The notes below the pieces were generated by a model. It made no database searches. It was not told where the DNA came from and saw nothing but the letters and a program-made list of their open reading frames with translations. Position numbers and translations under genes: made by a program. Of a stretch of 64,000 nucleotides of DNA, positions 1 through 64,000 are shown in pieces; the first letter of the stretch is position 1; every line of letters begins with the position of its first letter. Source of the DNA: Bacteriovoracaceae bacterium (GTDB lineage Bacteria; Bdellovibrionota; Bacteriovoracia; Bacteriovoracales; Bacteriovoracaceae). The stretch lies in assembly GCA_016786485.1 (NCBI GenBank), contig JAEUWD010000022.1, positions 1 to 64,000 of the forward strand, read 5' to 3'.

Positions 1-2665
1 CAGAATTTTGAATCCAAGCGTCAGCACTAGCAATATCAACTAAGGTATTATTAGAATAAACAATATTTCCTCGGGCGGCATTATGTGTGAACAATCCTGT
101 CCCTTGATTAACAATAATATTCTCGTAGACCTCAATCCCATCTGGTAGTGGAAGGCGTAATTCTGGATTCGTTGGTTCATTATAGGAACCGCCAATCACA
201 ATGAAGCCACTGGAAGGTGCATTCATGACTAAGTTATGATGCCACTTTCCAACCGTGCCCGTACCAATTTGCATTGAATTATCTTGAAAATCAGCAAAAG
301 GATTCATACCACTGTTGATGACGGTGTTGTTATAAACTTCAACATCTTTAGTTGATGAACCAATCTGAATTCCTTCACAACCAGAATTTAAAATATAATT
401 ATTATAAACTTTAACACCTTCTAACTTATGCGGATAAATGACTGTTGGAGCACACTTTGAAGAATTCCCAAAATAAAATGAATACCCTAAGTATAGTCCT
501 TCGCCTTGTTGTCCATGAATATAATTATCATGAATGATAGTATTTCTTTGAACAAAACTCGGACGAGTTGTTGAAGAACAATCGGGATCAGTTTTGGCTG
601 AAATTCCAGCAAAGCCTGCATCTGCTATTTCTAAAAACTCTACTTCCGTATCAGAGGACTGTCCTCGAATCGTCATGCCCATAATTCCACTATTTGTTTT
701 GGTTATTTTAATTCCAAACTTATGCGCTTTCGAACCCGTTCCAGTGACTTTAATATAACGAGAAGCACCAGTGATTTCGATTCCTTCAGATGAGGTCGGA
801 TTAATAATAACTCGACCACCACAATTCATAAATTCAACTGGAGCAGAACTGTTACCAAGCACACCATTAATACGCAACTTTCCTGAATAGGTTCCTGCGG
901 TTAAACAAACTCTGTCTCCGCCAGTTAAGCCCGTTGCCGCCACAGTTAAACTATCACCGGGCGAGAGAATCTTTTTACAAAAACTACTATTAGGAACACA
1001 ATCAATATGCGGAATAAGTGTTGGATCAAAAGAATAAGGAGGTTTTACTTTTATCGTAACTGTATCCGTCGCCGATTTTCCACCGTTATCCGTGACTTTA
1101 AGTTCAAAAACATAATCACCTTGTACTAAATCTTTTGCCTGAGCAGTAAGAGTATTGGCATTAACTAAAGTTGCTGCAGGTCCTGAAATTTTACTCCATT
1201 GAATTGCATTTATGCTTCCATCCTGGTCATTCGCACTTCCATATAGAATCGTTTCATTATTGGGCAAGCTAAATGCTTCATCTAAACCAGCATCGGCTAC
1301 GGGCGACGAATTCGGGATTGCAGGGAAATTTCCTGAATAGATTTCAAATTCTCTTATACGACAAAAAGTTGTTCCACCTTTACAAATATAACGTATTCGC
1401 TGTGCTTGAACTTCAGGTGAAAATCTATATTCACGAACTCTTGCAGTATTTCCCGTTACACTCTTAACCACCGTCCAAGCATTATTTTTAAAAACTTCGA
1501 TATTAAAATCTGAGTTGGCAGTCGTACTATCTGGGTCTTGGTTACTCGCCTTACCAAGATAAAGAATAACTCCACTGATCAAATAACTTTGTCCTAGGTT
1601 TACTTCAAGCCACTGATCAACTCCGCTGGCAGATGCCCACCAACTTGAATTGCTCGCGCTATCTTGGATACCATCGACGGCCACAGATGAGAGATAACTC
1701 GAATTAAAAAAACTTGAAGCCGAAGTTGCTTTGCCTAAGCTTAATAAAACAAAATCATCATTGTTAACAGGTTCTATGGTATTTAAAACTTGAACTTGAA
1801 AATTTTCTGTATCGACCGCGTTCTTACTATCTTTTGCTTGTGCTTGCATATTATAGTCACCAGCATCGGCGTAGCCTGGTGAAATTTCTAATTCACCAGT
1901 TCCATCTCCATTATCTATAAAATACATAAAACTTGGTAATGAATCGATAAAATCTAAAGCTATCGAATCGTTATCAGGATCACTTGAAACAATATTGACT
2001 ATAACTTCTTCGTTTTCATTCAAAGTGATATCAGCAATATTATTGATGGATGGACCTTGATTCGGCTTTGCACCTACTCGCACAGTGCGAGTGACATTTG
2101 TCGCAGAGTTGTTATCTTTATCTTTCCCCATGTAAGTCAGAATATAATCACCGGCCAGGTTTACATTGATTGTACCAGTAACTGTGATAGTTAAATTTGT
2201 ATCGAGATTATCCGTGATACTTGCACCGGGATCAGTGAAACTTTCACCATATGCTATTTGCACTAATTGATTTCCAATCAGCGTAATCACAGGTTTCACA
2301 TTATCAGGGTAAACACGTACAACTCGACTGACTGAAAGATTGTTATAAGTATAAGTCAGGGTGTGAGAACGGTAGCCAACTGTTTCAGTTACAAGCGCTG
2401 AGGTATTTACAGTTCCACTGACATTAACTGACGAACTTAAATCAGTACCTAAACTATTTAATAATTTTGCACCTACATCTGCATAAGTTTCACCACGACG
2501 AAGCGTCATTAAATTTGGGCCATTCAGTGTGAGTTGATATGTGATTTCTTCTGGCACAGGATCGTTATTGTCATCAACAATTTCGTCATCTTGATTTTTA
2601 ATCAATGTCTCTGGTTGAGCTACACAGCCCATCATGAGTAATAAAAATAATAAGTATTTATTCAT
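1..2665 (-). CDS. Partial surface lipoprotein with Ig-like, discoidin and beta-helix domains
   Basis: Starts at ATG 2665 and runs off the left edge, 888 codons without a stop. The N-terminus MNKYLLFLLLMMGC is a lipoprotein signal with Cys14 as the acylated residue. Domains in order: two bacterial Ig-like units carrying the YxDxGA signature (GETYADVGA and GESFTDPGA, residues about 45-190), a cadherin/He_PIG-like unit (about 200-295), an F5/8-type-C discoidin-like unit (about 300-445), a PKD-like unit (about 455-540), then a right-handed parallel beta-helix rich in YNN/HDN turns (about 555 onward). The beta-helix part is clearly paralogous to the lipoprotein at 37863-39713. No Shine-Dalgarno is visible; AT-rich sequence lies directly upstream. 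Likely exported to the outer membrane and acting on or binding a polysaccharide; the substrate is unknown. The C-terminus is outside the window. Confidence 0.85.
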   Translation of the reverse strand, partial: MNKYLLFLLLMMGCVAQPETLIKNQDDEIVDDNNDPVPEEITYQLTLNGPNLMTLRRGETYADVGAKLLNSLGTDLSSSVNVSGTVNTSALVTETVGYRSHTLTYTYNNLSVSRVVRVYPDNVKPVITLIGNQLVQIAYGESFTDPGASITDNLDTNLTITVTGTINVNLAGDYILTYMGKDKDNNSATNVTRTVRVGAKPNQGPSINNIADITLNENEEVIVNIVSSDPDNDSIALDFIDSLPSFMYFIDNGDGTGELEISPGYADAGDYNMQAQAKDSKNAVDTENFQVQVLNTIEPVNNDDFVLLSLGKATSASSFFNSSYLSSVAVDGIQDSASNSSWWASASGVDQWLEVNLGQSYLISGVILYLGKASNQDPDSTTANSDFNIEVFKNNAWTVVKSVTGNTARVREYRFSPEVQAQRIRYICKGGTTFCRIREFEIYSGNFPAIPNSSPVADAGLDEAFSLPNNETILYGSANDQDGSINAIQWSKISGPAATLVNANTLTAQAKDLVQGDYVFELKVTDNGGKSATDTVTIKVKPPYSFDPTLIPHIDCVPNSSFCKKILSPGDSLTVAATGLTGGDRVCLTAGTYSGKLRINGVLGNSSAPVEFMNCGGRVIINPTSSEGIEITGASRYIKVTGTGSKAHKFGIKITKTNSGIMGMTIRGQSSDTEVEFLEIADAGFAGISAKTDPDCSSTTRPSFVQRNTIIHDNYIHGQQGEGLYLGYSFYFGNSSKCAPTVIYPHKLEGVKVYNNYILNSGCEGIQIGSSTKDVEVYNNTVINSGMNPFADFQDNSMQIGTGTVGKWHHNLVMNAPSSGFIVIGGSYNEPTNPELRLPLPDGIEVYENIIVNQGTGLFTHNAARGNIVYSNNTLVDIASADAWIQNS

Positions 2666-2756
2666 AATTATATTTTAGTTTATAAGTCATTATCTTTTCG
2701 GCATTTTTTTCAAGTATCTGAAACTAAAGAAAATAGAACCTAAATACCTGTCCTTG

Positions 2757-2786
2757 AATAATGGGCGCATAAAATCGCCCATTATT
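2757..2786. repeat. 11-bp perfect inverted repeat between divergent surface genes
   Basis: AATAATGGGCG at 2757-2767 is mirrored exactly by CGCCCATTATT at 2776-2786 with an 8-base loop. Neither strand has a T-tract after the stem, so it is not a convincing terminator. It sits between the divergent starts at 2665 and 2877 and could be an operator or an RNA hairpin in the leader of the esterase gene. Function not known. Confidence 0.5.
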
Positions 2787-2876
2787 TGGGCCTGCTTAAA
2801 CCCTATAAACAGTTGAACTTATGTGAAAAAAATAAATGCCGATAAAATAGTATTAAGCTTTAACCAAGGGAACGAT

Positions 2877-5147
2877 ATGTTGATGATTAAATTAGTTGGT
2901 CTATTCTTGAGTATGTCCTTCACTTCTGCGTTCGCAGGAAGTTGTGATAGTGCGACTTATACGCCGGCAAAACTAGCTGAAATCGCCAACGCCTCGGCCT
3001 TGAAACGTTATGCTTGTCCAACATGTGGTGGTGGCGAATTAAATAATGCTTATATCGCTCTACCTGCGAACTATAATCCTAATAAAGTTTATCCAACAAT
3101 CATTTTTATGCATGGACATGGCGAAGGATATAAAAGTGGTTCATCAATTGATCATCGAATTTGTCGATTAACAATTACGGGGATGCTAACCAAATCAAAT
3201 CTAGATAAATTAACCGGTCGAGTAGCTGGGAAAATTGATGGTATAAATACCAACTATGAATTTATTGTTATCGCAAATCAAGCTCATGAAAATGCTGCTG
3301 GTAGCGAATACGCTTTTGCTAGTGGAAGCTATGATGCCAATGGCGAGCCTATTTACACCAAAAATAATACTGAAGTTTTAAGTGTGCTTAATTTTTTTAA
3401 AGATACTCAAGGCATTAAAATCGATCCTGAACGCATCTATGTCACCGGTCTAAGTCAAGGTGGACAAAATACGTATCGGATGATGCTTAAATATCCGAAA
3501 ATGATTGCAGCAGCTGTACCAGTTGCAACGGCAGGACATGGTTTAAATCTAAGTATGTGTCGCTCAAAGCATATTCCAACATGGCACATGCATGGTGATA
3601 AAGATACAGCTGCTTCATATTACCAAGGAAGCCAAAGAGTTTTAGAACATAATAATTGCCCAGGAACTGACATTGCAAGTCTTTCGACTTTCCCTGGTTA
3701 TGGCCATGACGTTTGGAGTAATACTTATAAAAATATTTTTGAAAATTCGAACGGAATCTTGGACATTGCAGGTACTCCTGAAATTGAAAACAATTCTATC
3801 TATGAATGGATGTGCTCTTTTACTGCCAACGGTGGAACATCTAATATCGGCTGTGTTGGTCGTACACCAGGTGTGCAGCAACCACCTGCTAACCAAGCTC
3901 CAGTTGTAAATGCTATTAGTAATAAAGTGATGGAAGAAGATCAAAGCCTAATTGTTAACATTACAGCAAGTGATGCTGATGGTGATAATCTCGCGCTTGC
4001 TTTTGCCCAAGCACTACCAAATTTTGCCAGTTTCAATGCTGCAAGTGGCGTGCTTGAATTAAATCCGAAAGCTGGTGATGCTGGAAGTTATAATTTCTCA
4101 GTAACAGCTAATGACGGGCAAGTAAATTCAGCTCCAGTGAATTTTTCGGTCCAAGTTAATGCTCCCGTCGTTGTCCCTGAGCCACCAGTTGATGAAGATG
4201 TAAATTTGGCCTTGAATTTTCCAGAAGCTGAACGCAACCGCTATTTTTCAGATAGTGTACTTGCTCCATACGATGCTTATAAAGCCTTCAACAATTCCAC
4301 TGACAATGCTTCTCGTTGGGTATCACTGAATAATGGGTTACAACATCACTTAGGTGTGAAGTTAATGAAAAAGAGTGAAATTTCAAGAGTTGTGATCAAA
4401 AACGGTTACAATGCTAGTAGCAACCCTATTAAAAACCTTCAGATCGAATATCAAAATGATGATTCAGTATGGAAAGTGATTCCAGAGTCAGTTCGAAATA
4501 ATAATTCGAATGTGAACTTAGAAATCCTGTTCAATAGTCCAATTATCGCGGACTCTATCAGACTCGTTGTATTTGATAACGATAATGCGCGTGTAAAAGA
4601 ATTCGAAATTTATGGACGTGAATATCTAGCTGTAGCTACCCAAACTAACTGGCTACACCTCGAAGCAAACAATTGGGGTACTTTGTATTTACAATATTTT
4701 GGTACTCTAGGTAACGCGGATAATACTCGTATCAAAGTAAAGCAGTTAGGATACACCCATTTAGAATTCTACGTTAAACACGTAAGTGGTATCAACGACC
4801 CATCAATCTTAGGTATTGGCTTGGTTGCGAACTTTACTCATTACGAAGTAAATCTCAAAAATTATCTCACATCACTTCCAAATAATTGGTCAAAGGTAAG
4901 TATACCGCTTGCTGATTTCAAATTCGATGCTGCACATTTAGATAAAGGAATTTATCGTTTGAAAATTCGCCGCTATGGTTCTGTGGACCATGAATTTGGT
5001 ATCGATGAAATCCGCTTTACTGGTTCAAATGTCAGTCCATTAGTTTACTTCGGCGATAGCTACGAAAAGTCGGCGATTGAAGGACTTGTGGAAGAAAATC
5101 CAACACAACTACAATTATTAGAAATTAATGACGAGGGAGGGGTTTAA
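2877..5147 (+). CDS. Secreted multidomain esterase (PHB depolymerase/feruloyl esterase type)
   Basis: An upstream GTG (2823) is possible, but ATG 2877 has AAGGGA 5 bases upstream and opens directly into a signal peptide (MLMIKLVGLF...SAFA), so it is preferred (756 residues). The N-terminal half is an alpha/beta hydrolase: the MHGHGEG oxyanion segment near residue 78, nucleophile Ser193 in GLSQGG, acid Asp241 or Asp243 in HGDKD, and His277 in GYGHDVW. Then follow a cadherin/He_PIG-like domain (about 345-440), a discoidin-like F5/8-C domain (about 450-590) and a C-terminal beta-sandwich resembling carbohydrate-binding modules (about 595-735). Family knowledge says such esterases cleave polyhydroxyalkanoate or acyl esters on polysaccharides; which one applies here cannot be told. 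It shares modules with the divergent lipoprotein at 1-2665. Confidence 0.82.
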   Translation: MLMIKLVGLFLSMSFTSAFAGSCDSATYTPAKLAEIANASALKRYACPTCGGGELNNAYIALPANYNPNKVYPTIIFMHGHGEGYKSGSSIDHRICRLTITGMLTKSNLDKLTGRVAGKIDGINTNYEFIVIANQAHENAAGSEYAFASGSYDANGEPIYTKNNTEVLSVLNFFKDTQGIKIDPERIYVTGLSQGGQNTYRMMLKYPKMIAAAVPVATAGHGLNLSMCRSKHIPTWHMHGDKDTAASYYQGSQRVLEHNNCPGTDIASLSTFPGYGHDVWSNTYKNIFENSNGILDIAGTPEIENNSIYEWMCSFTANGGTSNIGCVGRTPGVQQPPANQAPVVNAISNKVMEEDQSLIVNITASDADGDNLALAFAQALPNFASFNAASGVLELNPKAGDAGSYNFSVTANDGQVNSAPVNFSVQVNAPVVVPEPPVDEDVNLALNFPEAERNRYFSDSVLAPYDAYKAFNNSTDNASRWVSLNNGLQHHLGVKLMKKSEISRVVIKNGYNASSNPIKNLQIEYQNDDSVWKVIPESVRNNNSNVNLEILFNSPIIADSIRLVVFDNDNARVKEFEIYGREYLAVATQTNWLHLEANNWGTLYLQYFGTLGNADNTRIKVKQLGYTHLEFYVKHVSGINDPSILGIGLVANFTHYEVNLKNYLTSLPNNWSKVSIPLADFKFDAAHLDKGIYRLKIRRYGSVDHEFGIDEIRFTGSNVSPLVYFGDSYEKSAIEGLVEENPTQLQLLEINDEGGV

Positions 5148-5170
5148 AACCCTTCCTTTTTCTCTCTTTT
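5136..5170 (+). terminator. Rho-independent terminator overlapping the esterase stop codon
   Basis: GGAGGGGTTT pairs with AACCCTTCC (one G-U), followed by a T-rich run (TTTTTCTCTCTTTTT). The TAA stop at 5145-5147 lies in the loop region, so the terminator is built into the end of the reading frame. Confidence 0.75.
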
Positions 5171-5257
5171 TGACTTGCCGAGCAAAGATAATCCCCCCTT
5201 AGAGCACTATAATAAACTCAAATCATTTTTATAAACTTATTACTCGAAGGAGCTTTC

Positions 5258-5959
5258 ATGGACTTTGCTTTATTTACACAAGAAGGTTTGGTCATGATTC
5301 TAAGATGGATCCACTTTTTTGCTGGAATCATTTGGATCGGACTACTTTATTATTTTAATTTTGTTCAAGGTGAATTTTTTAAAGAAACTGATGGCACGAC
5401 TAAAAATAATGCCGTGGCAAAACTTGTTCCTCGCGCTTTATGGTGGTTTCGTTGGGGAGCGATGTTCACTTTCCTATCAGGACTTTTCATGTTGGCGATT
5501 GCAGGTCACGATCTAAAAGGTGATTTTTTCCAAACTTCGTACGGTATTTACATCACAGCGGGCGCGCTGCTTGGTACGCTGATGTTCTTAAATGTTTGGC
5601 TTATCATTTGGCCAAATCAAAAAATTGTTATTGCTTCAACTGAAGCTGTACTTAAAGGTGGACAAGCTAACCCTGCTGCTGCTGGCGCTGCCGCTAAAGC
5701 TGGCCTTGCTTCAAGAACTAACGTTCTTTTCTCTATGCCAATGATGTTCTTCATGGGCGCGAGTCGACACTTATCACTTAATATTCCTGAAGGCTTTAAT
5801 CCATGTACTGTCCTTATCGCGCTAGCGGTAATCATTGGTGCTCTTGAATTAAACGGTATTAAAGGAAAAATGGGTCCAATGACAACGATTAAAGGTGTGG
5901 TTCATTGTGGTCTAGCGCTACTGGTTGTTCTTTATGTTATGATTGAGGTTATTGTTTAA
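5258..5959 (+). CDS. puuD: PuuD-type urate oxidase membrane domain protein
   Basis: A 233-residue polytopic membrane protein preceded by an AAGGAG ribosome site. RWIHFFAGIIWIGLLYYFNF near residue 13, the ALWWFRWGAMF segment and six or more hydrophobic helices match the N-terminal membrane domain of PuuD (Urate_ox_N family). In PuuD this domain oxidises urate and passes electrons to a fused C-terminal cytochrome c. Here the cytochrome is a separate gene overlapping by one base (TAATG), so the two are probably co-translated partners. The same domain also occurs in proteins of unproven function, so urate as substrate is an inference. It is supported by xanthine dehydrogenase and adenine deaminase elsewhere in the window. 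Confidence 0.72.
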   Translation: MDFALFTQEGLVMILRWIHFFAGIIWIGLLYYFNFVQGEFFKETDGTTKNNAVAKLVPRALWWFRWGAMFTFLSGLFMLAIAGHDLKGDFFQTSYGIYITAGALLGTLMFLNVWLIIWPNQKIVIASTEAVLKGGQANPAAAGAAAKAGLASRTNVLFSMPMMFFMGASRHLSLNIPEGFNPCTVLIALAVIIGALELNGIKGKMGPMTTIKGVVHCGLALLVVLYVMIEVIV

Positions 5960-6303
5960 TGAATTTTTCTCTACTTATCGGGGCCGCACTTGTGTGGCCC
6001 CTTTTTTATTCCCACGCAGCTGATGACAATGCTCTGATTGAAAGAGGTCGTCGCGTTTATCTTTCAAATTGTATTTCTTGTCATAACAAAGACCCGAATA
6101 AAAAGGGTTCACTTGGACCTGAAATGGTAGATGCTCCGCTTGAGATTATGATGGCAAAAGTGATGACAGGTCGTTACCCTGAAGTTCTCCCTGCTGGATT
6201 TATACCAAAAAGAAAAACCAAAAGCATGCGACCCCTTAAAAAATTAGAAAAAGATATTCCAGCGATTCACGCTTGGGTTCAATCGCAAAAAAAGAAGAAT
6301 TAA
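5959..6303 (+). CDS. Small periplasmic cytochrome c, partner of PuuD-like protein
   Basis: A 114-residue protein with a cleavable signal ending near Ala20-Ala21 and a single haem site Cys38-x-x-Cys41-His42 (CISCH). Met90 in KSMRPL is the probable distal ligand. Its start overlaps the upstream stop by one base. In canonical PuuD such a domain is the C-terminal part of the same polypeptide; here it appears split off. It likely carries electrons from urate oxidation to the respiratory chain. Confidence 0.78.
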   Translation: MNFSLLIGAALVWPLFYSHAADDNALIERGRRVYLSNCISCHNKDPNKKGSLGPEMVDAPLEIMMAKVMTGRYPEVLPAGFIPKRKTKSMRPLKKLEKDIPAIHAWVQSQKKKN

Positions 6304-6304
6304 A

Positions 6305-6874
6305 ATGAAACTCATTGGTTCCTATACTTCTCCCTACGTTAGAAGATTGCGTTTACTATTAGCTGAAAAAAAATTTGAATTTGAAGCGATTGATATCTAC
6401 AGTCCTGCTGGTGAAGCTCGTTTAAAAGAAATCAGTCCGGTTAATAAAATTCCTGTGCTTATCGATGGCAAAAAAACTATTTGGGATTCGCGAGTAATCT
6501 TTCGTTATCTCTGTGAAAAGAAACTGGCAAAAGAATTAAGCTGGAACGAAGAAAATTATTTAACGGCGGTCGATGGCTTGCTCGATTCAACGATCAATCT
6601 CTTTCTCTTTAAGAAAAGTGGCTTAGATATTAATGGTGATCTGATGTATCTTAAACGTCAAAAAGCCCGTATCGAAGCTCTGCTGGCTTATTTACATGAA
6701 CAAAATATTGAAAAATGGACGTGGAACTATTTAGGGATGTCTTTTTATTCGTATCTTGATTGGGCCGTTTTTCGTGAGCAAATTAAAATTCAAAATTACC
6801 CAAAATTCGAAAAATTTCTAACCAAATATCGTAAGAAAAATGGTGTGAGTTCGACAGAAATTCCTAAGACATAG
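6305..6874 (+). CDS. Glutathione S-transferase family protein
   Basis: A 189-residue protein one base after the cytochrome gene, so in the same operon. The N-terminus has the thioredoxin-fold GST pattern: SYTSPYVRRLRLLLAEK, then VNKIPVLID with the cis-proline, then WDSRVIFRYLCEK, where the GSH gamma-glutamyl-binding acid/Ser pair normally sits. The C-terminal half is helical. Function within the operon is unclear; GST-like proteins include maleylacetoacetate isomerases and detoxification enzymes. Its 3' end overlaps the convergent OsmC gene by 11 bases. Confidence 0.75.
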   Translation: MKLIGSYTSPYVRRLRLLLAEKKFEFEAIDIYSPAGEARLKEISPVNKIPVLIDGKKTIWDSRVIFRYLCEKKLAKELSWNEENYLTAVDGLLDSTINLFLFKKSGLDINGDLMYLKRQKARIEALLAYLHEQNIEKWTWNYLGMSFYSYLDWAVFREQIKIQNYPKFEKFLTKYRKKNGVSSTEIPKT

Positions 6875-7316
6875 GATCAATAAAAGCCGTTTCACCTTGC
6901 TGAACTAATTTGTCATTCACGTGGAGTGAATATTCAATCTTACAAACTTTTGAAATCATGTAATTCACACCACAGTATTTTGTGAGTGAAGATTCCACCG
7001 CTTTAATCGCTTTATCCGAAGCAATTTCACCGTACAGAAAATATTTCAGATGAGCATGAGTAAAATAAACGGGCGGTGACTGATTTTTTTGAATCTCCGC
7101 TTCCATATGGAAACTTTCAATTTTCTGACGCATTTTACTGAGGATACTCACGACATCCATCGCGGTACAACCAAGCATACCATTTATAACAATTTCTTTT
7201 GGTGTCGGTCCTAAATTTTTTCCGCCGTGATCAACTGAAGCATCGATAGTAGATTTGATACCACGATTCTCACATTCAAAGGCCATCCCATTTTTCCAAT
7301 CGATTCGTGCATTCAT
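6864..7316 (-). CDS. OsmC-family protein (peroxiredoxin-like)
   Basis: A 150-residue protein with the two conserved cysteines of the OsmC/Ohr superfamily, Cys50 in MLGCTAMDVVSILSKMRQ and Cys115 in KYCGVNYM. The family reduces organic or lipid hydroperoxides in the cytoplasm with the paired thiols. The divergence of the N-terminal part looks more like the YhfA/OsmC subgroup than Ohr. Preceded by AGGAAGT. Confidence 0.82.
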   Translation of the reverse strand: MNARIDWKNGMAFECENRGIKSTIDASVDHGGKNLGPTPKEIVINGMLGCTAMDVVSILSKMRQKIESFHMEAEIQKNQSPPVYFTHAHLKYFLYGEIASDKAIKAVESSLTKYCGVNYMISKVCKIEYSLHVNDKLVQQGETAFIDPMS

Positions 7317-7325
7317 TTTTACTTC

Positions 7326-8342
7326 CTACTCAAGGTGTTTATCGCAAGAGTATTTCTCTTGCGCGTTTCCATAAAGTTTAAAATGTTTTTTACCTGTAAA
7401 TAAAGTAATAATTCGATTCTGATGATAAAAATTATAATTTCCCAAAATTTTAGTCTCTAGCCATCTGACATCTTTAATTTTTAAAAAGGTATATGCATTA
7501 TAATTCCAACGTGTGTGATATTGGGAGCGATTAGCACCGTTATCTGTAAATAAGTAAAGGCTGTTAGGAATGGAAACTTTTGAAAGTTGATTAAAAGCTC
7601 TTTGAAGTCTTTCAGGTGGCGTATAAAGACTCCACCAAGCATTACTGTAATCAAAAACTGAAAGCTTTAAATCTAATCGTTTAAACTCAGCTATCAGTTC
7701 ATCTAAAAATAAATCGTCCCCAGAACTAGCGGTAAAAGCTTGTATCCGATCGGCATCTGCCATTTTTTTTAGTCGTGTAAAAGCCATATCATCTTCAAGA
7801 TAATTTAACTTAAATGTTTTATGCCGCTCTTGATTGTCCAAATAGTTTCCAAACTTACTATCTTTAACATATCTTTTTAAACTACTATGTTGATTGGCCA
7901 CCAGTCTTATTTCATCTTGCGAAAACTCTCGCTTTTCCATTCGCTCCAGTAACTCTAAAAAATTTGCTTCTTGTCTTAAAAAAAGATAATCCCTGCGATC
8001 GTTGGCCATTTTTAATAATAAAATATTTAATAAATTAAAGTTGGTCACGTTGGGATTTTTATCAAACAAAACCAAATGAGTAACCCGTGGGGAGTAGGCC
8101 GCTCCGAGAAAGCCACGTTCCGTTCCAACGCTTATGTACACACCTTCCGGAGCACGCTGAAATGCTTCCAAGGCATCCTCGGGATGTTTTTCGTTAGGTA
8201 GAACGTAACCATCATCTGATTTTGCGGTATAAAATTCTTTGGTTATATCAGGAACAAATTTAGAAGAGAGCTGAAACGTCTTATTTTGGGCCCATATATT
8301 ATGAGTAAAAAGGATGACAAAAACAAAGATTAGTCTAAACAT
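7326..8342 (-). CDS. Exported protein of unknown family
   Basis: The longer frame begins with GTG at 8357, but ATG 8342 opens directly into a signal peptide (MFRLIFVFVILFTHNIWAQ) and is preferred (338 residues). A glycine-containing stretch, VYISVGTERGFLGAAY, followed by HLVLFDKNP recalls a Rossmann/methyltransferase-type motif I and acidic loop. A secreted SAM enzyme would be odd, however, so this is only a hint. It may belong to the family annotated in Leptospira as LIC_10091; a profile search would decide. It lies head-to-head with the glycosylase gene. Confidence 0.6.
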   Translation of the reverse strand: MFRLIFVFVILFTHNIWAQNKTFQLSSKFVPDITKEFYTAKSDDGYVLPNEKHPEDALEAFQRAPEGVYISVGTERGFLGAAYSPRVTHLVLFDKNPNVTNFNLLNILLLKMANDRRDYLFLRQEANFLELLERMEKREFSQDEIRLVANQHSSLKRYVKDSKFGNYLDNQERHKTFKLNYLEDDMAFTRLKKMADADRIQAFTASSGDDLFLDELIAEFKRLDLKLSVFDYSNAWWSLYTPPERLQRAFNQLSKVSIPNSLYLFTDNGANRSQYHTRWNYNAYTFLKIKDVRWLETKILGNYNFYHQNRIITLFTGKKHFKLYGNAQEKYSCDKHLE

Positions 8343-8408
8343 AACGCACAATACCACTAGCCGCTATTTTTAAACATATATAAAAATTACAACAACTTAA
8401 CTCACCGC

Positions 8409-8437
8409 TTACTTGTTCTTATAGGCCCCAATATAAT
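8409..8437 (+). promoter_or_regulatory. Candidate promoter giving a leaderless glycosylase mRNA
   Basis: TTACTT (8409-8414), 17-base spacer, TATAAT (8432-8437). The ATG begins at 8444, about where transcription would start, and no Shine-Dalgarno precedes it, so the message may be leaderless. Confidence 0.4.
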
Positions 8438-8443
8438 AATCCC

Positions 8444-9100
8444 ATGTCGCAAAAAACCCTGATTCTTAAACATCTTAAAAAAAGTGACCCTATGCTAGGC
8501 TTACTTATTAAAGAGATAGGAAAGCTCGATTTAACGCCTAATAAACGCTCGCCTTATGAGGCCCTGGTACGTTCAATAGCCCATCAACAATTAACCGGTC
8601 GTGTAGCGGAAGTGATTTTGGGGCGTTTTATAGCGCTCGTGCCTAATAAAAAATTTCCTGAACCAGCAGATGTTTTAGCGCTACCTATCGAAAAATTACG
8701 CTCGGTTGGTTTCTCTATGAGTAAGGCCACTTCGATACAGCAAATCGCAGAATTCGCACTGGCAGGAAAAGTTCCGACTCGCGCACAAGCCAAAAAAATG
8801 TCGAGCGAAGAATTAATTACGCAACTCACAGAAATTCGCGGTGTGGGTCGTTGGACGGTTGAGATGTTACTTATTTTTACACTGGGTCGTTTAGATGTTT
8901 TTCCAGTTGATGATTTTGGCGTGAAAAAGGGATATTGTTTACACTACAAAAAACGTAAATTACCCACACCAAAACAGTTTAGAATTATTGCACAAAAATG
9001 GCAGCCATATGGCTCATATGCAGCACTTTATTTTTGGGCCTGCGCGGATCGCAAAAAAAATAACAGTTTCTTACCGGTGCCTGACACAACATTGACATAA
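8444..9100 (+). CDS. DNA-3-methyladenine glycosylase II (AlkA/HhH-GPD type)
   Basis: A 218-residue base-excision repair glycosylase. The signature is the helix-hairpin-helix plus catalytic loop: LTEIRGVGRWTVEMLLIF followed by PVDDFGVKKG, whose second Asp is the expected catalytic residue of the HhH-GPD fold. The N-terminal segment SIAHQQLTGRVAEVI matches the helical bundle of AlkA/MagIII-type enzymes. The iron-sulphur cluster cysteines of Nth/MutY are absent. It removes alkylated purines from DNA. Start chosen at ATG 8444 from family alignment (compact form without the AlkA N-terminal TBP-like domain). Confidence 0.85.
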   Translation: MSQKTLILKHLKKSDPMLGLLIKEIGKLDLTPNKRSPYEALVRSIAHQQLTGRVAEVILGRFIALVPNKKFPEPADVLALPIEKLRSVGFSMSKATSIQQIAEFALAGKVPTRAQAKKMSSEELITQLTEIRGVGRWTVEMLLIFTLGRLDVFPVDDFGVKKGYCLHYKKRKLPTPKQFRIIAQKWQPYGSYAALYFWACADRKKNNSFLPVPDTTLT

Positions 9101-9159
9101 AAACTCCCACTACCATCTTATACTCATGAAAGGTACTAACCACTTTCTAGGAGGTAGAA

Positions 9160-9453
9160 ATGGAATATTCAAAAAATTTTCGAATCAATGCGGTGAAAGA
9201 ACACATTCATCGAATTTATCCGGAAGCTAAGAAAATTGACGTCCAGGTGCGAAGAAGTCCAAAAGGAGATTTTAGTGCTCAGATCAAAGTCAGTTCACCT
9301 TCGCACTTCTTGTTAGCAAAAAAAAGTGACGAGAGTTACGGACACAGTTTAGAAAGAGCATTCGATGCTATCTCTAAACAAATAGCTCGTGTGAAAAATA
9401 AAAGAACCAAAAATTATCGACCATATGATTGGAATGAATTGGTCGCTTCATAA
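9160..9453 (+). CDS. HPF/RaiA-like ribosome-associated protein
   Basis: A 97-residue basic protein with a strong AGGAGG ribosome site. The beta-alpha-beta pattern, including QVRRSPKGDFSAQIKVSS and a final amphipathic helix (YGHSLERAFDAISKQIARVKN), resembles the short hibernation-promoting factor / sigma-54 modulation fold, which binds the 30S decoding site and inactivates ribosomes in stress. The match is by fold pattern and length; no hallmark residue proves it. Stands alone with its own terminator. Confidence 0.6.
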   Translation: MEYSKNFRINAVKEHIHRIYPEAKKIDVQVRRSPKGDFSAQIKVSSPSHFLLAKKSDESYGHSLERAFDAISKQIARVKNKRTKNYRPYDWNELVAS

Positions 9454-9463
9454 TTTGTCTTAG

Positions 9464-9502
9464 ATAGAGGAGCGCAAATGCGCTCCTCTATTTATTGTTC
9501 CT
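9464..9502 (+). terminator. Strong stem-loop terminator after HPF-like gene
   Basis: ATAGAGGAGCGC pairs perfectly with GCGCTCCTCTAT around an AAAT loop (9464-9491), followed by a T-rich tail. It isolates the HPF-like gene as a monocistron. Confidence 0.8.
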
Positions 9503-9535
9503 TGACTTAAAAGTTTAAAAAGACAGAATAGAATC

Positions 9536-9901
9536 ATGAAAAAAGAAGTCGTTGCCATTTTAGGCGCTTCAGATAAAAGTGAACGATATAGTTATAAAGC
9601 TATGAAAATGCTAAAAGAGCATGGTCATGAGACGCGTTTAGTCTCGCCTCAATATGATGAAATTGAAGGCGAAAAAGTTTATAAAAAACTAAGCGAACTT
9701 AAGAATATCGATACTCTCACTATGTACGTTAATGCCCAAATTTCGAATCAATTAAAAGATGAAATTATTCAACTCAATCCCAAACGAGTCATTTTTAATC
9801 CAGGGACAGAAAATATTTCACTGGAGCGAGATTTATCGAAGAATAAAATCGAAGTGGAAGAAGCTTGCACTTTAGTGCTGCTTTCAACTGGGCAATTCTA
9901 A
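9536..9901 (+). CDS. CoA-binding Rossmann domain protein (YccU-like)
   Basis: A 121-residue single domain: VVAILGASDKSERYSYKAM is the CoA/dinucleotide-binding glycine loop, LVSPQYDEIEGEKVYKKLSEL the second strand-helix, and VIFNPGTENISLE the NPGxE signature of the CoA_binding_2 family. The role is unknown in most bacteria; members bind CoA or an acyl-CoA. It directly abuts the next gene, a hotdog-fold protein, which fits an acyl-CoA theme. Confidence 0.78.
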   Translation: MKKEVVAILGASDKSERYSYKAMKMLKEHGHETRLVSPQYDEIEGEKVYKKLSELKNIDTLTMYVNAQISNQLKDEIIQLNPKRVIFNPGTENISLERDLSKNKIEVEEACTLVLLSTGQF

Positions 9902-10390
9902 ATGACAAAAACATCTTTTCAAAAAAATAGCACTGCTTTTTATAAAGTCCGCCAATGGTTTTTGAAAAACTTTATTAATTATTATGGCCCTTATTTAGGC
10001 GCCGGAGTGAAGCTTAAGAAAATGTCAGATAATTATCGCCACGCTCGCGTGGAAATGCCACTGACTGTTTATAATCGTAATTACGTAGGTACACATTTTG
10101 GTGGCTCCATTTATTCCATGGTTGATCCTTGGTACATGCTGATGTTGATTCAAAACCTAGGGCCTGGTTATATCGTGTGGGATAAAGCCGCTAATATTCG
10201 ATTTTTAAAACCAGGAACAGGGACGATTATTGCTGAATTTAATTTAGAACAAAAAGATCTCGACGAAATAACAACTCACCTCGCTCACTTCCCTAAAATG
10301 GATCGCCATTTCAAAGTAGAAATTAAAGATAAGAAAACCGGTGAAATCATCGCAGACGTCGATAAAGTTATTTATATCAGAAGGAAATAG
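9902..10390 (+). CDS. DUF4442 hotdog-fold protein (thioesterase-like)
   Basis: A 162-residue protein starting on the base after the upstream stop. The segment YNRNYVGTHFGGSIYSMVDPWYMLMLIQ resembles the central helix and catalytic loop of hotdog thioesterases, followed by KAANIRFLKPGTGTI. Overall it matches the DUF4442 group, for which acyl-CoA thioester hydrolysis is assumed by fold but not proven. Probably co-transcribed with the CoA-binding protein. Confidence 0.72.
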   Translation: MTKTSFQKNSTAFYKVRQWFLKNFINYYGPYLGAGVKLKKMSDNYRHARVEMPLTVYNRNYVGTHFGGSIYSMVDPWYMLMLIQNLGPGYIVWDKAANIRFLKPGTGTIIAEFNLEQKDLDEITTHLAHFPKMDRHFKVEIKDKKTGEIIADVDKVIYIRRK

Positions 10391-10395
10391 CAAAA

Positions 10396-10992
10396 ATGAA
10401 AAGGCTAATTTTGATTATTATTTTCTCAACTCAAAATCTTTGGGCATCACAAATGGGGCTCGGCTTAGGAATAGGAAAAGTTGATGGTGAAGATATTCAA
10501 TCAATAGCCTTTGATTATTCAATTAAAGTTCATCAACTCAATTTATTTTCGCTCCCACTCAATATTGGTTTAGGCCTAAGATACACCAATCTCACGAGTG
10601 ATACGTTCAAAATTAATAGTAAAGGTAATGAAACACTTACCGATTTATCAAGCCAGTCTTACAATATCGCAGTTTATAGTGACTATGAATTAAGCTTTAT
10701 GTCACTTGGATTCAATATTGATCTGCTGGGATACACACATGGACGTCAAACAAGCATCAGCAGTTCTGCTACAAAAGTTCGCCCAGAGCAATTTAATTTA
10801 CTTTTAGGTGGTGAAGCTGATTTAGGCACACTCAATTCTGAATTTTGGGTCGGGAAAAAATTTCAATCATTTACTTTCAAACTTGGGATGTCACATCTTG
10901 TGACTGAATATGATGATAAAAATATTACCTTAGGAAAAAGACAGAAGTTCTTTGATACATATTTCCTAAATATTGCTTACAATTGGATGTAA
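10396..10992 (+). CDS. Predicted small outer-membrane beta-barrel protein
   Basis: A 198-residue protein with a signal peptide (MKRLILIIIFSTQNLWAS) followed by alternating polar/hydrophobic strands and a terminal aromatic pattern (YFLNIAYNWM) usual for outer-membrane barrels. Eight or so strands could fit. Five bases after the hotdog gene, so likely same transcript. No family recognised. Confidence 0.6.
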   Translation: MKRLILIIIFSTQNLWASQMGLGLGIGKVDGEDIQSIAFDYSIKVHQLNLFSLPLNIGLGLRYTNLTSDTFKINSKGNETLTDLSSQSYNIAVYSDYELSFMSLGFNIDLLGYTHGRQTSISSSATKVRPEQFNLLLGGEADLGTLNSEFWVGKKFQSFTFKLGMSHLVTEYDDKNITLGKRQKFFDTYFLNIAYNWM

Positions 10993-10993
10993 T

Positions 10994-11254
10994 ATGCAAA
11001 AAAAAACTGTTATCTATACCATCAACCCTTGTCCCTATTGTCAAAGAGCAAAAGATTTACTTAACAGAAAAAAAATTGTTTTTGAAGAAGTCCTTATTGA
11101 TCGTAATGATGATGAGGCTCGTATGGAATTGGCAAAAAAATCTTCAATGAGAACTTTTCCACAGATTTTCTACGGCGAAAAACTAATTGGTGGCTATAGT
11201 GAATTACAAGCGCTCGAAGATAATAAAACTCTCGAAAAAGTTTTTGAGCTATGA
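10994..11254 (+). CDS. Glutaredoxin
   Basis: ATG 10994 lies one base after the preceding stop; the resulting 86-residue protein fits the family length. The dithiol site is Cys13-Pro-Tyr-Cys16 in NPCPYCQRAK, and the TFPQIF cis-proline segment and GGYSEL GSH-binding loop are present. Reduces protein disulfides or glutathione mixed disulfides in the cytoplasm. Overlaps the next gene by four bases. Confidence 0.92.
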   Translation: MQKKTVIYTINPCPYCQRAKDLLNRKKIVFEEVLIDRNDDEARMELAKKSSMRTFPQIFYGEKLIGGYSELQALEDNKTLEKVFEL

Positions 11255-11628
11255 AGTTTCTATTCTTAATTCTTTGTTTCAATGTCTTTGCGGCGGCACC
11301 TAAATCTAATCCTTATAGTGTGCCTATGCTGACACAAGTTGTTTACGATGAAATCAAAACTGATAATAAAACTATTTTTCTTATCTACAGTGCACGCTGG
11401 GCGCGAATCGATATAAAACAAAATCAGATGCTCGATTTAGTCATGGGTGACTTTAAAAAGAAGGCCCACTTTTATACCGTAGATCCTGATGCCATGGAAG
11501 GACTTAAAGTTCCTGACCCAGGTTCTCGCACGACTATTATCGCAGTTAGAGATGATAAAATTCGCGCTAAGTTAGTTGGTGTTACTGATTCGAAGCTGAT
11601 GACTCAATTTATTGATCAAAATCTTTAA
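11251..11628 (+). CDS. Exported thioredoxin-fold-like protein lacking CxxC
   Basis: A 125-residue protein with a signal peptide (MKFLFLILCFNVFAAA). The order of elements, TIFLIYSARWARID then FYTVDPDAMEG then SRTTIIAVRDDKI, mimics thioredoxin (strand, WCxxC helix, strand, cis-Pro strand), but WARI replaces the WCGPC centre, and the mature part contains no cysteine. If the fold is right it is a redox-inactive binding version. Four-base overlap with the glutaredoxin gene implies translational coupling. The fold is an inference. Confidence 0.5.
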   Translation: MKFLFLILCFNVFAAAPKSNPYSVPMLTQVVYDEIKTDNKTIFLIYSARWARIDIKQNQMLDLVMGDFKKKAHFYTVDPDAMEGLKVPDPGSRTTIIAVRDDKIRAKLVGVTDSKLMTQFIDQNL

Positions 11629-11646
11629 ATTCAATAAAACCTTATT

Positions 11647-12732
11647 TTACTTATTAACTTCAAGAAGCTTTTTGACTAAAACGACTGAGCGTTCAACGAG
11701 TTCGAAAGCGTGTTGATGGAGATAATCACTTTCTTTTACATAGTTCATGTTACGTTCCATATCTTCAGACGACCAACCTAGAGAATGAGCGACGAAAGGA
11801 AATGCTGGTGCAGAAAAACCTAACTCACCAAAAAAAGTCAACATTTGTCCTGCGACGGCTTGGATATTATCTTGGCCTCCTGTGATAACAAAAGCTGCTA
11901 CTTTATTTTGGATGAGAACACGATTCTTTAATGTAATTTGATTTTGTATACTATTAAGACGTTCGGCCATTTTATAATAAAGTGAGCTAGCACTCCCCCA
12001 ACGGATTGGTGTTGAAACAATCACAACATCTGCCCAGTGAACTAAATTTTCGTAAACTTTAATCATTTCATCAGCAGCATCCATCTTGGTAATAGAACAT
12101 GGCCAAGTACAGGCCCGTTCTGATTTTGAATAAAAACCTTCACAATTTCTAAAATTGAGTTCAGACAGTGCCAGAAAACGAGTTTCGACATCTAACTCAT
12201 GGTTGGCCCTTGCAAGTGAGGACTTTAACAATTCCTCAGAGGTTGAAAAACGTGGGTGGTTTTTATCCATTGCGGTGGTCGATAAACCAAGAACTCTAAT
12301 TTTGCCTACTTCTCGCTTAGGTTCACGGGCAAGAACAGAGCCAGGATAGTCTAAATTATATTGAGCTTTTATCCGTTCAGACTCATTTTTGATATTCACA
12401 AAAAGCAAATCACCTTCAATTTTTGTCTCTAATGCGGGGACCGAACCACCATGGGTTGCTAGGGGCTGAGAGGCTTCACTTAAAGCTATCCCAGTTTTGT
12501 GATTGAATTGCCAATAGTGCCAAGGACATTCGACGCAACCATTTTTAAGTTTCCCTTTCGCTAGTGGGGCCCCCATATGATTACACTTATTATTGAGCAC
12601 ACCAAATTGTCCTTGTACGTAAGTTAGAACAAATTTTTTTTCGCCTATAACTAATTCTTTTAAAAACCCTGTACTCTCAAGTTCACGAATTAACACTTGA
12701 GGCTTACCGATTGCCACCCATTCATCACTCAT
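11647..12732 (-). CDS. Rieske ferredoxin domain fused to NADPH-dependent FMN reductase
   Basis: A 361-residue fusion. Residues 1-115 are a Rieske [2Fe-2S] domain with Cys50-x-His52 (CNHMGAPL) and Cys69-x-x-His72 (CPWHYW). From about 142 (KIRVLGLSTTAMDKNHPRFS) the rest is a flavodoxin-like FMN reductase with the WADVVIVSTPIRWGSASSLYYKMAERL flavin/dimer segment. A single chain could pass electrons from NAD(P)H through FMN to the Rieske cluster. A good AGGAGA ribosome site precedes ATG 12732. The acceptor is unknown, and no oxygenase alpha subunit is nearby. Confidence 0.82.
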   Translation of the reverse strand: MSDEWVAIGKPQVLIRELESTGFLKELVIGEKKFVLTYVQGQFGVLNNKCNHMGAPLAKGKLKNGCVECPWHYWQFNHKTGIALSEASQPLATHGGSVPALETKIEGDLLFVNIKNESERIKAQYNLDYPGSVLAREPKREVGKIRVLGLSTTAMDKNHPRFSTSEELLKSSLARANHELDVETRFLALSELNFRNCEGFYSKSERACTWPCSITKMDAADEMIKVYENLVHWADVVIVSTPIRWGSASSLYYKMAERLNSIQNQITLKNRVLIQNKVAAFVITGGQDNIQAVAGQMLTFFGELGFSAPAFPFVAHSLGWSSEDMERNMNYVKESDYLHQHAFELVERSVVLVKKLLEVNK

Positions 12733-12855
12733 TTTAATCTCCTAAAAACGTAATAAACTATTCTAAAGCCTAGCTAAAAATTTTACAATTTAGAAACAAT
12801 TTTTATGAATTCTGATAAAACAGTGTTAACTAAGTTTCAAATTAAGGGTATTCCT

Positions 12856-13632
12856 ATGAAGAAAATAGCTAATTCATTGCTTGGTTTTATCTTGTATATT
12901 CAAACACTTTCTGTGTCATATGCACTTTCAGACTGTGACCGACACTTTGAAAACCCGAAATTCAAAGAAGCTTTTGTTAAAATTTTTGAAAAGAAGCCTG
13001 AAGGACTAAAACTTAGAGAGCTCTATAATCCAAAGAAACAAATTATCGTTGGTTATACAGAACAGGTTGGTTACTTTATTATTGCTAATAATCAGAGAGT
13101 CTCTGAATTTGGACTTGATAATGTCAATTTTAGCACAAATATTCTTACGCCAGCTTTACACCCAGATTTAATATTAGGAAACGGCTTTACTGCGATCTTT
13201 AATGTCAAAGAATCATCTATCCAAAAATTTCTAACTGAAGTCAACAATTACGCTCATGCACAAATCAGTAAATTAAAAACAACTTTTCCAGATAAAGAAG
13301 TGGACTACAGCAAAAATACACTCACTGCTATTCTCGGACATTTCTATGGCGAGGAAATCAATTCCGTTTACATGAACGCGAACACCCATGTGGTGGATGC
13401 TAGAGAGATTGACCAATACAAGGTCGCAACTAAAACGGTAGAAGAAAATACAAGATTAATGCAGAAAAATCTGGATAAATTTTACCAAATCGGTGATTTT
13501 GATTTTTTTAAGCATCTCAATCAACTCCAGGATATTCAGTTAAAAGAAGACAATAAGAGACTTCTATATCTCTTTGGTGGTGCAATCGCATTTGCTGGCT
13601 TTTGTTGGTATATGGACTCTCGAGAAAATTAA
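12856..13632 (+). CDS. Exported protein of unknown family with C-terminal membrane anchor
   Basis: ATG 12805 is in frame, but ATG 12856 has AAGGG seven bases upstream and starts a signal peptide (MKKIANSLLGFILY...SYA), so it is preferred (258 residues). The mature part is soluble and charged with a helical C-terminal third, ending in one hydrophobic helix (LLYLFGGAIAFAGFCWYM) before SREN. It would lie in the periplasm tethered to the inner membrane. No family recognised. Confidence 0.6.
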   Translation: MKKIANSLLGFILYIQTLSVSYALSDCDRHFENPKFKEAFVKIFEKKPEGLKLRELYNPKKQIIVGYTEQVGYFIIANNQRVSEFGLDNVNFSTNILTPALHPDLILGNGFTAIFNVKESSIQKFLTEVNNYAHAQISKLKTTFPDKEVDYSKNTLTAILGHFYGEEINSVYMNANTHVVDAREIDQYKVATKTVEENTRLMQKNLDKFYQIGDFDFFKHLNQLQDIQLKEDNKRLLYLFGGAIAFAGFCWYMDSREN

Positions 13633-13653
13633 CAAGACAAATTATTTGTTAAT

Positions 13654-15249
13654 TTATAAACCGCTCTTACCATAATTACTAAGTACACGTGCACTCGGAT
13701 CTTGCACCTTACAATTTGGCCAAGTCTGATTCGGCATCCAGAAATCTTTGATCAGATGCACTTGACCTGGAAAATGACTCTCGAAAATTTTTCGGTAGAG
13801 ATATGATTCTTTAGTGAAAGGTGTTTTCTGTGGATATTTCTTTTTCGCTTCGGCGAATTCTTTATCACTGATAACTTGCGCCGCGTATTCTTTTAAATAA
13901 TCCACCATCGAGTGTCCAACAGCATCTGAAAATGCGGCCTTTTCTCGCCATAAAATTTCTTCTGGTAAATAATCTAAACCGGCAAAAGCTTGGCGTAAAA
14001 GATTTTTACCCATACCAGTCGTGTTCATTTTATATTTTGGGTCAATACCCATCACATATTTCACAAAATCTAAATCACCAAAGGGCACACGCGCTTCCAG
14101 TGCATGCGCACTAATTGAACGATCCGCACGAAGGACATCATACATATAAAGCTCATCAATTCTTTTCTTTGATTCTAATTGAAATTCTTCCGGACTTGGC
14201 GCGAAGTCTGTATATTTATAACCAAAAAGCTCGTCAGAAATTTCACCAGTTAATAAAACTTTGATTACGGTATTTTTATGGACATAACGACACACGATAT
14301 ACATACCAATACTGGCCCGAATCGTTGTAATATCCCAAGTCTCAAGATGATGAATGACTTCATTCAATACACCGAGCGTTTCTTTTTTATCAAAAATAAC
14401 TTCGTGGTGCTTTGATTTAATAAAATCCGCCACAATTTTAGCGTATCGCAAATCAATCGGAGCATGATCCAGTCCCACCGCAAAAGTTTGAAGTGGCTTT
14501 TTAAGAATTTTCGAAGCAATGGCACAAACTAAACTTGAATCTAATCCGCCTGAAAGCAAAAAACCTACAGGGACATCAGCAACTAGTCTTTTTCTTACGC
14601 CTTCAATTAATTTTTCGCGAATATTTTTGAGAATCTGCTTCTCATCGTCTTCATGATATTTTTTTACCGTAGTTAAATCGATATAAGACTTAATTTTTTT
14701 GCCATCAAAGTAATGTCCCGGTGGAAAATTTTCGACTTTTTCACAGTAAGGGAGAATCGTTTTCACTTCTGAAGCGAAAATGTATTTTCCTTTTTTTGTT
14801 TTACCGTAAAAAAGTGGTCGAATCCCAATCGGATCACGAGCAGCTAATAATTTTTTGTTTTTCTCATCCCACATCACAAAAGCAAACTCAGCATCGAGCG
14901 ACTGACAAAGTCTATCTAAACTCATGTCCGTTAACATCGGGACTAAAACTTCACAGTCCGAATGGGATTTAAATTTATAAGTAGCTTCGTATTGCTTTCG
15001 AAGTTCGACAAAATTATAGATTTCACCATTACAAATAATAATATTTCCATTGCGATCATCTTGAAAAGGTTGGTGCCCTTTCGCTGTTGGATCCATAATA
15101 GCTAAACGGTGAAAACATAAACTGGCATCGCCGTTTTTTGAGACGACAATTTCTGTATCATCAGGTCCACGATGTTTAATCTCATCAAAAACATTTTTAA
15201 AATCTGGAAGTTCGTTAACATTGCCTTGATAGCCTAAGAGCCCACACAT
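13654..15249 (-). CDS. asnB: Asparagine synthase (glutamine-hydrolysing)
   Basis: A 531-residue class II amidotransferase. After Met1, Cys2 (MCGLLGYQG) is the glutaminase nucleophile; HRGPDD and CNGEIYN are the glutamine-binding loops. The synthetase half has the PP-loop SGGLDSS and the LLTGEISDELFGYKY segment. It converts aspartate, ATP and glutamine to asparagine. Length and motif order are canonical for AsnB. Stands alone on this strand with convergent neighbour at 13632. Confidence 0.93.
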   Translation of the reverse strand: MCGLLGYQGNVNELPDFKNVFDEIKHRGPDDTEIVVSKNGDASLCFHRLAIMDPTAKGHQPFQDDRNGNIIICNGEIYNFVELRKQYEATYKFKSHSDCEVLVPMLTDMSLDRLCQSLDAEFAFVMWDEKNKKLLAARDPIGIRPLFYGKTKKGKYIFASEVKTILPYCEKVENFPPGHYFDGKKIKSYIDLTTVKKYHEDDEKQILKNIREKLIEGVRKRLVADVPVGFLLSGGLDSSLVCAIASKILKKPLQTFAVGLDHAPIDLRYAKIVADFIKSKHHEVIFDKKETLGVLNEVIHHLETWDITTIRASIGMYIVCRYVHKNTVIKVLLTGEISDELFGYKYTDFAPSPEEFQLESKKRIDELYMYDVLRADRSISAHALEARVPFGDLDFVKYVMGIDPKYKMNTTGMGKNLLRQAFAGLDYLPEEILWREKAAFSDAVGHSMVDYLKEYAAQVISDKEFAEAKKKYPQKTPFTKESYLYRKIFESHFPGQVHLIKDFWMPNQTWPNCKVQDPSARVLSNYGKSGL

Positions 15250-15315
15250 GCTTGCATCCTTTATCTGACCTATTTTATCTTAATTCGTGCACTCATAACT
15301 ACCGGATATTTTTAC

Positions 15316-15558
15316 CTATAAGCTAATCTGATCAATGGCCTCTGCCAGCTTATAGTCTTTTTCCGTTATAGTATTCCCCGCGTCGTGGGTGGTGATTCTG
15401 ATTAAACAAGTTTTAAAATTCACTATCATCTCGGGGTGATGTTTTTGTCGTGTAGCTTCCGCCGCAACTGCATTTACGAAGAGCATCGTCTTCTTAAAGC
15501 CTGGAAATTCAAACAGCTTTTCTAATGCCTGATCCTTTTGCTCCCAACCTTTTAACAT
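15316..15558 (-). CDS. phhB: Pterin-4-alpha-carbinolamine dehydratase
   Basis: An 80-residue protein with the family signature around residues 38-50 (RQKHHPEMIVNF) and the THDAGN...DYKLAEAID ending. It dehydrates 4a-hydroxytetrahydrobiopterin formed by phenylalanine hydroxylase, returning the cofactor. Overlaps the end of phhA by seven bases, confirming the pairing. Slightly shorter N-terminus than usual. Confidence 0.9.
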   Translation of the reverse strand: MLKGWEQKDQALEKLFEFPGFKKTMLFVNAVAAEATRQKHHPEMIVNFKTCLIRITTHDAGNTITEKDYKLAEAIDQISL

Positions 15559-16370
15559 GCCATAACTCCATTAATTTCCTTGGATTTCTCTTTGGCCGGG
15601 TACTTTGGTGGTAAATCCCCTAATTTTTTTGATTCTTCTAACAGCTTCACCACGTCTTGATCAAAAATATGAAACAGATCATCAAAAGTATTTAAGTAGT
15701 AATAAAGCGGCTGAATAATATCGATTCGAAACGAAGTTCGCAGGACGGTTAACACATCCAAAGGTAGTTTTTCACTTTTATCAGTTAAACAATACTGGGT
15801 CTCACCGATAGAAGATAAAATCCCACTGCCATAAGCACGCAAACCTTTTTTTGAGCTCACTAGACCAAACTCGACCGTAAACCAAAAGAGACGAAAAATG
15901 CGGCGACGATCTTTGTCCGACAGTGACATGGCCAATCTTCCAAACTCTTCTAAAAAGTTTGCGTACGTTTGATTAGTTAATAGAGGTGCATGGCCATAGA
16001 TCTCGTGAAAAATATCGGGTTCTTGAATATAATCCAGCTCTTCTGGGATCCGAATAAAAGTTGCGGCAGGAAATTTTTTATTCGCTAATAAATTAAAAAA
16101 AACTTCCGGTTGAATCAGCGCCGGCACACCTTGAACTTGCCAACCAGTAAGCGATTTTAGGCGCTGATTGACTTGATTGAGCTGAGGCACTTTATTAAGA
16201 GGCAATGCTAAACGCTTATGACCTTCCAGGTATTCATCACAAGCTCGATCTTTCACAATTTCATTTTGCCGCTTGATCAGAATAGACCAAGTCTTATCCT
16301 CATCGGGCTCCCAATAGATTTCACCTTTACTATCTAAAGGCTTTGAAACGTAAACATGTTGCTTCTTCAT
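15552..16370 (-). CDS. phhA: Phenylalanine 4-monooxygenase
   Basis: A 272-residue monomeric-type aromatic amino acid hydroxylase without a regulatory ACT domain. The non-haem iron ligands are His122 and His127 in HEIYGHAP and Glu167 in WFTVEFG. PRIPEELDYIQEPD-like pterin-contact sequence precedes them. It hydroxylates phenylalanine to tyrosine with O2 and tetrahydrobiopterin; the downstream overlapping phhB recycles the pterin. In an organism fed on protein it could supply tyrosine or begin phenylalanine breakdown. The secreted-protein operon ends just downstream of the divergent-free left neighbour, three bases from this start. Confidence 0.93.
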   Translation of the reverse strand: MKKQHVYVSKPLDSKGEIYWEPDEDKTWSILIKRQNEIVKDRACDEYLEGHKRLALPLNKVPQLNQVNQRLKSLTGWQVQGVPALIQPEVFFNLLANKKFPAATFIRIPEELDYIQEPDIFHEIYGHAPLLTNQTYANFLEEFGRLAMSLSDKDRRRIFRLFWFTVEFGLVSSKKGLRAYGSGILSSIGETQYCLTDKSEKLPLDVLTVLRTSFRIDIIQPLYYYLNTFDDLFHIFDQDVVKLLEESKKLGDLPPKYPAKEKSKEINGVMAC

Positions 16371-16372
16371 TC

Positions 16373-17824
16373 TTAGTGACGCGCCTTAATCTCAGCAATG
16401 TCTTCGGCTTGGCCGGCTTGAAAAATTTTGTCTTCATACCGTTGCAGCTCATACTCAGTTAAAAGTCTGTTCTGTAACGAATAATATGTCAAATCTGGTG
16501 GATAATCGATTCCACAGCTTTTCTTACTTTGATCAATCATTTGCGGCAACTTATCTGATTCAATTTTTGAAACGACATCGTCTTCCATAAAGCGTAAGAA
16601 CATACCGGCCATGAAATTTACTTGTTCTGTCGTAAGTTTTGCTAACATGTCGTGCGTCTTATTCGTTCGAATCGTCATATATTCAAGATAAGGAATAACT
16701 TCTTTTAATTGTTTTAAACGGACTTTAATAAAAGATTTTTCTTTTTCTGTATTGATCTGGGCCTTGCCTTCAAGATAAACACTCAAGTGACGCTTAAGCG
16801 CTTTGACTGATTCATTCATGTGACCTTTCTTTAAATCCTCAAGCGCTTTTGCTTTATCTTTTTCAAGACGAGCAGCCCCAGTTAAAGAAGTACTGGCCGT
16901 TTCGATACTTAAATAACCTGTCTTCATTAACATCCAATACATCGCCGTGTAATAATCCATATTCCACCAGCTAGAACCCTTCTCAAGATAGTTCAGGCGA
17001 TTAGTGAAAACCTTTTGTTGAGCTTTTAAATAATCGAGAAGAACATTTTGTGTTTCCACATAAATGGCCTCTTCGCCCACTTTGGTTGTCATGAACATAT
17101 GAAACTGAGCTGAAACTTTAGTGTTCTTGTCTGATGAGTTATTGAATTGAATTTCATCCACTGCACCTTCAACAACTTCAACTTTTACGACTGGACCAAA
17201 AACATCAATCACGTTTTTGCCATTTTTATTTTCAGGTGAATAATTTTTTAAGTAGCTTGTAATCGCTTCTTGAACTTTTTTTACATCGTTAACTGCCACT
17301 GGTTTCTTCGCAGCTTCAGCGGCTTTTTTCTGCTTGGTTTTTTCTAATAAAGAAGCATGATATAAATCACTAACAATCGCTTCTAAACCTGTTTTATTTT
17401 TTTCGATATCATTAAGATAAAACTGAGTCTTCTGAGCAGCATCATTTAAACTATCCATGATGACCAATTGTTTTACTGTCGCAAGATAGTGACGGTATTG
17501 ATCAACTGAAAGTGATGGGTCGATAGGCTCTGGTGGCATAGCATCGATTTCTTTCATCGAACGCACCATACTCGACCTAATAATATCTTTGACGACCGCT
17601 GAATAACCAGGATTCCAAACACGGTCTTGTTGCTCTTTTAAATCCAATGAGAATGCCGGTAAATGCGACATTCCTAGCGATTTAAGAATCTTGTCTGCGC
17701 GCAGCTGGGCGGACGCTTCAACCTTTTGAGGCTCCTTAAAGTAGCACTGTCGGTATTCCTTTAAAGTTGCCGCAAAAAGCGAAGAAGTTATAAAAAATGA
17801 GAGAAGGCAAATTTTTGTTTTCAT
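16373..17824 (-). CDS. Exported helical protein of unknown family, operon gene 3
   Basis: A 483-residue protein with a signal peptide (MKTKICLLSFFITSSLFAA). The mature part is rich in Lys/Glu/Leu and looks mostly helical, with likely coiled-coil segments (for example LLEKTKQKKAAEAAKK near residue 160). Only a few cysteines. One-base overlap with the upstream secreted gene shows translational coupling. Its stop lies three bases before the phhA start on the same strand, so phhA and phhB may be read from the same transcript. No family recognised. Confidence 0.65.
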   Translation of the reverse strand: MKTKICLLSFFITSSLFAATLKEYRQCYFKEPQKVEASAQLRADKILKSLGMSHLPAFSLDLKEQQDRVWNPGYSAVVKDIIRSSMVRSMKEIDAMPPEPIDPSLSVDQYRHYLATVKQLVIMDSLNDAAQKTQFYLNDIEKNKTGLEAIVSDLYHASLLEKTKQKKAAEAAKKPVAVNDVKKVQEAITSYLKNYSPENKNGKNVIDVFGPVVKVEVVEGAVDEIQFNNSSDKNTKVSAQFHMFMTTKVGEEAIYVETQNVLLDYLKAQQKVFTNRLNYLEKGSSWWNMDYYTAMYWMLMKTGYLSIETASTSLTGAARLEKDKAKALEDLKKGHMNESVKALKRHLSVYLEGKAQINTEKEKSFIKVRLKQLKEVIPYLEYMTIRTNKTHDMLAKLTTEQVNFMAGMFLRFMEDDVVSKIESDKLPQMIDQSKKSCGIDYPPDLTYYSLQNRLLTEYELQRYEDKIFQAGQAEDIAEIKARH

Positions 17825-19434
17825 TATTCAAACCCACTGAACATATAGTCAAACCAATCACGAGGATTGTACTTATCCCAACCACCACGCTTGTCGTAGT
17901 TTTCAGGTGCGGTAAAGTTAATTTCTAAATCTTTTGAGAAGTAATGTTTTTCATTTCTTCCCCAACCTAATTGCTTTATCGGCCAACCACAGCTCCACCA
18001 GCCAGCTTCTGGATCATCTTCACAAGATTGCTTATAGAGACCTACACCACGCTGATACATTGAAACTTTTAATTTATATTTACGTTTAGGTTTTAAATAA
18101 CCATCGTCAAAAATATTTTTGTCAGGCTCGGTTGGATTGTAGATAACAATTTCCCATAAATCTGAAACTTGTGTTTCTTCATTATTTGAAAGCATGTGCA
18201 AATTTGGAACAATAGCTTCACCGTCATTTGTATGTAAGTCATTCCAATGCACTTCCCACCAATAACTTGGATCTTCGAAAAGTCTTACGCGAACTTGTGT
18301 GTTTTTCCAGAAGGCTTTATCTTTTTTACTCTCCGTATCTGCTTTTTGGTCGGCTGGATTATGGTTTTCACCTTCTTCATATTTGACTTGTTCACGGGCA
18401 GCGTTTTCACGAGACTGAGCGGCCATCAAAGAAATCATCGCACCTGATGTATCATCTAAGCGCAATTTCCAAGGAATAGCTTTCGCGACATCCAAGCCTT
18501 CATCGTTTTTATCAGCTTGCCACAGTAAGGCCTCCATCGCATTTCCTTCCCAATCAATTGGTAAACGGAAAGCATTTGGTGTGGCCTTGGTACGATCACG
18601 TTTTACTGTAATAATTCTTGCATGAATCCCTAAATTTGCATCTTGCAAACATTCAGTACTTCCACTGGTCAGTTTCACATCTTTAAGATTATATTCATTC
18701 CACGCATCGCCAATCGCTAAATGCGGAGACATGACACGCGAGCGAGTACCATTATTATAAGTTTGGACGGCTTCAACTTCACCAGGAAGTAAATCGTACT
18801 TATTAGGAATCGCGTCAACGTAACCTTCAGAATCAAGATTCCATTCAACTTCCGTTGGACGAACAAACTCCCAAGAATATTTCATCGTTTCGTAAGAGCA
18901 ATCAAGTGATGTCGTATGAGTCACATCGATATCACAAGTATTGGCGTGAGAAACCATATGACACTCTTGATGCGAACCCGTTCGCTTACCTTCCTTATCG
19001 TAATCATCCACTTGATGACATTCTTCATCTAAGTGAGAACCACACTCAAAAGAGCTGGTTACCGTTTCACACTCTTCATATTCCCAAACTTCAACCGTTT
19101 GATAAGGAACCGTTCCAGCATGAGTAATTAAAGGAATTTGACGTTTTTTAGTATAGGCTTCTTTACGATCATACTTCACATTATCCGCCCACTCAAAAAA
19201 TGAAAGTTCTTTTTGAGGTAAACGAATGTAGTTATCCACATTTCCCGTACACTCTAAACGTTTATCACTGCTATTGCGTACGCGATCACGAGGAAGCGTT
19301 CGCCCACCACGACATATACTGCGTGTATCGTATGTTGGTGAATGATCGCATTTATTTCCAGAGTAATAGTAGCTGGCCTGGGCCAGTTCGAACTGACCCA
19401 GAGCTGCCACGAATATAAGTGAAAGTTTAAACAT
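17824..19434 (-). CDS. Exported cysteine-rich protein of unknown family, operon gene 2
   Basis: A 536-residue protein with a signal peptide (MFKLSLIFVAALGQFELAQA). The first 200 mature residues are unusually rich in cysteine and histidine (for example YEECETVTSSFECGSHLDEEC and HQECHMVSHANTCDID is a separate nearby stretch), suggesting several disulfides or metal sites. The C-terminal half is beta-rich with many tryptophans. It sits between two other large exported proteins in an operon. No family recognised; surface or periplasmic location is inferred from the signal peptide and the disulfide potential. Confidence 0.65.
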   Translation of the reverse strand: MFKLSLIFVAALGQFELAQASYYYSGNKCDHSPTYDTRSICRGGRTLPRDRVRNSSDKRLECTGNVDNYIRLPQKELSFFEWADNVKYDRKEAYTKKRQIPLITHAGTVPYQTVEVWEYEECETVTSSFECGSHLDEECHQVDDYDKEGKRTGSHQECHMVSHANTCDIDVTHTTSLDCSYETMKYSWEFVRPTEVEWNLDSEGYVDAIPNKYDLLPGEVEAVQTYNNGTRSRVMSPHLAIGDAWNEYNLKDVKLTSGSTECLQDANLGIHARIITVKRDRTKATPNAFRLPIDWEGNAMEALLWQADKNDEGLDVAKAIPWKLRLDDTSGAMISLMAAQSRENAAREQVKYEEGENHNPADQKADTESKKDKAFWKNTQVRVRLFEDPSYWWEVHWNDLHTNDGEAIVPNLHMLSNNEETQVSDLWEIVIYNPTEPDKNIFDDGYLKPKRKYKLKVSMYQRGVGLYKQSCEDDPEAGWWSCGWPIKQLGWGRNEKHYFSKDLEINFTAPENYDKRGGWDKYNPRDWFDYMFSGFE

Positions 19435-19453
19435 AAAACCTACTTATGAAATT

Positions 19454-21022
19454 TTATAAACGGCTTTTCTTTTTAGCTGTGTTAGCTGGATCTTCTAGAT
19501 TTTTAATCATGATATCCAACTCTCTAGCTTGAGTAAAAAATGCTTCACGATCATCCAGCGCTCTCATGGCATTATTTTTTGCTCCCATTATAGTATTTGG
19601 ATCTTGATTATCGTGCTCTGGTTCATTCCTACCTTCCATTTGAGCTAGGAAGTAATATTCAATTTCATTCGACCAATTGGCATTAATTTTATAACGAGCT
19701 TCATAACTTTCTTGAACACCAGCACGACCACCGTTACGACCAGCTGCTAACATTAACTCTTCTTGAACATCAGCTAACATCATCGCAAGAACTGGTTCGT
19801 TAATTGAAACTTCCGTATTTTTACCACGCATCCAAGTGACGATTGAAGATAAACGAGAGAAAGTTGACACGCCTGAGGCCATGAAATCTTTATTTTTGAA
19901 ACTCATTGTCTTGAGCGCATTAAAGATACGATCTTCAAGAGCAATTAATCCGTGATCAACACCATCAGAAGCTTTATCTACTAATTTACGAGAAATGATC
20001 CCAGTAAATTTAATACTTGAATTCATTAATTGATCAATATTTGCAGTGATGTATTTATAATCAATATCTAAAGTACCTAATTGCATACCATAAAGATTTC
20101 TAAGAGCTGAACGCACAAAGAAAATTCTTTCTAAGTCTTTTACTGCTGCTGATTTTCCATCAGTATTTGGATTGAAACGATACTTCGAAGCTTTCTTACC
20201 AAATTCAGTGATGACAGCATCAATCATTTTTCTGGTTAATGGGTTTATAGTACTATCAAAAGTTCTATCTGCTGCTGTTTGGTTTGAAGCACGTAATTGA
20301 TCACGTTGTTTTCTCTTAGCATTAATATCAACCGCACCATACGGCTTAAATTCATTGAACTTCGTTAAGTCAAAAAGACCAACTTGTTGGTACTCTGCAC
20401 CTGAAGGAAATTTAATACAAGCTTTGGTTGTTTCAGCTTCCTTTTTCAATTTAGCTAACTCACCTTGGTAGTAAGTTTTGACACCTTCTAAACTAATTTT
20501 TTCAAAATTTGCTCTTAACTCTTTGGCTTTATTTTCAGTTAAGCCCGCGTGACCTTTTACTGAAGACATCATCGCATTTGGAATAGCGTCAATAGTCGCT
20601 AGAGTATTACTGTAGTTAAGTTCAGTTTCTTCATACTTATTTTTTAACTCAAGAAATTGTGGTGGGGTTAAAGGATTTTTCGCATTAACACAACTATAAG
20701 CATTTGCACTGATAGTCTTTAAACCATCTTGCTTGTTGTAGAACAATTCCACTAAAGTTGCGTAGTTTGAATTAAGCTTCGTAATAGCATTGTTCAAAAA
20801 AACCAAGTCTTCTTTGCGAACTTCATCAAATTGCTTCATCACGTATTCAGCAACCACTGTATTATCCATCGTTTGGAAATTGTATCCACCTGATTCCACG
20901 GCAATTGGATAATGACCGAAGAACGAGGGCATGGCCGATTTTGGTTTAGGACTAGTTTTTTGAGCAAGTGCTACTTGAGATACAAGCAAGCTTGCTATTA
21001 ATGAAAGTAGAAGAGATTTCAT
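19454..21022 (-). CDS. Exported helical protein of unknown family, operon gene 1
   Basis: A 522-residue protein with a clear signal peptide (MKSLLLSLIASLLVSQVALAQ) and an AAGGAGC ribosome site, first gene of a three-gene operon. Only a couple of cysteines (VNAKNP is preceded by one, another in TKACIKF), otherwise long helical stretches with alternating charge. No enzymatic motif is visible. The three proteins probably work as a periplasmic or surface complex; that is inferred only from coupling and common export. Confidence 0.65.
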   Translation of the reverse strand: MKSLLLSLIASLLVSQVALAQKTSPKPKSAMPSFFGHYPIAVESGGYNFQTMDNTVVAEYVMKQFDEVRKEDLVFLNNAITKLNSNYATLVELFYNKQDGLKTISANAYSCVNAKNPLTPPQFLELKNKYEETELNYSNTLATIDAIPNAMMSSVKGHAGLTENKAKELRANFEKISLEGVKTYYQGELAKLKKEAETTKACIKFPSGAEYQQVGLFDLTKFNEFKPYGAVDINAKRKQRDQLRASNQTAADRTFDSTINPLTRKMIDAVITEFGKKASKYRFNPNTDGKSAAVKDLERIFFVRSALRNLYGMQLGTLDIDYKYITANIDQLMNSSIKFTGIISRKLVDKASDGVDHGLIALEDRIFNALKTMSFKNKDFMASGVSTFSRLSSIVTWMRGKNTEVSINEPVLAMMLADVQEELMLAAGRNGGRAGVQESYEARYKINANWSNEIEYYFLAQMEGRNEPEHDNQDPNTIMGAKNNAMRALDDREAFFTQARELDIMIKNLEDPANTAKKKSRL

Positions 21023-21123
21023 GAAGAGCTCCTTGAGGGTAAATTAATGACATCTCAATAGCCTATTTTCAGTTGATTTGGTTCTGTAATCGCTGCTGTG
21101 TGTAAAAATAATACGAGTGTACT

Positions 21124-21825
21124 TTACCAGTCGATGGCAGTGGCATCACGAAAGAAACCACCGCTTGGACCGTCCTCAGGTAGCATAGCGGCCCAAACCA
21201 CGCCTTTCGCAGCGGTTTCAGGGCTCCGGCCAGCACCGGCCCCGCCCATATCGGTTTTAACCCAGCCAGGACACAGGCTATTTATTTTGATATATTTAGG
21301 ATTCACTTCCTTGGCCAAAATTTGCGTCATCCCGTTTAAAGCGAGCTTGGAAATCTTGTACGATCCCACCCCACGCTCTTTCATCGACTCTAATGAGCCA
21401 TACTGAGACGAGATATTCACAATCCGCCCATAACGATATTCTTCCATTTTAGGAAGAATCAGCTGACACAAATGAAGTGGACCATAAAGATTGGTCTGCA
21501 TGGTGTCCGTAAAAATTTTCATCTCGAGCTCTTTTAATGTCGTCGCTTCATCTAAATAAACACCGGCGTTATTCACCAAAACATCCAGGCGTTCATGGCG
21601 TTTGAAAATTTCTGCCACGGCTTTATCACAAGAAGCTATGTCCGAAGTATCCAGCTTAACCAGTTCAATATTTTTCGAACCTAATTGTTCGAGACTCTTT
21701 TGACCTTTTTCTAAATCTCGCACGCCCATAATAACGTAGAAATTTTTTTCTAAGAGCGCTTTGCATGTTGCTAGGCCAATTCCTCGATTAGCACCGGTGA
21801 CTAAAACATTTTTTTTTGTTAACAT
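21124..21825 (-). CDS. Short-chain dehydrogenase/reductase
   Basis: A 233-residue classical SDR: cofactor loop TGANRGIG near residue 10, NNAGVY, catalytic Ser in NISSQYG and YKISK (Tyr-x-x-x-Lys). The wording of the C-terminal part (CPGWVKTDMGG) resembles carbonyl-reductase-like SDRs. VMGVRD after strand 2 suggests NADP preference. An AAGGA ribosome site lies in the 11-base gap to the divergent gene. Substrate unknown. Confidence 0.88.
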   Translation of the reverse strand: MLTKKNVLVTGANRGIGLATCKALLEKNFYVIMGVRDLEKGQKSLEQLGSKNIELVKLDTSDIASCDKAVAEIFKRHERLDVLVNNAGVYLDEATTLKELEMKIFTDTMQTNLYGPLHLCQLILPKMEEYRYGRIVNISSQYGSLESMKERGVGSYKISKLALNGMTQILAKEVNPKYIKINSLCPGWVKTDMGGAGAGRSPETAAKGVVWAAMLPEDGPSGGFFRDATAIDW

Positions 21826-21836
21826 GATTTATCCTT

Positions 21837-22487
21837 ATGAAGACGATTGCTTTTATTGATAATTTTATCGAAACACCGGTTATCCACAGTGTAAACGATT
21901 TTATTTTGCGCACGAAACTTCCGTGCTCTTATCATATGCCTGCCACCTACGGTATGGAGTCACTCAAGAAATGTAAACAAGCGGATGGTTATGTTCTGCT
22001 TGGTAGCGCTTCGCATGTCACAGAAAAATTGGATTGGCATCAGCAGCTCTTAGATTTTTTATTACCAAAAATTGAAAAAGGGACTCCGGTTTTAGGTATT
22101 TGTTTTGGCCATCAGCTTCTGGCCTATCATTTTGGGAGCGAGGTGAATTATATTCACCAAAACCAAACCAAACATACAGAAGCGCGAGAAATCAGCTTTT
22201 TAAATTCGACTTTAGGCATTCAAAAAAATACCAACCTACTCCTAGGTTTTTCTCATTCTCAGGAAGTGAAGACCGTTCCAACCGGTTTCGATGTAGTGGC
22301 CAAATCTAAAATTTGTGCCATTGAAGCTCTGAAGCATAAAAAACTCCCCATTTGGACTTTCCAAAGTCACCCCGAGGCCAGTGAGTTTTTCCTTAAAGAT
22401 TCAGCAGAACTCCAGGATGAGAAGACGATTCAACAGGTTATACGCAATGGACAAGCCGTTCTGGACGGCTTTGTAAGAGAACTTTAG
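21837..22487 (+). CDS. Class I glutamine amidotransferase domain protein
   Basis: A 216-residue stand-alone GATase1: the nucleophile elbow GICFGHQ (Cys near residue 88) and the FQSHPEAS His/Glu pair are intact, matching the GMP-synthase-like family of free amidotransferases (some act as gamma-glutamyl hydrolases). Partner synthetase not adjacent. Its ATG is only 11 bases from the divergent SDR start, with no Shine-Dalgarno. Confidence 0.82.
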   Translation: MKTIAFIDNFIETPVIHSVNDFILRTKLPCSYHMPATYGMESLKKCKQADGYVLLGSASHVTEKLDWHQQLLDFLLPKIEKGTPVLGICFGHQLLAYHFGSEVNYIHQNQTKHTEAREISFLNSTLGIQKNTNLLLGFSHSQEVKTVPTGFDVVAKSKICAIEALKHKKLPIWTFQSHPEASEFFLKDSAELQDEKTIQQVIRNGQAVLDGFVREL

Positions 22488-22517
22488 TAGACAAGTCAAC
22501 TTTACCCTTCATACAAT
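22488..22517 (+). promoter_or_regulatory. Candidate sigma-70-like promoter for the metallopeptidase
   Basis: TAGACA (22488-22493), 18-base spacer, TACAAT (22512-22517), about 20 bases before a GGGGG-type ribosome site and ATG 22545. Confidence 0.45.
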
Positions 22518-22544
22518 CTAGCCATTACTTTTCTAGGGGGATTT

Positions 22545-23939
22545 ATGAAAGTTTTTGTTTTTACTTACCTTGTTCTGATATCGATGGCATCGGCCATGGA
22601 TAATATGACGGACCTACTACGCTCACCGCCATCTATCCCATTATCAAATAAAAAAGCTATTTTTGTGGATTTTCAGAAAGCTGATTATCAATTGAACTAT
22701 GATTACAATGCGAGACAACTTTATATTCATTCAAAAATTATTTTCTACCAACCTGAAGTCGGTTCACCGATTTATGATTTATTACCAACTGAAAGTGAAA
22801 TCTATATTGATGGTCAGAAATCAAGCGCTCATTTAGTTTATGCTCCAGGCAACGTTACTCAATATAAAGTACTGGGAGATCAGCTAGCGGTTGGCCTACA
22901 TACTTTGGAAATTAAACACTATCTTAATACACTTGTGGTTTTCGAGAACGATGGTGTTTCAAGTGCTTTCTGGATGTCAGACCTAAGTGATCGTCGTTAC
23001 TTGGAACAATTTCTTCCAACTAACCTCGAGTACGATCGCTATGCGATGACCTTCTATGTGAACTTTTTAAATTTCCCAAAACAACAATTGCTTTATACCA
23101 ATGGTGTGGTTTTTGCCGGCCAAGCTTACAATCAATATGTGGTGCAATTCCCAACATACTTCACGACTTCATCCGTCTTTTTTCATACCAGTTTCGTGGG
23201 AAAGTTTAATCACTTCACTGATACGTACAAAACGATCGATGGCAGAGTTATTAATATCCTCGTTTATAACAATACCGGCACAGATCTTACGAGTTACTTA
23301 AAATTAACCAAAAGTGTTTTAGCTGAACTTGAAAATGATTACGGACAATGGCCACACGGTAATATTACGATCTATGCTGCTGGCTCAGGCGGAATGGAGT
23401 ATTGTGGCGCGACCATGACTTCATACTGGGCACTTCCTCACGAAATTACTCACAGCTATTTTGCTCGCGGAATTATTCCGGCCAACGGAAATGCGGGATG
23501 GATCGATGAAGCGATTGCGAGCTTCCGTGATGATCGTTACCAAAAACGAATGACTCCAGGCTTTAATAGCTCACAAATGGCAGGCCACTCTGTTTATTCG
23601 AGATATACAGATGACAATGCCTACACGCTTGGTAAGCGCTTTATGGAATATCTTAATTACCAAGAAGATGCCAACGGTGGGTTAAAGCCATTCTTAAAAT
23701 ACTACAAAGATAAGTGGTTACATGTTCCTTATTTCACCCAAGACTTTATTAATGAATTGAACGCCTATACTGGTAAAAATTATCAATCAGATTTCAATCG
23801 ATTCATTTATGGGATAAATCAACCTTATCGTTTCTTTGAAGGAAGCACTTCATTAGAAAAAAGCTTTGGCTTCGAAGACCAACATGAGAATCCACATCAC
23901 CCGAAATTGAATTTGGAAGATTTAGAAAAACTACTTTAG
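22545..23939 (+). CDS. Exported M1-like zinc metallopeptidase
   Basis: A 464-residue protein with signal peptide MKVFVFTYLVLISMASA. The gluzincin site is complete: His299-Glu300-x-x-His303 (HEITH) and Glu322 (WIDEA), 18 residues after the second His as in M1 aminopeptidases. GGMEY (282-286) stands in the place of the family's GAMEN exopeptidase motif. An N-terminal beta domain precedes it. Likely a periplasmic or secreted peptidase; the altered GAMEN makes strict aminopeptidase activity uncertain. It overlaps the convergent neighbour by nine bases at the 3' end. Confidence 0.8.
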   Translation: MKVFVFTYLVLISMASAMDNMTDLLRSPPSIPLSNKKAIFVDFQKADYQLNYDYNARQLYIHSKIIFYQPEVGSPIYDLLPTESEIYIDGQKSSAHLVYAPGNVTQYKVLGDQLAVGLHTLEIKHYLNTLVVFENDGVSSAFWMSDLSDRRYLEQFLPTNLEYDRYAMTFYVNFLNFPKQQLLYTNGVVFAGQAYNQYVVQFPTYFTTSSVFFHTSFVGKFNHFTDTYKTIDGRVINILVYNNTGTDLTSYLKLTKSVLAELENDYGQWPHGNITIYAAGSGGMEYCGATMTSYWALPHEITHSYFARGIIPANGNAGWIDEAIASFRDDRYQKRMTPGFNSSQMAGHSVYSRYTDDNAYTLGKRFMEYLNYQEDANGGLKPFLKYYKDKWLHVPYFTQDFINELNAYTGKNYQSDFNRFIYGINQPYRFFEGSTSLEKSFGFEDQHENPHHPKLNLEDLEKLL

Positions 23940-24452
23940 TGGTTCAGCTGCTGGAAGACGTTTAACAAGTTCTTGAGTACAAACGGGAGCATCGGATCCC
24001 ATGAAGCAATCAACGATTTCTTTATGGCTTATTTGATATTGCTTGGTAATTTTATTTATCATCAAGCCAGATGAGCCAAAGAAAACAGTGAAAACCAGTA
24101 GCACTACCGAAACCGTGATGCGCTTAACGTCTTTGCGCGCAATATGAAAAAAAAGTGGAGCATCTTTTTTGACGAGCTCAATATGTCCAGTAAAAATGCG
24201 TGTCCAACGAGCGAAATATCCCAACATAAAAAAGATGAAGAAAGTACGAAACTCGCCTAACTCGGCTTCGTAAGAAATTCCAAAAGCAGCGACAATTCCC
24301 TCTAGTAAAATAATCGATGGAGTAAACATTAAAGCTTTCACTTTGAAAGTTTCATTACATTCGCCACACTTAATAAAATGCGGAGAAAGACTGGTTTCTT
24401 CAGGAATGGGTTTGGCGCAATAAGGACAGTTCAAATGGTTTGTTTCTTCCAT
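23931..24452 (-). CDS. Zinc-ribbon membrane protein of unknown function
   Basis: A 173-residue protein. The N-terminus has a CxxC...CxxC zinc ribbon (CPYC near residue 9 and CGEC near 34), followed by two or three hydrophobic helices (IILLEGIVAAFGISY, FFIFFMLGYFA and ITVSVVLLVFTVFF). An inner-membrane protein with a cytoplasmic metal-binding head. No family assigned. Confidence 0.6.
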   Translation of the reverse strand: MEETNHLNCPYCAKPIPEETSLSPHFIKCGECNETFKVKALMFTPSIILLEGIVAAFGISYEAELGEFRTFFIFFMLGYFARWTRIFTGHIELVKKDAPLFFHIARKDVKRITVSVVLLVFTVFFGSSGLMINKITKQYQISHKEIVDCFMGSDAPVCTQELVKRLPAAEPLK

Positions 24453-24530
24453 AGTAACTTACCTATCGGCTAAGCTATGGCAGACCCAAACTCAGTTGCT
24501 CTCAGTGATACTTTTTGCCCCTACGCTTAG

Positions 24531-25226
24531 TTAAGGTCTGCAAAATTTAACACTTACACTCGAAAAAGCGCCCCGAACACCCTCTACCTTTTCGATAATA
24601 ACTTCAGTAAAACCATATCTGCTTGCATTCGCACCAGACCAAGTACTTATCGCCGCTTCTTCCATTGAAATATTCAGATTTGATGTCTTCGAGTTAAAAG
24701 TTTTTAGATTATCGCCAAAGACCCAGTCGCCAAGGACACATTTTATTTTTGAATTAAAATGCCCGATCACAAAATCATAAGCTTCAGTCCCTCTTAAGAA
24801 TTTCGAACGAGCACCGGTCTGGATTACTTTTGTTTCAAACCATAAGTATAAATTATCATCACTCGAATTTTTTAAATTGGCCCAGATTCTAAAAGCACTC
24901 CCTTTTTCATTTATAACAATTGAATCTTCTCTTATTGCTAAATATATATTTTCACTACTTATCGTAAATTTATCACCATCATAATACGGAGGACCGTCAT
25001 CTTCTAAACACCAAGGAGGATCAAAAGAGCCATCCTCTTTAAAGCTAATAATTCTTTCATTTTCTATTCCATCCTCATTTTCAAATATTTTTTGTATGAA
25101 CTTCTTATCTGATTCCGTGACATAATCAGGAAACTCTTTAATTGAAAGCTTATTAAAAAACTCATTACAAGCTTCAGATTTAAAACTAATGGCAAAAATA
25201 ATATAAATAAGTAATACGTATTTCAT
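24531..25226 (-). CDS. Exported protein of unknown family
   Basis: A longer frame starts at 25286, but ATG 25226 has GGGAAA upstream and starts the signal peptide (MKYVLLIYIIFAISFKSEA), giving 231 residues. The mature part is acidic and beta-rich with a few cysteines. No family recognised. Confidence 0.55.
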   Translation of the reverse strand: MKYVLLIYIIFAISFKSEACNEFFNKLSIKEFPDYVTESDKKFIQKIFENEDGIENERIISFKEDGSFDPPWCLEDDGPPYYDGDKFTISSENIYLAIREDSIVINEKGSAFRIWANLKNSSDDNLYLWFETKVIQTGARSKFLRGTEAYDFVIGHFNSKIKCVLGDWVFGDNLKTFNSKTSNLNISMEEAAISTWSGANASRYGFTEVIIEKVEGVRGAFSSVSVKFCRP

Positions 25227-25294
25227 AAATTTCCCATAACAGGGCCAAGCTATCTCAACACACAATACACTGCACCATAAAAACACATGCTTTA

Positions 25295-25882
25295 TTAACT
25301 TTCGAGTACTTTTTTCATAGAGCTGAAGTGGTAATAACTAAGCACATGTTCCAGTGCCAATTCGAAGGCTTGATTGATGGGATATAAGTGCTCTGAGAGT
25401 GCCGGAGCAATGCTATTCATGAGCTGTCGCCAATAGGCCATATCGTGCTCATAGGTTAAAGCTATGCCATTCAAATCTTCACCATGCTTTTCGCGAATCA
25501 ATTTACACAGACCTAAAACATAATCCTGAGATTTATTACGACGGGCATAGGCACCAAACATACGACAAATACCAGGGCGTTGTTCGTAAATTCCGCAACG
25601 GCCCTTTTTCCCATCAGCGCTATGCGCTTGATAGAAATGACAAACCATTGCCTGCGAGTTTTTTAGTTGCTCAAGAACTTGTTCAGCTTCACCTTTTTGA
25701 TATTGCTCGAGTGCTAATGGCAAAGCCTCAAGAATCGTGCATTCCACCTGAGGTGAAAGGCAACATTCACCACACTCATTTAAACAAGTCAGACCCGAAT
25801 TATTTTGGAGTCCAGAAAAGGTGGTCGACATCTTTTGAAAAAGTGTCATGAGTTCTGAATTGAAAGCTTGGTACTTATCCAT
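25295..25882 (-). CDS. YkgJ-type cysteine-cluster protein
   Basis: A 195-residue protein with the family's cysteine pattern: CLNECGECC near residue 31-39, then GRCGIYEQRPGICRMFG around 107-123. The family is thought to bind zinc or an iron-sulphur centre; its function is not established. Divergent to the RlmI-type gene by 52 bases. Confidence 0.78.
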   Translation of the reverse strand: MDKYQAFNSELMTLFQKMSTTFSGLQNNSGLTCLNECGECCLSPQVECTILEALPLALEQYQKGEAEQVLEQLKNSQAMVCHFYQAHSADGKKGRCGIYEQRPGICRMFGAYARRNKSQDYVLGLCKLIREKHGEDLNGIALTYEHDMAYWRQLMNSIAPALSEHLYPINQAFELALEHVLSYYHFSSMKKVLES

Positions 25883-25934
25883 AAAGTAGTTGCACTATAG
25901 GCAATTTTGAATCCTTTTGCTATAGACAAGGAAT

Positions 25935-27176
25935 ATGTTATCGCCTTATCGCTGGACCTTTAAAATGCATACTCCGCCTAAGCACCCATGGGTGTTTAAG
26001 CAGGATCTAACCGATGTCGTAAGAGGGACCCCGCCTGGTTCGGTCGTCGATCTCTATAATCCGAAGGGTAAATTTCTATGCAAAGGTTTTGGGAATCTCA
26101 ATTCACAAATTGCTTTTCGTAAAATTTCTGAAGATCCGAAGCTAGTTATCGATCGAGAGTGGTTAATTGAAAATATGCTCACGGCTTGGAAAGCGCGTGA
26201 AGCTGTAAAATACACTCAACATTCTTTCCGTTGGATTTTTAGTGAAGCCGATGATTTACCTGGCTTGATTGTGGATTATTTTAAGGCCAAAGATGATACA
26301 GCAGTTATCAGCTTTCAAGTTTTAACGGCTGGGATGGAACAACTGCTGGGCGATCCTAAAATGACTTTTACCAAAGTCCTCAGCGCCTTAACTCTCAATC
26401 CTGAAAATCATTTATTACTCATCAAAAATAAAAGTTCAGTGCGTGAAAAAGAAGGTCTCATGCCGGGACAAAATGAAGCTATTACCTTAGGTAGTAAAAT
26501 TATCGATTCAAAAAAGTTTCGCTTTCTCATTACCGGACAAGTCGAACTAGCATGCAATCTTTATGACGGTCAGAAGACTGGTTTTTTTCTTGATCAGTCG
26601 ATGAACTTGCAACAAACTTTGCGCCTTTTAACTGAAACTTCTGAGACCGTCAAAATTCTCGATCTCTTTTGCTACGTCGGTCAGTGGGGAACTTATCTCG
26701 GTCGCAAACTGCAGGAGCAAAATAAAAAAGTTGAAACTTGTTTTGTGGATGCTTCGGAAAATGCTCTCACCTGGGCCAAGCAAAATGGTGAGTACTATGA
26801 ACTCTCCCCTCGCACAGTCAAAGCTGATATTATCCAAAAACCGCAACTGATTCCTGATGAACTTTTTGATATCGTCATTTGTGATCCGCCGGCACTCATT
26901 AAAAATAAAAAAGATTTTTTTCCTGGTCGCAAAGGCTATCTAAAGGCCAATCGCGAAGCGATGAAACGCACGCAAAAAGGTGGTTTATTACTCAGTTGTT
27001 CTTGTTCGCAACCTTTAACGTCCCAGGACCTTAAAGGCGTTTTAAACGAAGCCGCCAAAAATGAAAACCGCACACTGACTTTTTTAGGCGAAAGTGTGCA
27101 AGGACCCGATCATCCCGTTCACCCGCATTTTCCACAAGGTCATTATTTAAAAATGCATTTAGTGCGAGTGGATTAA
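25935..27176 (+). CDS. rlmI: RlmI-type 23S rRNA (cytosine-C5) methyltransferase
   Basis: A 413-residue protein: N-terminal PUA-like RNA-binding domain (residues about 10-90), RlmI-typical linker (GQKTGFFLDQSMN equivalents), SAM motif I LDLFCYVGQWGTYLG, then DPPALIKNKKDF (motif IV) and LLSCSCSQPL (cysteine motif VI). This order is that of RlmI, which makes m5C1962 in E. coli 23S rRNA. Paralogues modify other sites, so the exact base is inferred. The 3' end overlaps the convergent gene by four bases. Confidence 0.85.
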   Translation: MLSPYRWTFKMHTPPKHPWVFKQDLTDVVRGTPPGSVVDLYNPKGKFLCKGFGNLNSQIAFRKISEDPKLVIDREWLIENMLTAWKAREAVKYTQHSFRWIFSEADDLPGLIVDYFKAKDDTAVISFQVLTAGMEQLLGDPKMTFTKVLSALTLNPENHLLLIKNKSSVREKEGLMPGQNEAITLGSKIIDSKKFRFLITGQVELACNLYDGQKTGFFLDQSMNLQQTLRLLTETSETVKILDLFCYVGQWGTYLGRKLQEQNKKVETCFVDASENALTWAKQNGEYYELSPRTVKADIIQKPQLIPDELFDIVICDPPALIKNKKDFFPGRKGYLKANREAMKRTQKGGLLLSCSCSQPLTSQDLKGVLNEAAKNENRTLTFLGESVQGPDHPVHPHFPQGHYLKMHLVRVD

Positions 27177-27691
27177 GCCTGTTGCCAGTTTTGATTACCT
27201 AAGAAATCCACTTTCCCAATTTTCACTCCGCCCATTCTTAAAAGCGCGTAAGCTGTCGTTAGGTGAAAATAAACATTAGGGATGGCATGAGAAATGAGAT
27301 AATCACGGCCACCAATAAATTTTCCTGGGTACCAAGGGAAAGTGATTTTTTTATTTTCAGCATCAGCAAAATCTTTTTCTGAAAAACCTTCTAAGAAATT
27401 CAAAGTTTTACCAACTCGTTCAATTAATTCATCCATCGTTTTTTCTTTATCTTCAAAAACTGGAGCTGTCTTGCCACTTAAGCGTGCTGCTGCACCTTTG
27501 GCATTGTCGGTTGCAATTTGTACCTGGCGAGCAAATGTGAACATATCCGGCGCCAGTTTCATATCCAGAAAAAGATCAGGATTAAACTTACGTTCAGTGG
27601 CGTGGGCCTTAGCTTTTTCCATAATATTTTTAAGTGCTAAAAGATTCATCGTAAATTGTTCAGAAATAATTTCGTTAACAGTAATATTCAT
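27173..27691 (-). CDS. DUF1993 family protein
   Basis: A 172-residue protein matching the DUF1993 (DinB-like four-helix) pattern: FTMNLLALKNIMEKAKAHA at the start, ARQVQIATDNAKGAAARLSG, and the ending YLISHAIPNVYFHLTTAYALLRMGGV. Function unknown; members often accompany stress genes. An AGGTCT stretch upstream is only a weak ribosome site. Confidence 0.82.
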   Translation of the reverse strand: MNITVNEIISEQFTMNLLALKNIMEKAKAHATERKFNPDLFLDMKLAPDMFTFARQVQIATDNAKGAAARLSGKTAPVFEDKEKTMDELIERVGKTLNFLEGFSEKDFADAENKKITFPWYPGKFIGGRDYLISHAIPNVYFHLTTAYALLRMGGVKIGKVDFLGNQNWQQA

Positions 27692-27754
27692 AAGACCTCC
27701 AAAGTCATTTTGAAAGCATTTTCACCCGTGACTTAGGTTTACGTCAATGAGATT

Positions 27755-29635
27755 TTAACGACGCGGATGGCGTGTCGAGTGGGCCGAGCCTCTACCGTCT
27801 GGTCCAAAGAGATTAATCGAGACTTTATCTAAATTAAGCTTCGTTAAATAATGACGAATTTTGACTTTATTTTCTGGTTTATACCAAAAGAAGAAATCGC
27901 GTTGCTTGGTTTTTTCATCTAAGGTAATGGCCGTTTGCACTGGCTGCATCGAATATGGGTGGTAACCTGAATAATAAATTTCCGTCGCTACTGTCATCGG
28001 TGTCGGCGTAAAGTCTTGCACCTGCTCTAACTTATATCCCAAGGCCTTAGTCTTGGCCGCAAGTTGTGCCATATCTTCTGGACGACAAGCTGGGTGTGAC
28101 GAAATAAAATACGGAATAATTTGTTGGTTCAAACCAAATTTGCGGCTAAGCGCTTCGAACTTGGTTTTAAAAATTTCAAAATATTTAAACGAAGGTTTGC
28201 GCATCATTTCGAGAACGTGGTCTTCCGTATGTTCAGGCGCCACTTTCAAGCGACCAGAAACGTGCTTCGTTACTAATTGCTCAACATAAGCCTCATCTTC
28301 TTTTTTATGCTTACTCTTTTCATCAAACATCAAATCATAACGAAGACCTGAACTGACAAAAGCTTTTTTCACTTTCGGAAAAGCTGCTACTTCTTTATAA
28401 AGCTCGGTCATTTTTTGCGGATTCGTATCAAGGTTGTGACAAATTTTTGGGAAGATACACGAAGGTGCGGCACAACGATCACAAATAGATTGATCGATAC
28501 CTTTCATCTGATACATATTCGCCGATGGCCCACCAATATCAGAAATATAACCTTTGAAATCTGGCATTTTGGTAATTTGATCGAGTTCTTTTAAAATACT
28601 TTTCTTCGAGCGTGAAGCTATCATTTTTCCTTGATGAGCAGAAATGGTACAAAAGCTACAGCCACCAAAACAACCACGGTGAGTGTTCAAGGAAAATTTA
28701 ATCATTTCATAAGCAGAAATCGGCCCACGATCTTTATATTTTGGATGCGGTAAACGTGTATATGGTAAATCAAAGGAAGCATCGATTTCGTTTTCTGTCA
28801 TGGTTTGGTAAGGCGGATTAATAACCAGCACTTTACCTTCAACTTTTTGTAAAAGACGACTAGCAAACTGGCGATTACTCTCTACTTCCACATGCATAAA
28901 ATTTCGCGCGTAAGCTTTTTTATCTTTTAAGCATTTTTCGTGAGACGTAAGTTCTTTCGTTTTCCAATTTTTATTTTTTGGTACGCTACTTTCATCTTTT
29001 GCCAAGAAAGCCGTTTGGGGAACGGTATCAATTTTATTAAAAGGAACACCCTTGAGAAGTAACTTCACCACTTCACGCATCGGCTGTTCACCCATGCCAT
29101 AAACCAACATGTCCGCGCCCGATAAAGTTAAAATATTTGGATACAGTTTATCCGCCCAAAAATCATAATGAGTGACCCTACGAAGTGAAGCTTCAATTCC
29201 ACCCAGCATCACAGGCGTATCAGGATAAAGTTGTTTCAAAATTTTCGAATAAGTCATCGTCGCGTAATCCGGTCTAAAATTCGGACTACCACCTGGAGTA
29301 TAAGCATCTTCAGAACGTAAACGTTTCCCCGCAGTGTATTTGTTCACCATGGAATCCATATTTCCTGAAGTCACGCCGAAGAAATATTTAGGCGCTCCAA
29401 ATTTTTTAAAATCACGAAGATCATCACGCCAATTAGGCTGCGCGATGATGGCCACTTTAAGCCCCATGGATTCTAGAATTCTCCCCATGACCGCTGTCCC
29501 AAACGCTGGGTGATCCACATAGGCATCACCTGAAACCAAGATAACATCCAACTCATCCCATCCACGCTTTTGCGCTTCTTTCATGGTGGTTGGTAGCCAG
29601 GCGGTAATTGGTAATTCATCAGTTTTAACAGTCAT
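27755..29635 (-). CDS. YgiQ-family radical SAM protein
   Basis: A 626-residue protein with cluster motif CFGGCSFC (CxxxCxxC) near residue 315 in HRGCFGGCSFCTISAHQGK, an N-terminal cobalamin-like Rossmann region (DELDVILVSGDAYVDHPAFG) and the long C-terminal extension typical of YgiQ. Biochemical role is not established for the family. Monocistronic on this strand; its start faces the putative toxin-antitoxin region. Confidence 0.9.
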   Translation of the reverse strand: MTVKTDELPITAWLPTTMKEAQKRGWDELDVILVSGDAYVDHPAFGTAVMGRILESMGLKVAIIAQPNWRDDLRDFKKFGAPKYFFGVTSGNMDSMVNKYTAGKRLRSEDAYTPGGSPNFRPDYATMTYSKILKQLYPDTPVMLGGIEASLRRVTHYDFWADKLYPNILTLSGADMLVYGMGEQPMREVVKLLLKGVPFNKIDTVPQTAFLAKDESSVPKNKNWKTKELTSHEKCLKDKKAYARNFMHVEVESNRQFASRLLQKVEGKVLVINPPYQTMTENEIDASFDLPYTRLPHPKYKDRGPISAYEMIKFSLNTHRGCFGGCSFCTISAHQGKMIASRSKKSILKELDQITKMPDFKGYISDIGGPSANMYQMKGIDQSICDRCAAPSCIFPKICHNLDTNPQKMTELYKEVAAFPKVKKAFVSSGLRYDLMFDEKSKHKKEDEAYVEQLVTKHVSGRLKVAPEHTEDHVLEMMRKPSFKYFEIFKTKFEALSRKFGLNQQIIPYFISSHPACRPEDMAQLAAKTKALGYKLEQVQDFTPTPMTVATEIYYSGYHPYSMQPVQTAITLDEKTKQRDFFFWYKPENKVKIRHYLTKLNLDKVSINLFGPDGRGSAHSTRHPRR

Positions 29636-29703
29636 GGGCGGACTTTACTCTAATTTAAAGCGCGGCGCAATGAAAATATGCTAATCACTTGAAATTACAT
29701 GGG

Positions 29704-29726
29704 AAAAAGGGAGGCGAAAGCCCCCC
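29704..29726 (-). terminator. Terminator of the small toxin-like gene
   Basis: On the minus strand GGGGGGC pairs with GCCTCCC (one G-U) around a TTTC loop, followed by TTTTT. It begins a few bases after the stop of the 29-residue reading frame and so ends a short monocistronic message. A ten-C homopolymer adjoins it and may vary between clones. Confidence 0.7.
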
Positions 29727-29737
29727 CCCCAACTCCG

Positions 29738-29827
29738 TTAGTGTTTCAAAAATTTCACTAGACTCAAAACTAGCTCAAGCAGTGAAATTAAAAACATAAC
29801 GAAATTTGTTAGCGTGGTATCATCCAT
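29738..29827 (-). CDS. TisB-like 29-residue membrane peptide (candidate type I toxin)
   Basis: ATG 29827 to TAA 29738, 29 residues: MDDTTLTNF, then a hydrophobic helix VMFLISLLELVLS, then LVKFLKH. A very strong ribosome site (AAGGAGG, 7 bases before ATG) and an own terminator argue for a real gene. On a helix, positions 4, 8, 15, 18, 22, 25 and 29 (T, N, S, E, S, K, H) follow a 3-4 heptad spacing and make one polar stripe, the same design as the E. coli TisB peptide, also 29 residues, whose charged stripe lets it assemble in and depolarise the inner membrane. The tail LVKFLKH also recalls TisB's basic C-terminus. Toxicity is inferred, not shown. It has no frame-mate neighbours: YgiQ ends nearby on the same strand but has its start beyond this terminator. 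Confidence 0.7.
   Translation of the reverse strand: MDDTTLTNFVMFLISLLELVLSLVKFLKH
29805..29816 (+). repeat. Direct repeat copy 1 (antisense to toxin codons)
   Basis: TTTGTTAGCGTG, identical to 29976-29987. On the minus strand this is codons 4-8 of the 29-residue peptide. A rightward RNA made from the second copy would therefore be complementary to the toxin mRNA over 12 bases here. Confidence 0.75.
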
Positions 29828-29880
29828 GACTTTCCTCCTTCCATGGTCGCCCCAACGGGCGGGAAAGAGTGGCCAGGAAA
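29828..29880 (-). promoter_or_regulatory. Structured leader able to hide the toxin ribosome site
   Basis: In the toxin mRNA the sequence CTTTCC (complement of 29862-29867) can pair with GGAAAG of the ribosome site (29830-29835), capping an inner hairpin CGCCC/GGGCG (29848-29852 with 29857-29861). A second upstream TTTCCT (29875-29880) is an alternative partner for AGGAAA. Such occlusion of the start region is common in type I toxin mRNAs, where the primary transcript is not translated until processed. Confidence 0.5.
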
Positions 29881-29900
29881 TTCACCAGCTATTTGAATTT

Positions 29901-29939
29901 ATTCATATTGTTCTGAACTACCCATTCATATGCTAATAT
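29901..29939. promoter_or_regulatory. Divergent promoter/operator region of the toxin-sRNA pair
   Basis: Holds a 9-base palindrome GTTCTGAAC (29910-29918) flanked by two copies of ATTCATAT (29901-29908, 29924-29931), and on the plus strand an extended -10-like TGCTAATAT (29931-29939). It lies exactly between the two divergent transcription units. Regulator unknown; LexA controls several toxins of this type, but this is not the TTAC-N3-GTAA box described for Bdellovibrio. Confidence 0.35.
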
Positions 29940-29975
29940 CAAAATCTCCCCCAAGCATGCTTAGGGAAAAGTAGC

Positions 29976-29987
29976 TTTGTTAGCGTG
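29976..29987 (+). repeat. Direct repeat copy 2 (antitoxin pairing segment)
   Basis: TTTGTTAGCGTG, identical to 29805-29816 and the only long identity between the two divergent units in this orientation. It lies in the presumably single-stranded middle of the candidate small RNA. Confidence 0.75.
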
Positions 29988-29996
29988 AAGTTACAC

Positions 29997-30026
29997 AACC
30001 CTCGTTTGAAACACGAGGGTTTTTAC
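29997..30026 (+). terminator. Terminator of the candidate antitoxin RNA
   Basis: AACCCTCGT (29997-30005) pairs perfectly with ACGAGGGTT (30013-30021) around a seven-base loop, followed by TTTACTTTTT. There is no gene ending just upstream on the plus strand, which is why an RNA gene is inferred. Confidence 0.8.
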
Positions 30027-30090
30027 TTTTTAAACCCTCAATATTTCATCCCTGAAATGACTGTATCTTTTACGCTCAACACAGAACAAA

Positions 30091-30119
30091 TTGACCATCC
30101 GCATCCATCAAGCTAAATC
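30091..30119 (+). promoter_or_regulatory. Candidate promoter for the small secreted protein genes
   Basis: TTGACC (30091-30096), 17-base spacer, TAAATC (30114-30119), 29 bases before ATG 30148, which has AAGGAG upstream. Confidence 0.42.
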
Positions 30120-30147
30120 ATGGAGTTATTCATTCCAAGGAGAATCT

Positions 30148-30372
30148 ATGAAATTATTTTTATGTCTTATGTTTTTGTTAAGTTTTTCTGCGCTAGCTAC
30201 TGATGAACAATATGTTAAAGTCACACAAATCAAAGGTACTGATATCAAAAATGGCATGGGTAGTGGCATTGCTGAAAAGTGGTTAGATACCGAAATGGGT
30301 GTAGTTTGTTATGTTCTTCAAAAAGGAAGTAACGACTCTGCTCCAACCATCACGTGTGTAAACTACAAATAA
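30148..30372 (+). CDS. Small exported protein of unknown family
   Basis: ATG 30148 with AAGGAG six bases upstream is preferred over an in-frame ATG at 30091. It gives 74 residues: a signal peptide (MKLFLCLMFLLSFSALA) and a ~57-residue mature protein with two cysteines (VVCYVLQKG and ITCVNYK) that probably form one disulfide. Likely co-transcribed with the next exported gene 22 bases on. No family recognised. Confidence 0.65.
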   Translation: MKLFLCLMFLLSFSALATDEQYVKVTQIKGTDIKNGMGSGIAEKWLDTEMGVVCYVLQKGSNDSAPTITCVNYK

Positions 30373-30394
30373 TTTAAAGCAAAATGAGGGCCTC

Positions 30395-30811
30395 ATGAAA
30401 AAAATATTCACAACAACTTTGCTATTTACCATTTGTTTAAATTCCTACGTCTTCGCCAACTCAAGTTTAACCTTTGAAGCATCAAAGTATGAAACAATGG
30501 CGGCGATGGAATCAAAAGTTCAACGGATGAAAGCATCCATCTATCTTGTTTTAAATGAAATTGGTTGCGATGGTTACAAAGGTGCTTATCAAAAGCTAAA
30601 ATATACCATTCAAGAATCTGGGGTGGCAGGTTTAGAAAAAAGAGTTCATATAAAAACTTATACTATATGCCCCTCACCACTTATCATTACAGGAACACAA
30701 ACTCATTTTACTGAATGGGTTTATGGTACAAATTATTACAGCTATATGATCCAAAGTGCTGAAAAAATTTTCACTATCAGAACTACTGAACAAACTATCT
30801 TGGAAGATTAA
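30395..30811 (+). CDS. Small exported protein of unknown family
   Basis: A 138-residue protein with AGGG upstream and a signal peptide (MKKIFTTTLLFTICLNSYVFA). Two mature cysteines (EIGCDGYKG and YTICPSP). Beta-rich C-terminal half. Possibly the second gene of a two-gene unit with 30148. No family recognised. Confidence 0.65.
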   Translation: MKKIFTTTLLFTICLNSYVFANSSLTFEASKYETMAAMESKVQRMKASIYLVLNEIGCDGYKGAYQKLKYTIQESGVAGLEKRVHIKTYTICPSPLIITGTQTHFTEWVYGTNYYSYMIQSAEKIFTIRTTEQTILED

Positions 30812-30812
30812 A

Positions 30813-32582
30813 TTATTTCGTTTTAATCCAAGCTTTAATTTTACTATCAAGCAGATCTAACGGCATTGCCCCGTCTTTGATCACTTGATCATGAAATTCA
30901 GTCAGTTTAAATTTCGCACCTAACTCTGTTTCTGCTAATTTTTTTAATTCTTGAATTTTAAGCATACCAATTTTATAAGCGGTCGCTTGGCCTGGCAAAA
31001 CAGCATAACGTTTAATCGCATTGATGTTTTCTCCATGGGGACTTGGAGTATTATCGTCTAGGTACTTCACGGCCTTATCTAATGACCAACGTTTCGAGTG
31101 AATTCCTGTATCAGTCACTAAACGAGCCGCACGCCACAATTCCATCGAGAGACGACCGAAGTCATTAATAGGATCTTGGTAAAAGCCCAGTGATTTTGGT
31201 AACCACTCAGCATAAAGCCCCCATCCTTCAATGAAAGCCGTAAAATCAGAATGTTTTCTAAATTCAGGCAAACCTTCCAGTTCTTGCGCCAAAGTAATTT
31301 GCATGTGATGCCCAGGAATACCTTCATGATAAGCAAGTGCTTCAATTTCAGATTTCATCACTTGGGTCATATTAAATAAATTAATATAGAAAATACCTGG
31401 GCGTTTTCCATCTTGAGACGGGCCTTCATAGAAGGCAAAACCCGCTGAAGCTTCGCGATAAGGCTCAACTCGTTTCACGATGATATCAGCTTTAGGCTTA
31501 AGACCGATCATTTCTGGTAAACGCTTTTTTAAATCAGCGATATAACGTTCACTATCTTTAAGGGCTTGCTCACGGCCTTGATCGGTATTGGGATATTTAA
31601 ACATATCGGTAGTGCGAACACGTTTGAAGAAATCTTTGAGCGTCATTTTTTCAAAACCTAAAACTTTTTTAAGTTCACTCATTTCTTGGTGAATTCTTTC
31701 CATTTCCTTCAGACCAAGCTGGTGTATTTCCTCAGCTGTCATATTGGTTGTCGTGTAAATTTTTAAAAGTTGGTTATAATATTTCTCACCATCTGGTAAT
31801 TTCCATACACCAATATCTACCGGTGCCACTTTTTCGAGTTCCTTTAATTTACTAATGAGTTGAAGGTAAACAGGTTTCACTTGTCCGTTCAAAGTATTAA
31901 ACAAATCCTGCATTATCTTAATACGTTTTTCTTGAGTAATATTTAATTTCACTAATTTCGCTTCGAGATCTTCATAAAACGTATTGGTTTTGCCTTTGCT
32001 CAGTGGCTGACCAGAAATAAGATTCTGACAATCACTGATCGCCATCGAGTAAACAAATTTCGGCGCTAAAATCTTTTTTTGTTTACGTACTTCTAATTTT
32101 ACTAAAACATTTTTTAAATTAGTGGCAATACCTGCTAAACGTTTGACATAAGCATGAGCATCGTCTTCACTCTCAACTTGGTGAATATTAATCAGAAAAC
32201 TAGGAAGGTCGGCATGTTCACCAAACATTTGATTGATCGGGTAGTCATGATAAACAAAAGGCTCCATCGCAATCTTATCTTCTAAGCTTAGTTTATAGAT
32301 CAGATAACTATCAAGTTCAGCACCTGAGAATTTTTCGACGGGAAAGGTTAAAAGTTTTTTGAGTTCTTCTTTGGCGATTTCGATTTCTTTTAAACTTTTC
32401 TCATCGGTATTATCATCGAGCTTATCGTAATTGGTTTTTAACCCGATATAAGTTTGAAATTGTGGGTGACGTTCTTTGTAGGCTTCAAATGATTTTTCAA
32501 AAAAACGATTCAACTTCGCCGATGGTCCACCACAACCAACAAGAATCAAAATAAATGAAAGAAAACTACATAAACGCTTCAT
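30813..32582 (-). CDS. DUF885-family lipoprotein (putative metallopeptidase)
   Basis: A 589-residue protein with a lipobox ending at Cys17 (LILVGCGG) in MKRLCSFLSFILILVGC. The DUF885 hallmark HEGIPGHHMQ lies near residue 423 and FIEGWGLYAEWL near 456; these His/Glu residues form a presumed zinc site as in M32-like carboxypeptidases. The family is widespread and exported, but the substrate is not known. Its start overlaps the upstream gene's end by 17 bases, so translation is probably coupled. Confidence 0.85.
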   Translation of the reverse strand: MKRLCSFLSFILILVGCGGPSAKLNRFFEKSFEAYKERHPQFQTYIGLKTNYDKLDDNTDEKSLKEIEIAKEELKKLLTFPVEKFSGAELDSYLIYKLSLEDKIAMEPFVYHDYPINQMFGEHADLPSFLINIHQVESEDDAHAYVKRLAGIATNLKNVLVKLEVRKQKKILAPKFVYSMAISDCQNLISGQPLSKGKTNTFYEDLEAKLVKLNITQEKRIKIMQDLFNTLNGQVKPVYLQLISKLKELEKVAPVDIGVWKLPDGEKYYNQLLKIYTTTNMTAEEIHQLGLKEMERIHQEMSELKKVLGFEKMTLKDFFKRVRTTDMFKYPNTDQGREQALKDSERYIADLKKRLPEMIGLKPKADIIVKRVEPYREASAGFAFYEGPSQDGKRPGIFYINLFNMTQVMKSEIEALAYHEGIPGHHMQITLAQELEGLPEFRKHSDFTAFIEGWGLYAEWLPKSLGFYQDPINDFGRLSMELWRAARLVTDTGIHSKRWSLDKAVKYLDDNTPSPHGENINAIKRYAVLPGQATAYKIGMLKIQELKKLAETELGAKFKLTEFHDQVIKDGAMPLDLLDSKIKAWIKTK

Positions 32583-33309
32583 GAATAACTTCCTTATTAT
32601 GAGATAATGCTAAATTGGCTTTATTATAACTTAAAAATGAACGCATTTTAAACTCAATCTGTGTATTTAATTCGATCCCACGTAAGCCACATGCTTGAAA
32701 ATAATCCGTCCATAAGGCCTCAAGAAACTGCAATGAATGCTGAGGATGAGTGTTCATATCACTAAGCAGATAATGGAGACGTGCCTTAAAAGGTTCACTC
32801 TCTAAGACCTTTAACTCTCCTTGCTGATAAATAGTGAGCAGCTCTCGGTTAAATCCGACCTGTTCAGTATGAAAGTCATTCCAGAATTGGTAACCGTGTT
32901 CCAAATCATGGCATAAAAAATGAAAAGCATTCTCTTTGGTAAGAACCGGCGACGCCCAATACTGCGGCTGACTCATCATTGTCACATAACGCGTATTCTG
33001 CGTTTGTGCGATAAGCACATCAATAGGCTTGGGAATATAAGTAATCAGCTTAAGTTCCCAAGTTCCTTTTAACCAATTGGTGAGCATGGTACGAACTTTT
33101 GACTTAACTCCGCGAAAAGCGGCAGTCTCCAATATCTGCATCAGGTGAATCTCTTTAGTAAGAATATTTTCGAGCAATTTCTTCTGAGCGAAACGCTCAC
33201 CTTTGGTCGCGTGTCCCATTAATAAAAAAGCAATGACCGCCATCTCGGCGTCTGTCAATTGTTGGGCCTGCCAACGGTCAAAAGCATGTTGAAAGGAAAT
33301 AATCTGCAT
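32566..33309 (-). CDS. Protein of unknown family with HDLEHG motif
   Basis: A 247-residue, largely helical cytoplasmic protein (no signal peptide). The notable motif is FLCHDLEHGYQFWND near residue 142, whose His, Asp, Glu and His could bind a metal. Overlaps the DUF885 lipoprotein gene by 17 bases. No family recognised. Confidence 0.6.
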   Translation of the reverse strand: MQIISFQHAFDRWQAQQLTDAEMAVIAFLLMGHATKGERFAQKKLLENILTKEIHLMQILETAAFRGVKSKVRTMLTNWLKGTWELKLITYIPKPIDVLIAQTQNTRYVTMMSQPQYWASPVLTKENAFHFLCHDLEHGYQFWNDFHTEQVGFNRELLTIYQQGELKVLESEPFKARLHYLLSDMNTHPQHSLQFLEALWTDYFQACGLRGIELNTQIEFKMRSFLSYNKANLALSHNKEVIHEAFM

Positions 33310-33326
33310 CGCTATTCCTCTTAAAC

Positions 33327-33350
33327 TGAAAGTAGCTTAAACTACTTTCA
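33327..33350 (+). repeat. 9-bp inverted repeat ending on the FecR-domain start codon
   Basis: TGAAAGTAG (33327-33335) and CTACTTTCA (33342-33350) are perfect complements around CTTAAA; the last base is the A of the ATG. In the 40-base gap between divergent genes it could be an operator for both, or an RNA hairpin at the start codon. No Shine-Dalgarno is visible before this ATG. Confidence 0.55.
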
Positions 33351-34201
33351 TGAAAGCGTTGTTACTCTATCTATTTTCTTATCAATTGTTAATGGCCCAA
33401 GATTTCACCTTTGACCCGATTAAAGGTGATTCTATTCCTAATTACATAGCTGAAGTCGACATTTTTAAGGGAGATGTAAAAAAGCAATCCCCTAGCTCTA
33501 AGGCTGAAGTGGTACATGTGGGCACCCGTTTCTTTAAAAACGATGTGCTTCTGACTGGCCCACGTTCTTTTGTAAAACTTAAGATTGTAGATGAAAGTCA
33601 GATTTCTCTGGGACCTAATTCCGAATTAAATTTTTCGCATTTTGAATTTAAGAGTAAAAGTGATCGCAAAATTATTTATAGTTTCATCAAAGGCCAATTA
33701 TCAGGTGAAGTTAAGAACACCAACGATAAAGAAGATGTGGTGGTCAAAACCAAAACGGCGGCGATGGGAATTCGCGGGACTCAATTTTACGTGAATTATC
33801 ATGAGGTCGATGCTAATCAAATTTCTGACTTTGCTTTGGTTGAAGGAAAAGTGAATATTACGGATGCTAACGGAAAAATCACACCCATCACCCAATATGA
33901 AAGATTGATTACAGTGCAGGATAAAAATAATAAAAATGCAGGCAAAGAAAAGTTAAAATTATCTCAAGATGAAGTCGTTTTTTTACAAAACAAAGTTGAA
34001 GACTCACAAGACTTTAAAAATTTAATGCCATACTTTAAGCATGAAAGTGTGCCCGAAGGTTCATCGCTTTATACTTTCTTTAACGCTAAAATCAGCACAA
34101 AAGACACTGACAGTATGCAGCAAGTGGAAGATTCACAGGATGACGAGCAGTGGCGAAAAAAATTAGAACAACTCAATCAGAAGCTTCGCGAAAATCAGTA
34201 A
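33350..34201 (+). CDS. Exported FecR-domain protein
   Basis: A 283-residue protein with a short signal peptide (MKALLLYLFSYQLLMA). The FecR domain spans about residues 45-190: VGTRFFKNDVLLTGPRSFVKLKI, LGPNSELN and TKTAAMGIRGTQFYV are typical of the free-standing periplasmic FecR-like proteins (iron-citrate signalling FecR has an additional membrane part absent here). The C-terminal part is charged and coiled-coil-like. A role in surface or structural signalling is guessed; no sigma factor gene adjoins. Confidence 0.82.
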   Translation: MKALLLYLFSYQLLMAQDFTFDPIKGDSIPNYIAEVDIFKGDVKKQSPSSKAEVVHVGTRFFKNDVLLTGPRSFVKLKIVDESQISLGPNSELNFSHFEFKSKSDRKIIYSFIKGQLSGEVKNTNDKEDVVVKTKTAAMGIRGTQFYVNYHEVDANQISDFALVEGKVNITDANGKITPITQYERLITVQDKNNKNAGKEKLKLSQDEVVFLQNKVEDSQDFKNLMPYFKHESVPEGSSLYTFFNAKISTKDTDSMQQVEDSQDDEQWRKKLEQLNQKLRENQ

Positions 34202-34356
34202 CACAAATCTTACATCACATTACTTTCTCAACACGCAACACTAAGCATTGTGAATAAAAAAAATCTACACGCCGTGCTTTTATATAGGCACTTCTGCAAA
34301 AATAATTTAGAGTTTCCCATCGTTTCAATCGAAACATCTAATCCTGGGGAGGAATT

Positions 34357-34806
34357 ATGAAAAAATTATTAGTGCTTGTTTTTGTTTTATCTTCAATGTC
34401 AGCTATGGCCTTCGAAAGAGTTAAGCCACGTTCTGCTGAGCAACAAGGTATTTCTGATTTAATTATGAAAATTAACAACAACGGCGGATGCGGTAGCGCT
34501 GGAAAAACTCAATTTGAAGAGTGGAAAGATATTGGTGGAAACTGCGGCGGTCAGTGGACAAAGAAAAAAGGCAAAGACGGCGCTGCTTTTATTAAAATTC
34601 GTAACTCTCAATGTACAAACGTTATCCTTGGACTTAAGAATCTACGTGTAAGAAATGATTCAGGTACAAGATTATATAAAGCTTCTCAATATGAAGATGC
34701 AACTTACCAAGTAAGCAAAGATGCTATGGGATATGATGGTGATTCAGAAGCTGTTATCAGTTCAAACAGTGGTGCTTCTTGTAGAATCATCTACGCAAAT
34801 TTCTAA
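34357..34806 (+). CDS. Abundant-type exported protein of unknown family
   Basis: A 149-residue protein with a textbook signal (MKKLLVLVFVLSSMSAMA) and an exceptional ribosome site (GGGGAGGAATT before ATG). Its own strong terminator follows, so it is probably highly expressed. Four mature cysteines (NGGCGS, GGNCGG, NSQCTN, GASCRI) can form two disulfides. Glycine-rich first half. No family recognised. Confidence 0.7.
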   Translation: MKKLLVLVFVLSSMSAMAFERVKPRSAEQQGISDLIMKINNNGGCGSAGKTQFEEWKDIGGNCGGQWTKKKGKDGAAFIKIRNSQCTNVILGLKNLRVRNDSGTRLYKASQYEDATYQVSKDAMGYDGDSEAVISSNSGASCRIIYANF

Positions 34807-34828
34807 TTCTAAAAAGAAATTCATTATA

Positions 34829-34858
34829 GAAAAAGGCTTCGCAAGAAGCCTTTTTTAT
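34829..34858. terminator. Bidirectional terminator
   Basis: AAAAAGGCTTC (34830-34840) and GAAGCCTTTTTT (34845-34856) around a GCAA tetraloop, with an A-run on one side and a T-run on the other, so it can serve both the exported-protein gene (+) and the convergent AlkD-type gene (-), whose stop lies at 34855. Confidence 0.85.
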
Positions 34859-35937
34859 TTTATCAATTCAAAAGTTTTCATCAGCATAATTTCGCCATTT
34901 AGAATAATTTCAATTTGATGTGGACCCGGATAATGTTTACGGGTGGTCATTTGGCGCAAAGAATGTTTTTTACTTAAGCTATAAGTTCCACTGACAATTT
35001 CTTTTTCGGAAATTTTAAAAACCTTCTTCGACTTGCTACCATTTTTCTTATGGTAGTGAATGGCGTATTCGATGCGAACTTTCTGTGGCTTCTGTCCTTT
35101 AAGTTCATAGGTCAGATCAAAACTTAAATGTTTACCGATCTTAAAACTCTTTTGCGCCAGATTCAGTTTAGTCACTTTAATATTTTTAACTTTACCTACG
35201 CCAAATAATTTGAGTGCACGTTGATCGCCTCGCTTAAGGAGTGTGCGTAAAGCGTGCTTTAAAATCCAATCCGTTCTTTCACTTTTGCCAATCCAGTCCT
35301 TGGCCCAACTTAGAACTAAATCAGGATGATCTTTAGATATATCATTTAAGTTATTCGCCACACTTTTACGTACGTAAAGTGATTCATCATCTTTTAATTG
35401 ATTTAAGATAGGATAAATATCGGCCGGGTCCTTCACCAAGTCGACGAGCTTAAATGACCACGGTAAACGCGGACGGCAGCCTTCACTAGCAAGCCTTCGA
35501 ACATGTTCATTATCATGCTTGGACCACTCCTCCATTTGCTGCATACCACGTTTCAGATCAAGCTTAAGAAAAGTGCGGATAGCGAATTCAGATGTACAAT
35601 AACGAGTGAAGTGTTCTAAAGCACGAATTGATTCATCCCAATGGCCTTGGCCATAGCTCGAAACGAACTCAGGGAAAATCAAAGCCCCTAGACCAGAAAA
35701 ATGAGGCGCGACTTTTGTTAAAACTTTAAGTTTTGTTTCGTAAGTCCCAGGTAAACTTTCGTGCATCAATTTTACGATATGAGTAATGCGTTGTTTTAGC
35801 TCGAGATTATTCCAATTATGACTAAAAACACTTTTTCTAAAAACTTGTGCTGGAAAAATTTTAGTTTCGGATGATAGCAAACTAATTAAACGCTCAACAA
35901 AATTTTTATCAATTTGATTCTTTAATAAATCACCCAT
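34855..35937 (-). CDS. AlkD/YhaZ-like DNA alkylation repair protein
   Basis: A 360-residue HEAT-repeat protein. Residues 1-245 match AlkD-like enzymes; the signature EEWSKHDNEHVRRLASEG followed by RPRLPW is diagnostic of the YhaZ/AlkD-related group, which binds DNA in a concave HEAT surface. The last ~110 residues (from KVTKLNLAQKSF) are a beta-rich Ig-like extension seen in the longer YhaZ type. Excision of alkylated bases is known for AlkD; activity of this subgroup is less sure. One-base overlap with the upstream gene. Confidence 0.85.
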   Translation of the reverse strand: MGDLLKNQIDKNFVERLISLLSSETKIFPAQVFRKSVFSHNWNNLELKQRITHIVKLMHESLPGTYETKLKVLTKVAPHFSGLGALIFPEFVSSYGQGHWDESIRALEHFTRYCTSEFAIRTFLKLDLKRGMQQMEEWSKHDNEHVRRLASEGCRPRLPWSFKLVDLVKDPADIYPILNQLKDDESLYVRKSVANNLNDISKDHPDLVLSWAKDWIGKSERTDWILKHALRTLLKRGDQRALKLFGVGKVKNIKVTKLNLAQKSFKIGKHLSFDLTYELKGQKPQKVRIEYAIHYHKKNGSKSKKVFKISEKEIVSGTYSLSKKHSLRQMTTRKHYPGPHQIEIILNGEIMLMKTFELIK

Positions 35938-37250
35938 TACTCATTCCAACGGCGATCTTGTGTCGATAACCGTGTATTACCAATATTAATTGATATACCC
36001 GTGCGTCCCCACATCATAAAGGCATCGCGATTTCCGCTCGATAGTGTTTGAAAAGTGGCATTACTACTGGCCGGTGATGGTATCCAATTTGTTTGGTAAG
36101 ATATCCCCAAAGACGTATTCCAAGAAATACGTGGAGTAACTCTATAGGCAACCCTTAAATCAAGACCTGTACCGGCATAGCTGTAATCAACAGTATTTGA
36201 ATATGCTCTTAAATTACTTGCAATATCTATTTTTTTAAAATGCTTTGATAGCTGTAAACTTAAAGAGTGTTGAACAAACATCTGCTTCATTTGCTCAAAG
36301 CTCTCTGGATCAATATACTCATGAAGCTCGGGACCTATCGCATAGCGAATCGCGACATTTCCAGAATCATCTTCTTGAAATGGAACGAGAATCCACTCAA
36401 CACCAGCTTTACCTTCCCAAAAGATGGCCTGGTTTTTTAAGGCCAGAGGATTAAGGTTGGAGTTAAGCGATTTATTTTCATAACTAAACTGAGATTCAAC
36501 ATGACGAACTCGTGTAAACAGCGCGACTGACCAATGACCTTTTTCTTGAAAACTATGTGCGAAACCTCCGCCACCATATTTCCAAATTCGACCTGTGTTA
36601 TTACCTGGAACAAAAGGCGTGGATTGAGTGTTGCTATTGGCCTGAAAATATCCAACCCAACCCCAAGCTTTATTTTGTTTTGTTTTGTTATCAACCTTAA
36701 CTGCACTAATTTCGGGATTGATTGAAAACTGATTAACTCCCTGGCCGGTACTAAATGAACCATCAAAACTAGGTCTGATAAAATAATTTCCAGTGCTCGT
36801 TTTACTGTCATCAGCGGTGCCGCCATTGGCCTTAAACGTTACTTTCATATCACCGTTTTCTGCATCAACACTCTTCACGCTTAGAAAAGGAAGTGTGACA
36901 GCAATCAAAGTATTCTCAATACGCTGAAATGCTTCATTAGCGGCTAGTTCGTTTATTAAAGACTCGTGCTTGATAAATTTTGGCAACTTACCAGAACCAT
37001 CCATTCTAAAACTAACATTTGTAAAATTACCTGCGCTCTGCTGTCGAAGTGTGATGACGACTTCTGCTTGTTCTTTTTTTTCAACCTTTTCGATATCTAC
37101 CAATTGCTCATAATTTGTATATAAACTCTGACAATTAGCAGGCCAATCACCAGGGAAATAACAATCCCAAAAAATTTTAAGTGGTTTTTCTTCCGCCTTT
37201 AAATTCAAACTTAAAAAAGTAAGTGCTATTAAAAAATATTTCATTAACAA
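35937..37250 (-). CDS. Predicted outer-membrane protein, periplasmic domain plus barrel
   Basis: A 437-residue protein; signal peptide MLMKYFLIALTFLSLNLKAE. Residues 20-130 look like a soluble periplasmic domain (with CQSLY and DCYF cysteines); from ~150 on, alternating strands with aromatic ends suggest a beta-barrel of 12-16 strands. Starts within the end of the preceding small exported protein (7-base overlap) and its stop overlaps the AlkD-type gene by one base. No family recognised. Confidence 0.62.
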   Translation of the reverse strand: MLMKYFLIALTFLSLNLKAEEKPLKIFWDCYFPGDWPANCQSLYTNYEQLVDIEKVEKKEQAEVVITLRQQSAGNFTNVSFRMDGSGKLPKFIKHESLINELAANEAFQRIENTLIAVTLPFLSVKSVDAENGDMKVTFKANGGTADDSKTSTGNYFIRPSFDGSFSTGQGVNQFSINPEISAVKVDNKTKQNKAWGWVGYFQANSNTQSTPFVPGNNTGRIWKYGGGGFAHSFQEKGHWSVALFTRVRHVESQFSYENKSLNSNLNPLALKNQAIFWEGKAGVEWILVPFQEDDSGNVAIRYAIGPELHEYIDPESFEQMKQMFVQHSLSLQLSKHFKKIDIASNLRAYSNTVDYSYAGTGLDLRVAYRVTPRISWNTSLGISYQTNWIPSPASSNATFQTLSSGNRDAFMMWGRTGISINIGNTRLSTQDRRWNE

Positions 37251-37672
37251 CCTGATTGATACAATTTAGCAATTCGCTCGAAAAAATTAGCTTCACTCAA
37301 AATAAAATAAGGGCCAGATTCTTCAATTTCTGCTTTGGTCAAAATATCTCGCTTCATTAATGTCTTAGATTGCGCTTCATCAACTTCTTTTAATTCATCG
37401 CTCTTAAACATGGCCGATGCCATGTCATCTATAAGAAAAATGAATTCATTTGATTTCGCTTTGAGACTATCGATGGCCAACTTGATTAAAACGCAAGCTT
37501 CTGATTTTTGAGCAATTGGCGTAAGCTCATAAACACTCGCTGCCGCACTAACAATATTCGCGGCCATTTTATAATTCTTATCACTTTCACTAAACGTGAT
37601 GTAAGCCTCTTTGGCTTGTGCTTGGGCCAAACTCACCAAAAGACATAGGACCAAAAAGATCTGCTTTTTCAT
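37244..37672 (-). CDS. Small exported protein of unknown family
   Basis: A GTG at 37684 is in frame, but ATG 37672 with GGAAAA upstream begins the signal peptide (MKKQIFLVLCLLVSLAQAQA), giving 142 residues. Mature cysteines in KSEACVLIK and at the C-terminus (YQSGC). Coupled to the outer-membrane gene downstream; they may work together. No family recognised. Confidence 0.6.
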   Translation of the reverse strand: MKKQIFLVLCLLVSLAQAQAKEAYITFSESDKNYKMAANIVSAAASVYELTPIAQKSEACVLIKLAIDSLKAKSNEFIFLIDDMASAMFKSDELKEVDEAQSKTLMKRDILTKAEIEESGPYFILSEANFFERIAKLYQSGC

Positions 37673-37862
37673 TATTTTCCACACTTTTATTTAAAGACGA
37701 AGGATTTTAACGCATCGCCTTATAAAATTCAAGAATATTGCTTTTTTCCTATAAAAAGTACCGATAAAGAGTGACAGCTTTTTGAGACCTCGTCCTTACG
37801 AGATTTCAATGGGTTATGCTCATTTTAGGCACATTAAGAGGTTCGCCCTTAAAATGGTATAT

Positions 37863-39713
37863 ATGAAACTATCTATCGCACTCCTGATTCTAAGTCTTAC
37901 GGCCTGTGTACCGAAAACAGAGGAGTCTCAGGGGCTTATAGACAATTTCAACCCTACTGAAGCAGAGAACGTTGAATTAAATCATTACCCACAGGTAAAC
38001 AATGTGAGTGACATTTCACTTACAGAAAATGAATCAAAAACCGTTCAAGTCCAAGCAACTGACCTCGATGGCGACAGTCTGGTGGTGGCGTTTGCCCAAA
38101 GCTTACCAAGCTTTATCACTTTAGTTGATAAGGGAAATGGGCTCGCCGAACTACAAATTAATCCAAGCACCGGTGACGATGGTCAATACAACTTAAAACT
38201 AGTTGTGACCGATGCTAAAGGTGCTAAGGGATATTCTAACTCAATCATTAACATTGCAAAATTTATCCAACCAATTCCAGATGAATACACAAATGTAGAA
38301 TGCAAACTTAGAGCTGATGGTGGATTGTGTGACTACTTTTTCTTTAACGTGTCTGAAAACCTTTATCAAAATGATACGACGGCGCGGGTTCTAAAGAATA
38401 AGGATTACCCAGGAAAAACAGTTTGTGTTGAAGCCAATCGTACTTATACACATTTAGGTTTTACTAATGTGAAGGGTGAACCTGGAAATCCCGTCACCAT
38501 TATCAATTGTGGCGGACAAGTAAAATCAGAAAAAGCAAATGCTTCTGGTGATTCGGCACTTAATGTTTTTTCGTCTCGTTATATTCGAATTACCGGTACT
38601 GGCAGTAAGCAACATCAATACGGTTTCTATATTAAAGGTGGAACGCATTCGGTAAATATCTCTAAGGGAGCGAGTGACTACGAGATCGACCATTTGGAGA
38701 TTGCTGGCTTTGGTTACAACGGTGGTGTTTACGGCGGCTTGATGGCCAAAACCTACCCTGATATTTATAACGATTGTAATTTAGCTTACGCCAAAGGTAA
38801 TTTCACTCAATGGAACACCATCCTTCACGATAACTACATTCATGATGTCAGCGGTGAAGCTGTGTACGTCGGAACATCTCATTACCAAAAATCTCCATCC
38901 CCAACGGCTTCAGGTTGTGCAACAGCTGAGCAAAAAGCGATGGCGGAAGCGCCACTTCGTATGGTTCGAATTTATAATAATCGAATTGAAAATGTTGGAC
39001 GAGATGGGATTCAACTTGGTGGAGCGATTGAAGATAGTGAAATTCATCACAATACTGTAAAAAACTTTGCTCTGACTCAAAGTTACGGTCATACCTATGG
39101 CATTATTCTCAATCCAGGAACTATCGGAAAAGTTTATAACAATAGAGTTGAAGCAAATCCTTCGTCAGCACTTTCCTCATCACTTGGATATCATGGTGGA
39201 GATACAGGAGATATTGAGGTTTATAATAATATTTTTCTAAACTCGTCGACAGGAATGGAAACTGGCGGACACATGAATAATCCTAATTATAAATTCCTAT
39301 TAAGCAATAATACATTTGTAATTAAAAATACCGGTGTCACAATGAGATTTCATTGTCCTGCCGCAAGTATTGCTTATTTTGAAATTAAAAATAATATTTA
39401 CTCAGGCTTTAAAACTTATGTTGATCAACCAACCGTGGGTGGTGTTTTTCAATTAATTCGCGCCAATACCAGTAAGTGTCGCATGAATGGTATTCAATAC
39501 GGGAACGAAACTGACGAAACTAAACTGGCAATCCCGGGAAACTTTTATCATAAGGATAATTCTGTCGTTCAATATGAAAATATCACACAAGGTGATTATC
39601 ATCTTAAGTATAGTTCCCCTGCTAATATTCACGGCGTTGATTATTCATCAATCTACCAAAATGATCTTGAAGAAAATCCTCGAATCTATTTTACTTACGG
39701 TGCGTTTGAATAA
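37863..39713 (+). CDS. Beta-helix surface lipoprotein
   Basis: The frame is open from 37782; ATG 37863 (or 37854) begins the lipoprotein signal (MKLSIALLILSLTAC, Cys15) and is preferred (616 residues). Residues ~40-135 are a cadherin/He_PIG unit (LPSFITL, GDDGQYNLKL); from ~140 the protein is a right-handed parallel beta-helix with repeated YNN/HDN rungs. The segments VTIINCGGQV, RYIRITGTGSKQH and TILHDNYIHD are nearly identical to the lipoprotein at 1-2665, so the two are paralogues. Beta-helix proteins commonly bind or cleave acidic polysaccharides; no catalytic residue can be assigned. Confidence 0.82.
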   Translation: MKLSIALLILSLTACVPKTEESQGLIDNFNPTEAENVELNHYPQVNNVSDISLTENESKTVQVQATDLDGDSLVVAFAQSLPSFITLVDKGNGLAELQINPSTGDDGQYNLKLVVTDAKGAKGYSNSIINIAKFIQPIPDEYTNVECKLRADGGLCDYFFFNVSENLYQNDTTARVLKNKDYPGKTVCVEANRTYTHLGFTNVKGEPGNPVTIINCGGQVKSEKANASGDSALNVFSSRYIRITGTGSKQHQYGFYIKGGTHSVNISKGASDYEIDHLEIAGFGYNGGVYGGLMAKTYPDIYNDCNLAYAKGNFTQWNTILHDNYIHDVSGEAVYVGTSHYQKSPSPTASGCATAEQKAMAEAPLRMVRIYNNRIENVGRDGIQLGGAIEDSEIHHNTVKNFALTQSYGHTYGIILNPGTIGKVYNNRVEANPSSALSSSLGYHGGDTGDIEVYNNIFLNSSTGMETGGHMNNPNYKFLLSNNTFVIKNTGVTMRFHCPAASIAYFEIKNNIYSGFKTYVDQPTVGGVFQLIRANTSKCRMNGIQYGNETDETKLAIPGNFYHKDNSVVQYENITQGDYHLKYSSPANIHGVDYSSIYQNDLEENPRIYFTYGAFE

Positions 39714-40646
39714 TTAGTTATCCAGCGATATCCCAATATTTTTAAGCCAACCATTAAAGTCTGTAAGATTGGCCGGTAAAATGACTTCTGTTCCAGGTTT
39801 AGCGAGCTTATCGATTTTCTCTAAGAATAACTCTGAAATCTGTAGCTTATAGGCTTCTTCCCCACCCTTTTGATGAAGGGCATGACCAACCTTTTTAATC
39901 GATTCAGCTGTCGCCTTAGCAATGGTTAGTATCTCTGAGGCCTTACCTTCAGCTTCGTTAATACGCTTTTGCATCTCGCCTTCTGAGAGGTTAATCATCT
40001 CCATTTTAAGACCTTCACTCTTGTTGATCTTCGCCAGCTTATCCCCTTCACTTTTAGCTAAGATAGCGCGCTTATTTCGTTCAGCGGTTACTTGTTTTTC
40101 CATGGCGTTTTTAACCGTTTTTGGTGGCACAAGGTTTTTTACTTCATAACGATGCACACGAATGCCCCAAGTATGTCCCGCGGCCTCAAGCACCTCTACC
40201 ACTTTCGCACTAATCACATCTCGCTCTTCAAAAGTTCGATCGAGTTCCAGCGTTCCAATAATAGAACGAGTCGTCGTCTGGGCCAATTGAGTGGCAGCAT
40301 ATTTATAATGAGTCACGCCGTAAGCCGCTTTCACCGGATCCACAACAGAAATATAAATCACACCGTCGACTTCAACATTAACTTCATCTTTTGAAAAACA
40401 TTCTTGTGGAGGAACATCCACCGTCTCTTCTTTAAGATCAAGTTTGTAGGCGACTTGATCCACAAAAGGAATCAAAGCATGAAAACCAGCTTCAAGTGTA
40501 CGATGATATTTTCCAAAACGTTCCACGATATAAGAAGTTTTCGTCGGCACTAAACAAATGGATTGAAGAAATTTAAAAACAACGATGATAAAAGTGACTG
40601 ACCAAATAATAAAATTAAATGTATCAAAAGAGTTATTTGTTTCCAT
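39714..40646 (-). CDS. SPFH-domain protein (stomatin/paraslipin-like), second of tandem pair
   Basis: A 310-residue protein: N-terminal membrane helix (IIWSVTFIIVVFKFLQSICLV), SPFH domain with RFGKYHRTLEAGFHALIPFVD, VYISVVDPVKAAYGV and RSIIGTLELDRTFEERD, then the alanine/glutamate-rich coiled coil (EKQVTAERNKRAILAKSEGD). Slipins scaffold membrane microdomains and regulate proteases such as NfeD/FtsH. Last gene of an nfeD-slipin-slipin operon, sharing its first base pair with the end of the upstream paralogue. Confidence 0.88.
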   Translation of the reverse strand: METNNSFDTFNFIIWSVTFIIVVFKFLQSICLVPTKTSYIVERFGKYHRTLEAGFHALIPFVDQVAYKLDLKEETVDVPPQECFSKDEVNVEVDGVIYISVVDPVKAAYGVTHYKYAATQLAQTTTRSIIGTLELDRTFEERDVISAKVVEVLEAAGHTWGIRVHRYEVKNLVPPKTVKNAMEKQVTAERNKRAILAKSEGDKLAKINKSEGLKMEMINLSEGEMQKRINEAEGKASEILTIAKATAESIKKVGHALHQKGGEEAYKLQISELFLEKIDKLAKPGTEVILPANLTDFNGWLKNIGISLDN

Positions 40647-41566
40647 TATTGCTTACTCCCTTTAACTGTCGTTGTGACTTTTTCCACGCCTTGAAAAACG
40701 CCACGAATATTGGCCATTTCATTCGGCAGAATCGCCACTTTAGCTTCACCTAAAATATCGCCAATCTCATGAATAAACTTTTCCATCAGGCGCATTTTTA
40801 TTGCTTTATCACCACCCGGAGCTTGAATGGCTTCACTGATGAGATTGATACCTTTCGATGTTGCATCCGCTAATAATTCTATCTCGCGTGCGCGTCCGAT
40901 AGCAATATTAACCCGTTTTTGTTTTTCACCTTCTGAAATATTAATTGCTTCTTGTCGATCGCCTTCTGAAGTCAGGACATTACTTTCTTTCTGCGCTTGT
41001 GCGAGAGTAATCTCGGCACGCTTTTCACGTTCCGCTTCCATTTGTTTTTCAAGCGTGGTGACCACGTTAGCACTCGGTTTGATATTCATGACTTCATAAC
41101 GAAGCACTTTCATCCCCCATGGCTCACTGGCGCTATCAATTTCTTTAACAATTTTTTCATTTAATGATTCACGTTCACTAAAGGTTTGTGAAAGACGGAG
41201 TTTACCAACTTCCGAACGCATGGTGGTTTGCGCTAAGTTAATTGCGGCCAAACGGTAATTTCCAATACCATAACTAGCTTTCTGCGGATCATTAACTTTT
41301 AAATAAACCAAACCGTCTACTTCAATTTGAATATTATCTTGCGAGATACAACTCTGGCTTGGAATATCGAAAACCTGTTCACGCATTTCATGGCGATAAG
41401 CAATTCGATCAAAAAATGGAATCAGAATATGCAAACCCGGTGTTAAAACTGCACGGAATTTCCCTAGTCTTTCCACCACAAAATTTTCTCGCATCGGAAC
41501 AATTTTAATCGTGTTGTAGGCCACAAAAAGGAGAATGAGAAATGTGAAAGTCAGAAATGTTAACAT
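40646..41566 (-). CDS. SPFH-domain protein (stomatin/paraslipin-like), first of tandem pair
   Basis: A 306-residue paralogue of the downstream gene: membrane helix MLTFLTFTFLILLFVAYNTI, RLGKFRAVLTPGLHILIPFFD, VYLKVNDPQKASYGI, LRLSQTFSERESLNEK and the coiled-coil EKQMEAEREKRAEITLAQAQ. Closer to the QmcA/paraslipin pattern than flotillin. Fifteen bases after nfeD. Two different slipins in tandem suggest a hetero-oligomeric ring. Confidence 0.9.
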   Translation of the reverse strand: MLTFLTFTFLILLFVAYNTIKIVPMRENFVVERLGKFRAVLTPGLHILIPFFDRIAYRHEMREQVFDIPSQSCISQDNIQIEVDGLVYLKVNDPQKASYGIGNYRLAAINLAQTTMRSEVGKLRLSQTFSERESLNEKIVKEIDSASEPWGMKVLRYEVMNIKPSANVVTTLEKQMEAEREKRAEITLAQAQKESNVLTSEGDRQEAINISEGEKQKRVNIAIGRAREIELLADATSKGINLISEAIQAPGGDKAIKMRLMEKFIHEIGDILGEAKVAILPNEMANIRGVFQGVEKVTTTVKGSKQ

Positions 41567-41581
41567 TATTATTTCCTTTGA

Positions 41582-42031
41582 TTAGTCTTTCTTAATAAAC
41601 AATTTTTTGCCTTCACGGCCGACGATGCGAGCGACCTCACCTACTTGAATTTCTTGCTCAGATAGTGCTTCCCAAGAACTCTCGCGATAACGAACTCTCC
41701 CCTGGTTTTTACCATCAACTGTTTCAAGCACTGTCACTTTCGCGCCATTTTCAAATTCATCTTCATCGGTCGAATCCACCCGAGAATCGCCTGGCAATAA
41801 ACGCAGAATAAAACCACGGAAGAAAACGATAAAAATGATGGATAAAATCATCCAGTATGTAACGGTCACGAGAAGATTATCGGTGTAACCAAAATGCACG
41901 AGACCAGCGATAATGAGCGAGGAAAGTCCCAGGAATGAAACAATCGCTCCTGGAATAACAAACTCAAGTAGGAAGAAAATCCCTGCTAAAATCAGCCAAG
42001 CCATGGTCTCAGTATGAATCATAAGACTCAT
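41582..42031 (-). CDS. Short NfeD-family membrane protein
   Basis: A 149-residue protein with three membrane helices (MAWLILAGIFFLLEFVIPG, FLGLSSLIIAGLVHFG, TYWMILSIIFIVFFRG) followed by an OB-fold of about 65 residues (GAKVTVLETVDGKNQGRVRY...WEALS), the short NfeD form without the ClpP-like protease. NfeD partners slipins, here directly downstream. Its start lies 22 bases after the helicase stop. Confidence 0.88.
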   Translation of the reverse strand: MSLMIHTETMAWLILAGIFFLLEFVIPGAIVSFLGLSSLIIAGLVHFGYTDNLLVTVTYWMILSIIFIVFFRGFILRLLPGDSRVDSTDEDEFENGAKVTVLETVDGKNQGRVRYRESSWEALSEQEIQVGEVARIVGREGKKLFIKKD

Positions 42032-42053
42032 ACTATATGAATTTTAGGAAAGT

Positions 42054-43625
42054 TTATCTAGCGCTATTTCTCGGGTTACGGAAACTGCCGCGATTCTCCG
42101 AACGTTCTGATCGCTCAGAACTCTCAAAACGACGTCCGCCGCCATTACCACCGCTGCGACTACTATAACCACCACGGCTTCCACCGCGTGAATCACGTCT
42201 ATCACCACCACGGTCACCACCGCGACTTGAACGGAAACCACCGCCGCGAGAATCACGTCTATCGCCACCACTGCGTGAAGACTCAGAAACCGAGATATCA
42301 CCCATTTCATTTAATTGGCGAAATTCGCGATTAAATGTCAGAGTGAAAATAGCTTTCTGTAAGTCATCTTTTGAAATATCTGCGAAAGATTTCGCATAAA
42401 CTTCATATGAAGGATCAATTTGAAACTCTTTACCTTTTTCAGTAATCGTTGAGAGCATAGTCGCAATTTTTTGCGTTTCACTTTCTACCATCCGAATTTT
42501 TAATCCGGCGGTTGAAGGAATTTCTCCACGTATGATTTTCTTATTAATCAAACGCTCAATGTATTTCATTGTACCCACTTCATGTGGAGTAATGATTGAA
42601 TAAGCGAAACCTTTCGCTCCAGCACGACCTGTACGGCCAATACGGTGAACATACGAATCTGAGTCTTGTGGCAATCCAAAATTAAAAACATGAGTTAAAC
42701 CTGAAACGTCAATTCCGCGTGAAGCCACATCTGTACAAACTAAGTACTTAGTCTTCCCTGCTTTAAAACGACTCATAGTATATTCACGATTTGATTGGGA
42801 CATATCACCATTTAAACATTCAGCTTTAATTCCACGAGCAATTAATTTCTGAGTAAGTTCTGATGTATCTGTCTTGGTTTTACAAAAAATAATTGCGCTT
42901 TCTGGCTGGTGAGTTGTAATTAAGCGATAAAGTGCTTCAGATTTTTTACGACTATCAACAACAAAATATGTTTGTTCAATATCTTCGTTACTTAATGATT
43001 TATTTTGCGCTTTCATAACAACTGGTTCACGGAAATTTCTTTGAACTAAATCCATAATTTGTTTTGGCATAGTGGCAGAGAACATCCATAAACGACGATT
43101 TTCACCAAAAGTTTTAATAATATGTTTTACGTCTTCAAAGAAACCCATACGTAACATTTCATCCGCTTCATCTAGGATTAGGAAATCACTGCTTGAGAAA
43201 TTCAGCACTCCACGATCCATAAGATCCATGATACGTCCTGGAGTCCCTACGATAATTTGTGGACGACCTTTTTTAATCGCACCTAATTGCTGAGTATAAG
43301 AAGCTCCACCATAAATAACAGTCGACTTAATATTGATGTATTTATTGAAGCGTTGAATTTCATCTTCGATTTGTTTTGCGAGTTCGCGACTTGGCGTAAG
43401 GATAAGCGCGTTTTGCTCTTTCGTAGACCCCATTAATCTTTGGAGAAGTGGGATAACAAAAGCAGCCGTTTTTCCTGTTCCTGTTTGTGCTTGTCCAATA
43501 AAGTCTGTATCGCTCGTAATTAAATGAGGAATCGCTTTAGCTTGAATGTCGGTTGGCTCGGTAAACTTGCAATCGTTGATTGCCTTTAAAATGTCCGCGT
43601 GTAAATTGAGTTCTAAAAAGGTCAT
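42054..43625 (-). CDS. DEAD-box RNA helicase with RGG-type tail
   Basis: A 523-residue helicase. Q motif near residue 20 (EPTDIQAKAIP), motif I AQTGTGKT, Ia TPSRELA, Ib TPGR, II DEAD, III SAT, and the C-terminal RecA domain with YVHRIGRTGRAG. After about residue 440 comes an arginine/glycine-rich tail (GGDRRDSRGGGFRSSRGGDR and similar), which usually binds RNA unspecifically. Of the DeaD/RhlE type, unwinding structured mRNA or ribosomal precursors, often in the cold. The long 5' leader contains possible regulatory structure. Confidence 0.93.
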   Translation of the reverse strand: MTFLELNLHADILKAINDCKFTEPTDIQAKAIPHLITSDTDFIGQAQTGTGKTAAFVIPLLQRLMGSTKEQNALILTPSRELAKQIEDEIQRFNKYINIKSTVIYGGASYTQQLGAIKKGRPQIIVGTPGRIMDLMDRGVLNFSSSDFLILDEADEMLRMGFFEDVKHIIKTFGENRRLWMFSATMPKQIMDLVQRNFREPVVMKAQNKSLSNEDIEQTYFVVDSRKKSEALYRLITTHQPESAIIFCKTKTDTSELTQKLIARGIKAECLNGDMSQSNREYTMSRFKAGKTKYLVCTDVASRGIDVSGLTHVFNFGLPQDSDSYVHRIGRTGRAGAKGFAYSIITPHEVGTMKYIERLINKKIIRGEIPSTAGLKIRMVESETQKIATMLSTITEKGKEFQIDPSYEVYAKSFADISKDDLQKAIFTLTFNREFRQLNEMGDISVSESSRSGGDRRDSRGGGFRSSRGGDRGGDRRDSRGGSRGGYSSRSGGNGGGRRFESSERSERSENRGSFRNPRNSAR

Positions 43626-43685
43626 GACGTCTCCTTTGAGATGTAACTGGTTTGGGTATCTACAGACGTCTTTTGGACCCCAAAC
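43626..43685 (-). promoter_or_regulatory. Structured leader of the helicase mRNA
   Basis: Two GACGTC copies (43626-43631 next to the ribosome site AAGGA, and 43665-43670) can pair with each other because the hexamer is palindromic, hiding the site. In an alternative fold GTTTGGG (complement of 43679-43685) pairs with CCCAAAC (complement of 43650-43656), leaving it open. Mutually exclusive folds of this kind could serve temperature or self-control; unproven. Confidence 0.4.
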
Positions 43686-43709
43686 GACTTCTGATTTTGA
43701 ATTTAGTGG

Positions 43710-43738
43710 TTTATAGCCTACTTTTTGACAAAATGCAA
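43710..43738 (-). promoter_or_regulatory. Helicase promoter (sigma-70 like)
   Basis: On the minus strand TTGCAT (43738-43733), a 17-base spacer and TATAAA (43715-43710). It leaves a leader of about 77 bases before the ATG at 43625. Confidence 0.6.
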
Positions 43739-43743
43739 CATGA

Positions 43744-45729
43744 TTAATTTTTTATACGGGGTAGCACATAAAGGTCGTAAATCGCGCCAAAGAAAATAGT
43801 CAATGTCATGCTGGCACCAAATTGACTTATTGGTAAAAAATAATGAGGGATAAAACAGCAAAATCCTAGAATCAAAATCAGACTCGAGATGAGAACCGGC
43901 ATATAAATCGCCTGGTTAAGCTCATCGTGGTGAAATTTTTCTTTCGAAGCATGGAGCAGATGGATAGTAGCATCCACAATTATTCCGAAGGAAACACTGA
44001 AGGTCATAATGGTGGCCACATTCAATGAAAGCCCGAAGAGATAAAAAGCGATAATTGTCATTAAGGGCGGGCATAGGTTGACCAAAACAAATATAAAAAA
44101 ATCGCCCAAACTCCTAAAAGAAAATCCAACAATGAGACTTACGACCAACAAACCCATAAAAAAACTATTGGCCAATGTTTGCAACAGATTCTTTTGTGAA
44201 TTCATTAAAGAGTAATTAAGACCTCCAAACTGATAGTAATATTCGCTTTGCTCCAACTTGTTGCGGATTTTTCCGATAAGTTTTAAATAATCTTCTGTAT
44301 CCAGTGATTGAGAGAGAATTGTTAATGGGTAATAATCCGAATTAAAGCTTTGTTTAAGATTACTGGGAATTTGTGAAATCAGCGCAAAAGTAGAAACTTC
44401 AAAATCGGGCAACTTATATTCAGCCGTATAAATGTAGTTGGCTTGTTTAACCATTTCAATTTGTGAAATTATCTTGGTCTCTGCTGGCAAAATCTGAAGC
44501 AACTCTTGCTCTAGCTTTTCAAGCTTTTTATAATCTCTAACTGAAATCTTCTCATCGATTTTGTGCAATCTTAATTCGAGAATGGGTGTGCCAATCAGAT
44601 TCTTTTCAACAAATTTAATATTACTCACAACCTCATTATGCTCAGGGAAAAAATAAAGTGCCTCAACTTGGATCGGAAGCTTTAAAAAAATCCAAGGTCC
44701 GACAAGTAGTGGAATGATTAAAAAGGCATAGGCCAACCACTTGGGTAATTTTATTTTTTCGATATTTATTTTTGGCTGCCAGATTTTAATATTTGTCTTG
44801 AGTGGTAAAAAAATAAAAACAATCAAATTAATGACGGAAGCGATGAAGAGTGAGAACGTCGACATTTGAGCAAACTGAATAATCGCCGGGATATCACTAA
44901 TCGAGAGCGAATAAAGACCTAAGAGTGTTGTCAGTAGCATAATAAGAACTGGTATCAATTTTTTTCCAACCAGCACTTTTTTACTTTGATAGTGAGCAAA
45001 ACCATAAAAAAGATGAAAATTTAAACTTAGGATAACCACAAAATTAATCAACGGAGTTAAACTCGATAAAATATTACTCTCTTCATAAAATAACTTGAGC
45101 GAAACTTGAGCGATAGCAATCGACAAGAGAGAAAAATGAAACAAATAAAGTGTAATAAAAACATTTCTGAGAAAAAATAATAAAAAAGCAAAAGAGATAA
45201 TAATAAGCGATGGCAAAACATACAGCTTAATACTCTCTGTGGCCTTACCTATCTCGTAATTCAAATAAGAAAGACCTGAGTAAACAGTTTTATCTGCCAA
45301 TGACTTAGCACTAAGCTCTTCAAAATAGGCTTTGAAGTAACCCCGCTTGGATTCCGGCACTTTCAGTATTTGCGTAAAACTATTGTCCGTTATCAATTTC
45401 ATCGGAAGCATCGGGTGTTTCTGATAAAAAGCTTGTTGGGCCGCAATCTCTGGTAGCTTTGAAACAGACTCCGAACTTATGAATTCGGCCGTTTCAAAAT
45501 GAGCTTCAGTAATCGATGAAATTCTTTCTCGCTCACGTTGCATCAACTGAGCATCAGCAGCGTTGAATAGACTATGGATAATAAAGATATCGTCTTCGAC
45601 TTTAAAAAGATTCTTAGTCGATTTTGAAATCAGCAAACTTTCTGAATTATTTTGTGGCAAATCATCAGTCCAAACCAAGCCTGAAACAATAACAAGATAA
45701 GCCAGACAAAGGTAAATTTTAGTTTGCAT
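43744..45729 (-). CDS. RND/MMPL-type membrane exporter
   Basis: A 661-residue protein with a typical two-repeat RND layout: membrane helix at 5-22, a periplasmic loop to ~165, five or six helices (to ~320), a helix at ~332-350, a second loop to ~515, then five helices to the end. The TM10 proton-relay acid is present in SFGIIVDATIHLL, but the TM4 counterpart (VVILSLNFHLFYGF) lacks the usual Asp. Last gene of the phenolic-lipid operon, overlapping yceI by 11 bases; by analogy with MMPL lipid pumps it probably moves the polyketide-derived lipid across the envelope. Confidence 0.8.
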   Translation of the reverse strand: MQTKIYLCLAYLVIVSGLVWTDDLPQNNSESLLISKSTKNLFKVEDDIFIIHSLFNAADAQLMQRERERISSITEAHFETAEFISSESVSKLPEIAAQQAFYQKHPMLPMKLITDNSFTQILKVPESKRGYFKAYFEELSAKSLADKTVYSGLSYLNYEIGKATESIKLYVLPSLIIISFAFLLFFLRNVFITLYLFHFSLLSIAIAQVSLKLFYEESNILSSLTPLINFVVILSLNFHLFYGFAHYQSKKVLVGKKLIPVLIMLLTTLLGLYSLSISDIPAIIQFAQMSTFSLFIASVINLIVFIFLPLKTNIKIWQPKINIEKIKLPKWLAYAFLIIPLLVGPWIFLKLPIQVEALYFFPEHNEVVSNIKFVEKNLIGTPILELRLHKIDEKISVRDYKKLEKLEQELLQILPAETKIISQIEMVKQANYIYTAEYKLPDFEVSTFALISQIPSNLKQSFNSDYYPLTILSQSLDTEDYLKLIGKIRNKLEQSEYYYQFGGLNYSLMNSQKNLLQTLANSFFMGLLVVSLIVGFSFRSLGDFFIFVLVNLCPPLMTIIAFYLFGLSLNVATIMTFSVSFGIIVDATIHLLHASKEKFHHDELNQAIYMPVLISSLILILGFCCFIPHYFLPISQFGASMTLTIFFGAIYDLYVLPRIKN

Positions 45730-46291
45730 CTAAGTTCACATCAAAATCAATATCAAACTTATCGTTAACACTCGCGATACTGATAGAAGGGTCCGCAATT
45801 TTAAGCTCTTTAAGGCTAAAATGCGTCTCGCCTTCCACTCGATAACCACTTTCTGATTTTTTTATTTCAAGTTCAATCGGGACTTCCACCTGATTTTCTC
45901 GGACCTTCAAAATACCGACAACTTGCTGCTTGCCTTCTTGCATATCCAGAGCTTTTGACAACTCGAAACTTATTTGAGGATATTTTTTAGTCTCTAAACA
46001 GAGCTCATACATCTTTTCATTTCTGGAACCACTATCCGTATCGATACTCTTAGCTTCGATGATGACTTTCAATTTTTCCATTTTAAGTTTTGTTAACTGA
46101 TAATCAATTTTGAATTTTTTCACATAGCCATCAAAGTCAGTCGTCACAAGACCCAGTTTGGTACTTTCTCCTTCAAATTTTAAATAATTTTTTGCTTCCT
46201 TTGCTTCATCGTAGCTAGCAAAGGCAAAGATTTTTTCGGTAGCGAAACTTGAAAATGAGAACAAAGAGCAAAAAATCATAATCACTAACAT
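45719..46291 (-). CDS. YceI-family lipid-binding periplasmic protein
   Basis: A 190-residue protein with a signal peptide (MLVIMIFCSLFSFSSFATE). The YceI beta-barrel pattern is clear: LKFEGESTKLGLVTTDFDGYVKKF, KMYELCLETKKYPQISFELS and the end DPSISIASVNDKFDIDFDVN. The family binds polyisoprenoids or other amphiphiles inside its barrel. In this operon it would be the carrier between the inner-membrane enzymes and the exporter. Confidence 0.85.
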   Translation of the reverse strand: MLVIMIFCSLFSFSSFATEKIFAFASYDEAKEAKNYLKFEGESTKLGLVTTDFDGYVKKFKIDYQLTKLKMEKLKVIIEAKSIDTDSGSRNEKMYELCLETKKYPQISFELSKALDMQEGKQQVVGILKVRENQVEVPIELEIKKSESGYRVEGETHFSLKELKIADPSISIASVNDKFDIDFDVNLDAN

Positions 46292-46294
46292 AAA

Positions 46295-46816
46295 TCACCT
46301 CTGGGCTAAAATTTTATTTTCTAATTTGATCCGTTTCCATAAAAATATCAGTTTAATCATAAGAAAAGTAGTTAATGTTATGTAGCATTTAAAAAGTAGT
46401 GGGATAAAAATAAATTCAAAAACAACCGCAAGATAATTAGGATGTTTTATATATTTGTAAATCCCCGTTCTTACATTTACCCCTCTTTCAATTTCAAGGA
46501 TTGGAATGGTCCAGTAGATGCCTAATTCTTTCATGCTTAAGCCTCTCAGGACAAAAGCGATAAAAATAAAAAAAATGCAAAGAAAAAGCCAGCTGCCTGA
46601 AATCGTCATTTGCTCTGAGTATATAAACTCAGTCATAAGTGAAATAAACCATAAGACATGAATCCCCATCATGAATTTCTTCTCTTTGAGTGAATGATTC
46701 ACAATCTTAGGAAACTGCGCTGAAAGTATTCTTTCGTTTCGTTTTGATAGACGCATTTCGATCAAACGATAAATAATCATTACCGTTATAAAAGTTGTAA
46801 ATACTTTTAGTTCCAT
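46295..46816 (-). CDS. Isoprenylcysteine-methyltransferase-like membrane methyltransferase
   Basis: A 173-residue membrane protein with four to five helices and the ICMT/PEMT-type signature GIYKYIKHPNYLAVVFEF, where the HPNY segment helps form the SAM site. In the streptomycete srs cluster the analogous SrsB methylates the alkylresorcinol made by the type III PKS; the gene order here supports the same role. One base from the polyketide synthase gene. Confidence 0.82.
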   Translation of the reverse strand: MELKVFTTFITVMIIYRLIEMRLSKRNERILSAQFPKIVNHSLKEKKFMMGIHVLWFISLMTEFIYSEQMTISGSWLFLCIFFIFIAFVLRGLSMKELGIYWTIPILEIERGVNVRTGIYKYIKHPNYLAVVFEFIFIPLLFKCYITLTTFLMIKLIFLWKRIKLENKILAQR

Positions 46817-46817
46817 A

Positions 46818-47876
46818 TTACTTTAATTGCTTTAAAAGTGTTATTTCTGAGTTAAATCCAGGTCCCATCGCCATCAAGAAACCCATTTCACCTTTTTGAC
46901 CTAGTGGTCTTGTAAGGCTTCGCTCCAAGACATTCAAAACAGAAACTGATGACATATTTCCATTCGCCGCCAAGCTTTGCCAGCTATGTTGAAAATGTTC
47001 ATCTGTTAAACCTAAACTTGATGCCAGCGCTTTCAAAACCTTCGGGCCTCCTGGATGAGAAACAACAAATTTAACATCACGTGAACTCAATTTATTTAAA
47101 TCGAGTATGTGTTGACTATTTTTAGGAACTTCATTCTCAACCAGTTGTGCCACATCTCCACTTAAAACAATTTGAAAGCCTGTTTCAAGAATATTCCATC
47201 CCATGGTCGTTTCAGTTTTTGGATAAAAGAAGGCCTGATAATCGACAACTTCAAATCCTGCCGTTTTGGCCAAAGGATGTTCATCTCCGACCAACAGCAC
47301 TGCTGCTGCACCATCACCAAAGAGAGATGTTCCAACAAAATTGGCAACACTCACATCACGCAGTTGGAAAGTTAAAGAGCAAAGTTCAAGCCCCACTAAA
47401 ATCGCAGCTTTTTTGGGATTGGCTTTTAGAAAATCATGTGCACGATTAATCCCAGCACATCCACCTAAACAACCAAATCCAAACAAAGGCAATCTTTTAG
47501 CGTTGGTCGAAATATTCAACTCGTTCATTAAAATCGTATCAAGACTAGGAATCGAAAAACCAGTAACTGAAGTTGTTACTAAATAATCGATCTCGCTGCC
47601 ATTCAGACCAGTTTTTTCAAACAATTCGAGAACTGCCTTTTTGGCCAGCTTACTTCCATGCTCTTGCCACAATTGATTACGTTGAACCAAAGTGGCGAGC
47701 TCGGTATATTTTTCGATCGGCAAAACTAAGTGGCGTTCTTTGACTTGCACATTTTCAAAGAAGCTTAATAACTTTTTACTTTGCTTAGGCCATAATGTGG
47801 CAATAAAATCATAGATCTGGTTTTGTGAATAAACATTTTCAGGAAAAACTGTCGTAGCTTGAATAATTTTTGTCAT
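46818..47876 (-). CDS. Type III polyketide synthase (alkylresorcinol/alkylpyrone type)
   Basis: A 352-residue chalcone-synthase-fold enzyme. The catalytic triad is complete: Cys136 (FGFGCLGG), His274 (VSHPGGPKVL) and Asn307 (ANGNMSSVSV). It condenses malonyl units onto an acyl starter and cyclises the chain. Because of its bacterial neighbours (ICMT methyltransferase, FAD hydroxylase) it is probably a fatty-acyl-primed phenolic-lipid synthase like SrsA or ArsB. Starter length and ring type cannot be told from sequence by eye. Confidence 0.9.
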   Translation of the reverse strand: MTKIIQATTVFPENVYSQNQIYDFIATLWPKQSKKLLSFFENVQVKERHLVLPIEKYTELATLVQRNQLWQEHGSKLAKKAVLELFEKTGLNGSEIDYLVTTSVTGFSIPSLDTILMNELNISTNAKRLPLFGFGCLGGCAGINRAHDFLKANPKKAAILVGLELCSLTFQLRDVSVANFVGTSLFGDGAAAVLLVGDEHPLAKTAGFEVVDYQAFFYPKTETTMGWNILETGFQIVLSGDVAQLVENEVPKNSQHILDLNKLSSRDVKFVVSHPGGPKVLKALASSLGLTDEHFQHSWQSLAANGNMSSVSVLNVLERSLTRPLGQKGEMGFLMAMGPGFNSEITLLKQLK

Positions 47877-47886
47877 ATAAACCCCT

Positions 47887-49059
47887 CTAGAATAATAGTT
47901 TTTTTAACCCTTGAATAGGACTATAAATATTGCCAACAACTCCGATAAAAATATTTGCGCGCTCTTGTTTCTTCTTCAGAAAATTTGCGATGAGGTAACA
48001 AAGAAAAGGTGAACGAATCACATATTGAAAAATTCTATTGAGAATTCCTTTTTGAAAGTTTTGCTGCTTTTTCTTTTTCTTATAATTTTCTAATGCTAAA
48101 CCGATGTCCGATTCTAAATGAAGTTCGTTGGCAAGAAGTTGAGCACTCGATAAGGCATAGGTCATCCCTTCACCAGTTAAGGGATCTAAAAAGCCGGCCG
48201 CGTCTCCGACATACGCCAATTGCTCGCCAGCTAAAAAAGAATTCGAACTTGAAATAGGAAATAAAGATTTAATTTCTTGGCTTGGATTTAATTTTTCAAA
48301 CATCCCCAACAAGAGTGGACTTTGTTCAATATAATAATTCATCAACTCTGTCGGTGAATTGAAAGCTTTAAGCTGATCTTTGTAGCAGACAATCGAAAAA
48401 TTTATTTCATTGGGAGAAATCGGATCAAGTCCACAGTAAGCTCCATCCTTAAAAATATGCATTTGACCTATTCGCGTATAATCACATAAATTTTTGAGTG
48501 GTAAAAAGCAGTGAAGTGCAATTCTTCCATTCTCGTTAATTTTATTATGACCCAATATTTTGGCGACTTTAGAGTTCAGTCCATCAGCGGCTATCAATAA
48601 TTCGGCCCGATAAAATTCTCCGTTTTCCGTTTTGACATTCCAGAGGCCATCCGTTTTTTCTACCGCCTGTACCGATGTTCCTGACACAAATTTGGCTGAC
48701 GGTAATTCCAGGTATTTTTTTAAAAGAAAACTATCTAGATATTGGCGGTTAATAGATAAGCCATGCTGCTCTTTTTTGTCATTTGGGAAAAATGAAAGAA
48801 TCTGATGTAGGCCCGGACTCACGATCTTCATTCCATACAACGGACTGCCTATTTTCGATAGTTCCTCATAAAAACCAATTTGTTTGAGCACCCTAACACC
48901 CATCGGAGTTAAATACTCACCACAAACCTTGCGAGTAATAGCTTTCTTTTTATCCAGTAATATTACATTCCAGCCTTGTTTGGTCAGCAGGTAAGCCGAT
49001 AAGATACCTGCCGGTCCGGCCCCTATAACAATTGCTGATTTAGTGTTTGGCATTTTCAT
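47887..49059 (-). CDS. FAD-dependent monooxygenase (geranylgeranyl-reductase-like fold)
   Basis: A 390-residue flavoprotein: FAD loop IVIGAGPAGILSAYLL near residue 10, second FAD strand LLIAADGLNSKVAKILG near 160, and the GD motif YVGDAAGFLDPLTGEGMTYA near 285. It resembles SrsC, which hydroxylates the alkylresorcinol to a quinone. First gene of the five-gene operon; ATG 49059 (AAGAGGT upstream) or the in-frame ATG six bases on could be the start. The divergent regulator lies across a 92-base intergenic region. Confidence 0.83.
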   Translation of the reverse strand: MKMPNTKSAIVIGAGPAGILSAYLLTKQGWNVILLDKKKAITRKVCGEYLTPMGVRVLKQIGFYEELSKIGSPLYGMKIVSPGLHQILSFFPNDKKEQHGLSINRQYLDSFLLKKYLELPSAKFVSGTSVQAVEKTDGLWNVKTENGEFYRAELLIAADGLNSKVAKILGHNKINENGRIALHCFLPLKNLCDYTRIGQMHIFKDGAYCGLDPISPNEINFSIVCYKDQLKAFNSPTELMNYYIEQSPLLLGMFEKLNPSQEIKSLFPISSSNSFLAGEQLAYVGDAAGFLDPLTGEGMTYALSSAQLLANELHLESDIGLALENYKKKKKQQNFQKGILNRIFQYVIRSPFLCYLIANFLKKKQERANIFIGVVGNIYSPIQGLKKLLF

Positions 49060-49108
49060 TTTTACCTCTTACCCTTAGATAGTTTACGGAAAAAACAAAC
49101 TACAATAT

Positions 49109-49126
49109 ATCCTACATATGTAGGAT
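49109..49126. promoter_or_regulatory. 18-bp perfect palindrome, candidate LuxR-type operator
   Basis: ATCCTACATATGTAGGAT reads the same on both strands, between the FAD gene (-) and the LuxR-type gene (+). The size and half-site (CCTACAT) are like boxes bound by LuxR-family dimers. On the minus strand it abuts a -10-like TATATT (49104-49109) and on the plus strand overlaps the spacer before TATAAA (49130-49135), so it could control both genes. Confidence 0.7.
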
Positions 49127-49151
49127 CATTATAAATTCAAAAGGTTACTGA

Positions 49152-49715
49152 ATGCCTATAGTACGAAAGTCTAATAAAGAATTATTATTGGGAATGAGTA
49201 TATGCGTTTTTATAGTCGTTTTTACAGCAGTCGATATTACCCATGATATTCAAGATAACCTACCGACACGCCATTATCTGCATGAGCTTTTTTTAGCCAC
49301 CCTGGCCTTAGCTTGGTTGGTTCACCAAATCCTTTTTATTTTAAAACAAAGAAACAGCATCTTAGATATTAGTAATAAACTAAATATTGTAACCTCTGAA
49401 CGAAATCATTATCTTGAAAAAATTCATCTTATAAAAAATGACTTTCAACAAATTATACAAAATCAGTTTAATTTATGGGGATTATCAGATTCCGAGCGAG
49501 AAGTAGCACTGTACTTAATCAAGGGTGCTTCCATGAAAGAAATTGCAGAATGGCGTAATACAAGTGAAACCACCATTAGACAGCAAGCTTTATCTGTTTA
49601 CAAAAAAGCTCACTTAGCAGGTCGACAAGAGCTGGCTGGTTACTTCCTGGACGATTTATTTCAAGTTAACACGCCTGACATAGCAGACGCCGAAAAGATA
49701 ACCTCAAGCATATAA
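49152..49715 (+). CDS. Membrane-anchored LuxR-family transcription regulator
   Basis: A 187-residue protein: two membrane helices (LLLGMSICVFIVVFTAVDI and LHELFLATLALAWLVHQI), a coiled coil (about 75-110), then a LuxR-type HTH (LWGLSDSEREVALYLIKG, MKEIAEWRNTSETTIRQQA, VYKKAHLAGRQEL). There is no ligand or receiver domain, so the signal is probably sensed in the membrane or by the short loop. Divergent from the phenolic-lipid operon with a palindrome in between, it is the likely regulator of that operon. Confidence 0.83.
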   Translation: MPIVRKSNKELLLGMSICVFIVVFTAVDITHDIQDNLPTRHYLHELFLATLALAWLVHQILFILKQRNSILDISNKLNIVTSERNHYLEKIHLIKNDFQQIIQNQFNLWGLSDSEREVALYLIKGASMKEIAEWRNTSETTIRQQALSVYKKAHLAGRQELAGYFLDDLFQVNTPDIADAEKITSSI

Positions 49716-50669
49716 TTATGAACTTTTCTGGAATTTTTCACGAAACTGGCTGGGCGTTAGACCGGTATAATTTTTAAAGGCCGTATTAAAGGTCGATTTG
49801 GAAACAAATCCACAATCCATGGCAATAGATAAAATCTTATCTTCTTGAAACTTTGGATCACGCAAACGATTCATCGCCTCTTCAATTCGAAGCTTCATCA
49901 CCACTTCTGTGAAGTTTTGCTGAAGTCCGATGTTAAGCACTTGGCTTATTTTATAAAGTGGCAAATTAAAACGTTGAGAAAGATCGGTTACACGTAGTTC
50001 AGGATTTAGATAATTTTTCGAAGTCTGCAAATAACTATAAACATCTTTGGAAAGCGCCACCAATTCTTCTTGTGTGTAGTTAGATTTTTTATACTTACTA
50101 ATGCCTGAAAGTTTATCCGAGGTTAAAGCATTAACTAATCTTTCCCGATGCAAACAAAATAGGTAAGCAAAAAAAGTTTGGCTCACAATAATAAAAATGA
50201 GCATCAACATCCCGCCTACATTTCTCAAATCCCGAGAGAAAAGTCCTTCATGTCCATTGATTTCAAATCGCTGCCAATCGGCCAAAATTAAGACAATCAG
50301 AAAGATACTGTAGAAAACCATGTAGCGCTTCTTCGAAAATAAAAAAGCATTAAGAAGAATAAAAACGGGGAAAAAAAGAAGACTCAAATCACGATAGAAA
50401 AAACCCACGCGAAAAATATGATTAAGCAGCATATGTAAATAAAAAATATTTATAATGGTATTGGAACTCATCCAAGCGTAGCGAGCACCCATGTAACACA
50501 GCAATGTGCAAAAGGCTGCCATTTCAACCGGGAAAAGTAACTCTGGACTCCCCTGGTGTTGGCTAATCGCTACCCCAACATTAACGACCGCCAAAATAGA
50601 AATATAAAAAAAGATTTTCTCTAAAGATTTAAGGGTTAACTTCTCAATGGAGAGGTCGAAATCAAACAT
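49716..50669 (-). CDS. AraC-family regulator with N-terminal membrane domain
   Basis: A 317-residue protein: residues 15-185 hold six to seven hydrophobic helices (for example FYISILAVVNVGVAIS, MVFYSIFLIVLILADW and GGMLMLIFIIVSQTFFAYLF), then a helical AraC/XylS DNA-binding domain with IAMDCGFVSKSTFNTAFKNYTGLTPSQFREK. Membrane-bound AraC proteins of this form sense unknown envelope signals. Convergent with the LuxR-type gene, one base apart at the stops. Confidence 0.85.
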   Translation of the reverse strand: MFDFDLSIEKLTLKSLEKIFFYISILAVVNVGVAISQHQGSPELLFPVEMAAFCTLLCYMGARYAWMSSNTIINIFYLHMLLNHIFRVGFFYRDLSLLFFPVFILLNAFLFSKKRYMVFYSIFLIVLILADWQRFEINGHEGLFSRDLRNVGGMLMLIFIIVSQTFFAYLFCLHRERLVNALTSDKLSGISKYKKSNYTQEELVALSKDVYSYLQTSKNYLNPELRVTDLSQRFNLPLYKISQVLNIGLQQNFTEVVMKLRIEEAMNRLRDPKFQEDKILSIAMDCGFVSKSTFNTAFKNYTGLTPSQFREKFQKSS

Positions 50670-50803
50670 ATCAATGATTTAACACAAAAGCCGGTTAAAA
50701 CAAGACAAAAAACAAAGGTTCTATATTCTTGGCATAGACAAAAAACCGGTTCGATAACCTTGGCAAGGGCCACAGGAATAAAAAAATAAACGAAAATGTA
50801 TAT

Positions 50804-51409
50804 ATGAATGAATCGATAAAATTAAATTTACTGATACATGACTTGGCGAACAAATTGACCGTTTTGGACTTTCAATTAAGCCAAGCAGCAAAACTCACAG
50901 AAGAACACCCGGCCCACGAAAAAGTGCTGAGTGCGCTTAGAACGGTGGATATCATTAAAGGTGTTTGCTTTAGTTACCGTGAGAATAAAAACACAGCCTT
51001 CGACCTTAATGAGGCGTTAAGCACCGCCCTTACTAATTACCGAGAAATTTCAGGGGAATGTGATTTGGCCTTGAAGCCGGGACCGAAAGTAACGGTCGAA
51101 TGTGATCCCAATCTTTTTGAGAATGCTCTTCATAATATTATTTTAAATGCCATTAGCGCTGGCGCCACCATGATTGTGGTGAAGTATACCGCTCATCGTT
51201 TAATCATCCAAGACAATGGCAATGGCGTTAGCCCTGAGCAATTAGAACAGATGAACAAGAGCATTTCAACCAGTCCTTATAAAGGCCGTGGTCACGGAAT
51301 TAAAAGTCTCTTTTATTTTGCCTTTGTTTCAAAGTGGAATATTTATTTTAAACAGCATTCAAGCGACTGTGATTTTAAATCTGGTGTGACAGTTGAATTC
51401 GATTTTTAG
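50804..51409 (+). CDS. Minimal histidine-kinase-like protein without sensor domain
   Basis: A 201-residue protein. The phosphoacceptor helix starts LIHDLANKLTVLDF with His12 in an H-D-L-x-N box; the ATPase part has the N box ENALHNIILNAISAGA, G1 DNGNGVSPEQL and G2 GRGHGIKSL. It has no sensor, HAMP or membrane segment, and no response regulator follows. It may be a phosphotransfer or orphan kinase. Monocistronic, ending in a strong terminator. Confidence 0.72.
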   Translation: MNESIKLNLLIHDLANKLTVLDFQLSQAAKLTEEHPAHEKVLSALRTVDIIKGVCFSYRENKNTAFDLNEALSTALTNYREISGECDLALKPGPKVTVECDPNLFENALHNIILNAISAGATMIVVKYTAHRLIIQDNGNGVSPEQLEQMNKSISTSPYKGRGHGIKSLFYFAFVSKWNIYFKQHSSDCDFKSGVTVEFDF

Positions 51410-51443
51410 CTCCTGTTGAAGTGCGCTTGAACAAGAAAATCGG

Positions 51444-51477
51444 CCCCGGAATTTGCACCCACTTTCCGGGGTTTTTT
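51444..51477 (+). terminator. Terminator after histidine-kinase-like gene
   Basis: CCCCGGAA (51444-51451) pairs with TTCCGGGG (51464-51471), followed by six T's. Confidence 0.85.
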
Positions 51478-51486
51478 ATTTAGTGA

Positions 51487-52008
51487 CTAGTATTCTTCAC
51501 AACCATGCCAGCTCTTTTTAGACTTAATCTCATTATTGGCTTTTTGTGTGTTACTACGATTATTATCAACCAGCTTCTTATTCAAATCATGAGAACCATT
51601 GATTTTTAAGAAATGAATATTTTCTTTTAGAGCTTCCCATGAAGTAATACTTTTATTTGGACGCACTAAATGATTTCTCTCAAAAAGTAGTTCTACATAA
51701 TAATGAAACTGCTCTAAACGAAAACTCTCCAAGCCAAACATGTCGGTAATATCACTAATATTCATTTTATAAAATGCATTAGGTTTGAGATTAGCATCTT
51801 TCGCCATTTGCTCCAGCATCACGGCGATGTTGTGAACGAGATCTCCTCGATCCAGCACACCACTTTCTGTAACTCGAAGTCCTGTGCTATTTTTATTATT
51901 TCCCATCTCACTTAAATCATTATGAACTGCTTCTAGCGTTGCGATATCTCGCTGGGCATAGGCTGAAAAACTTAATACCAGTGAAAAGAAAAAAATGATT
52001 TTTAACAT
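51487..52008 (-). CDS. Exported protein of unknown family
   Basis: A 173-residue protein with signal peptide MLKIIFFFSLVLSFSAYAQ. The mature part is helical and charged, ending in HGCEEY with one cysteine. Two bases after the upstream exported gene; the two were probably expressed together. No family recognised. Confidence 0.62.
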   Translation of the reverse strand: MLKIIFFFSLVLSFSAYAQRDIATLEAVHNDLSEMGNNKNSTGLRVTESGVLDRGDLVHNIAVMLEQMAKDANLKPNAFYKMNISDITDMFGLESFRLEQFHYYVELLFERNHLVRPNKSITSWEALKENIHFLKINGSHDLNKKLVDNNRSNTQKANNEIKSKKSWHGCEEY

Positions 52009-52009
52009 A

Positions 52010-53200
52010 TTACCCTCTCAGTTTATGTTTATGAATATAAGCTTGAATTTCATTCGTAAAATCTTCCATTGAATCTGATTTCTTTTGTAACTGACAACCA
52101 CTGTGCTCAAGACTCATTCCCGGAATGAGTATTTTTAGTTTTTCACGAGCTAATTTTTCACATGATTTGCGATCATTTTTAATATCTAAACTCTGACAAA
52201 GCTCCATCCAATAGGCTTGATCTTCCTCTCGTGCGTTACGTTTTTCGATAAAATAGTCTGCAAGCAATTCTCTGAACTCTGATGTGTCGATATTCTTATC
52301 TAATTTTAGCTTCTCGATTGCTTCTAATTCGGCATTTTGAATTTCAAAAGTCGCGGCGACTTTTCTCTTTAATGGTTCTAAATTTTCCAGACGCTCGTCG
52401 GCCATTTTTTTGTCTTCGGCTTCAACCAGTTCATTCACAAGAGCTAGTAGCGCATCTCTTTTTACTAACCACTCATCATGACCTTTCTCATTTTCATCAA
52501 TATAAGTCATATCTGTATTATTTAAAAAGGCTTCGACTTGCTCTTTGCTCTCTTGATATTTTAAATGACTTAATAAGGTTTTCCTTAAATTATCAACATG
52601 CGAGGCTTGACCATCGGCCCAATACTTTTGACTCGCTAATTGCTCGAGTCTAGCCGCTTTTTTCTTTTTACTTTCAAACCAGTGACCTTTTGCTAAGGCC
52701 TTCACTTTATCATCTTCTTTCTTTTCAACTTGTTTTCCAGTCGAGAAAACTGAAACATCGTAGTTAAGACTTATTTCACGTTTCTTTTTTTCTTCTGCTG
52801 TAACAATTTTATCATTCAACACATCGGCTTTTAGCATGATTAAATCTTGATACTCATTAAATTCATCGGCCGTATCCACAAAACTCTGACTCAAGGCTTT
52901 TTCACGTTTATTGATATACTCGTTCTTCACCATTTCCAGTGAAGCTTGATGACAACTTTGACTCCATTCTGTGTGATCTGGTCGCTTAATACAGAACGCT
53001 TTAGTATCGAGTGAAAAACTTGGGTGACAAGCAATGGTATTTTCAAACACACAAAGCTCTTTGGCCTTGAGATACTCTTCAGAATAACACCCATATTGGG
53101 TCATTACACCTTTCCAGCCTGAAACTAAGCATGACTTCGCTTGGGCATGAGAGAAGGTAGTAACCAAGAACACCAAAAGGCATAGAATAGTGTTTTTCAT
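52010..53200 (-). CDS. Exported coiled-coil protein of unknown family
   Basis: A 396-residue protein with signal peptide MKNTILCLLVFLVTTFSHAQA. The N-terminal 80 mature residues contain seven cysteines (CLVSGW, YGCYS, ELCVFENTIAC, AFCIK, QSCHQ), suggesting disulfides; the rest is long, charged helix with probable coiled coil (KKREISLNYD, EKKEDDKVKAL and similar) and three more cysteines near the end. No family recognised. First of two coupled genes. Confidence 0.65.
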   Translation of the reverse strand: MKNTILCLLVFLVTTFSHAQAKSCLVSGWKGVMTQYGCYSEEYLKAKELCVFENTIACHPSFSLDTKAFCIKRPDHTEWSQSCHQASLEMVKNEYINKREKALSQSFVDTADEFNEYQDLIMLKADVLNDKIVTAEEKKKREISLNYDVSVFSTGKQVEKKEDDKVKALAKGHWFESKKKKAARLEQLASQKYWADGQASHVDNLRKTLLSHLKYQESKEQVEAFLNNTDMTYIDENEKGHDEWLVKRDALLALVNELVEAEDKKMADERLENLEPLKRKVAATFEIQNAELEAIEKLKLDKNIDTSEFRELLADYFIEKRNAREEDQAYWMELCQSLDIKNDRKSCEKLAREKLKILIPGMSLEHSGCQLQKKSDSMEDFTNEIQAYIHKHKLRG

Positions 53201-53278
53201 ACCTTTAGTACTTCAAATATGATGCCAAATGAAGCCAAGTAATTTCAAGATATTAGTGCTTAAAATTTGCATAGTTTT

Positions 53279-53308
53279 TTGACAGTTTTTACGAGAAAGT
53301 GGCATACT
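53279..53308 (+). promoter_or_regulatory. Consensus promoter of the xanthine dehydrogenase operon
   Basis: TTGACA (53279-53284), 18-base spacer, CATACT (53303-53308). The ATG at 53317 falls 8 bases after the -10 element, so the mRNA should be leaderless or nearly so; there is no Shine-Dalgarno. Confidence 0.6.
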
Positions 53309-53316
53309 GATTTTCT

Positions 53317-54777
53317 ATGCGAAACTCCATTATTTTCCAGTTAAATCAACAGGTTTATCAACTCAGTGGTGAACAGGTTTTTATGACAGTTGCAGACTTC
53401 CTGCGCTACCAAGCAGGCCTGACAGGAACTAAGATTGTCTGCGCCGAGGGTGACTGTGGGGCATGCAGTATTTTGGTGGCACGTTTTAATAAAGGCAAAC
53501 TGACTCATCATCGGGTGATTAATTCTTGTATTACTTTTATGTACTTACTCGATGGTCATCACATCATTACGGTTGAAGGTTTGAAAGAAAGCGATGAACT
53601 ACATCCCGTGCAAGCAGCGATGGTGAATACTCACGGCGCCCAGTGCGGTTATTGTACTCCTGGTTTTATTTGCGCACTTGCGGGAGTGGCGGATAAGGCC
53701 AAACGTGAAAAGAAAAAACTCACACCAGTGAAAGTCAAAAATGCCCTCACCGGAAACCTTTGTCGTTGTACGGGTTACGATTCAATTATAAAAGCTGGAT
53801 GTAAAACAGATTTAAAAATGACGAAGCCACTTAAAAATAAATACGACACGAAAGAATTAGTAAAACTGCTCGAAAAAAACAGTAAGAAATCAGTCGAAAT
53901 TCGTTATAAAAATAAAGTCATTTTCCTACCGACGACTCTGGCCGAAGCCGTAAAAATTAAAAATGAACATTCTGATCTGCGCATAATTTCTGGTGCCACT
54001 GATTTAGGGGTCCTTTCAAACAAAGGTAAAACACAATTAATAAAACTGATGTCACTACATTTGATTGAAGAATTATATCAAATGAAAAATATGAAAAACA
54101 CTATTTTAATTGGTGCAAAAAATAGTTTAGACGAAGTCGAGAAAATCACACAAAAAGATTTCCCAGAATTTTCAAAGTTGTTACATATTTTTGCTTCACC
54201 ACAGATTAAAAATAATGGAACTTTAGTTGGGAACGCGCTAAATGCTTCTCCCATTGCTGATACCATTCCTTTCCTGAAAGTTTCACAGGCGCAAATTGTT
54301 TTACAAAGTGTTCTAGGTGAACGCACTTTAAATATGAATGATTTCTACTTAGCTGGTTATAAACAACTCGATATTAAACCAAATGAAATCGTAACCAAAA
54401 TTATTCTACCGAAAACTAAAAAGAGTTTTAAACTTTATAAAATTTCCGCTCGTCGCGATTTAGATATTTCGGCCGTTACCATGGCCGTTTCATATCAATT
54501 AGAGAAGAAAACAATTAGCAACTTCGCTATCGCCTTTGGTGGGGTGGCCGCTTCCGTTATTCGTTTACCTGAAATTGAAAAAATGCTCGAAGGCAAAACC
54601 TTCACAAGTAGCTTGTTTAAACAAGTGGCTGAAACGGTCTCAACACAATTAAAACCTTTAAGTGATGTGCGTGGTAGCGATGTTTATCGTCAACTCGTGT
54701 GCAAAAATCTGGTCTTAAAATTTTGTGATGAAGTTCACGCGGAAGAAGGCTGGAAACGTAACGAGGTTTTAGTATGA
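53317..54777 (+). CDS. xdhA: Xanthine dehydrogenase small subunit (Fe-S and FAD)
   Basis: A 486-residue subunit. The N-terminal 170 residues carry two [2Fe-2S] clusters: Cys42, Cys47 and Cys50 (CAEGDCGAC) plus a later Cys in the first, and HGAQCGYCTPG with LTGNLCRCTGY in the second. From about residue 195 comes the FAD domain with ISGATDLGVLSN and IASPQIKNNGTLVGNALNASP. It passes electrons from the molybdenum subunit to NAD+ or a quinone route. Four-base overlap (ATGA) with xdhB. Confidence 0.93.
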   Translation: MRNSIIFQLNQQVYQLSGEQVFMTVADFLRYQAGLTGTKIVCAEGDCGACSILVARFNKGKLTHHRVINSCITFMYLLDGHHIITVEGLKESDELHPVQAAMVNTHGAQCGYCTPGFICALAGVADKAKREKKKLTPVKVKNALTGNLCRCTGYDSIIKAGCKTDLKMTKPLKNKYDTKELVKLLEKNSKKSVEIRYKNKVIFLPTTLAEAVKIKNEHSDLRIISGATDLGVLSNKGKTQLIKLMSLHLIEELYQMKNMKNTILIGAKNSLDEVEKITQKDFPEFSKLLHIFASPQIKNNGTLVGNALNASPIADTIPFLKVSQAQIVLQSVLGERTLNMNDFYLAGYKQLDIKPNEIVTKIILPKTKKSFKLYKISARRDLDISAVTMAVSYQLEKKTISNFAIAFGGVAASVIRLPEIEKMLEGKTFTSSLFKQVAETVSTQLKPLSDVRGSDVYRQLVCKNLVLKFCDEVHAEEGWKRNEVLV

Positions 54778-57098
54778 GCGTAGGCGTCGATACTAAACAC
54801 GATTCAGCTGTCGCACATGTTACCGGCGAAAGTATCTTCATTGATGATAGACCTGCGCTACGTGGTGAATTGTTTGTGGGAATTGTCGGCGCACCTATTG
54901 CAAGTGGAACACTTCTTGGCGTTGATACGAACCAAGCCTTAAAACATCCTGACTGTGTTGCCGTTTATACGGCCAAAGATCTGGCCCATAAAAAATGGGG
55001 ACCGGTTATGCATGATCAACCCATCTTAGTCGAAAAAGAGATTGGTCATATGGGTGAACCAGTGGCACTGATCGCTTCAAAACGCCGTGAAAGTGTTGAG
55101 GCCATCATCAAGCTGGTAAAAGTCAAAACTAAATCGACTCCAGCTATTTTTACAATTCAAGAAGCCAAACAAAAAGGTTCCATTCTTTATAAAGCACAAA
55201 CGCCTTTTGTTCAGGGAAATTTTGATAAAGCTTTTCAGAATGCTCCTCTAAAAATTCGTGGAACTTTTAGTTGTGGAGGGCAAGAACATTTTTATATGGA
55301 ATCCCAAGCGGCCGTGGCTTACCCCTTAGAAAATGGGCAAATCGAAGTTCATTCTTCCAGCCAACATCCGAGCGAAACGCAACGAGTTGTTGCCGAGGCC
55401 TTAGGTCTTAGACTCAACCAGGTTGTTTGTATCGTGAAAAGAATGGGTGGCGGTTTTGGTGGTAAAGAATCTCAAGCAGCGCCAATCGCAGCTTACGCAG
55501 GATTAGTCGCGGCCAAACAAAATCGTGCAGCTCGCTGTATTTTAACTAAAGATCAGGACATGAAAATGACGGGTAAGCGTCATCCGTTTGAAAATGAATA
55601 TGAAGTGGGGTTTGATCACGATGGAAAAATCCTGGCACTGAAAGTGATGTTGCAATCTGATGGCGGAGCCTATCTCGATCTTTCTGCTTCAATCTTAGAG
55701 CGTGCCATGTTTCACATGGATGGAATTTATTATTTAGAAAATGTTCATATCGATGGTGTTTGTTATAAAACTAATAATCATTCAAATACTGCCTTCCGAG
55801 GTTTCGGTGGCCCACAAGGCACCATGACCATGGAATGTATCATGGAAGAGATCGCACAAGTCTTGAAAAAGGATGCTGCCCAAATTCGTAAAGTAAATCT
55901 ATACCAAAACGACAAAGTTAGAACGCCTTACGGTCAGTTAGTCGAAAATAATATGTTGCCGGCGATTTACCAGCAACTCATAAAGAGTTCAGATTATAAA
56001 AAGCGTTTAAAGGAAATTACACAATTTAACAAAAAACGTACTGGTATCGTACGCGGAATTTCGATAACCGGGACTAAATTTGGAATTGCTTTTACCGCAC
56101 GTTTTCTGAATCAAGGAAATGCGCTGGTGAATTTACATCTGGATGGTACCGTTCAAGTCAGCACCGGTGCAACGGAAATGGGCCAAGGTGTGAATACGAA
56201 AATTCAACAAGTGGTGGCCTACGATTTAGGACTAAATTTAAATCAAGTTCAAGTTATGCCTACCTCCACAGAAAAAAATCATAATACTTCACCGACCGCC
56301 GCTTCGAGTGGCGCGGATATCAATTGTGCTGCTGCTCTTGAGGCCAGCCAAAAAATAAAAGCACGTCTTACCGCTCTGGCGAAAGAAATTTTTGCCGGTA
56401 AAAATCCATCGGCCCTGGAAGAATTTCAAGTGGGTGAAGGTATGCTAGATGAAAAAATTGTTTTTAAAGATGGAAAAATCACCGATGTGAAGACTAAAAA
56501 AAGTTTAGCACTTTTGGATGTGATCAAAACGGCTTACTTCAATCGTATTTCCATGGGAGCTTACGCATTCTTCAAAACGAAAAATTTAGGATTTGATAAG
56601 GCGACAGTACAAGGTCGTGCCTTTAACTATTACACTCAAGGCATGGCCGTGAGTGAAGTGAGTATTGATGAATATACTGGTGAAGTAAAAGTTTTACGCA
56701 GTGATATTTTGATGGATTTAGGTCGACCACTTAATCCAGGTATTGATCGTGGTCAGGTCATTGGCGCCTTCGTCCAAGCACAAGGCTGGGTGACGACGGA
56801 AAATCTTTATTACGATAAGGAACGTCATCTGGTTTCCCATTCACCAACCACTTATAAAATTCCTAACGTCCAAGATATTCCACGTATACTGAAAGTGGAT
56901 TTCATCGAAAATAATGACGTTAAAAACAACGTCTTTGGCTCCAAGGCCGTAGGCGAACCGCCTTTCCTCTTAGGAAGCAGCGTTTGGACCGCGGTTAAAC
57001 ATGCCCTCAGCTTCCGTGCTGGTGAAAAGCTTGTAGAAATCACCTCACCTGCTACCAGTGAAGTTGTCTTACGAGAGCTAATTAAGCTAAAAAGCTAG
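54774..57098 (+). CDS. xdhB: Xanthine dehydrogenase molybdopterin subunit
   Basis: A 774-residue molybdenum hydroxylase subunit: GGGFGGKESQAAPIA near 224, AFRGFGGPQGTMTME near 341, ATEMGQGVNTKIQQ near 464, TSPTAASSGADINCAA near 504 and GSKAVGEPPFLLG near 722, the last with the catalytic glutamate. These are the xanthine oxidase signatures; it hydroxylates hypoxanthine to xanthine to urate. Closely coupled with xdhA and followed by xdhC. Confidence 0.93.
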   Translation: MSVGVDTKHDSAVAHVTGESIFIDDRPALRGELFVGIVGAPIASGTLLGVDTNQALKHPDCVAVYTAKDLAHKKWGPVMHDQPILVEKEIGHMGEPVALIASKRRESVEAIIKLVKVKTKSTPAIFTIQEAKQKGSILYKAQTPFVQGNFDKAFQNAPLKIRGTFSCGGQEHFYMESQAAVAYPLENGQIEVHSSSQHPSETQRVVAEALGLRLNQVVCIVKRMGGGFGGKESQAAPIAAYAGLVAAKQNRAARCILTKDQDMKMTGKRHPFENEYEVGFDHDGKILALKVMLQSDGGAYLDLSASILERAMFHMDGIYYLENVHIDGVCYKTNNHSNTAFRGFGGPQGTMTMECIMEEIAQVLKKDAAQIRKVNLYQNDKVRTPYGQLVENNMLPAIYQQLIKSSDYKKRLKEITQFNKKRTGIVRGISITGTKFGIAFTARFLNQGNALVNLHLDGTVQVSTGATEMGQGVNTKIQQVVAYDLGLNLNQVQVMPTSTEKNHNTSPTAASSGADINCAAALEASQKIKARLTALAKEIFAGKNPSALEEFQVGEGMLDEKIVFKDGKITDVKTKKSLALLDVIKTAYFNRISMGAYAFFKTKNLGFDKATVQGRAFNYYTQGMAVSEVSIDEYTGEVKVLRSDILMDLGRPLNPGIDRGQVIGAFVQAQGWVTTENLYYDKERHLVSHSPTTYKIPNVQDIPRILKVDFIENNDVKNNVFGSKAVGEPPFLLGSSVWTAVKHALSFRAGEKLVEITSPATSEVVLRELIKLKS

Positions 57099-57101
57099 TT
57101 A

Positions 57102-57905
57102 ATGGAACGTAATTTAATTACATTCAGCGAACAGCTTTTAAAGCTGACACAGGAAAATATCGCCTTCGTGGTGGTCACTTTAACTAGCTTTAGAGGTAGT
57201 GCCCCTCAAGAAATCGGGGCCCGTATGATCGTGGGTCACGAGGGAATTTTGTTTGGCACCGTCGGCGGTGGAAAAATTGAAAATCGCTGTCTGGAAACTT
57301 GTCATGAAATTCTTAAGAGCGAAAAAAAAGTTGAGCCCCATAGTTATACTTGGAATCTGCAAACAGAAATCGGCATGAGCTGCGGCGGAGAAGTTTCCAT
57401 GTTATTTGAAGCTCACCGCCCACAAGAGCGTTGGAAGATTGCCGTTTTCGGTGCTGGCCATGTTTCGCAAGAATTAGTTCGCATACTTATGAAACTTGAT
57501 TGTGATTTAACCGTGACCGATACACGTTCAGAGTGGTTAGAAAAGCTTCCAAGCGGGCCACGACTAAAAAAACAACATCGAACTGAAATGAGTGCTGTCA
57601 TTGATGAACTTACACCAGATACTTTTGTGGTGCTGGTCACGATGGGGCACACGACTGACTATCCTATTTTATTAAAATGTCTCAAAGAAAAAAACTTTCC
57701 ATACCTTGGCGTTATCGGCAGCGATACCAAAAGGAAAAAACTGGACCGCGAATTGGAAACAGCTGGTGTAAAAGCGCAACTTTTGACTAAATATTTTTGC
57801 CCGATTGGTGAGAATTTTGGAACTTCGGCACCAGCTGAAATTGCATTAAGTATAACTGCACAATTATTACGAATACGTGATCAAATCTACAAAGGAGACA
57901 AATGA
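57102..57905 (+). CDS. xdhC: XdhC-type molybdenum cofactor insertion chaperone
   Basis: A 267-residue protein: the N-terminal part with FRGSAPQEIGARMIV and GGGKIENRCLETCHEIL, and a C-terminal Rossmann domain (KIAVFGAGHVSQELVRIL, then VLVTMGHTTDYPILLKCL, then YLGVIGSDTKRKKL). XdhC binds sulphurated Mo cofactor and hands it to the large subunit. Three bases after xdhB and overlapping the next gene by four. Confidence 0.9.
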   Translation: MERNLITFSEQLLKLTQENIAFVVVTLTSFRGSAPQEIGARMIVGHEGILFGTVGGGKIENRCLETCHEILKSEKKVEPHSYTWNLQTEIGMSCGGEVSMLFEAHRPQERWKIAVFGAGHVSQELVRILMKLDCDLTVTDTRSEWLEKLPSGPRLKKQHRTEMSAVIDELTPDTFVVLVTMGHTTDYPILLKCLKEKNFPYLGVIGSDTKRKKLDRELETAGVKAQLLTKYFCPIGENFGTSAPAEIALSITAQLLRIRDQIYKGDK

Positions 57906-58441
57906 AAACATTATTTTTTACCCTACTGACTTTATCTTCGGTTTATGCTCAAAAACAAACCAGCCATCTTGAAACGGCTCCAGTTCACCGCGAACTAAAT
58001 CTACCGATAGTGTCTTTCGCGCCAGAAGAAACAGCCGTTTGTAAGTATTTAGGATACGAAGCTTACGTAAAAGATAGCGCCACATACGGTAATACAGTAT
58101 TTTCTGTCTATATAAATAATGAAGGCAAATTAGAAAAAGCAGGCAAAACAGCACGAGTGGAATCTTTAATTTGTATTAATAAAATTGAAATACCTGCTAA
58201 TAAAGAAAAAGCCCTTCACATCAACCTGCCAGTTCATAGCGAATCAAAAATTCCTATCGTAGGTTTAAAACAAAATGATGAAACAGGTGTCTGTGCATAC
58301 TTGAGCGCTGGACGTTACCTCAAAAACAGTGCAAAATTCGGCAAAAATAAAAACGTTATCTCTTTAAATTTAGATGGCACGATTGATGGAATGATGTGGA
58401 CATCAGAACTTGAAAGCCTCATTTGTATTCAGGATCTTTAA
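57902..58441 (+). CDS. Exported protein made of two tandem repeats
   Basis: A 179-residue protein with signal peptide MKTLFFTLLTLSSVYA. The mature part is two homologous ~70-residue units, each with LPIVSF/IPIVGL, a TAVCKYLG/TGVCAYLS cysteine, DSATYG/NSAKFG and the ending VESLICI/LESLICI. Each unit has two cysteines that may bond. It is the last gene in the xdh operon by overlap, but no link to purine oxidation is visible. No family recognised. Confidence 0.65.
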   Translation: MKTLFFTLLTLSSVYAQKQTSHLETAPVHRELNLPIVSFAPEETAVCKYLGYEAYVKDSATYGNTVFSVYINNEGKLEKAGKTARVESLICINKIEIPANKEKALHINLPVHSESKIPIVGLKQNDETGVCAYLSAGRYLKNSAKFGKNKNVISLNLDGTIDGMMWTSELESLICIQDL

Positions 58442-59274
58442 GAATTTAAGTATTTCAAAGCCGCTTCAAGGCTTTCTGCTAACTGAGGATTTCGATTTTT
58501 CAGCCAAGCGATAAATCTTTGAAGCGGAAATTTCTTCATCACCATCCAAAATAAACACGCTACTGCTACTGGTCTTAACCACAACCAAATATTCTTCGAG
58601 AAATCTGATTCTGAGTGATAAAGAAAAATTCCCATGAGCACTAATGATAGTAAAAAGAAAAATGGCATGGCCTTCGACTTGCGTCCGACGCTGTTTTTTT
58701 GTTGCATGGCCCAGTCTTGATACTGCACAAATTTTTCACGACGGTAGCGAATCAAAATCACTAAACCAACACCCATCAGTATTTTTAATAAAACTAAGCC
58801 TCCGACAGAATACCAAATTGCCTTGGTATCAATACCCAAAAAATCGACAATCTTGCCTGAATAAAAACTCATCATGGAAACTAATGTGTGACCATAAAGC
58901 ATCAGATAAATAATCAGCGGTTGAATCACACCCCATAAGCACAACAAAACCATGCCGAGTATATGTCCAAAAAGATTATTTCCTAAAAGCAATAAACCGA
59001 GAGTGAACAACTGACCTTGCATCCCAATCGCCAACATGGGTGTCAGTTTTTTACCGGCCGGTGAAAGCGATTTTAAAATTGCACTTGTCGTACTAATCAG
59101 TGCGGCCCCACGACGATCAGTCAGATTTAATTGAGCATGTGAGAGTAATGCTCCCTGATTGAGAGAAAGCAAATGCCCTGCGAAAGGAATATGGAGACTA
59201 TGAAGAAAACTGCCGACGGTAATCTCGATTCCCGAAAGAAGCGCAGCTTTTTTGCCAATTTCATCACTATTCAT
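58438..59274 (-). CDS. Polytopic inner-membrane protein of unknown family
   Basis: A 278-residue protein with about six helices (such as LLALG-like LTPMLAIGMQGQLFTLGLLLLG, HILGMVLLCLWGVIQPLIIY and GGLVLLKILMGVGLVILIRY), then LLSLVLMGIFLY and the end. The sequence SLNQGALLSHA before the helices is reminiscent of substrate-binding loops of small transporters (for example ECF S-components), but no family is recognised with confidence. Divergent from the adenine deaminase gene by 38 bases. Confidence 0.5.
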   Translation of the reverse strand: MNSDEIGKKAALLSGIEITVGSFLHSLHIPFAGHLLSLNQGALLSHAQLNLTDRRGAALISTTSAILKSLSPAGKKLTPMLAIGMQGQLFTLGLLLLGNNLFGHILGMVLLCLWGVIQPLIIYLMLYGHTLVSMMSFYSGKIVDFLGIDTKAIWYSVGGLVLLKILMGVGLVILIRYRREKFVQYQDWAMQQKNSVGRKSKAMPFFFLLSLVLMGIFLYHSESDFSKNIWLWLRPVAVACLFWMVMKKFPLQRFIAWLKNRNPQLAESLEAALKYLNS

Positions 59275-59306
59275 AATGAAAACTTAGCATACTTTCGTTA
59301 GAATAA

Positions 59307-60317
<1,011 letters not shown>

Positions 60318-60320
60318 TTT

Positions 60321-61016
60321 ATGGAATTTTTTGAAACAGTTGAAAAACGTCGCAGTATTCGCCGCTTTACCGAAGAAGTTATTCCTGAATCAGTCATAGA
60401 GAAAGCACTCGAAGCCGCCGTGCTCGCGCCAAACTCTTCCAATACACAAACCTGGGATTTTTATTGGGTGCGCACACCTGATAAAAAAAAGAAAATAGCT
60501 GAGTATTGTTTTAATCAATCGGCGGCCCGCACCGCTAGTGAACTAATTGTCGTCGTGGCAAATCCCAAAAAATGGAAGCGTTCAAATCAGCGCTTGATAA
60601 ATTTCGTAAAGGAAGTCAAAGCTCCTAAACAAGTGGTGATGTATTACGAAAAACTCATACCTTTTACCTATAGCTGGGGCCCCTTACAAATTTTTGTTCC
60701 TTTCAAATGGATCATGACATTTGTCATTGGTCTTTTTCGCCCGATCACCCGTCGTCCAAATTCCAAACGAGATATCCAAGAAGTTGCGATAAAATCAGCC
60801 GCACTTGCAGCGGAAAATTTTGTTTTGGCCATGACAGCTCAAGGCTACTCTACCTGTATGATGGAAGGCCATGATGAATGGCGCATCGGTTGTTTGCTTA
60901 AATTACCTTGTCACGCTCGCGTGGTAATGGTGATTGGCATGGGCAAAGAAGCTGAACGTGGGACTTGGGGTCCCCGTTATCGTATTCCAACTTCGGAAGT
61001 TGTTCACAAAATTTAG
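60321..61016 (+). CDS. Nitroreductase-family flavoprotein
   Basis: A 231-residue protein opening with the FMN-binding RRSIRRFTEEVIPES and APNSSNTQTW motifs of the nitroreductase superfamily; the C-terminal half has VIGMGKEAERGTWGPRYR. Reduction of nitro-aromatics, quinones or other substrates by NAD(P)H is known for the family. Probably co-transcribed with the deaminase. Overlaps the convergent HD gene by four bases. Confidence 0.85.
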   Translation: MEFFETVEKRRSIRRFTEEVIPESVIEKALEAAVLAPNSSNTQTWDFYWVRTPDKKKKIAEYCFNQSAARTASELIVVVANPKKWKRSNQRLINFVKEVKAPKQVVMYYEKLIPFTYSWGPLQIFVPFKWIMTFVIGLFRPITRRPNSKRDIQEVAIKSAALAAENFVLAMTAQGYSTCMMEGHDEWRIGCLLKLPCHARVVMVIGMGKEAERGTWGPRYRIPTSEVVHKI

Positions 61017-61648
61017 ATTTCGATTTTTAAATCACTTAGGTATTGGCGCATGATTTGAGCACGGCGCTGACCTTCTTGGCGTCCTGCAGAGGTTTGCAAA
61101 GTATCAACTGTTTTAAAAAGCTTCACAAAAAAATGATCCACTGTAAATTCTAAGTCATTAGGTGTTCGCTCGTTGCAAAATGGATCAAATTTCGAATAAA
61201 AAGAACGCTTCATAATTCCGGCGGTGGCAAAACAACGAGCGAGGCCAATCGCCCCTAACCCATCAAGACGATCTGCATCTTGGACCACTTTAGCTTCAAT
61301 CGTACGTGCTGTTATATTGGCGCTGAAACTATGGGCTTCAATTGCGTGACAGATATCTGAAATAAATTCTTTGGGATAATGAACATCATTTAATAATTTT
61401 TCAGCGGCTTGGGCCGATAAACGCGAAGCCATCGAACGTCGTGGATCATTTTTGGGAACATTCACTAAATCATGTAGCCACGCCGCCGGAACAACCACTT
61501 CCATGCGGGCCTTTTCAAGTTCGCCTAAATGCTTAGCCATTTTGACCACTCGTTGAAAATGTAAAAGATCATGCGCCGGATCTTCTAACGAAGCTACTTG
61601 TCCAATCGCTCGTGCAAAAATTTCTTCGTAAGATTTAAAATCAACCAC
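61013..61648 (-). CDS. HD-domain phosphohydrolase (YedJ-like)
   Basis: The frame opens at 61702, but GTG 61648 gives MVDFKSYEEIFARAI, which lines up with the start of E. coli YedJ, so 212 residues are preferred. The HD motifs are DPAHDLLHFQRVV, AWLHDLVNVPKNDPRR, EAHSF and QDADRLDGLGAIGLAR. It is a metal-dependent phosphohydrolase of unknown substrate. It begins within the last codons of the YebC gene. Confidence 0.85.
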   Translation of the reverse strand: MVDFKSYEEIFARAIGQVASLEDPAHDLLHFQRVVKMAKHLGELEKARMEVVVPAAWLHDLVNVPKNDPRRSMASRLSAQAAEKLLNDVHYPKEFISDICHAIEAHSFSANITARTIEAKVVQDADRLDGLGAIGLARCFATAGIMKRSFYSKFDPFCNERTPNDLEFTVDHFFVKLFKTVDTLQTSAGRQEGQRRAQIMRQYLSDLKIEI

Positions 61649-62372
61649 TGAATTTTTCGTTGTAATCCATGTTGTGATAAACTTTAATAACGTCGTCATC
61701 ACCTTCCAGCAAATCCACCATTTTTAAATTTTTATCATAAGATTCTTTATTAGTGACTTCTTTGGTCGAAAGCGGAATACGCTCGAGACCTGATTCTTCA
61801 ACTTTAATTCCCATCTCTTCGAGTTTCTTATAAATTGATCCGAAAGATTCAACGGCACCTTTAAGTGTAATAAATCCATCTTCTTTCTCAACATCTTCAA
61901 CCCCAAAATCAATTAACTCGAGGGTTAAATCATCAATATTTTGACCAGCGTCTTTAATCGTGAAAACGGCTTTACGTTCAAACACAAATTGCAGACAGCC
62001 TTCCTTACCGATCGCCCCACCACACTTGGTGAAAAAATTTCTGACGTTACCAATGGTACGAGTTGGATTATTGGTAGTAGCTTCCACGAAAACCGCTACG
62101 CCATCGAGACCGTAGCCTTCGTAATTAATTTCATAATAATCTTCTCCACCTTCACCAAGACCTTTTTTGATCGCCTTATCCACATTATCTTTTGAAACGT
62201 TACAATCACGAGCTTTCTGTAAGGCCACTTTTAAAGCAAAGTTTGATTCAACTTCAGCCCCACTGTTACGAACGGCCATGGTGACTTCGCGTAGAACTTT
62301 GGTCCAGTTCTGCGAACGCGCCTTATCTTGCGCGGCTTTTTTCATCTTAATGTTGTTCCACTTACGACCCAT
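61641..62372 (-). CDS. YebC/PmpR-family protein
   Basis: A 243-residue protein: MGRKWNNIKMKKAAQDKARS, NCVSKDNVDKAI-type helical core, then EGYGLDGVAVFVEATTNNPTRT and FGSIYKKLEEMGIKVEESGL. Typical YebC length and domains. The family acts as a DNA-binding regulator in some species and as a translation factor at proline-rich stretches in others. Its last bases overlap the HD gene. Confidence 0.92.
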   Translation of the reverse strand: MGRKWNNIKMKKAAQDKARSQNWTKVLREVTMAVRNSGAEVESNFALKVALQKARDCNVSKDNVDKAIKKGLGEGGEDYYEINYEGYGLDGVAVFVEATTNNPTRTIGNVRNFFTKCGGAIGKEGCLQFVFERKAVFTIKDAGQNIDDLTLELIDFGVEDVEKEDGFITLKGAVESFGSIYKKLEEMGIKVEESGLERIPLSTKEVTNKESYDKNLKMVDLLEGDDDVIKVYHNMDYNEKFSG

Positions 62373-62390
62373 AAAATTTCCTTTTTGAAA

Positions 62391-62651
62391 CTAAGAGAGA
62401 AGAGTTATACCTTGGTAATTTTTGAAAGGAAGTTTCGATACAACTTTTTCCTGAATATTTTTTAGCTTTCGTTCTACCTGATGCTGAATAAGTTTAATCA
62501 TGGAAGGATCACCTTCCAAATTCAATACAATTTCATTTGGCTTTTTTGAACTCACTTCACCAGTGATTTCAATTTGGCGAGTAATACCATAAACAATGGC
62601 CGCTGATGTTTCATCAAATTGACCTTTATAAATAATTTGTCTCGTAATCAT
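62391..62651 (-). CDS. Acylphosphatase-like protein lacking the catalytic Arg
   Basis: An 86-residue protein: YKGQFDETSAAIVYGITRQI and ITGEVSSKKPNEIVLNLEGD follow the acylphosphatase layout of beta-alpha-beta with the ITGxVxN turn. The arginine of the normal GFR active loop and the Asn after the turn are missing, so catalytic activity is doubtful. The fold assignment rests on pattern only. Sits between yebC and nuoN. Confidence 0.5.
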   Translation of the reverse strand: MITRQIIYKGQFDETSAAIVYGITRQIEITGEVSSKKPNEIVLNLEGDPSMIKLIQHQVERKLKNIQEKVVSKLPFKNYQGITLLS

Positions 62652-62660
62652 ATCAACCTC

Positions 62661-64000
62661 TTATTGCGTAATCATTTTTACAAACTGAATCATCATTTTT
62701 GGAAATAATCCAAATTGAAGTGTCATCAGCGCTGAAACTAAGGCCGTGATTGAAGCACCTTTTAGTTTGTGGAAAGTCGCTGGTTTGCCATCGGCTTCTT
62801 TCATAAATAAATAAACTAAAACACGTAAATAGTAATAAACCGAAACGACAGAAGTTAAAACCGCTATAACAACTAATGGTATTTCACCTGCAGCGACGGC
62901 CGCACTGAAAAGGCCGTATTTACCAATAAAGCCTGAAGTCAGTGGAATCCCTGCCATTGAAAATAAGAAGATCGTAAGCGAGATACCTAGTACCGGATGT
63001 TTAATCCCTTGCCCTGCAATTTGATCCAAAGTTAAATCTTTTTGATTTTGATTTTCAAATAATGAAATAACTGCAAACGCACCTAAGTTAGAAAGCGCGT
63101 AGAAGAATAAATAAAGAAGCATGGTCTCAAGTGACTGAGTGCCAATGCCCATGGTGTACAGACCTAATAATAAATAACCAGTATGAGCAATAGTTGAGAA
63201 AGCTAACATACGCTTAAGTTCTGTTTGAGCAATCGCCACGAAGTTTCCGTAAATCATACTTACGGCCGCTACAATCCAAATAAAATGTTGGAACCATACG
63301 AGACCTTCAACGTTTTTAACGAAAATCGTTGATTGAGAAATCCTGGCGAAAGCTAAAAAAGCCGTAAACTTTACCGCTGCTCCCATGTAACCGGTTACGT
63401 TGGTCGGAGCACCTTGATAAACGTCAGCTACCCAGCCGTGAAATGGGGCGGCACCAACTTTGAATAGTAATGACACCATTAAAAGGGCAAGACCGACAAA
63501 ATAAAGTGGAGAGATATTGGTGTTACTCGTTAAATGATGAGCGATGCTGGTTAATTCAAAACTTCCAGTCGAACCAAAAATAAGTCCTGAACCGTAAAGC
63601 ATAAGGGCCGAAGCTAAACCACCTAAAATAAAATATTTCATGCCTGCTTCTGCAGAATACTGACTCGTTCTTCTCATAGCGACCATGACGTAAATGGCCA
63701 GTGACATGATCTCAAGTGCAATAAACATAAATAATAAATGTGTCGTACTTAACATGAGCACCATGCCTGAACATGAAAAAAGAATCAGAGCATAGATTTC
63801 AGAAAGTAATCCCTCTTTGCGATCTTGGCCATAAGTCAGAACGACCGCGATGAGAGCAAAAAGATAGGCCATTATACTGATCGATTTCGTAAAAGAATTA
63901 AAAACGAGTGTTCCACCTAAAAGCGTCACATCGTGATTGGCAAAATTGAAAACAGAATGCAATAAAGTTAAAACGAGTGTTCCAAATGACATAGCGAAGG
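62661..64000 (-). CDS. nuoN: NADH-quinone oxidoreductase subunit N (partial)
   Basis: Stop at 62661; the frame stays open through position 64000 (MSFGTLVLTLL at 63992 is inside it, but the first helix of NuoN seems to lie beyond the window). Proton-pumping antiporter-like subunit of complex I: EIMSLAIYVMVAMRR, SAEAGMKYFILGGLASALMLYG (discontinuous helix with Lys), LLFKVGAAPFHGWVADVYQGAP and MLAFSTIAHTGYLLLG are NuoN marks. Other nuo genes are probably just upstream, outside the window. Confidence 0.92.
   Translation of the reverse strand, partial: FAMSFGTLVLTLLHSVFNFANHDVTLLGGTLVFNSFTKSISIMAYLFALIAVVLTYGQDRKEGLLSEIYALILFSCSGMVLMLSTTHLLFMFIALEIMSLAIYVMVAMRRTSQYSAEAGMKYFILGGLASALMLYGSGLIFGSTGSFELTSIAHHLTSNTNISPLYFVGLALLMVSLLFKVGAAPFHGWVADVYQGAPTNVTGYMGAAVKFTAFLAFARISQSTIFVKNVEGLVWFQHFIWIVAAVSMIYGNFVAIAQTELKRMLAFSTIAHTGYLLLGLYTMGIGTQSLETMLLYLFFYALSNLGAFAVISLFENQNQKDLTLDQIAGQGIKHPVLGISLTIFLFSMAGIPLTSGFIGKYGLFSAAVAAGEIPLVVIAVLTSVVSVYYYLRVLVYLFMKEADGKPATFHKLKGASITALVSALMTLQFGLFPKMMIQFVKMITQ

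Follow-up and report, generated by a model that had tools for sequence, protein, structure and literature searches.

A putative self-regulated operon for the synthesis, carriage and export of a phenolic lipid in Bacteriovoracaceae

The described systems closest to the locus studied here are the srsABC operon of Streptomyces griseus and the pkqABC operon of Mycobacterium smegmatis, in each of which a type III polyketide synthase (PKS), an ICMT-like methyltransferase and a FAD enzyme are encoded together; PkqA-PkqC yield alkyl benzoquinones (PMC9927152). An operon of the planctomycete 'Saltatorellus ferox', whose type III PKS makes alkylresorcinols in C. glutamicum, shares with our locus a PKS, methyltransferases and a lipid/isoprenoid-binding protein, but it has two methyltransferases and a lipoprotein, and an exporter is not reported there (PMC10896814). 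The hidABC hierridin operons of picocyanobacteria also hold a methyltransferase, an oxidoreductase and a type III PKS, although their PKS lies on a different branch of the published tree and neither carrier nor exporter is reported (PMC10896814). In the myxobacterial alkylpyrone cluster a PKS is found with an ICMT, and a FAD enzyme is close by in Corallococcus loci, but there an AMP-ligase lies between, no YceI gene was seen, and the product is filed as an alkylpyrone. In the BcnA/LcoA peroxyl-radical system of Burkholderia a YceI lipocalin is likewise tied to a membrane-enzyme gene, with fusions known, but the partner is a cytochrome b561 and lipid synthesis genes are absent (PMC9113575). The HpnN hopanoid and MmpL3 transporters have the 12-TM RND lipid-transporter fold of our exporter, which is a smaller protein, about 12% identical, and would carry another cargo. 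With the exception of a single planctomycete operon that includes a lipid-binding protein, our literature search returned no paper linking a type III PKS with a YceI protein or an MMPL-type exporter. To our knowledge, how neutral phenolic and quinone lipids cross the periplasm of Gram-negative bacteria is poorly understood, and the YceI proteins, whose ligands are known, have been placed in few clear pathways.

The window analysed here is a stretch of 64,000 nucleotides from a Bacteriovoracaceae genome of 2.98 Mb that is 98% complete. On its minus strand, between positions 49059 and 43744, five genes follow one another; 10, 1 and 3 bases separate the first four, and the YceI and RND genes overlap by 11 bases. 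They encode a FAD-dependent oxidoreductase/monooxygenase of 390 aa (49059-47887; Pfam FAD_binding_3, 1.5e-19), a type III PKS of 352 aa (47876-46818; Chal_sti_synt_N, 9.5e-20, and Chal_sti_synt_C, 2.2e-17), an ICMT-family integral-membrane methyltransferase of 173 aa (46816-46295; ICMT, 1.2e-17), a YceI-family lipocalin of 190 aa with an N-terminal signal sequence, predicted to be a periplasmic lipid or quinone carrier (46291-45719; YceI, 4e-15), and an RND/MMPL-type transporter of 661 aa, a predicted lipid exporter (45729-43744; sub-threshold HpnN/HAE3 models and predicted structure). All five ORFs are intact and their families are backed by Pfam or predicted structure, in agreement with an earlier note on this DNA, which had described five tightly packed genes here. 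That note had also taken the first three genes for an srs-type enzyme set and the catalytic triad of the PKS for intact. Both readings hold, as the same three families are adjacent in the Mycobacterium and Streptomyces operons (PMC9927152), and all 17 sequences of a family alignment keep Cys136, His274 and Asn307. The window operon differs from srs/pkq in starting with the FAD gene, and no YceI, module-type RND or regulator neighbour was seen in the Actinobacterial trio loci examined. Elsewhere in the window, genes for a xanthine dehydrogenase/aldehyde oxidase-type molybdopterin enzyme (FAD/[2Fe-2S] and MoCo subunits) lie near the module at 53317-57098, and large ORFs of 483, 536 and 396 aa at 16373-19434 and 52010-53200 have no Pfam match.

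The synthase has both Pfam domains and the Cys-His-Asn triad of type III PKSs. Its residue W227 aligns exactly with Gly284 of ArsC and Trp281 of ArsB, both in an alignment with wild-type and G284W ArsC and in a 132-row alignment, in which 112 of the 132 PKSs carry Trp at this position; the srs/pkq synthases share it. The site is the aldol-versus-lactone position (PMC6274091, PMC9927152); Trp281 of ArsB favours resorcinol formation (PMC6274091), and ArsC Gly284 is mutated to Trp in structure 3vs9. W227 thus agrees with the Trp criterion of alkylresorcinol synthases, which is insufficient alone, since Pks11 of M. tuberculosis also has Trp. W227 and the srs/pkq type of the operon both favour a resorcinol or quinone product, which we consider quite probable, and a methylated alkylquinone is the favoured prediction. 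A DpgA identity for the PKS (NCBIfam NF042429) was rejected, as the score of 178 bits lies far below the equivalog cut-off of 425. The named records with the closest PKS, from Bacteriovorax and Bacteriovoracaceae, were found by an alignment-based scan, whereas a single-sequence scan of genome contigs for the PKS gave no match.

Alternatively, what YceI binds and the exporter moves could be a methylated alkylpyrone, in line with Pks11 and the myxobacterial cluster. Pks11, an alpha-pyrone synthase despite its Trp, is the best PDB match and nearest solved relative of the window PKS (1e-72), and in the tree it falls in the same superclade, as does the Corallococcus PKS-ICMT-ligase-FAD lineage. Alkylpyrone clusters are moreover conserved in Corallococcus (PMC12766979). 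However, W227 and a dedicated flavoenzyme better suit hydroxylation of a resorcinol, a ring hydroxylase would be unnecessary for a pyrone, and pkq/srs trios of the same kind yield quinones, so that an alkylpyrone seems unlikely to us.

The tailoring enzymes bear on the same question. The ICMT gene is absent in several loci of the family, and in one of the loci a UbiE/COQ5-type methyltransferase, identified by Pfam, is found beside the PKS at the place expected for ICMT (L035:8855-9619), with a similar-looking gene in another (L161:3063-3827), hinting at a quinol-like substrate. The window FAD protein shares the motifs CGE-x-L-x-P and GDAxGxxDxxTGEG with the flavoenzymes of Mycobacterium and Streptomyces PKS-ICMT-FAD operons, to which it is about 22-27% identical. 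Its best NCBIfam match is the geranylgeranyl-reductase superfamily, below cut-off, and since such reductases are the top-scoring models, ring hydroxylation by this enzyme is uncertain. Related PKS-ICMT loci (L046, L049, L067, L069, L072, L075, L085 and L139) also contain an AMP-binding acyl ligase, identified by Pfam in L049 and L067 and often accompanied by a small ACP, suggesting a dedicated route of starter loading.

The AlphaFold2 model of the YceI protein (pLDDT 88) is the 8-stranded barrel of YceI lipocalins and is matched by Foldseek with probability 1.0 to TT1927b (1wub), BcnA (5ixh) and E. coli YceI (1y0g). YceI lipocalins hold octaprenyl lipids, isoprenoids or ubiquinone-8, and BcnA and cytochrome b561, whose genes may also be fused, guard against lipid peroxidation (PMC9113575). 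In at least five loci of the family the ICMT and YceI genes are fused: both Pfam domains lie in one ORF in L057/L132, L063 and L064/L134, and custom profiles find the fusion in L043, L133 and L149. From these likenesses we infer that the YceI protein of the module is a carrier of the PKS-derived lipid. In two loci an additional membrane protein is encoded immediately before YceI (L066:7638-8408 and L071:261-1067, the latter with weak PEMT similarity), possibly a second methyltransferase.

Sequence support for the family of the exporter is weak, with a sub-threshold Pfam ACR_tran match (5.6e-5) and NCBIfam HpnN and HAE3 models matching below their cut-offs; the HpnN score, 38.6 bits against a cut-off of 751.9, indicates that the protein is no HpnN and is HpnN-like in fold only. 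The AlphaFold2 model (pLDDT 85) has 12 TM helices and, on the periplasmic side, two small domains, and Foldseek matches it to MmpL4/5, HpnN, MmpL3 and NPC1-type proteins, which places it in the MmpL/HpnN class of RND transporters. Its direction of transport and energy source are presumed from the superfamily. Similar gene content is found outside the family: YceI, an MMPL/Patched-type exporter and a FAD enzyme lie near the PKS in a locus of Planctomycetota (L083, by Pfam), YceI and an MMPL/Patched exporter in one of Acidobacteriota (L082), and YceI in L076, and four further planctomycete-like loci look similar by profile. The exporters of these Planctomycetota- and Acidobacteriota-type loci form a clade apart, those of Bacteriovoracaceae a clade of their own.

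The presence of an exporter also bears on where the lipid would act. A quinone of this type might be an alternate respiratory carrier kept in the inner membrane, with YceI shuttling or repairing it and the RND protein merely balancing membrane content, as polyketide quinones are alternate electron carriers in low-oxygen M. smegmatis and in Streptomyces spores (PMC9927152) and ubiquinone is bound by YceI proteins (PMC9113575). Yet the Actinobacterial trio loci examined have no such YceI or RND neighbours, and a role in the inner membrane needs no exporter so strictly tied to the PKS, and we therefore hold this reading to be improbable. Another reading, which we hold to be very improbable, is that the RND protein does not export an envelope lipid but pumps out a small bioactive phenol, such as an antibiotic or predation factor, for efflux or to protect the producer itself. 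Pumps are common in secondary-metabolite clusters and the family includes known predators, but the predicted structure, with its small periplasmic domains, resembles MmpL, HpnN and NPC1 and not an AcrB-like tripartite efflux system, no adaptor or outer-membrane protein gene lies within the operon, and the pairing with YceI points to a ligand that is highly hydrophobic.

That carrier and exporter belong with the synthase is best seen across the family. Among 115 Bacteriovoracaceae genomes, 47 encode a module-type PKS, scored at 260 bits or more, and 41 a member of the exporter subfamily, scored at 400 bits or more with the next lower match at 207; 40 genomes have both, 7 the PKS alone, 1 the exporter alone and 67 neither (Fisher p=1.6e-22, with genomes treated as independent), so that the exporter occurs in 40/47 genomes with the module PKS vs 1/68 without. 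The sole genome with a module exporter in which no module PKS was found (G073, locus L169) is 81% complete. At the 33 PKS loci flanked by at least 5 kb on each side, the exporter is found in 29/33, YceI in 28/33, the FAD enzyme in 27/33, ICMT in 22/33 and the regulator in 19/33, and no module partner was found at any of the six control loci of an ArsC-like type III PKS of the same family. This ArsC-like class, with Trp at the cyclization position, was found with the Pfam model in seven family genomes (L027, L031, L032, L034, L036, L037 and L040); as a different enzyme whose partners are absent, it was rejected as a module member. Related clusters are present in the named strains Bacteriovorax sp. 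DB6_IX and BSW11_IV.

The earlier note had proposed a search for the same five genes in the same order. The parts do stay together, but their order is not kept: the 49 loci, spread over many genera, show 24 layouts, some shortened by contig ends. With this recurrence and the co-occurrence of exporter and PKS, the association goes well past what chance would give. Since the genes are kept together despite being shuffled, joint function is the simplest explanation, and co-occurrence, reshuffled order and the ICMT-YceI fusions agree with the note in counting carrier and exporter as genuine components. Its word 'complete' was too strong, as several relatives lack ICMT or have another gene in its place, the operon has no outer-membrane partner gene and the regulator was overlooked; as a whole, that reading is partly supported. 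Two deep PKS lineages are present among module loci (28-33% identity to the window enzyme), and the exporter tree disagrees with this split, with second-lineage exporters nested among first-lineage ones and strongly supported branches forcing at least two changes between PKS lineages. The PKS tree separates the two lineages, but an AU test is compatible with a single clade (p 0.23), and for this reason it is only suggested that the synthase was exchanged while carrier and exporter stayed constant.

Divergent from the operon lies the gene for a membrane-anchored LuxR/GerE-type regulator of 187 aa (49152-49715, plus strand). Its Pfam match is GerE (2.3e-6), and the model of the NCBIfam LIC13292 family scores under its cut-off; the protein has two hydrophobic segments near its N-terminus and an HTH at the C-terminal end. 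The gap between regulator gene and operon contains a perfect 18-bp palindrome, ATCCTACATATGTAGGAT (49109-49126), which occurs once in the genome even when up to three mismatches are allowed. The earlier note mentions neither the regulator nor the palindrome. In all, 17 divergent regulator/module intergenic regions share a dyad motif, TAGGACATATGTCCTA, with a log-likelihood of 90 against a mean of 22.7 +/- 2.0 and a maximum of 26.9 for 15 shuffled sets, which were run with fewer random starts than the real set. Scans for sigma-70 promoters and terminators gave nothing reliable. We infer that the operon is under the control of this regulator through the palindrome, its candidate operator. A paralogue of the regulator is encoded elsewhere in the host genome (G000:C5:11527-12021), and many genomes of the family have such paralogues.

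On balance, we think it somewhat probable that these genes form a self-regulated module of Bacteriovoracaceae that makes, carries and exports a phenolic lipid. The type III PKS would build a 5-alkylresorcinol by condensing (methyl)malonyl units onto a long-chain acyl starter; the membrane methyltransferase would methylate this product and the flavoenzyme hydroxylate its ring, giving a methylated alkyl-hydroquinone or quinone at the inner membrane. In the periplasm the lipid would be bound by the YceI lipocalin, and the proton gradient would power its transfer by the RND/MMPL transporter from the inner towards the outer membrane, where it would most likely be an envelope lipid and redox-active antioxidant. 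The membrane-anchored regulator would act on the operon from the palindrome in the shared gap.

In this module, synthesis, carrier, exporter and regulator are joined in one genetic unit, and enzyme and carrier are sometimes one polypeptide; with related clusters in named strains, the cargo of the carrier and the direction of the exporter are directly testable. It is conceivable, if doubtful, that the module is a dedicated path by which a polyketide quinol crosses the envelope: once synthesized at the inner membrane, it would pass to the lipocalin through the physical coupling of methyltransferase and YceI seen in the fusions, and be pumped to the outer membrane. There it would be a renewable, vitamin-E-like shield in a predatory lineage, with counterparts in Planctomycetota and Acidobacteriota.
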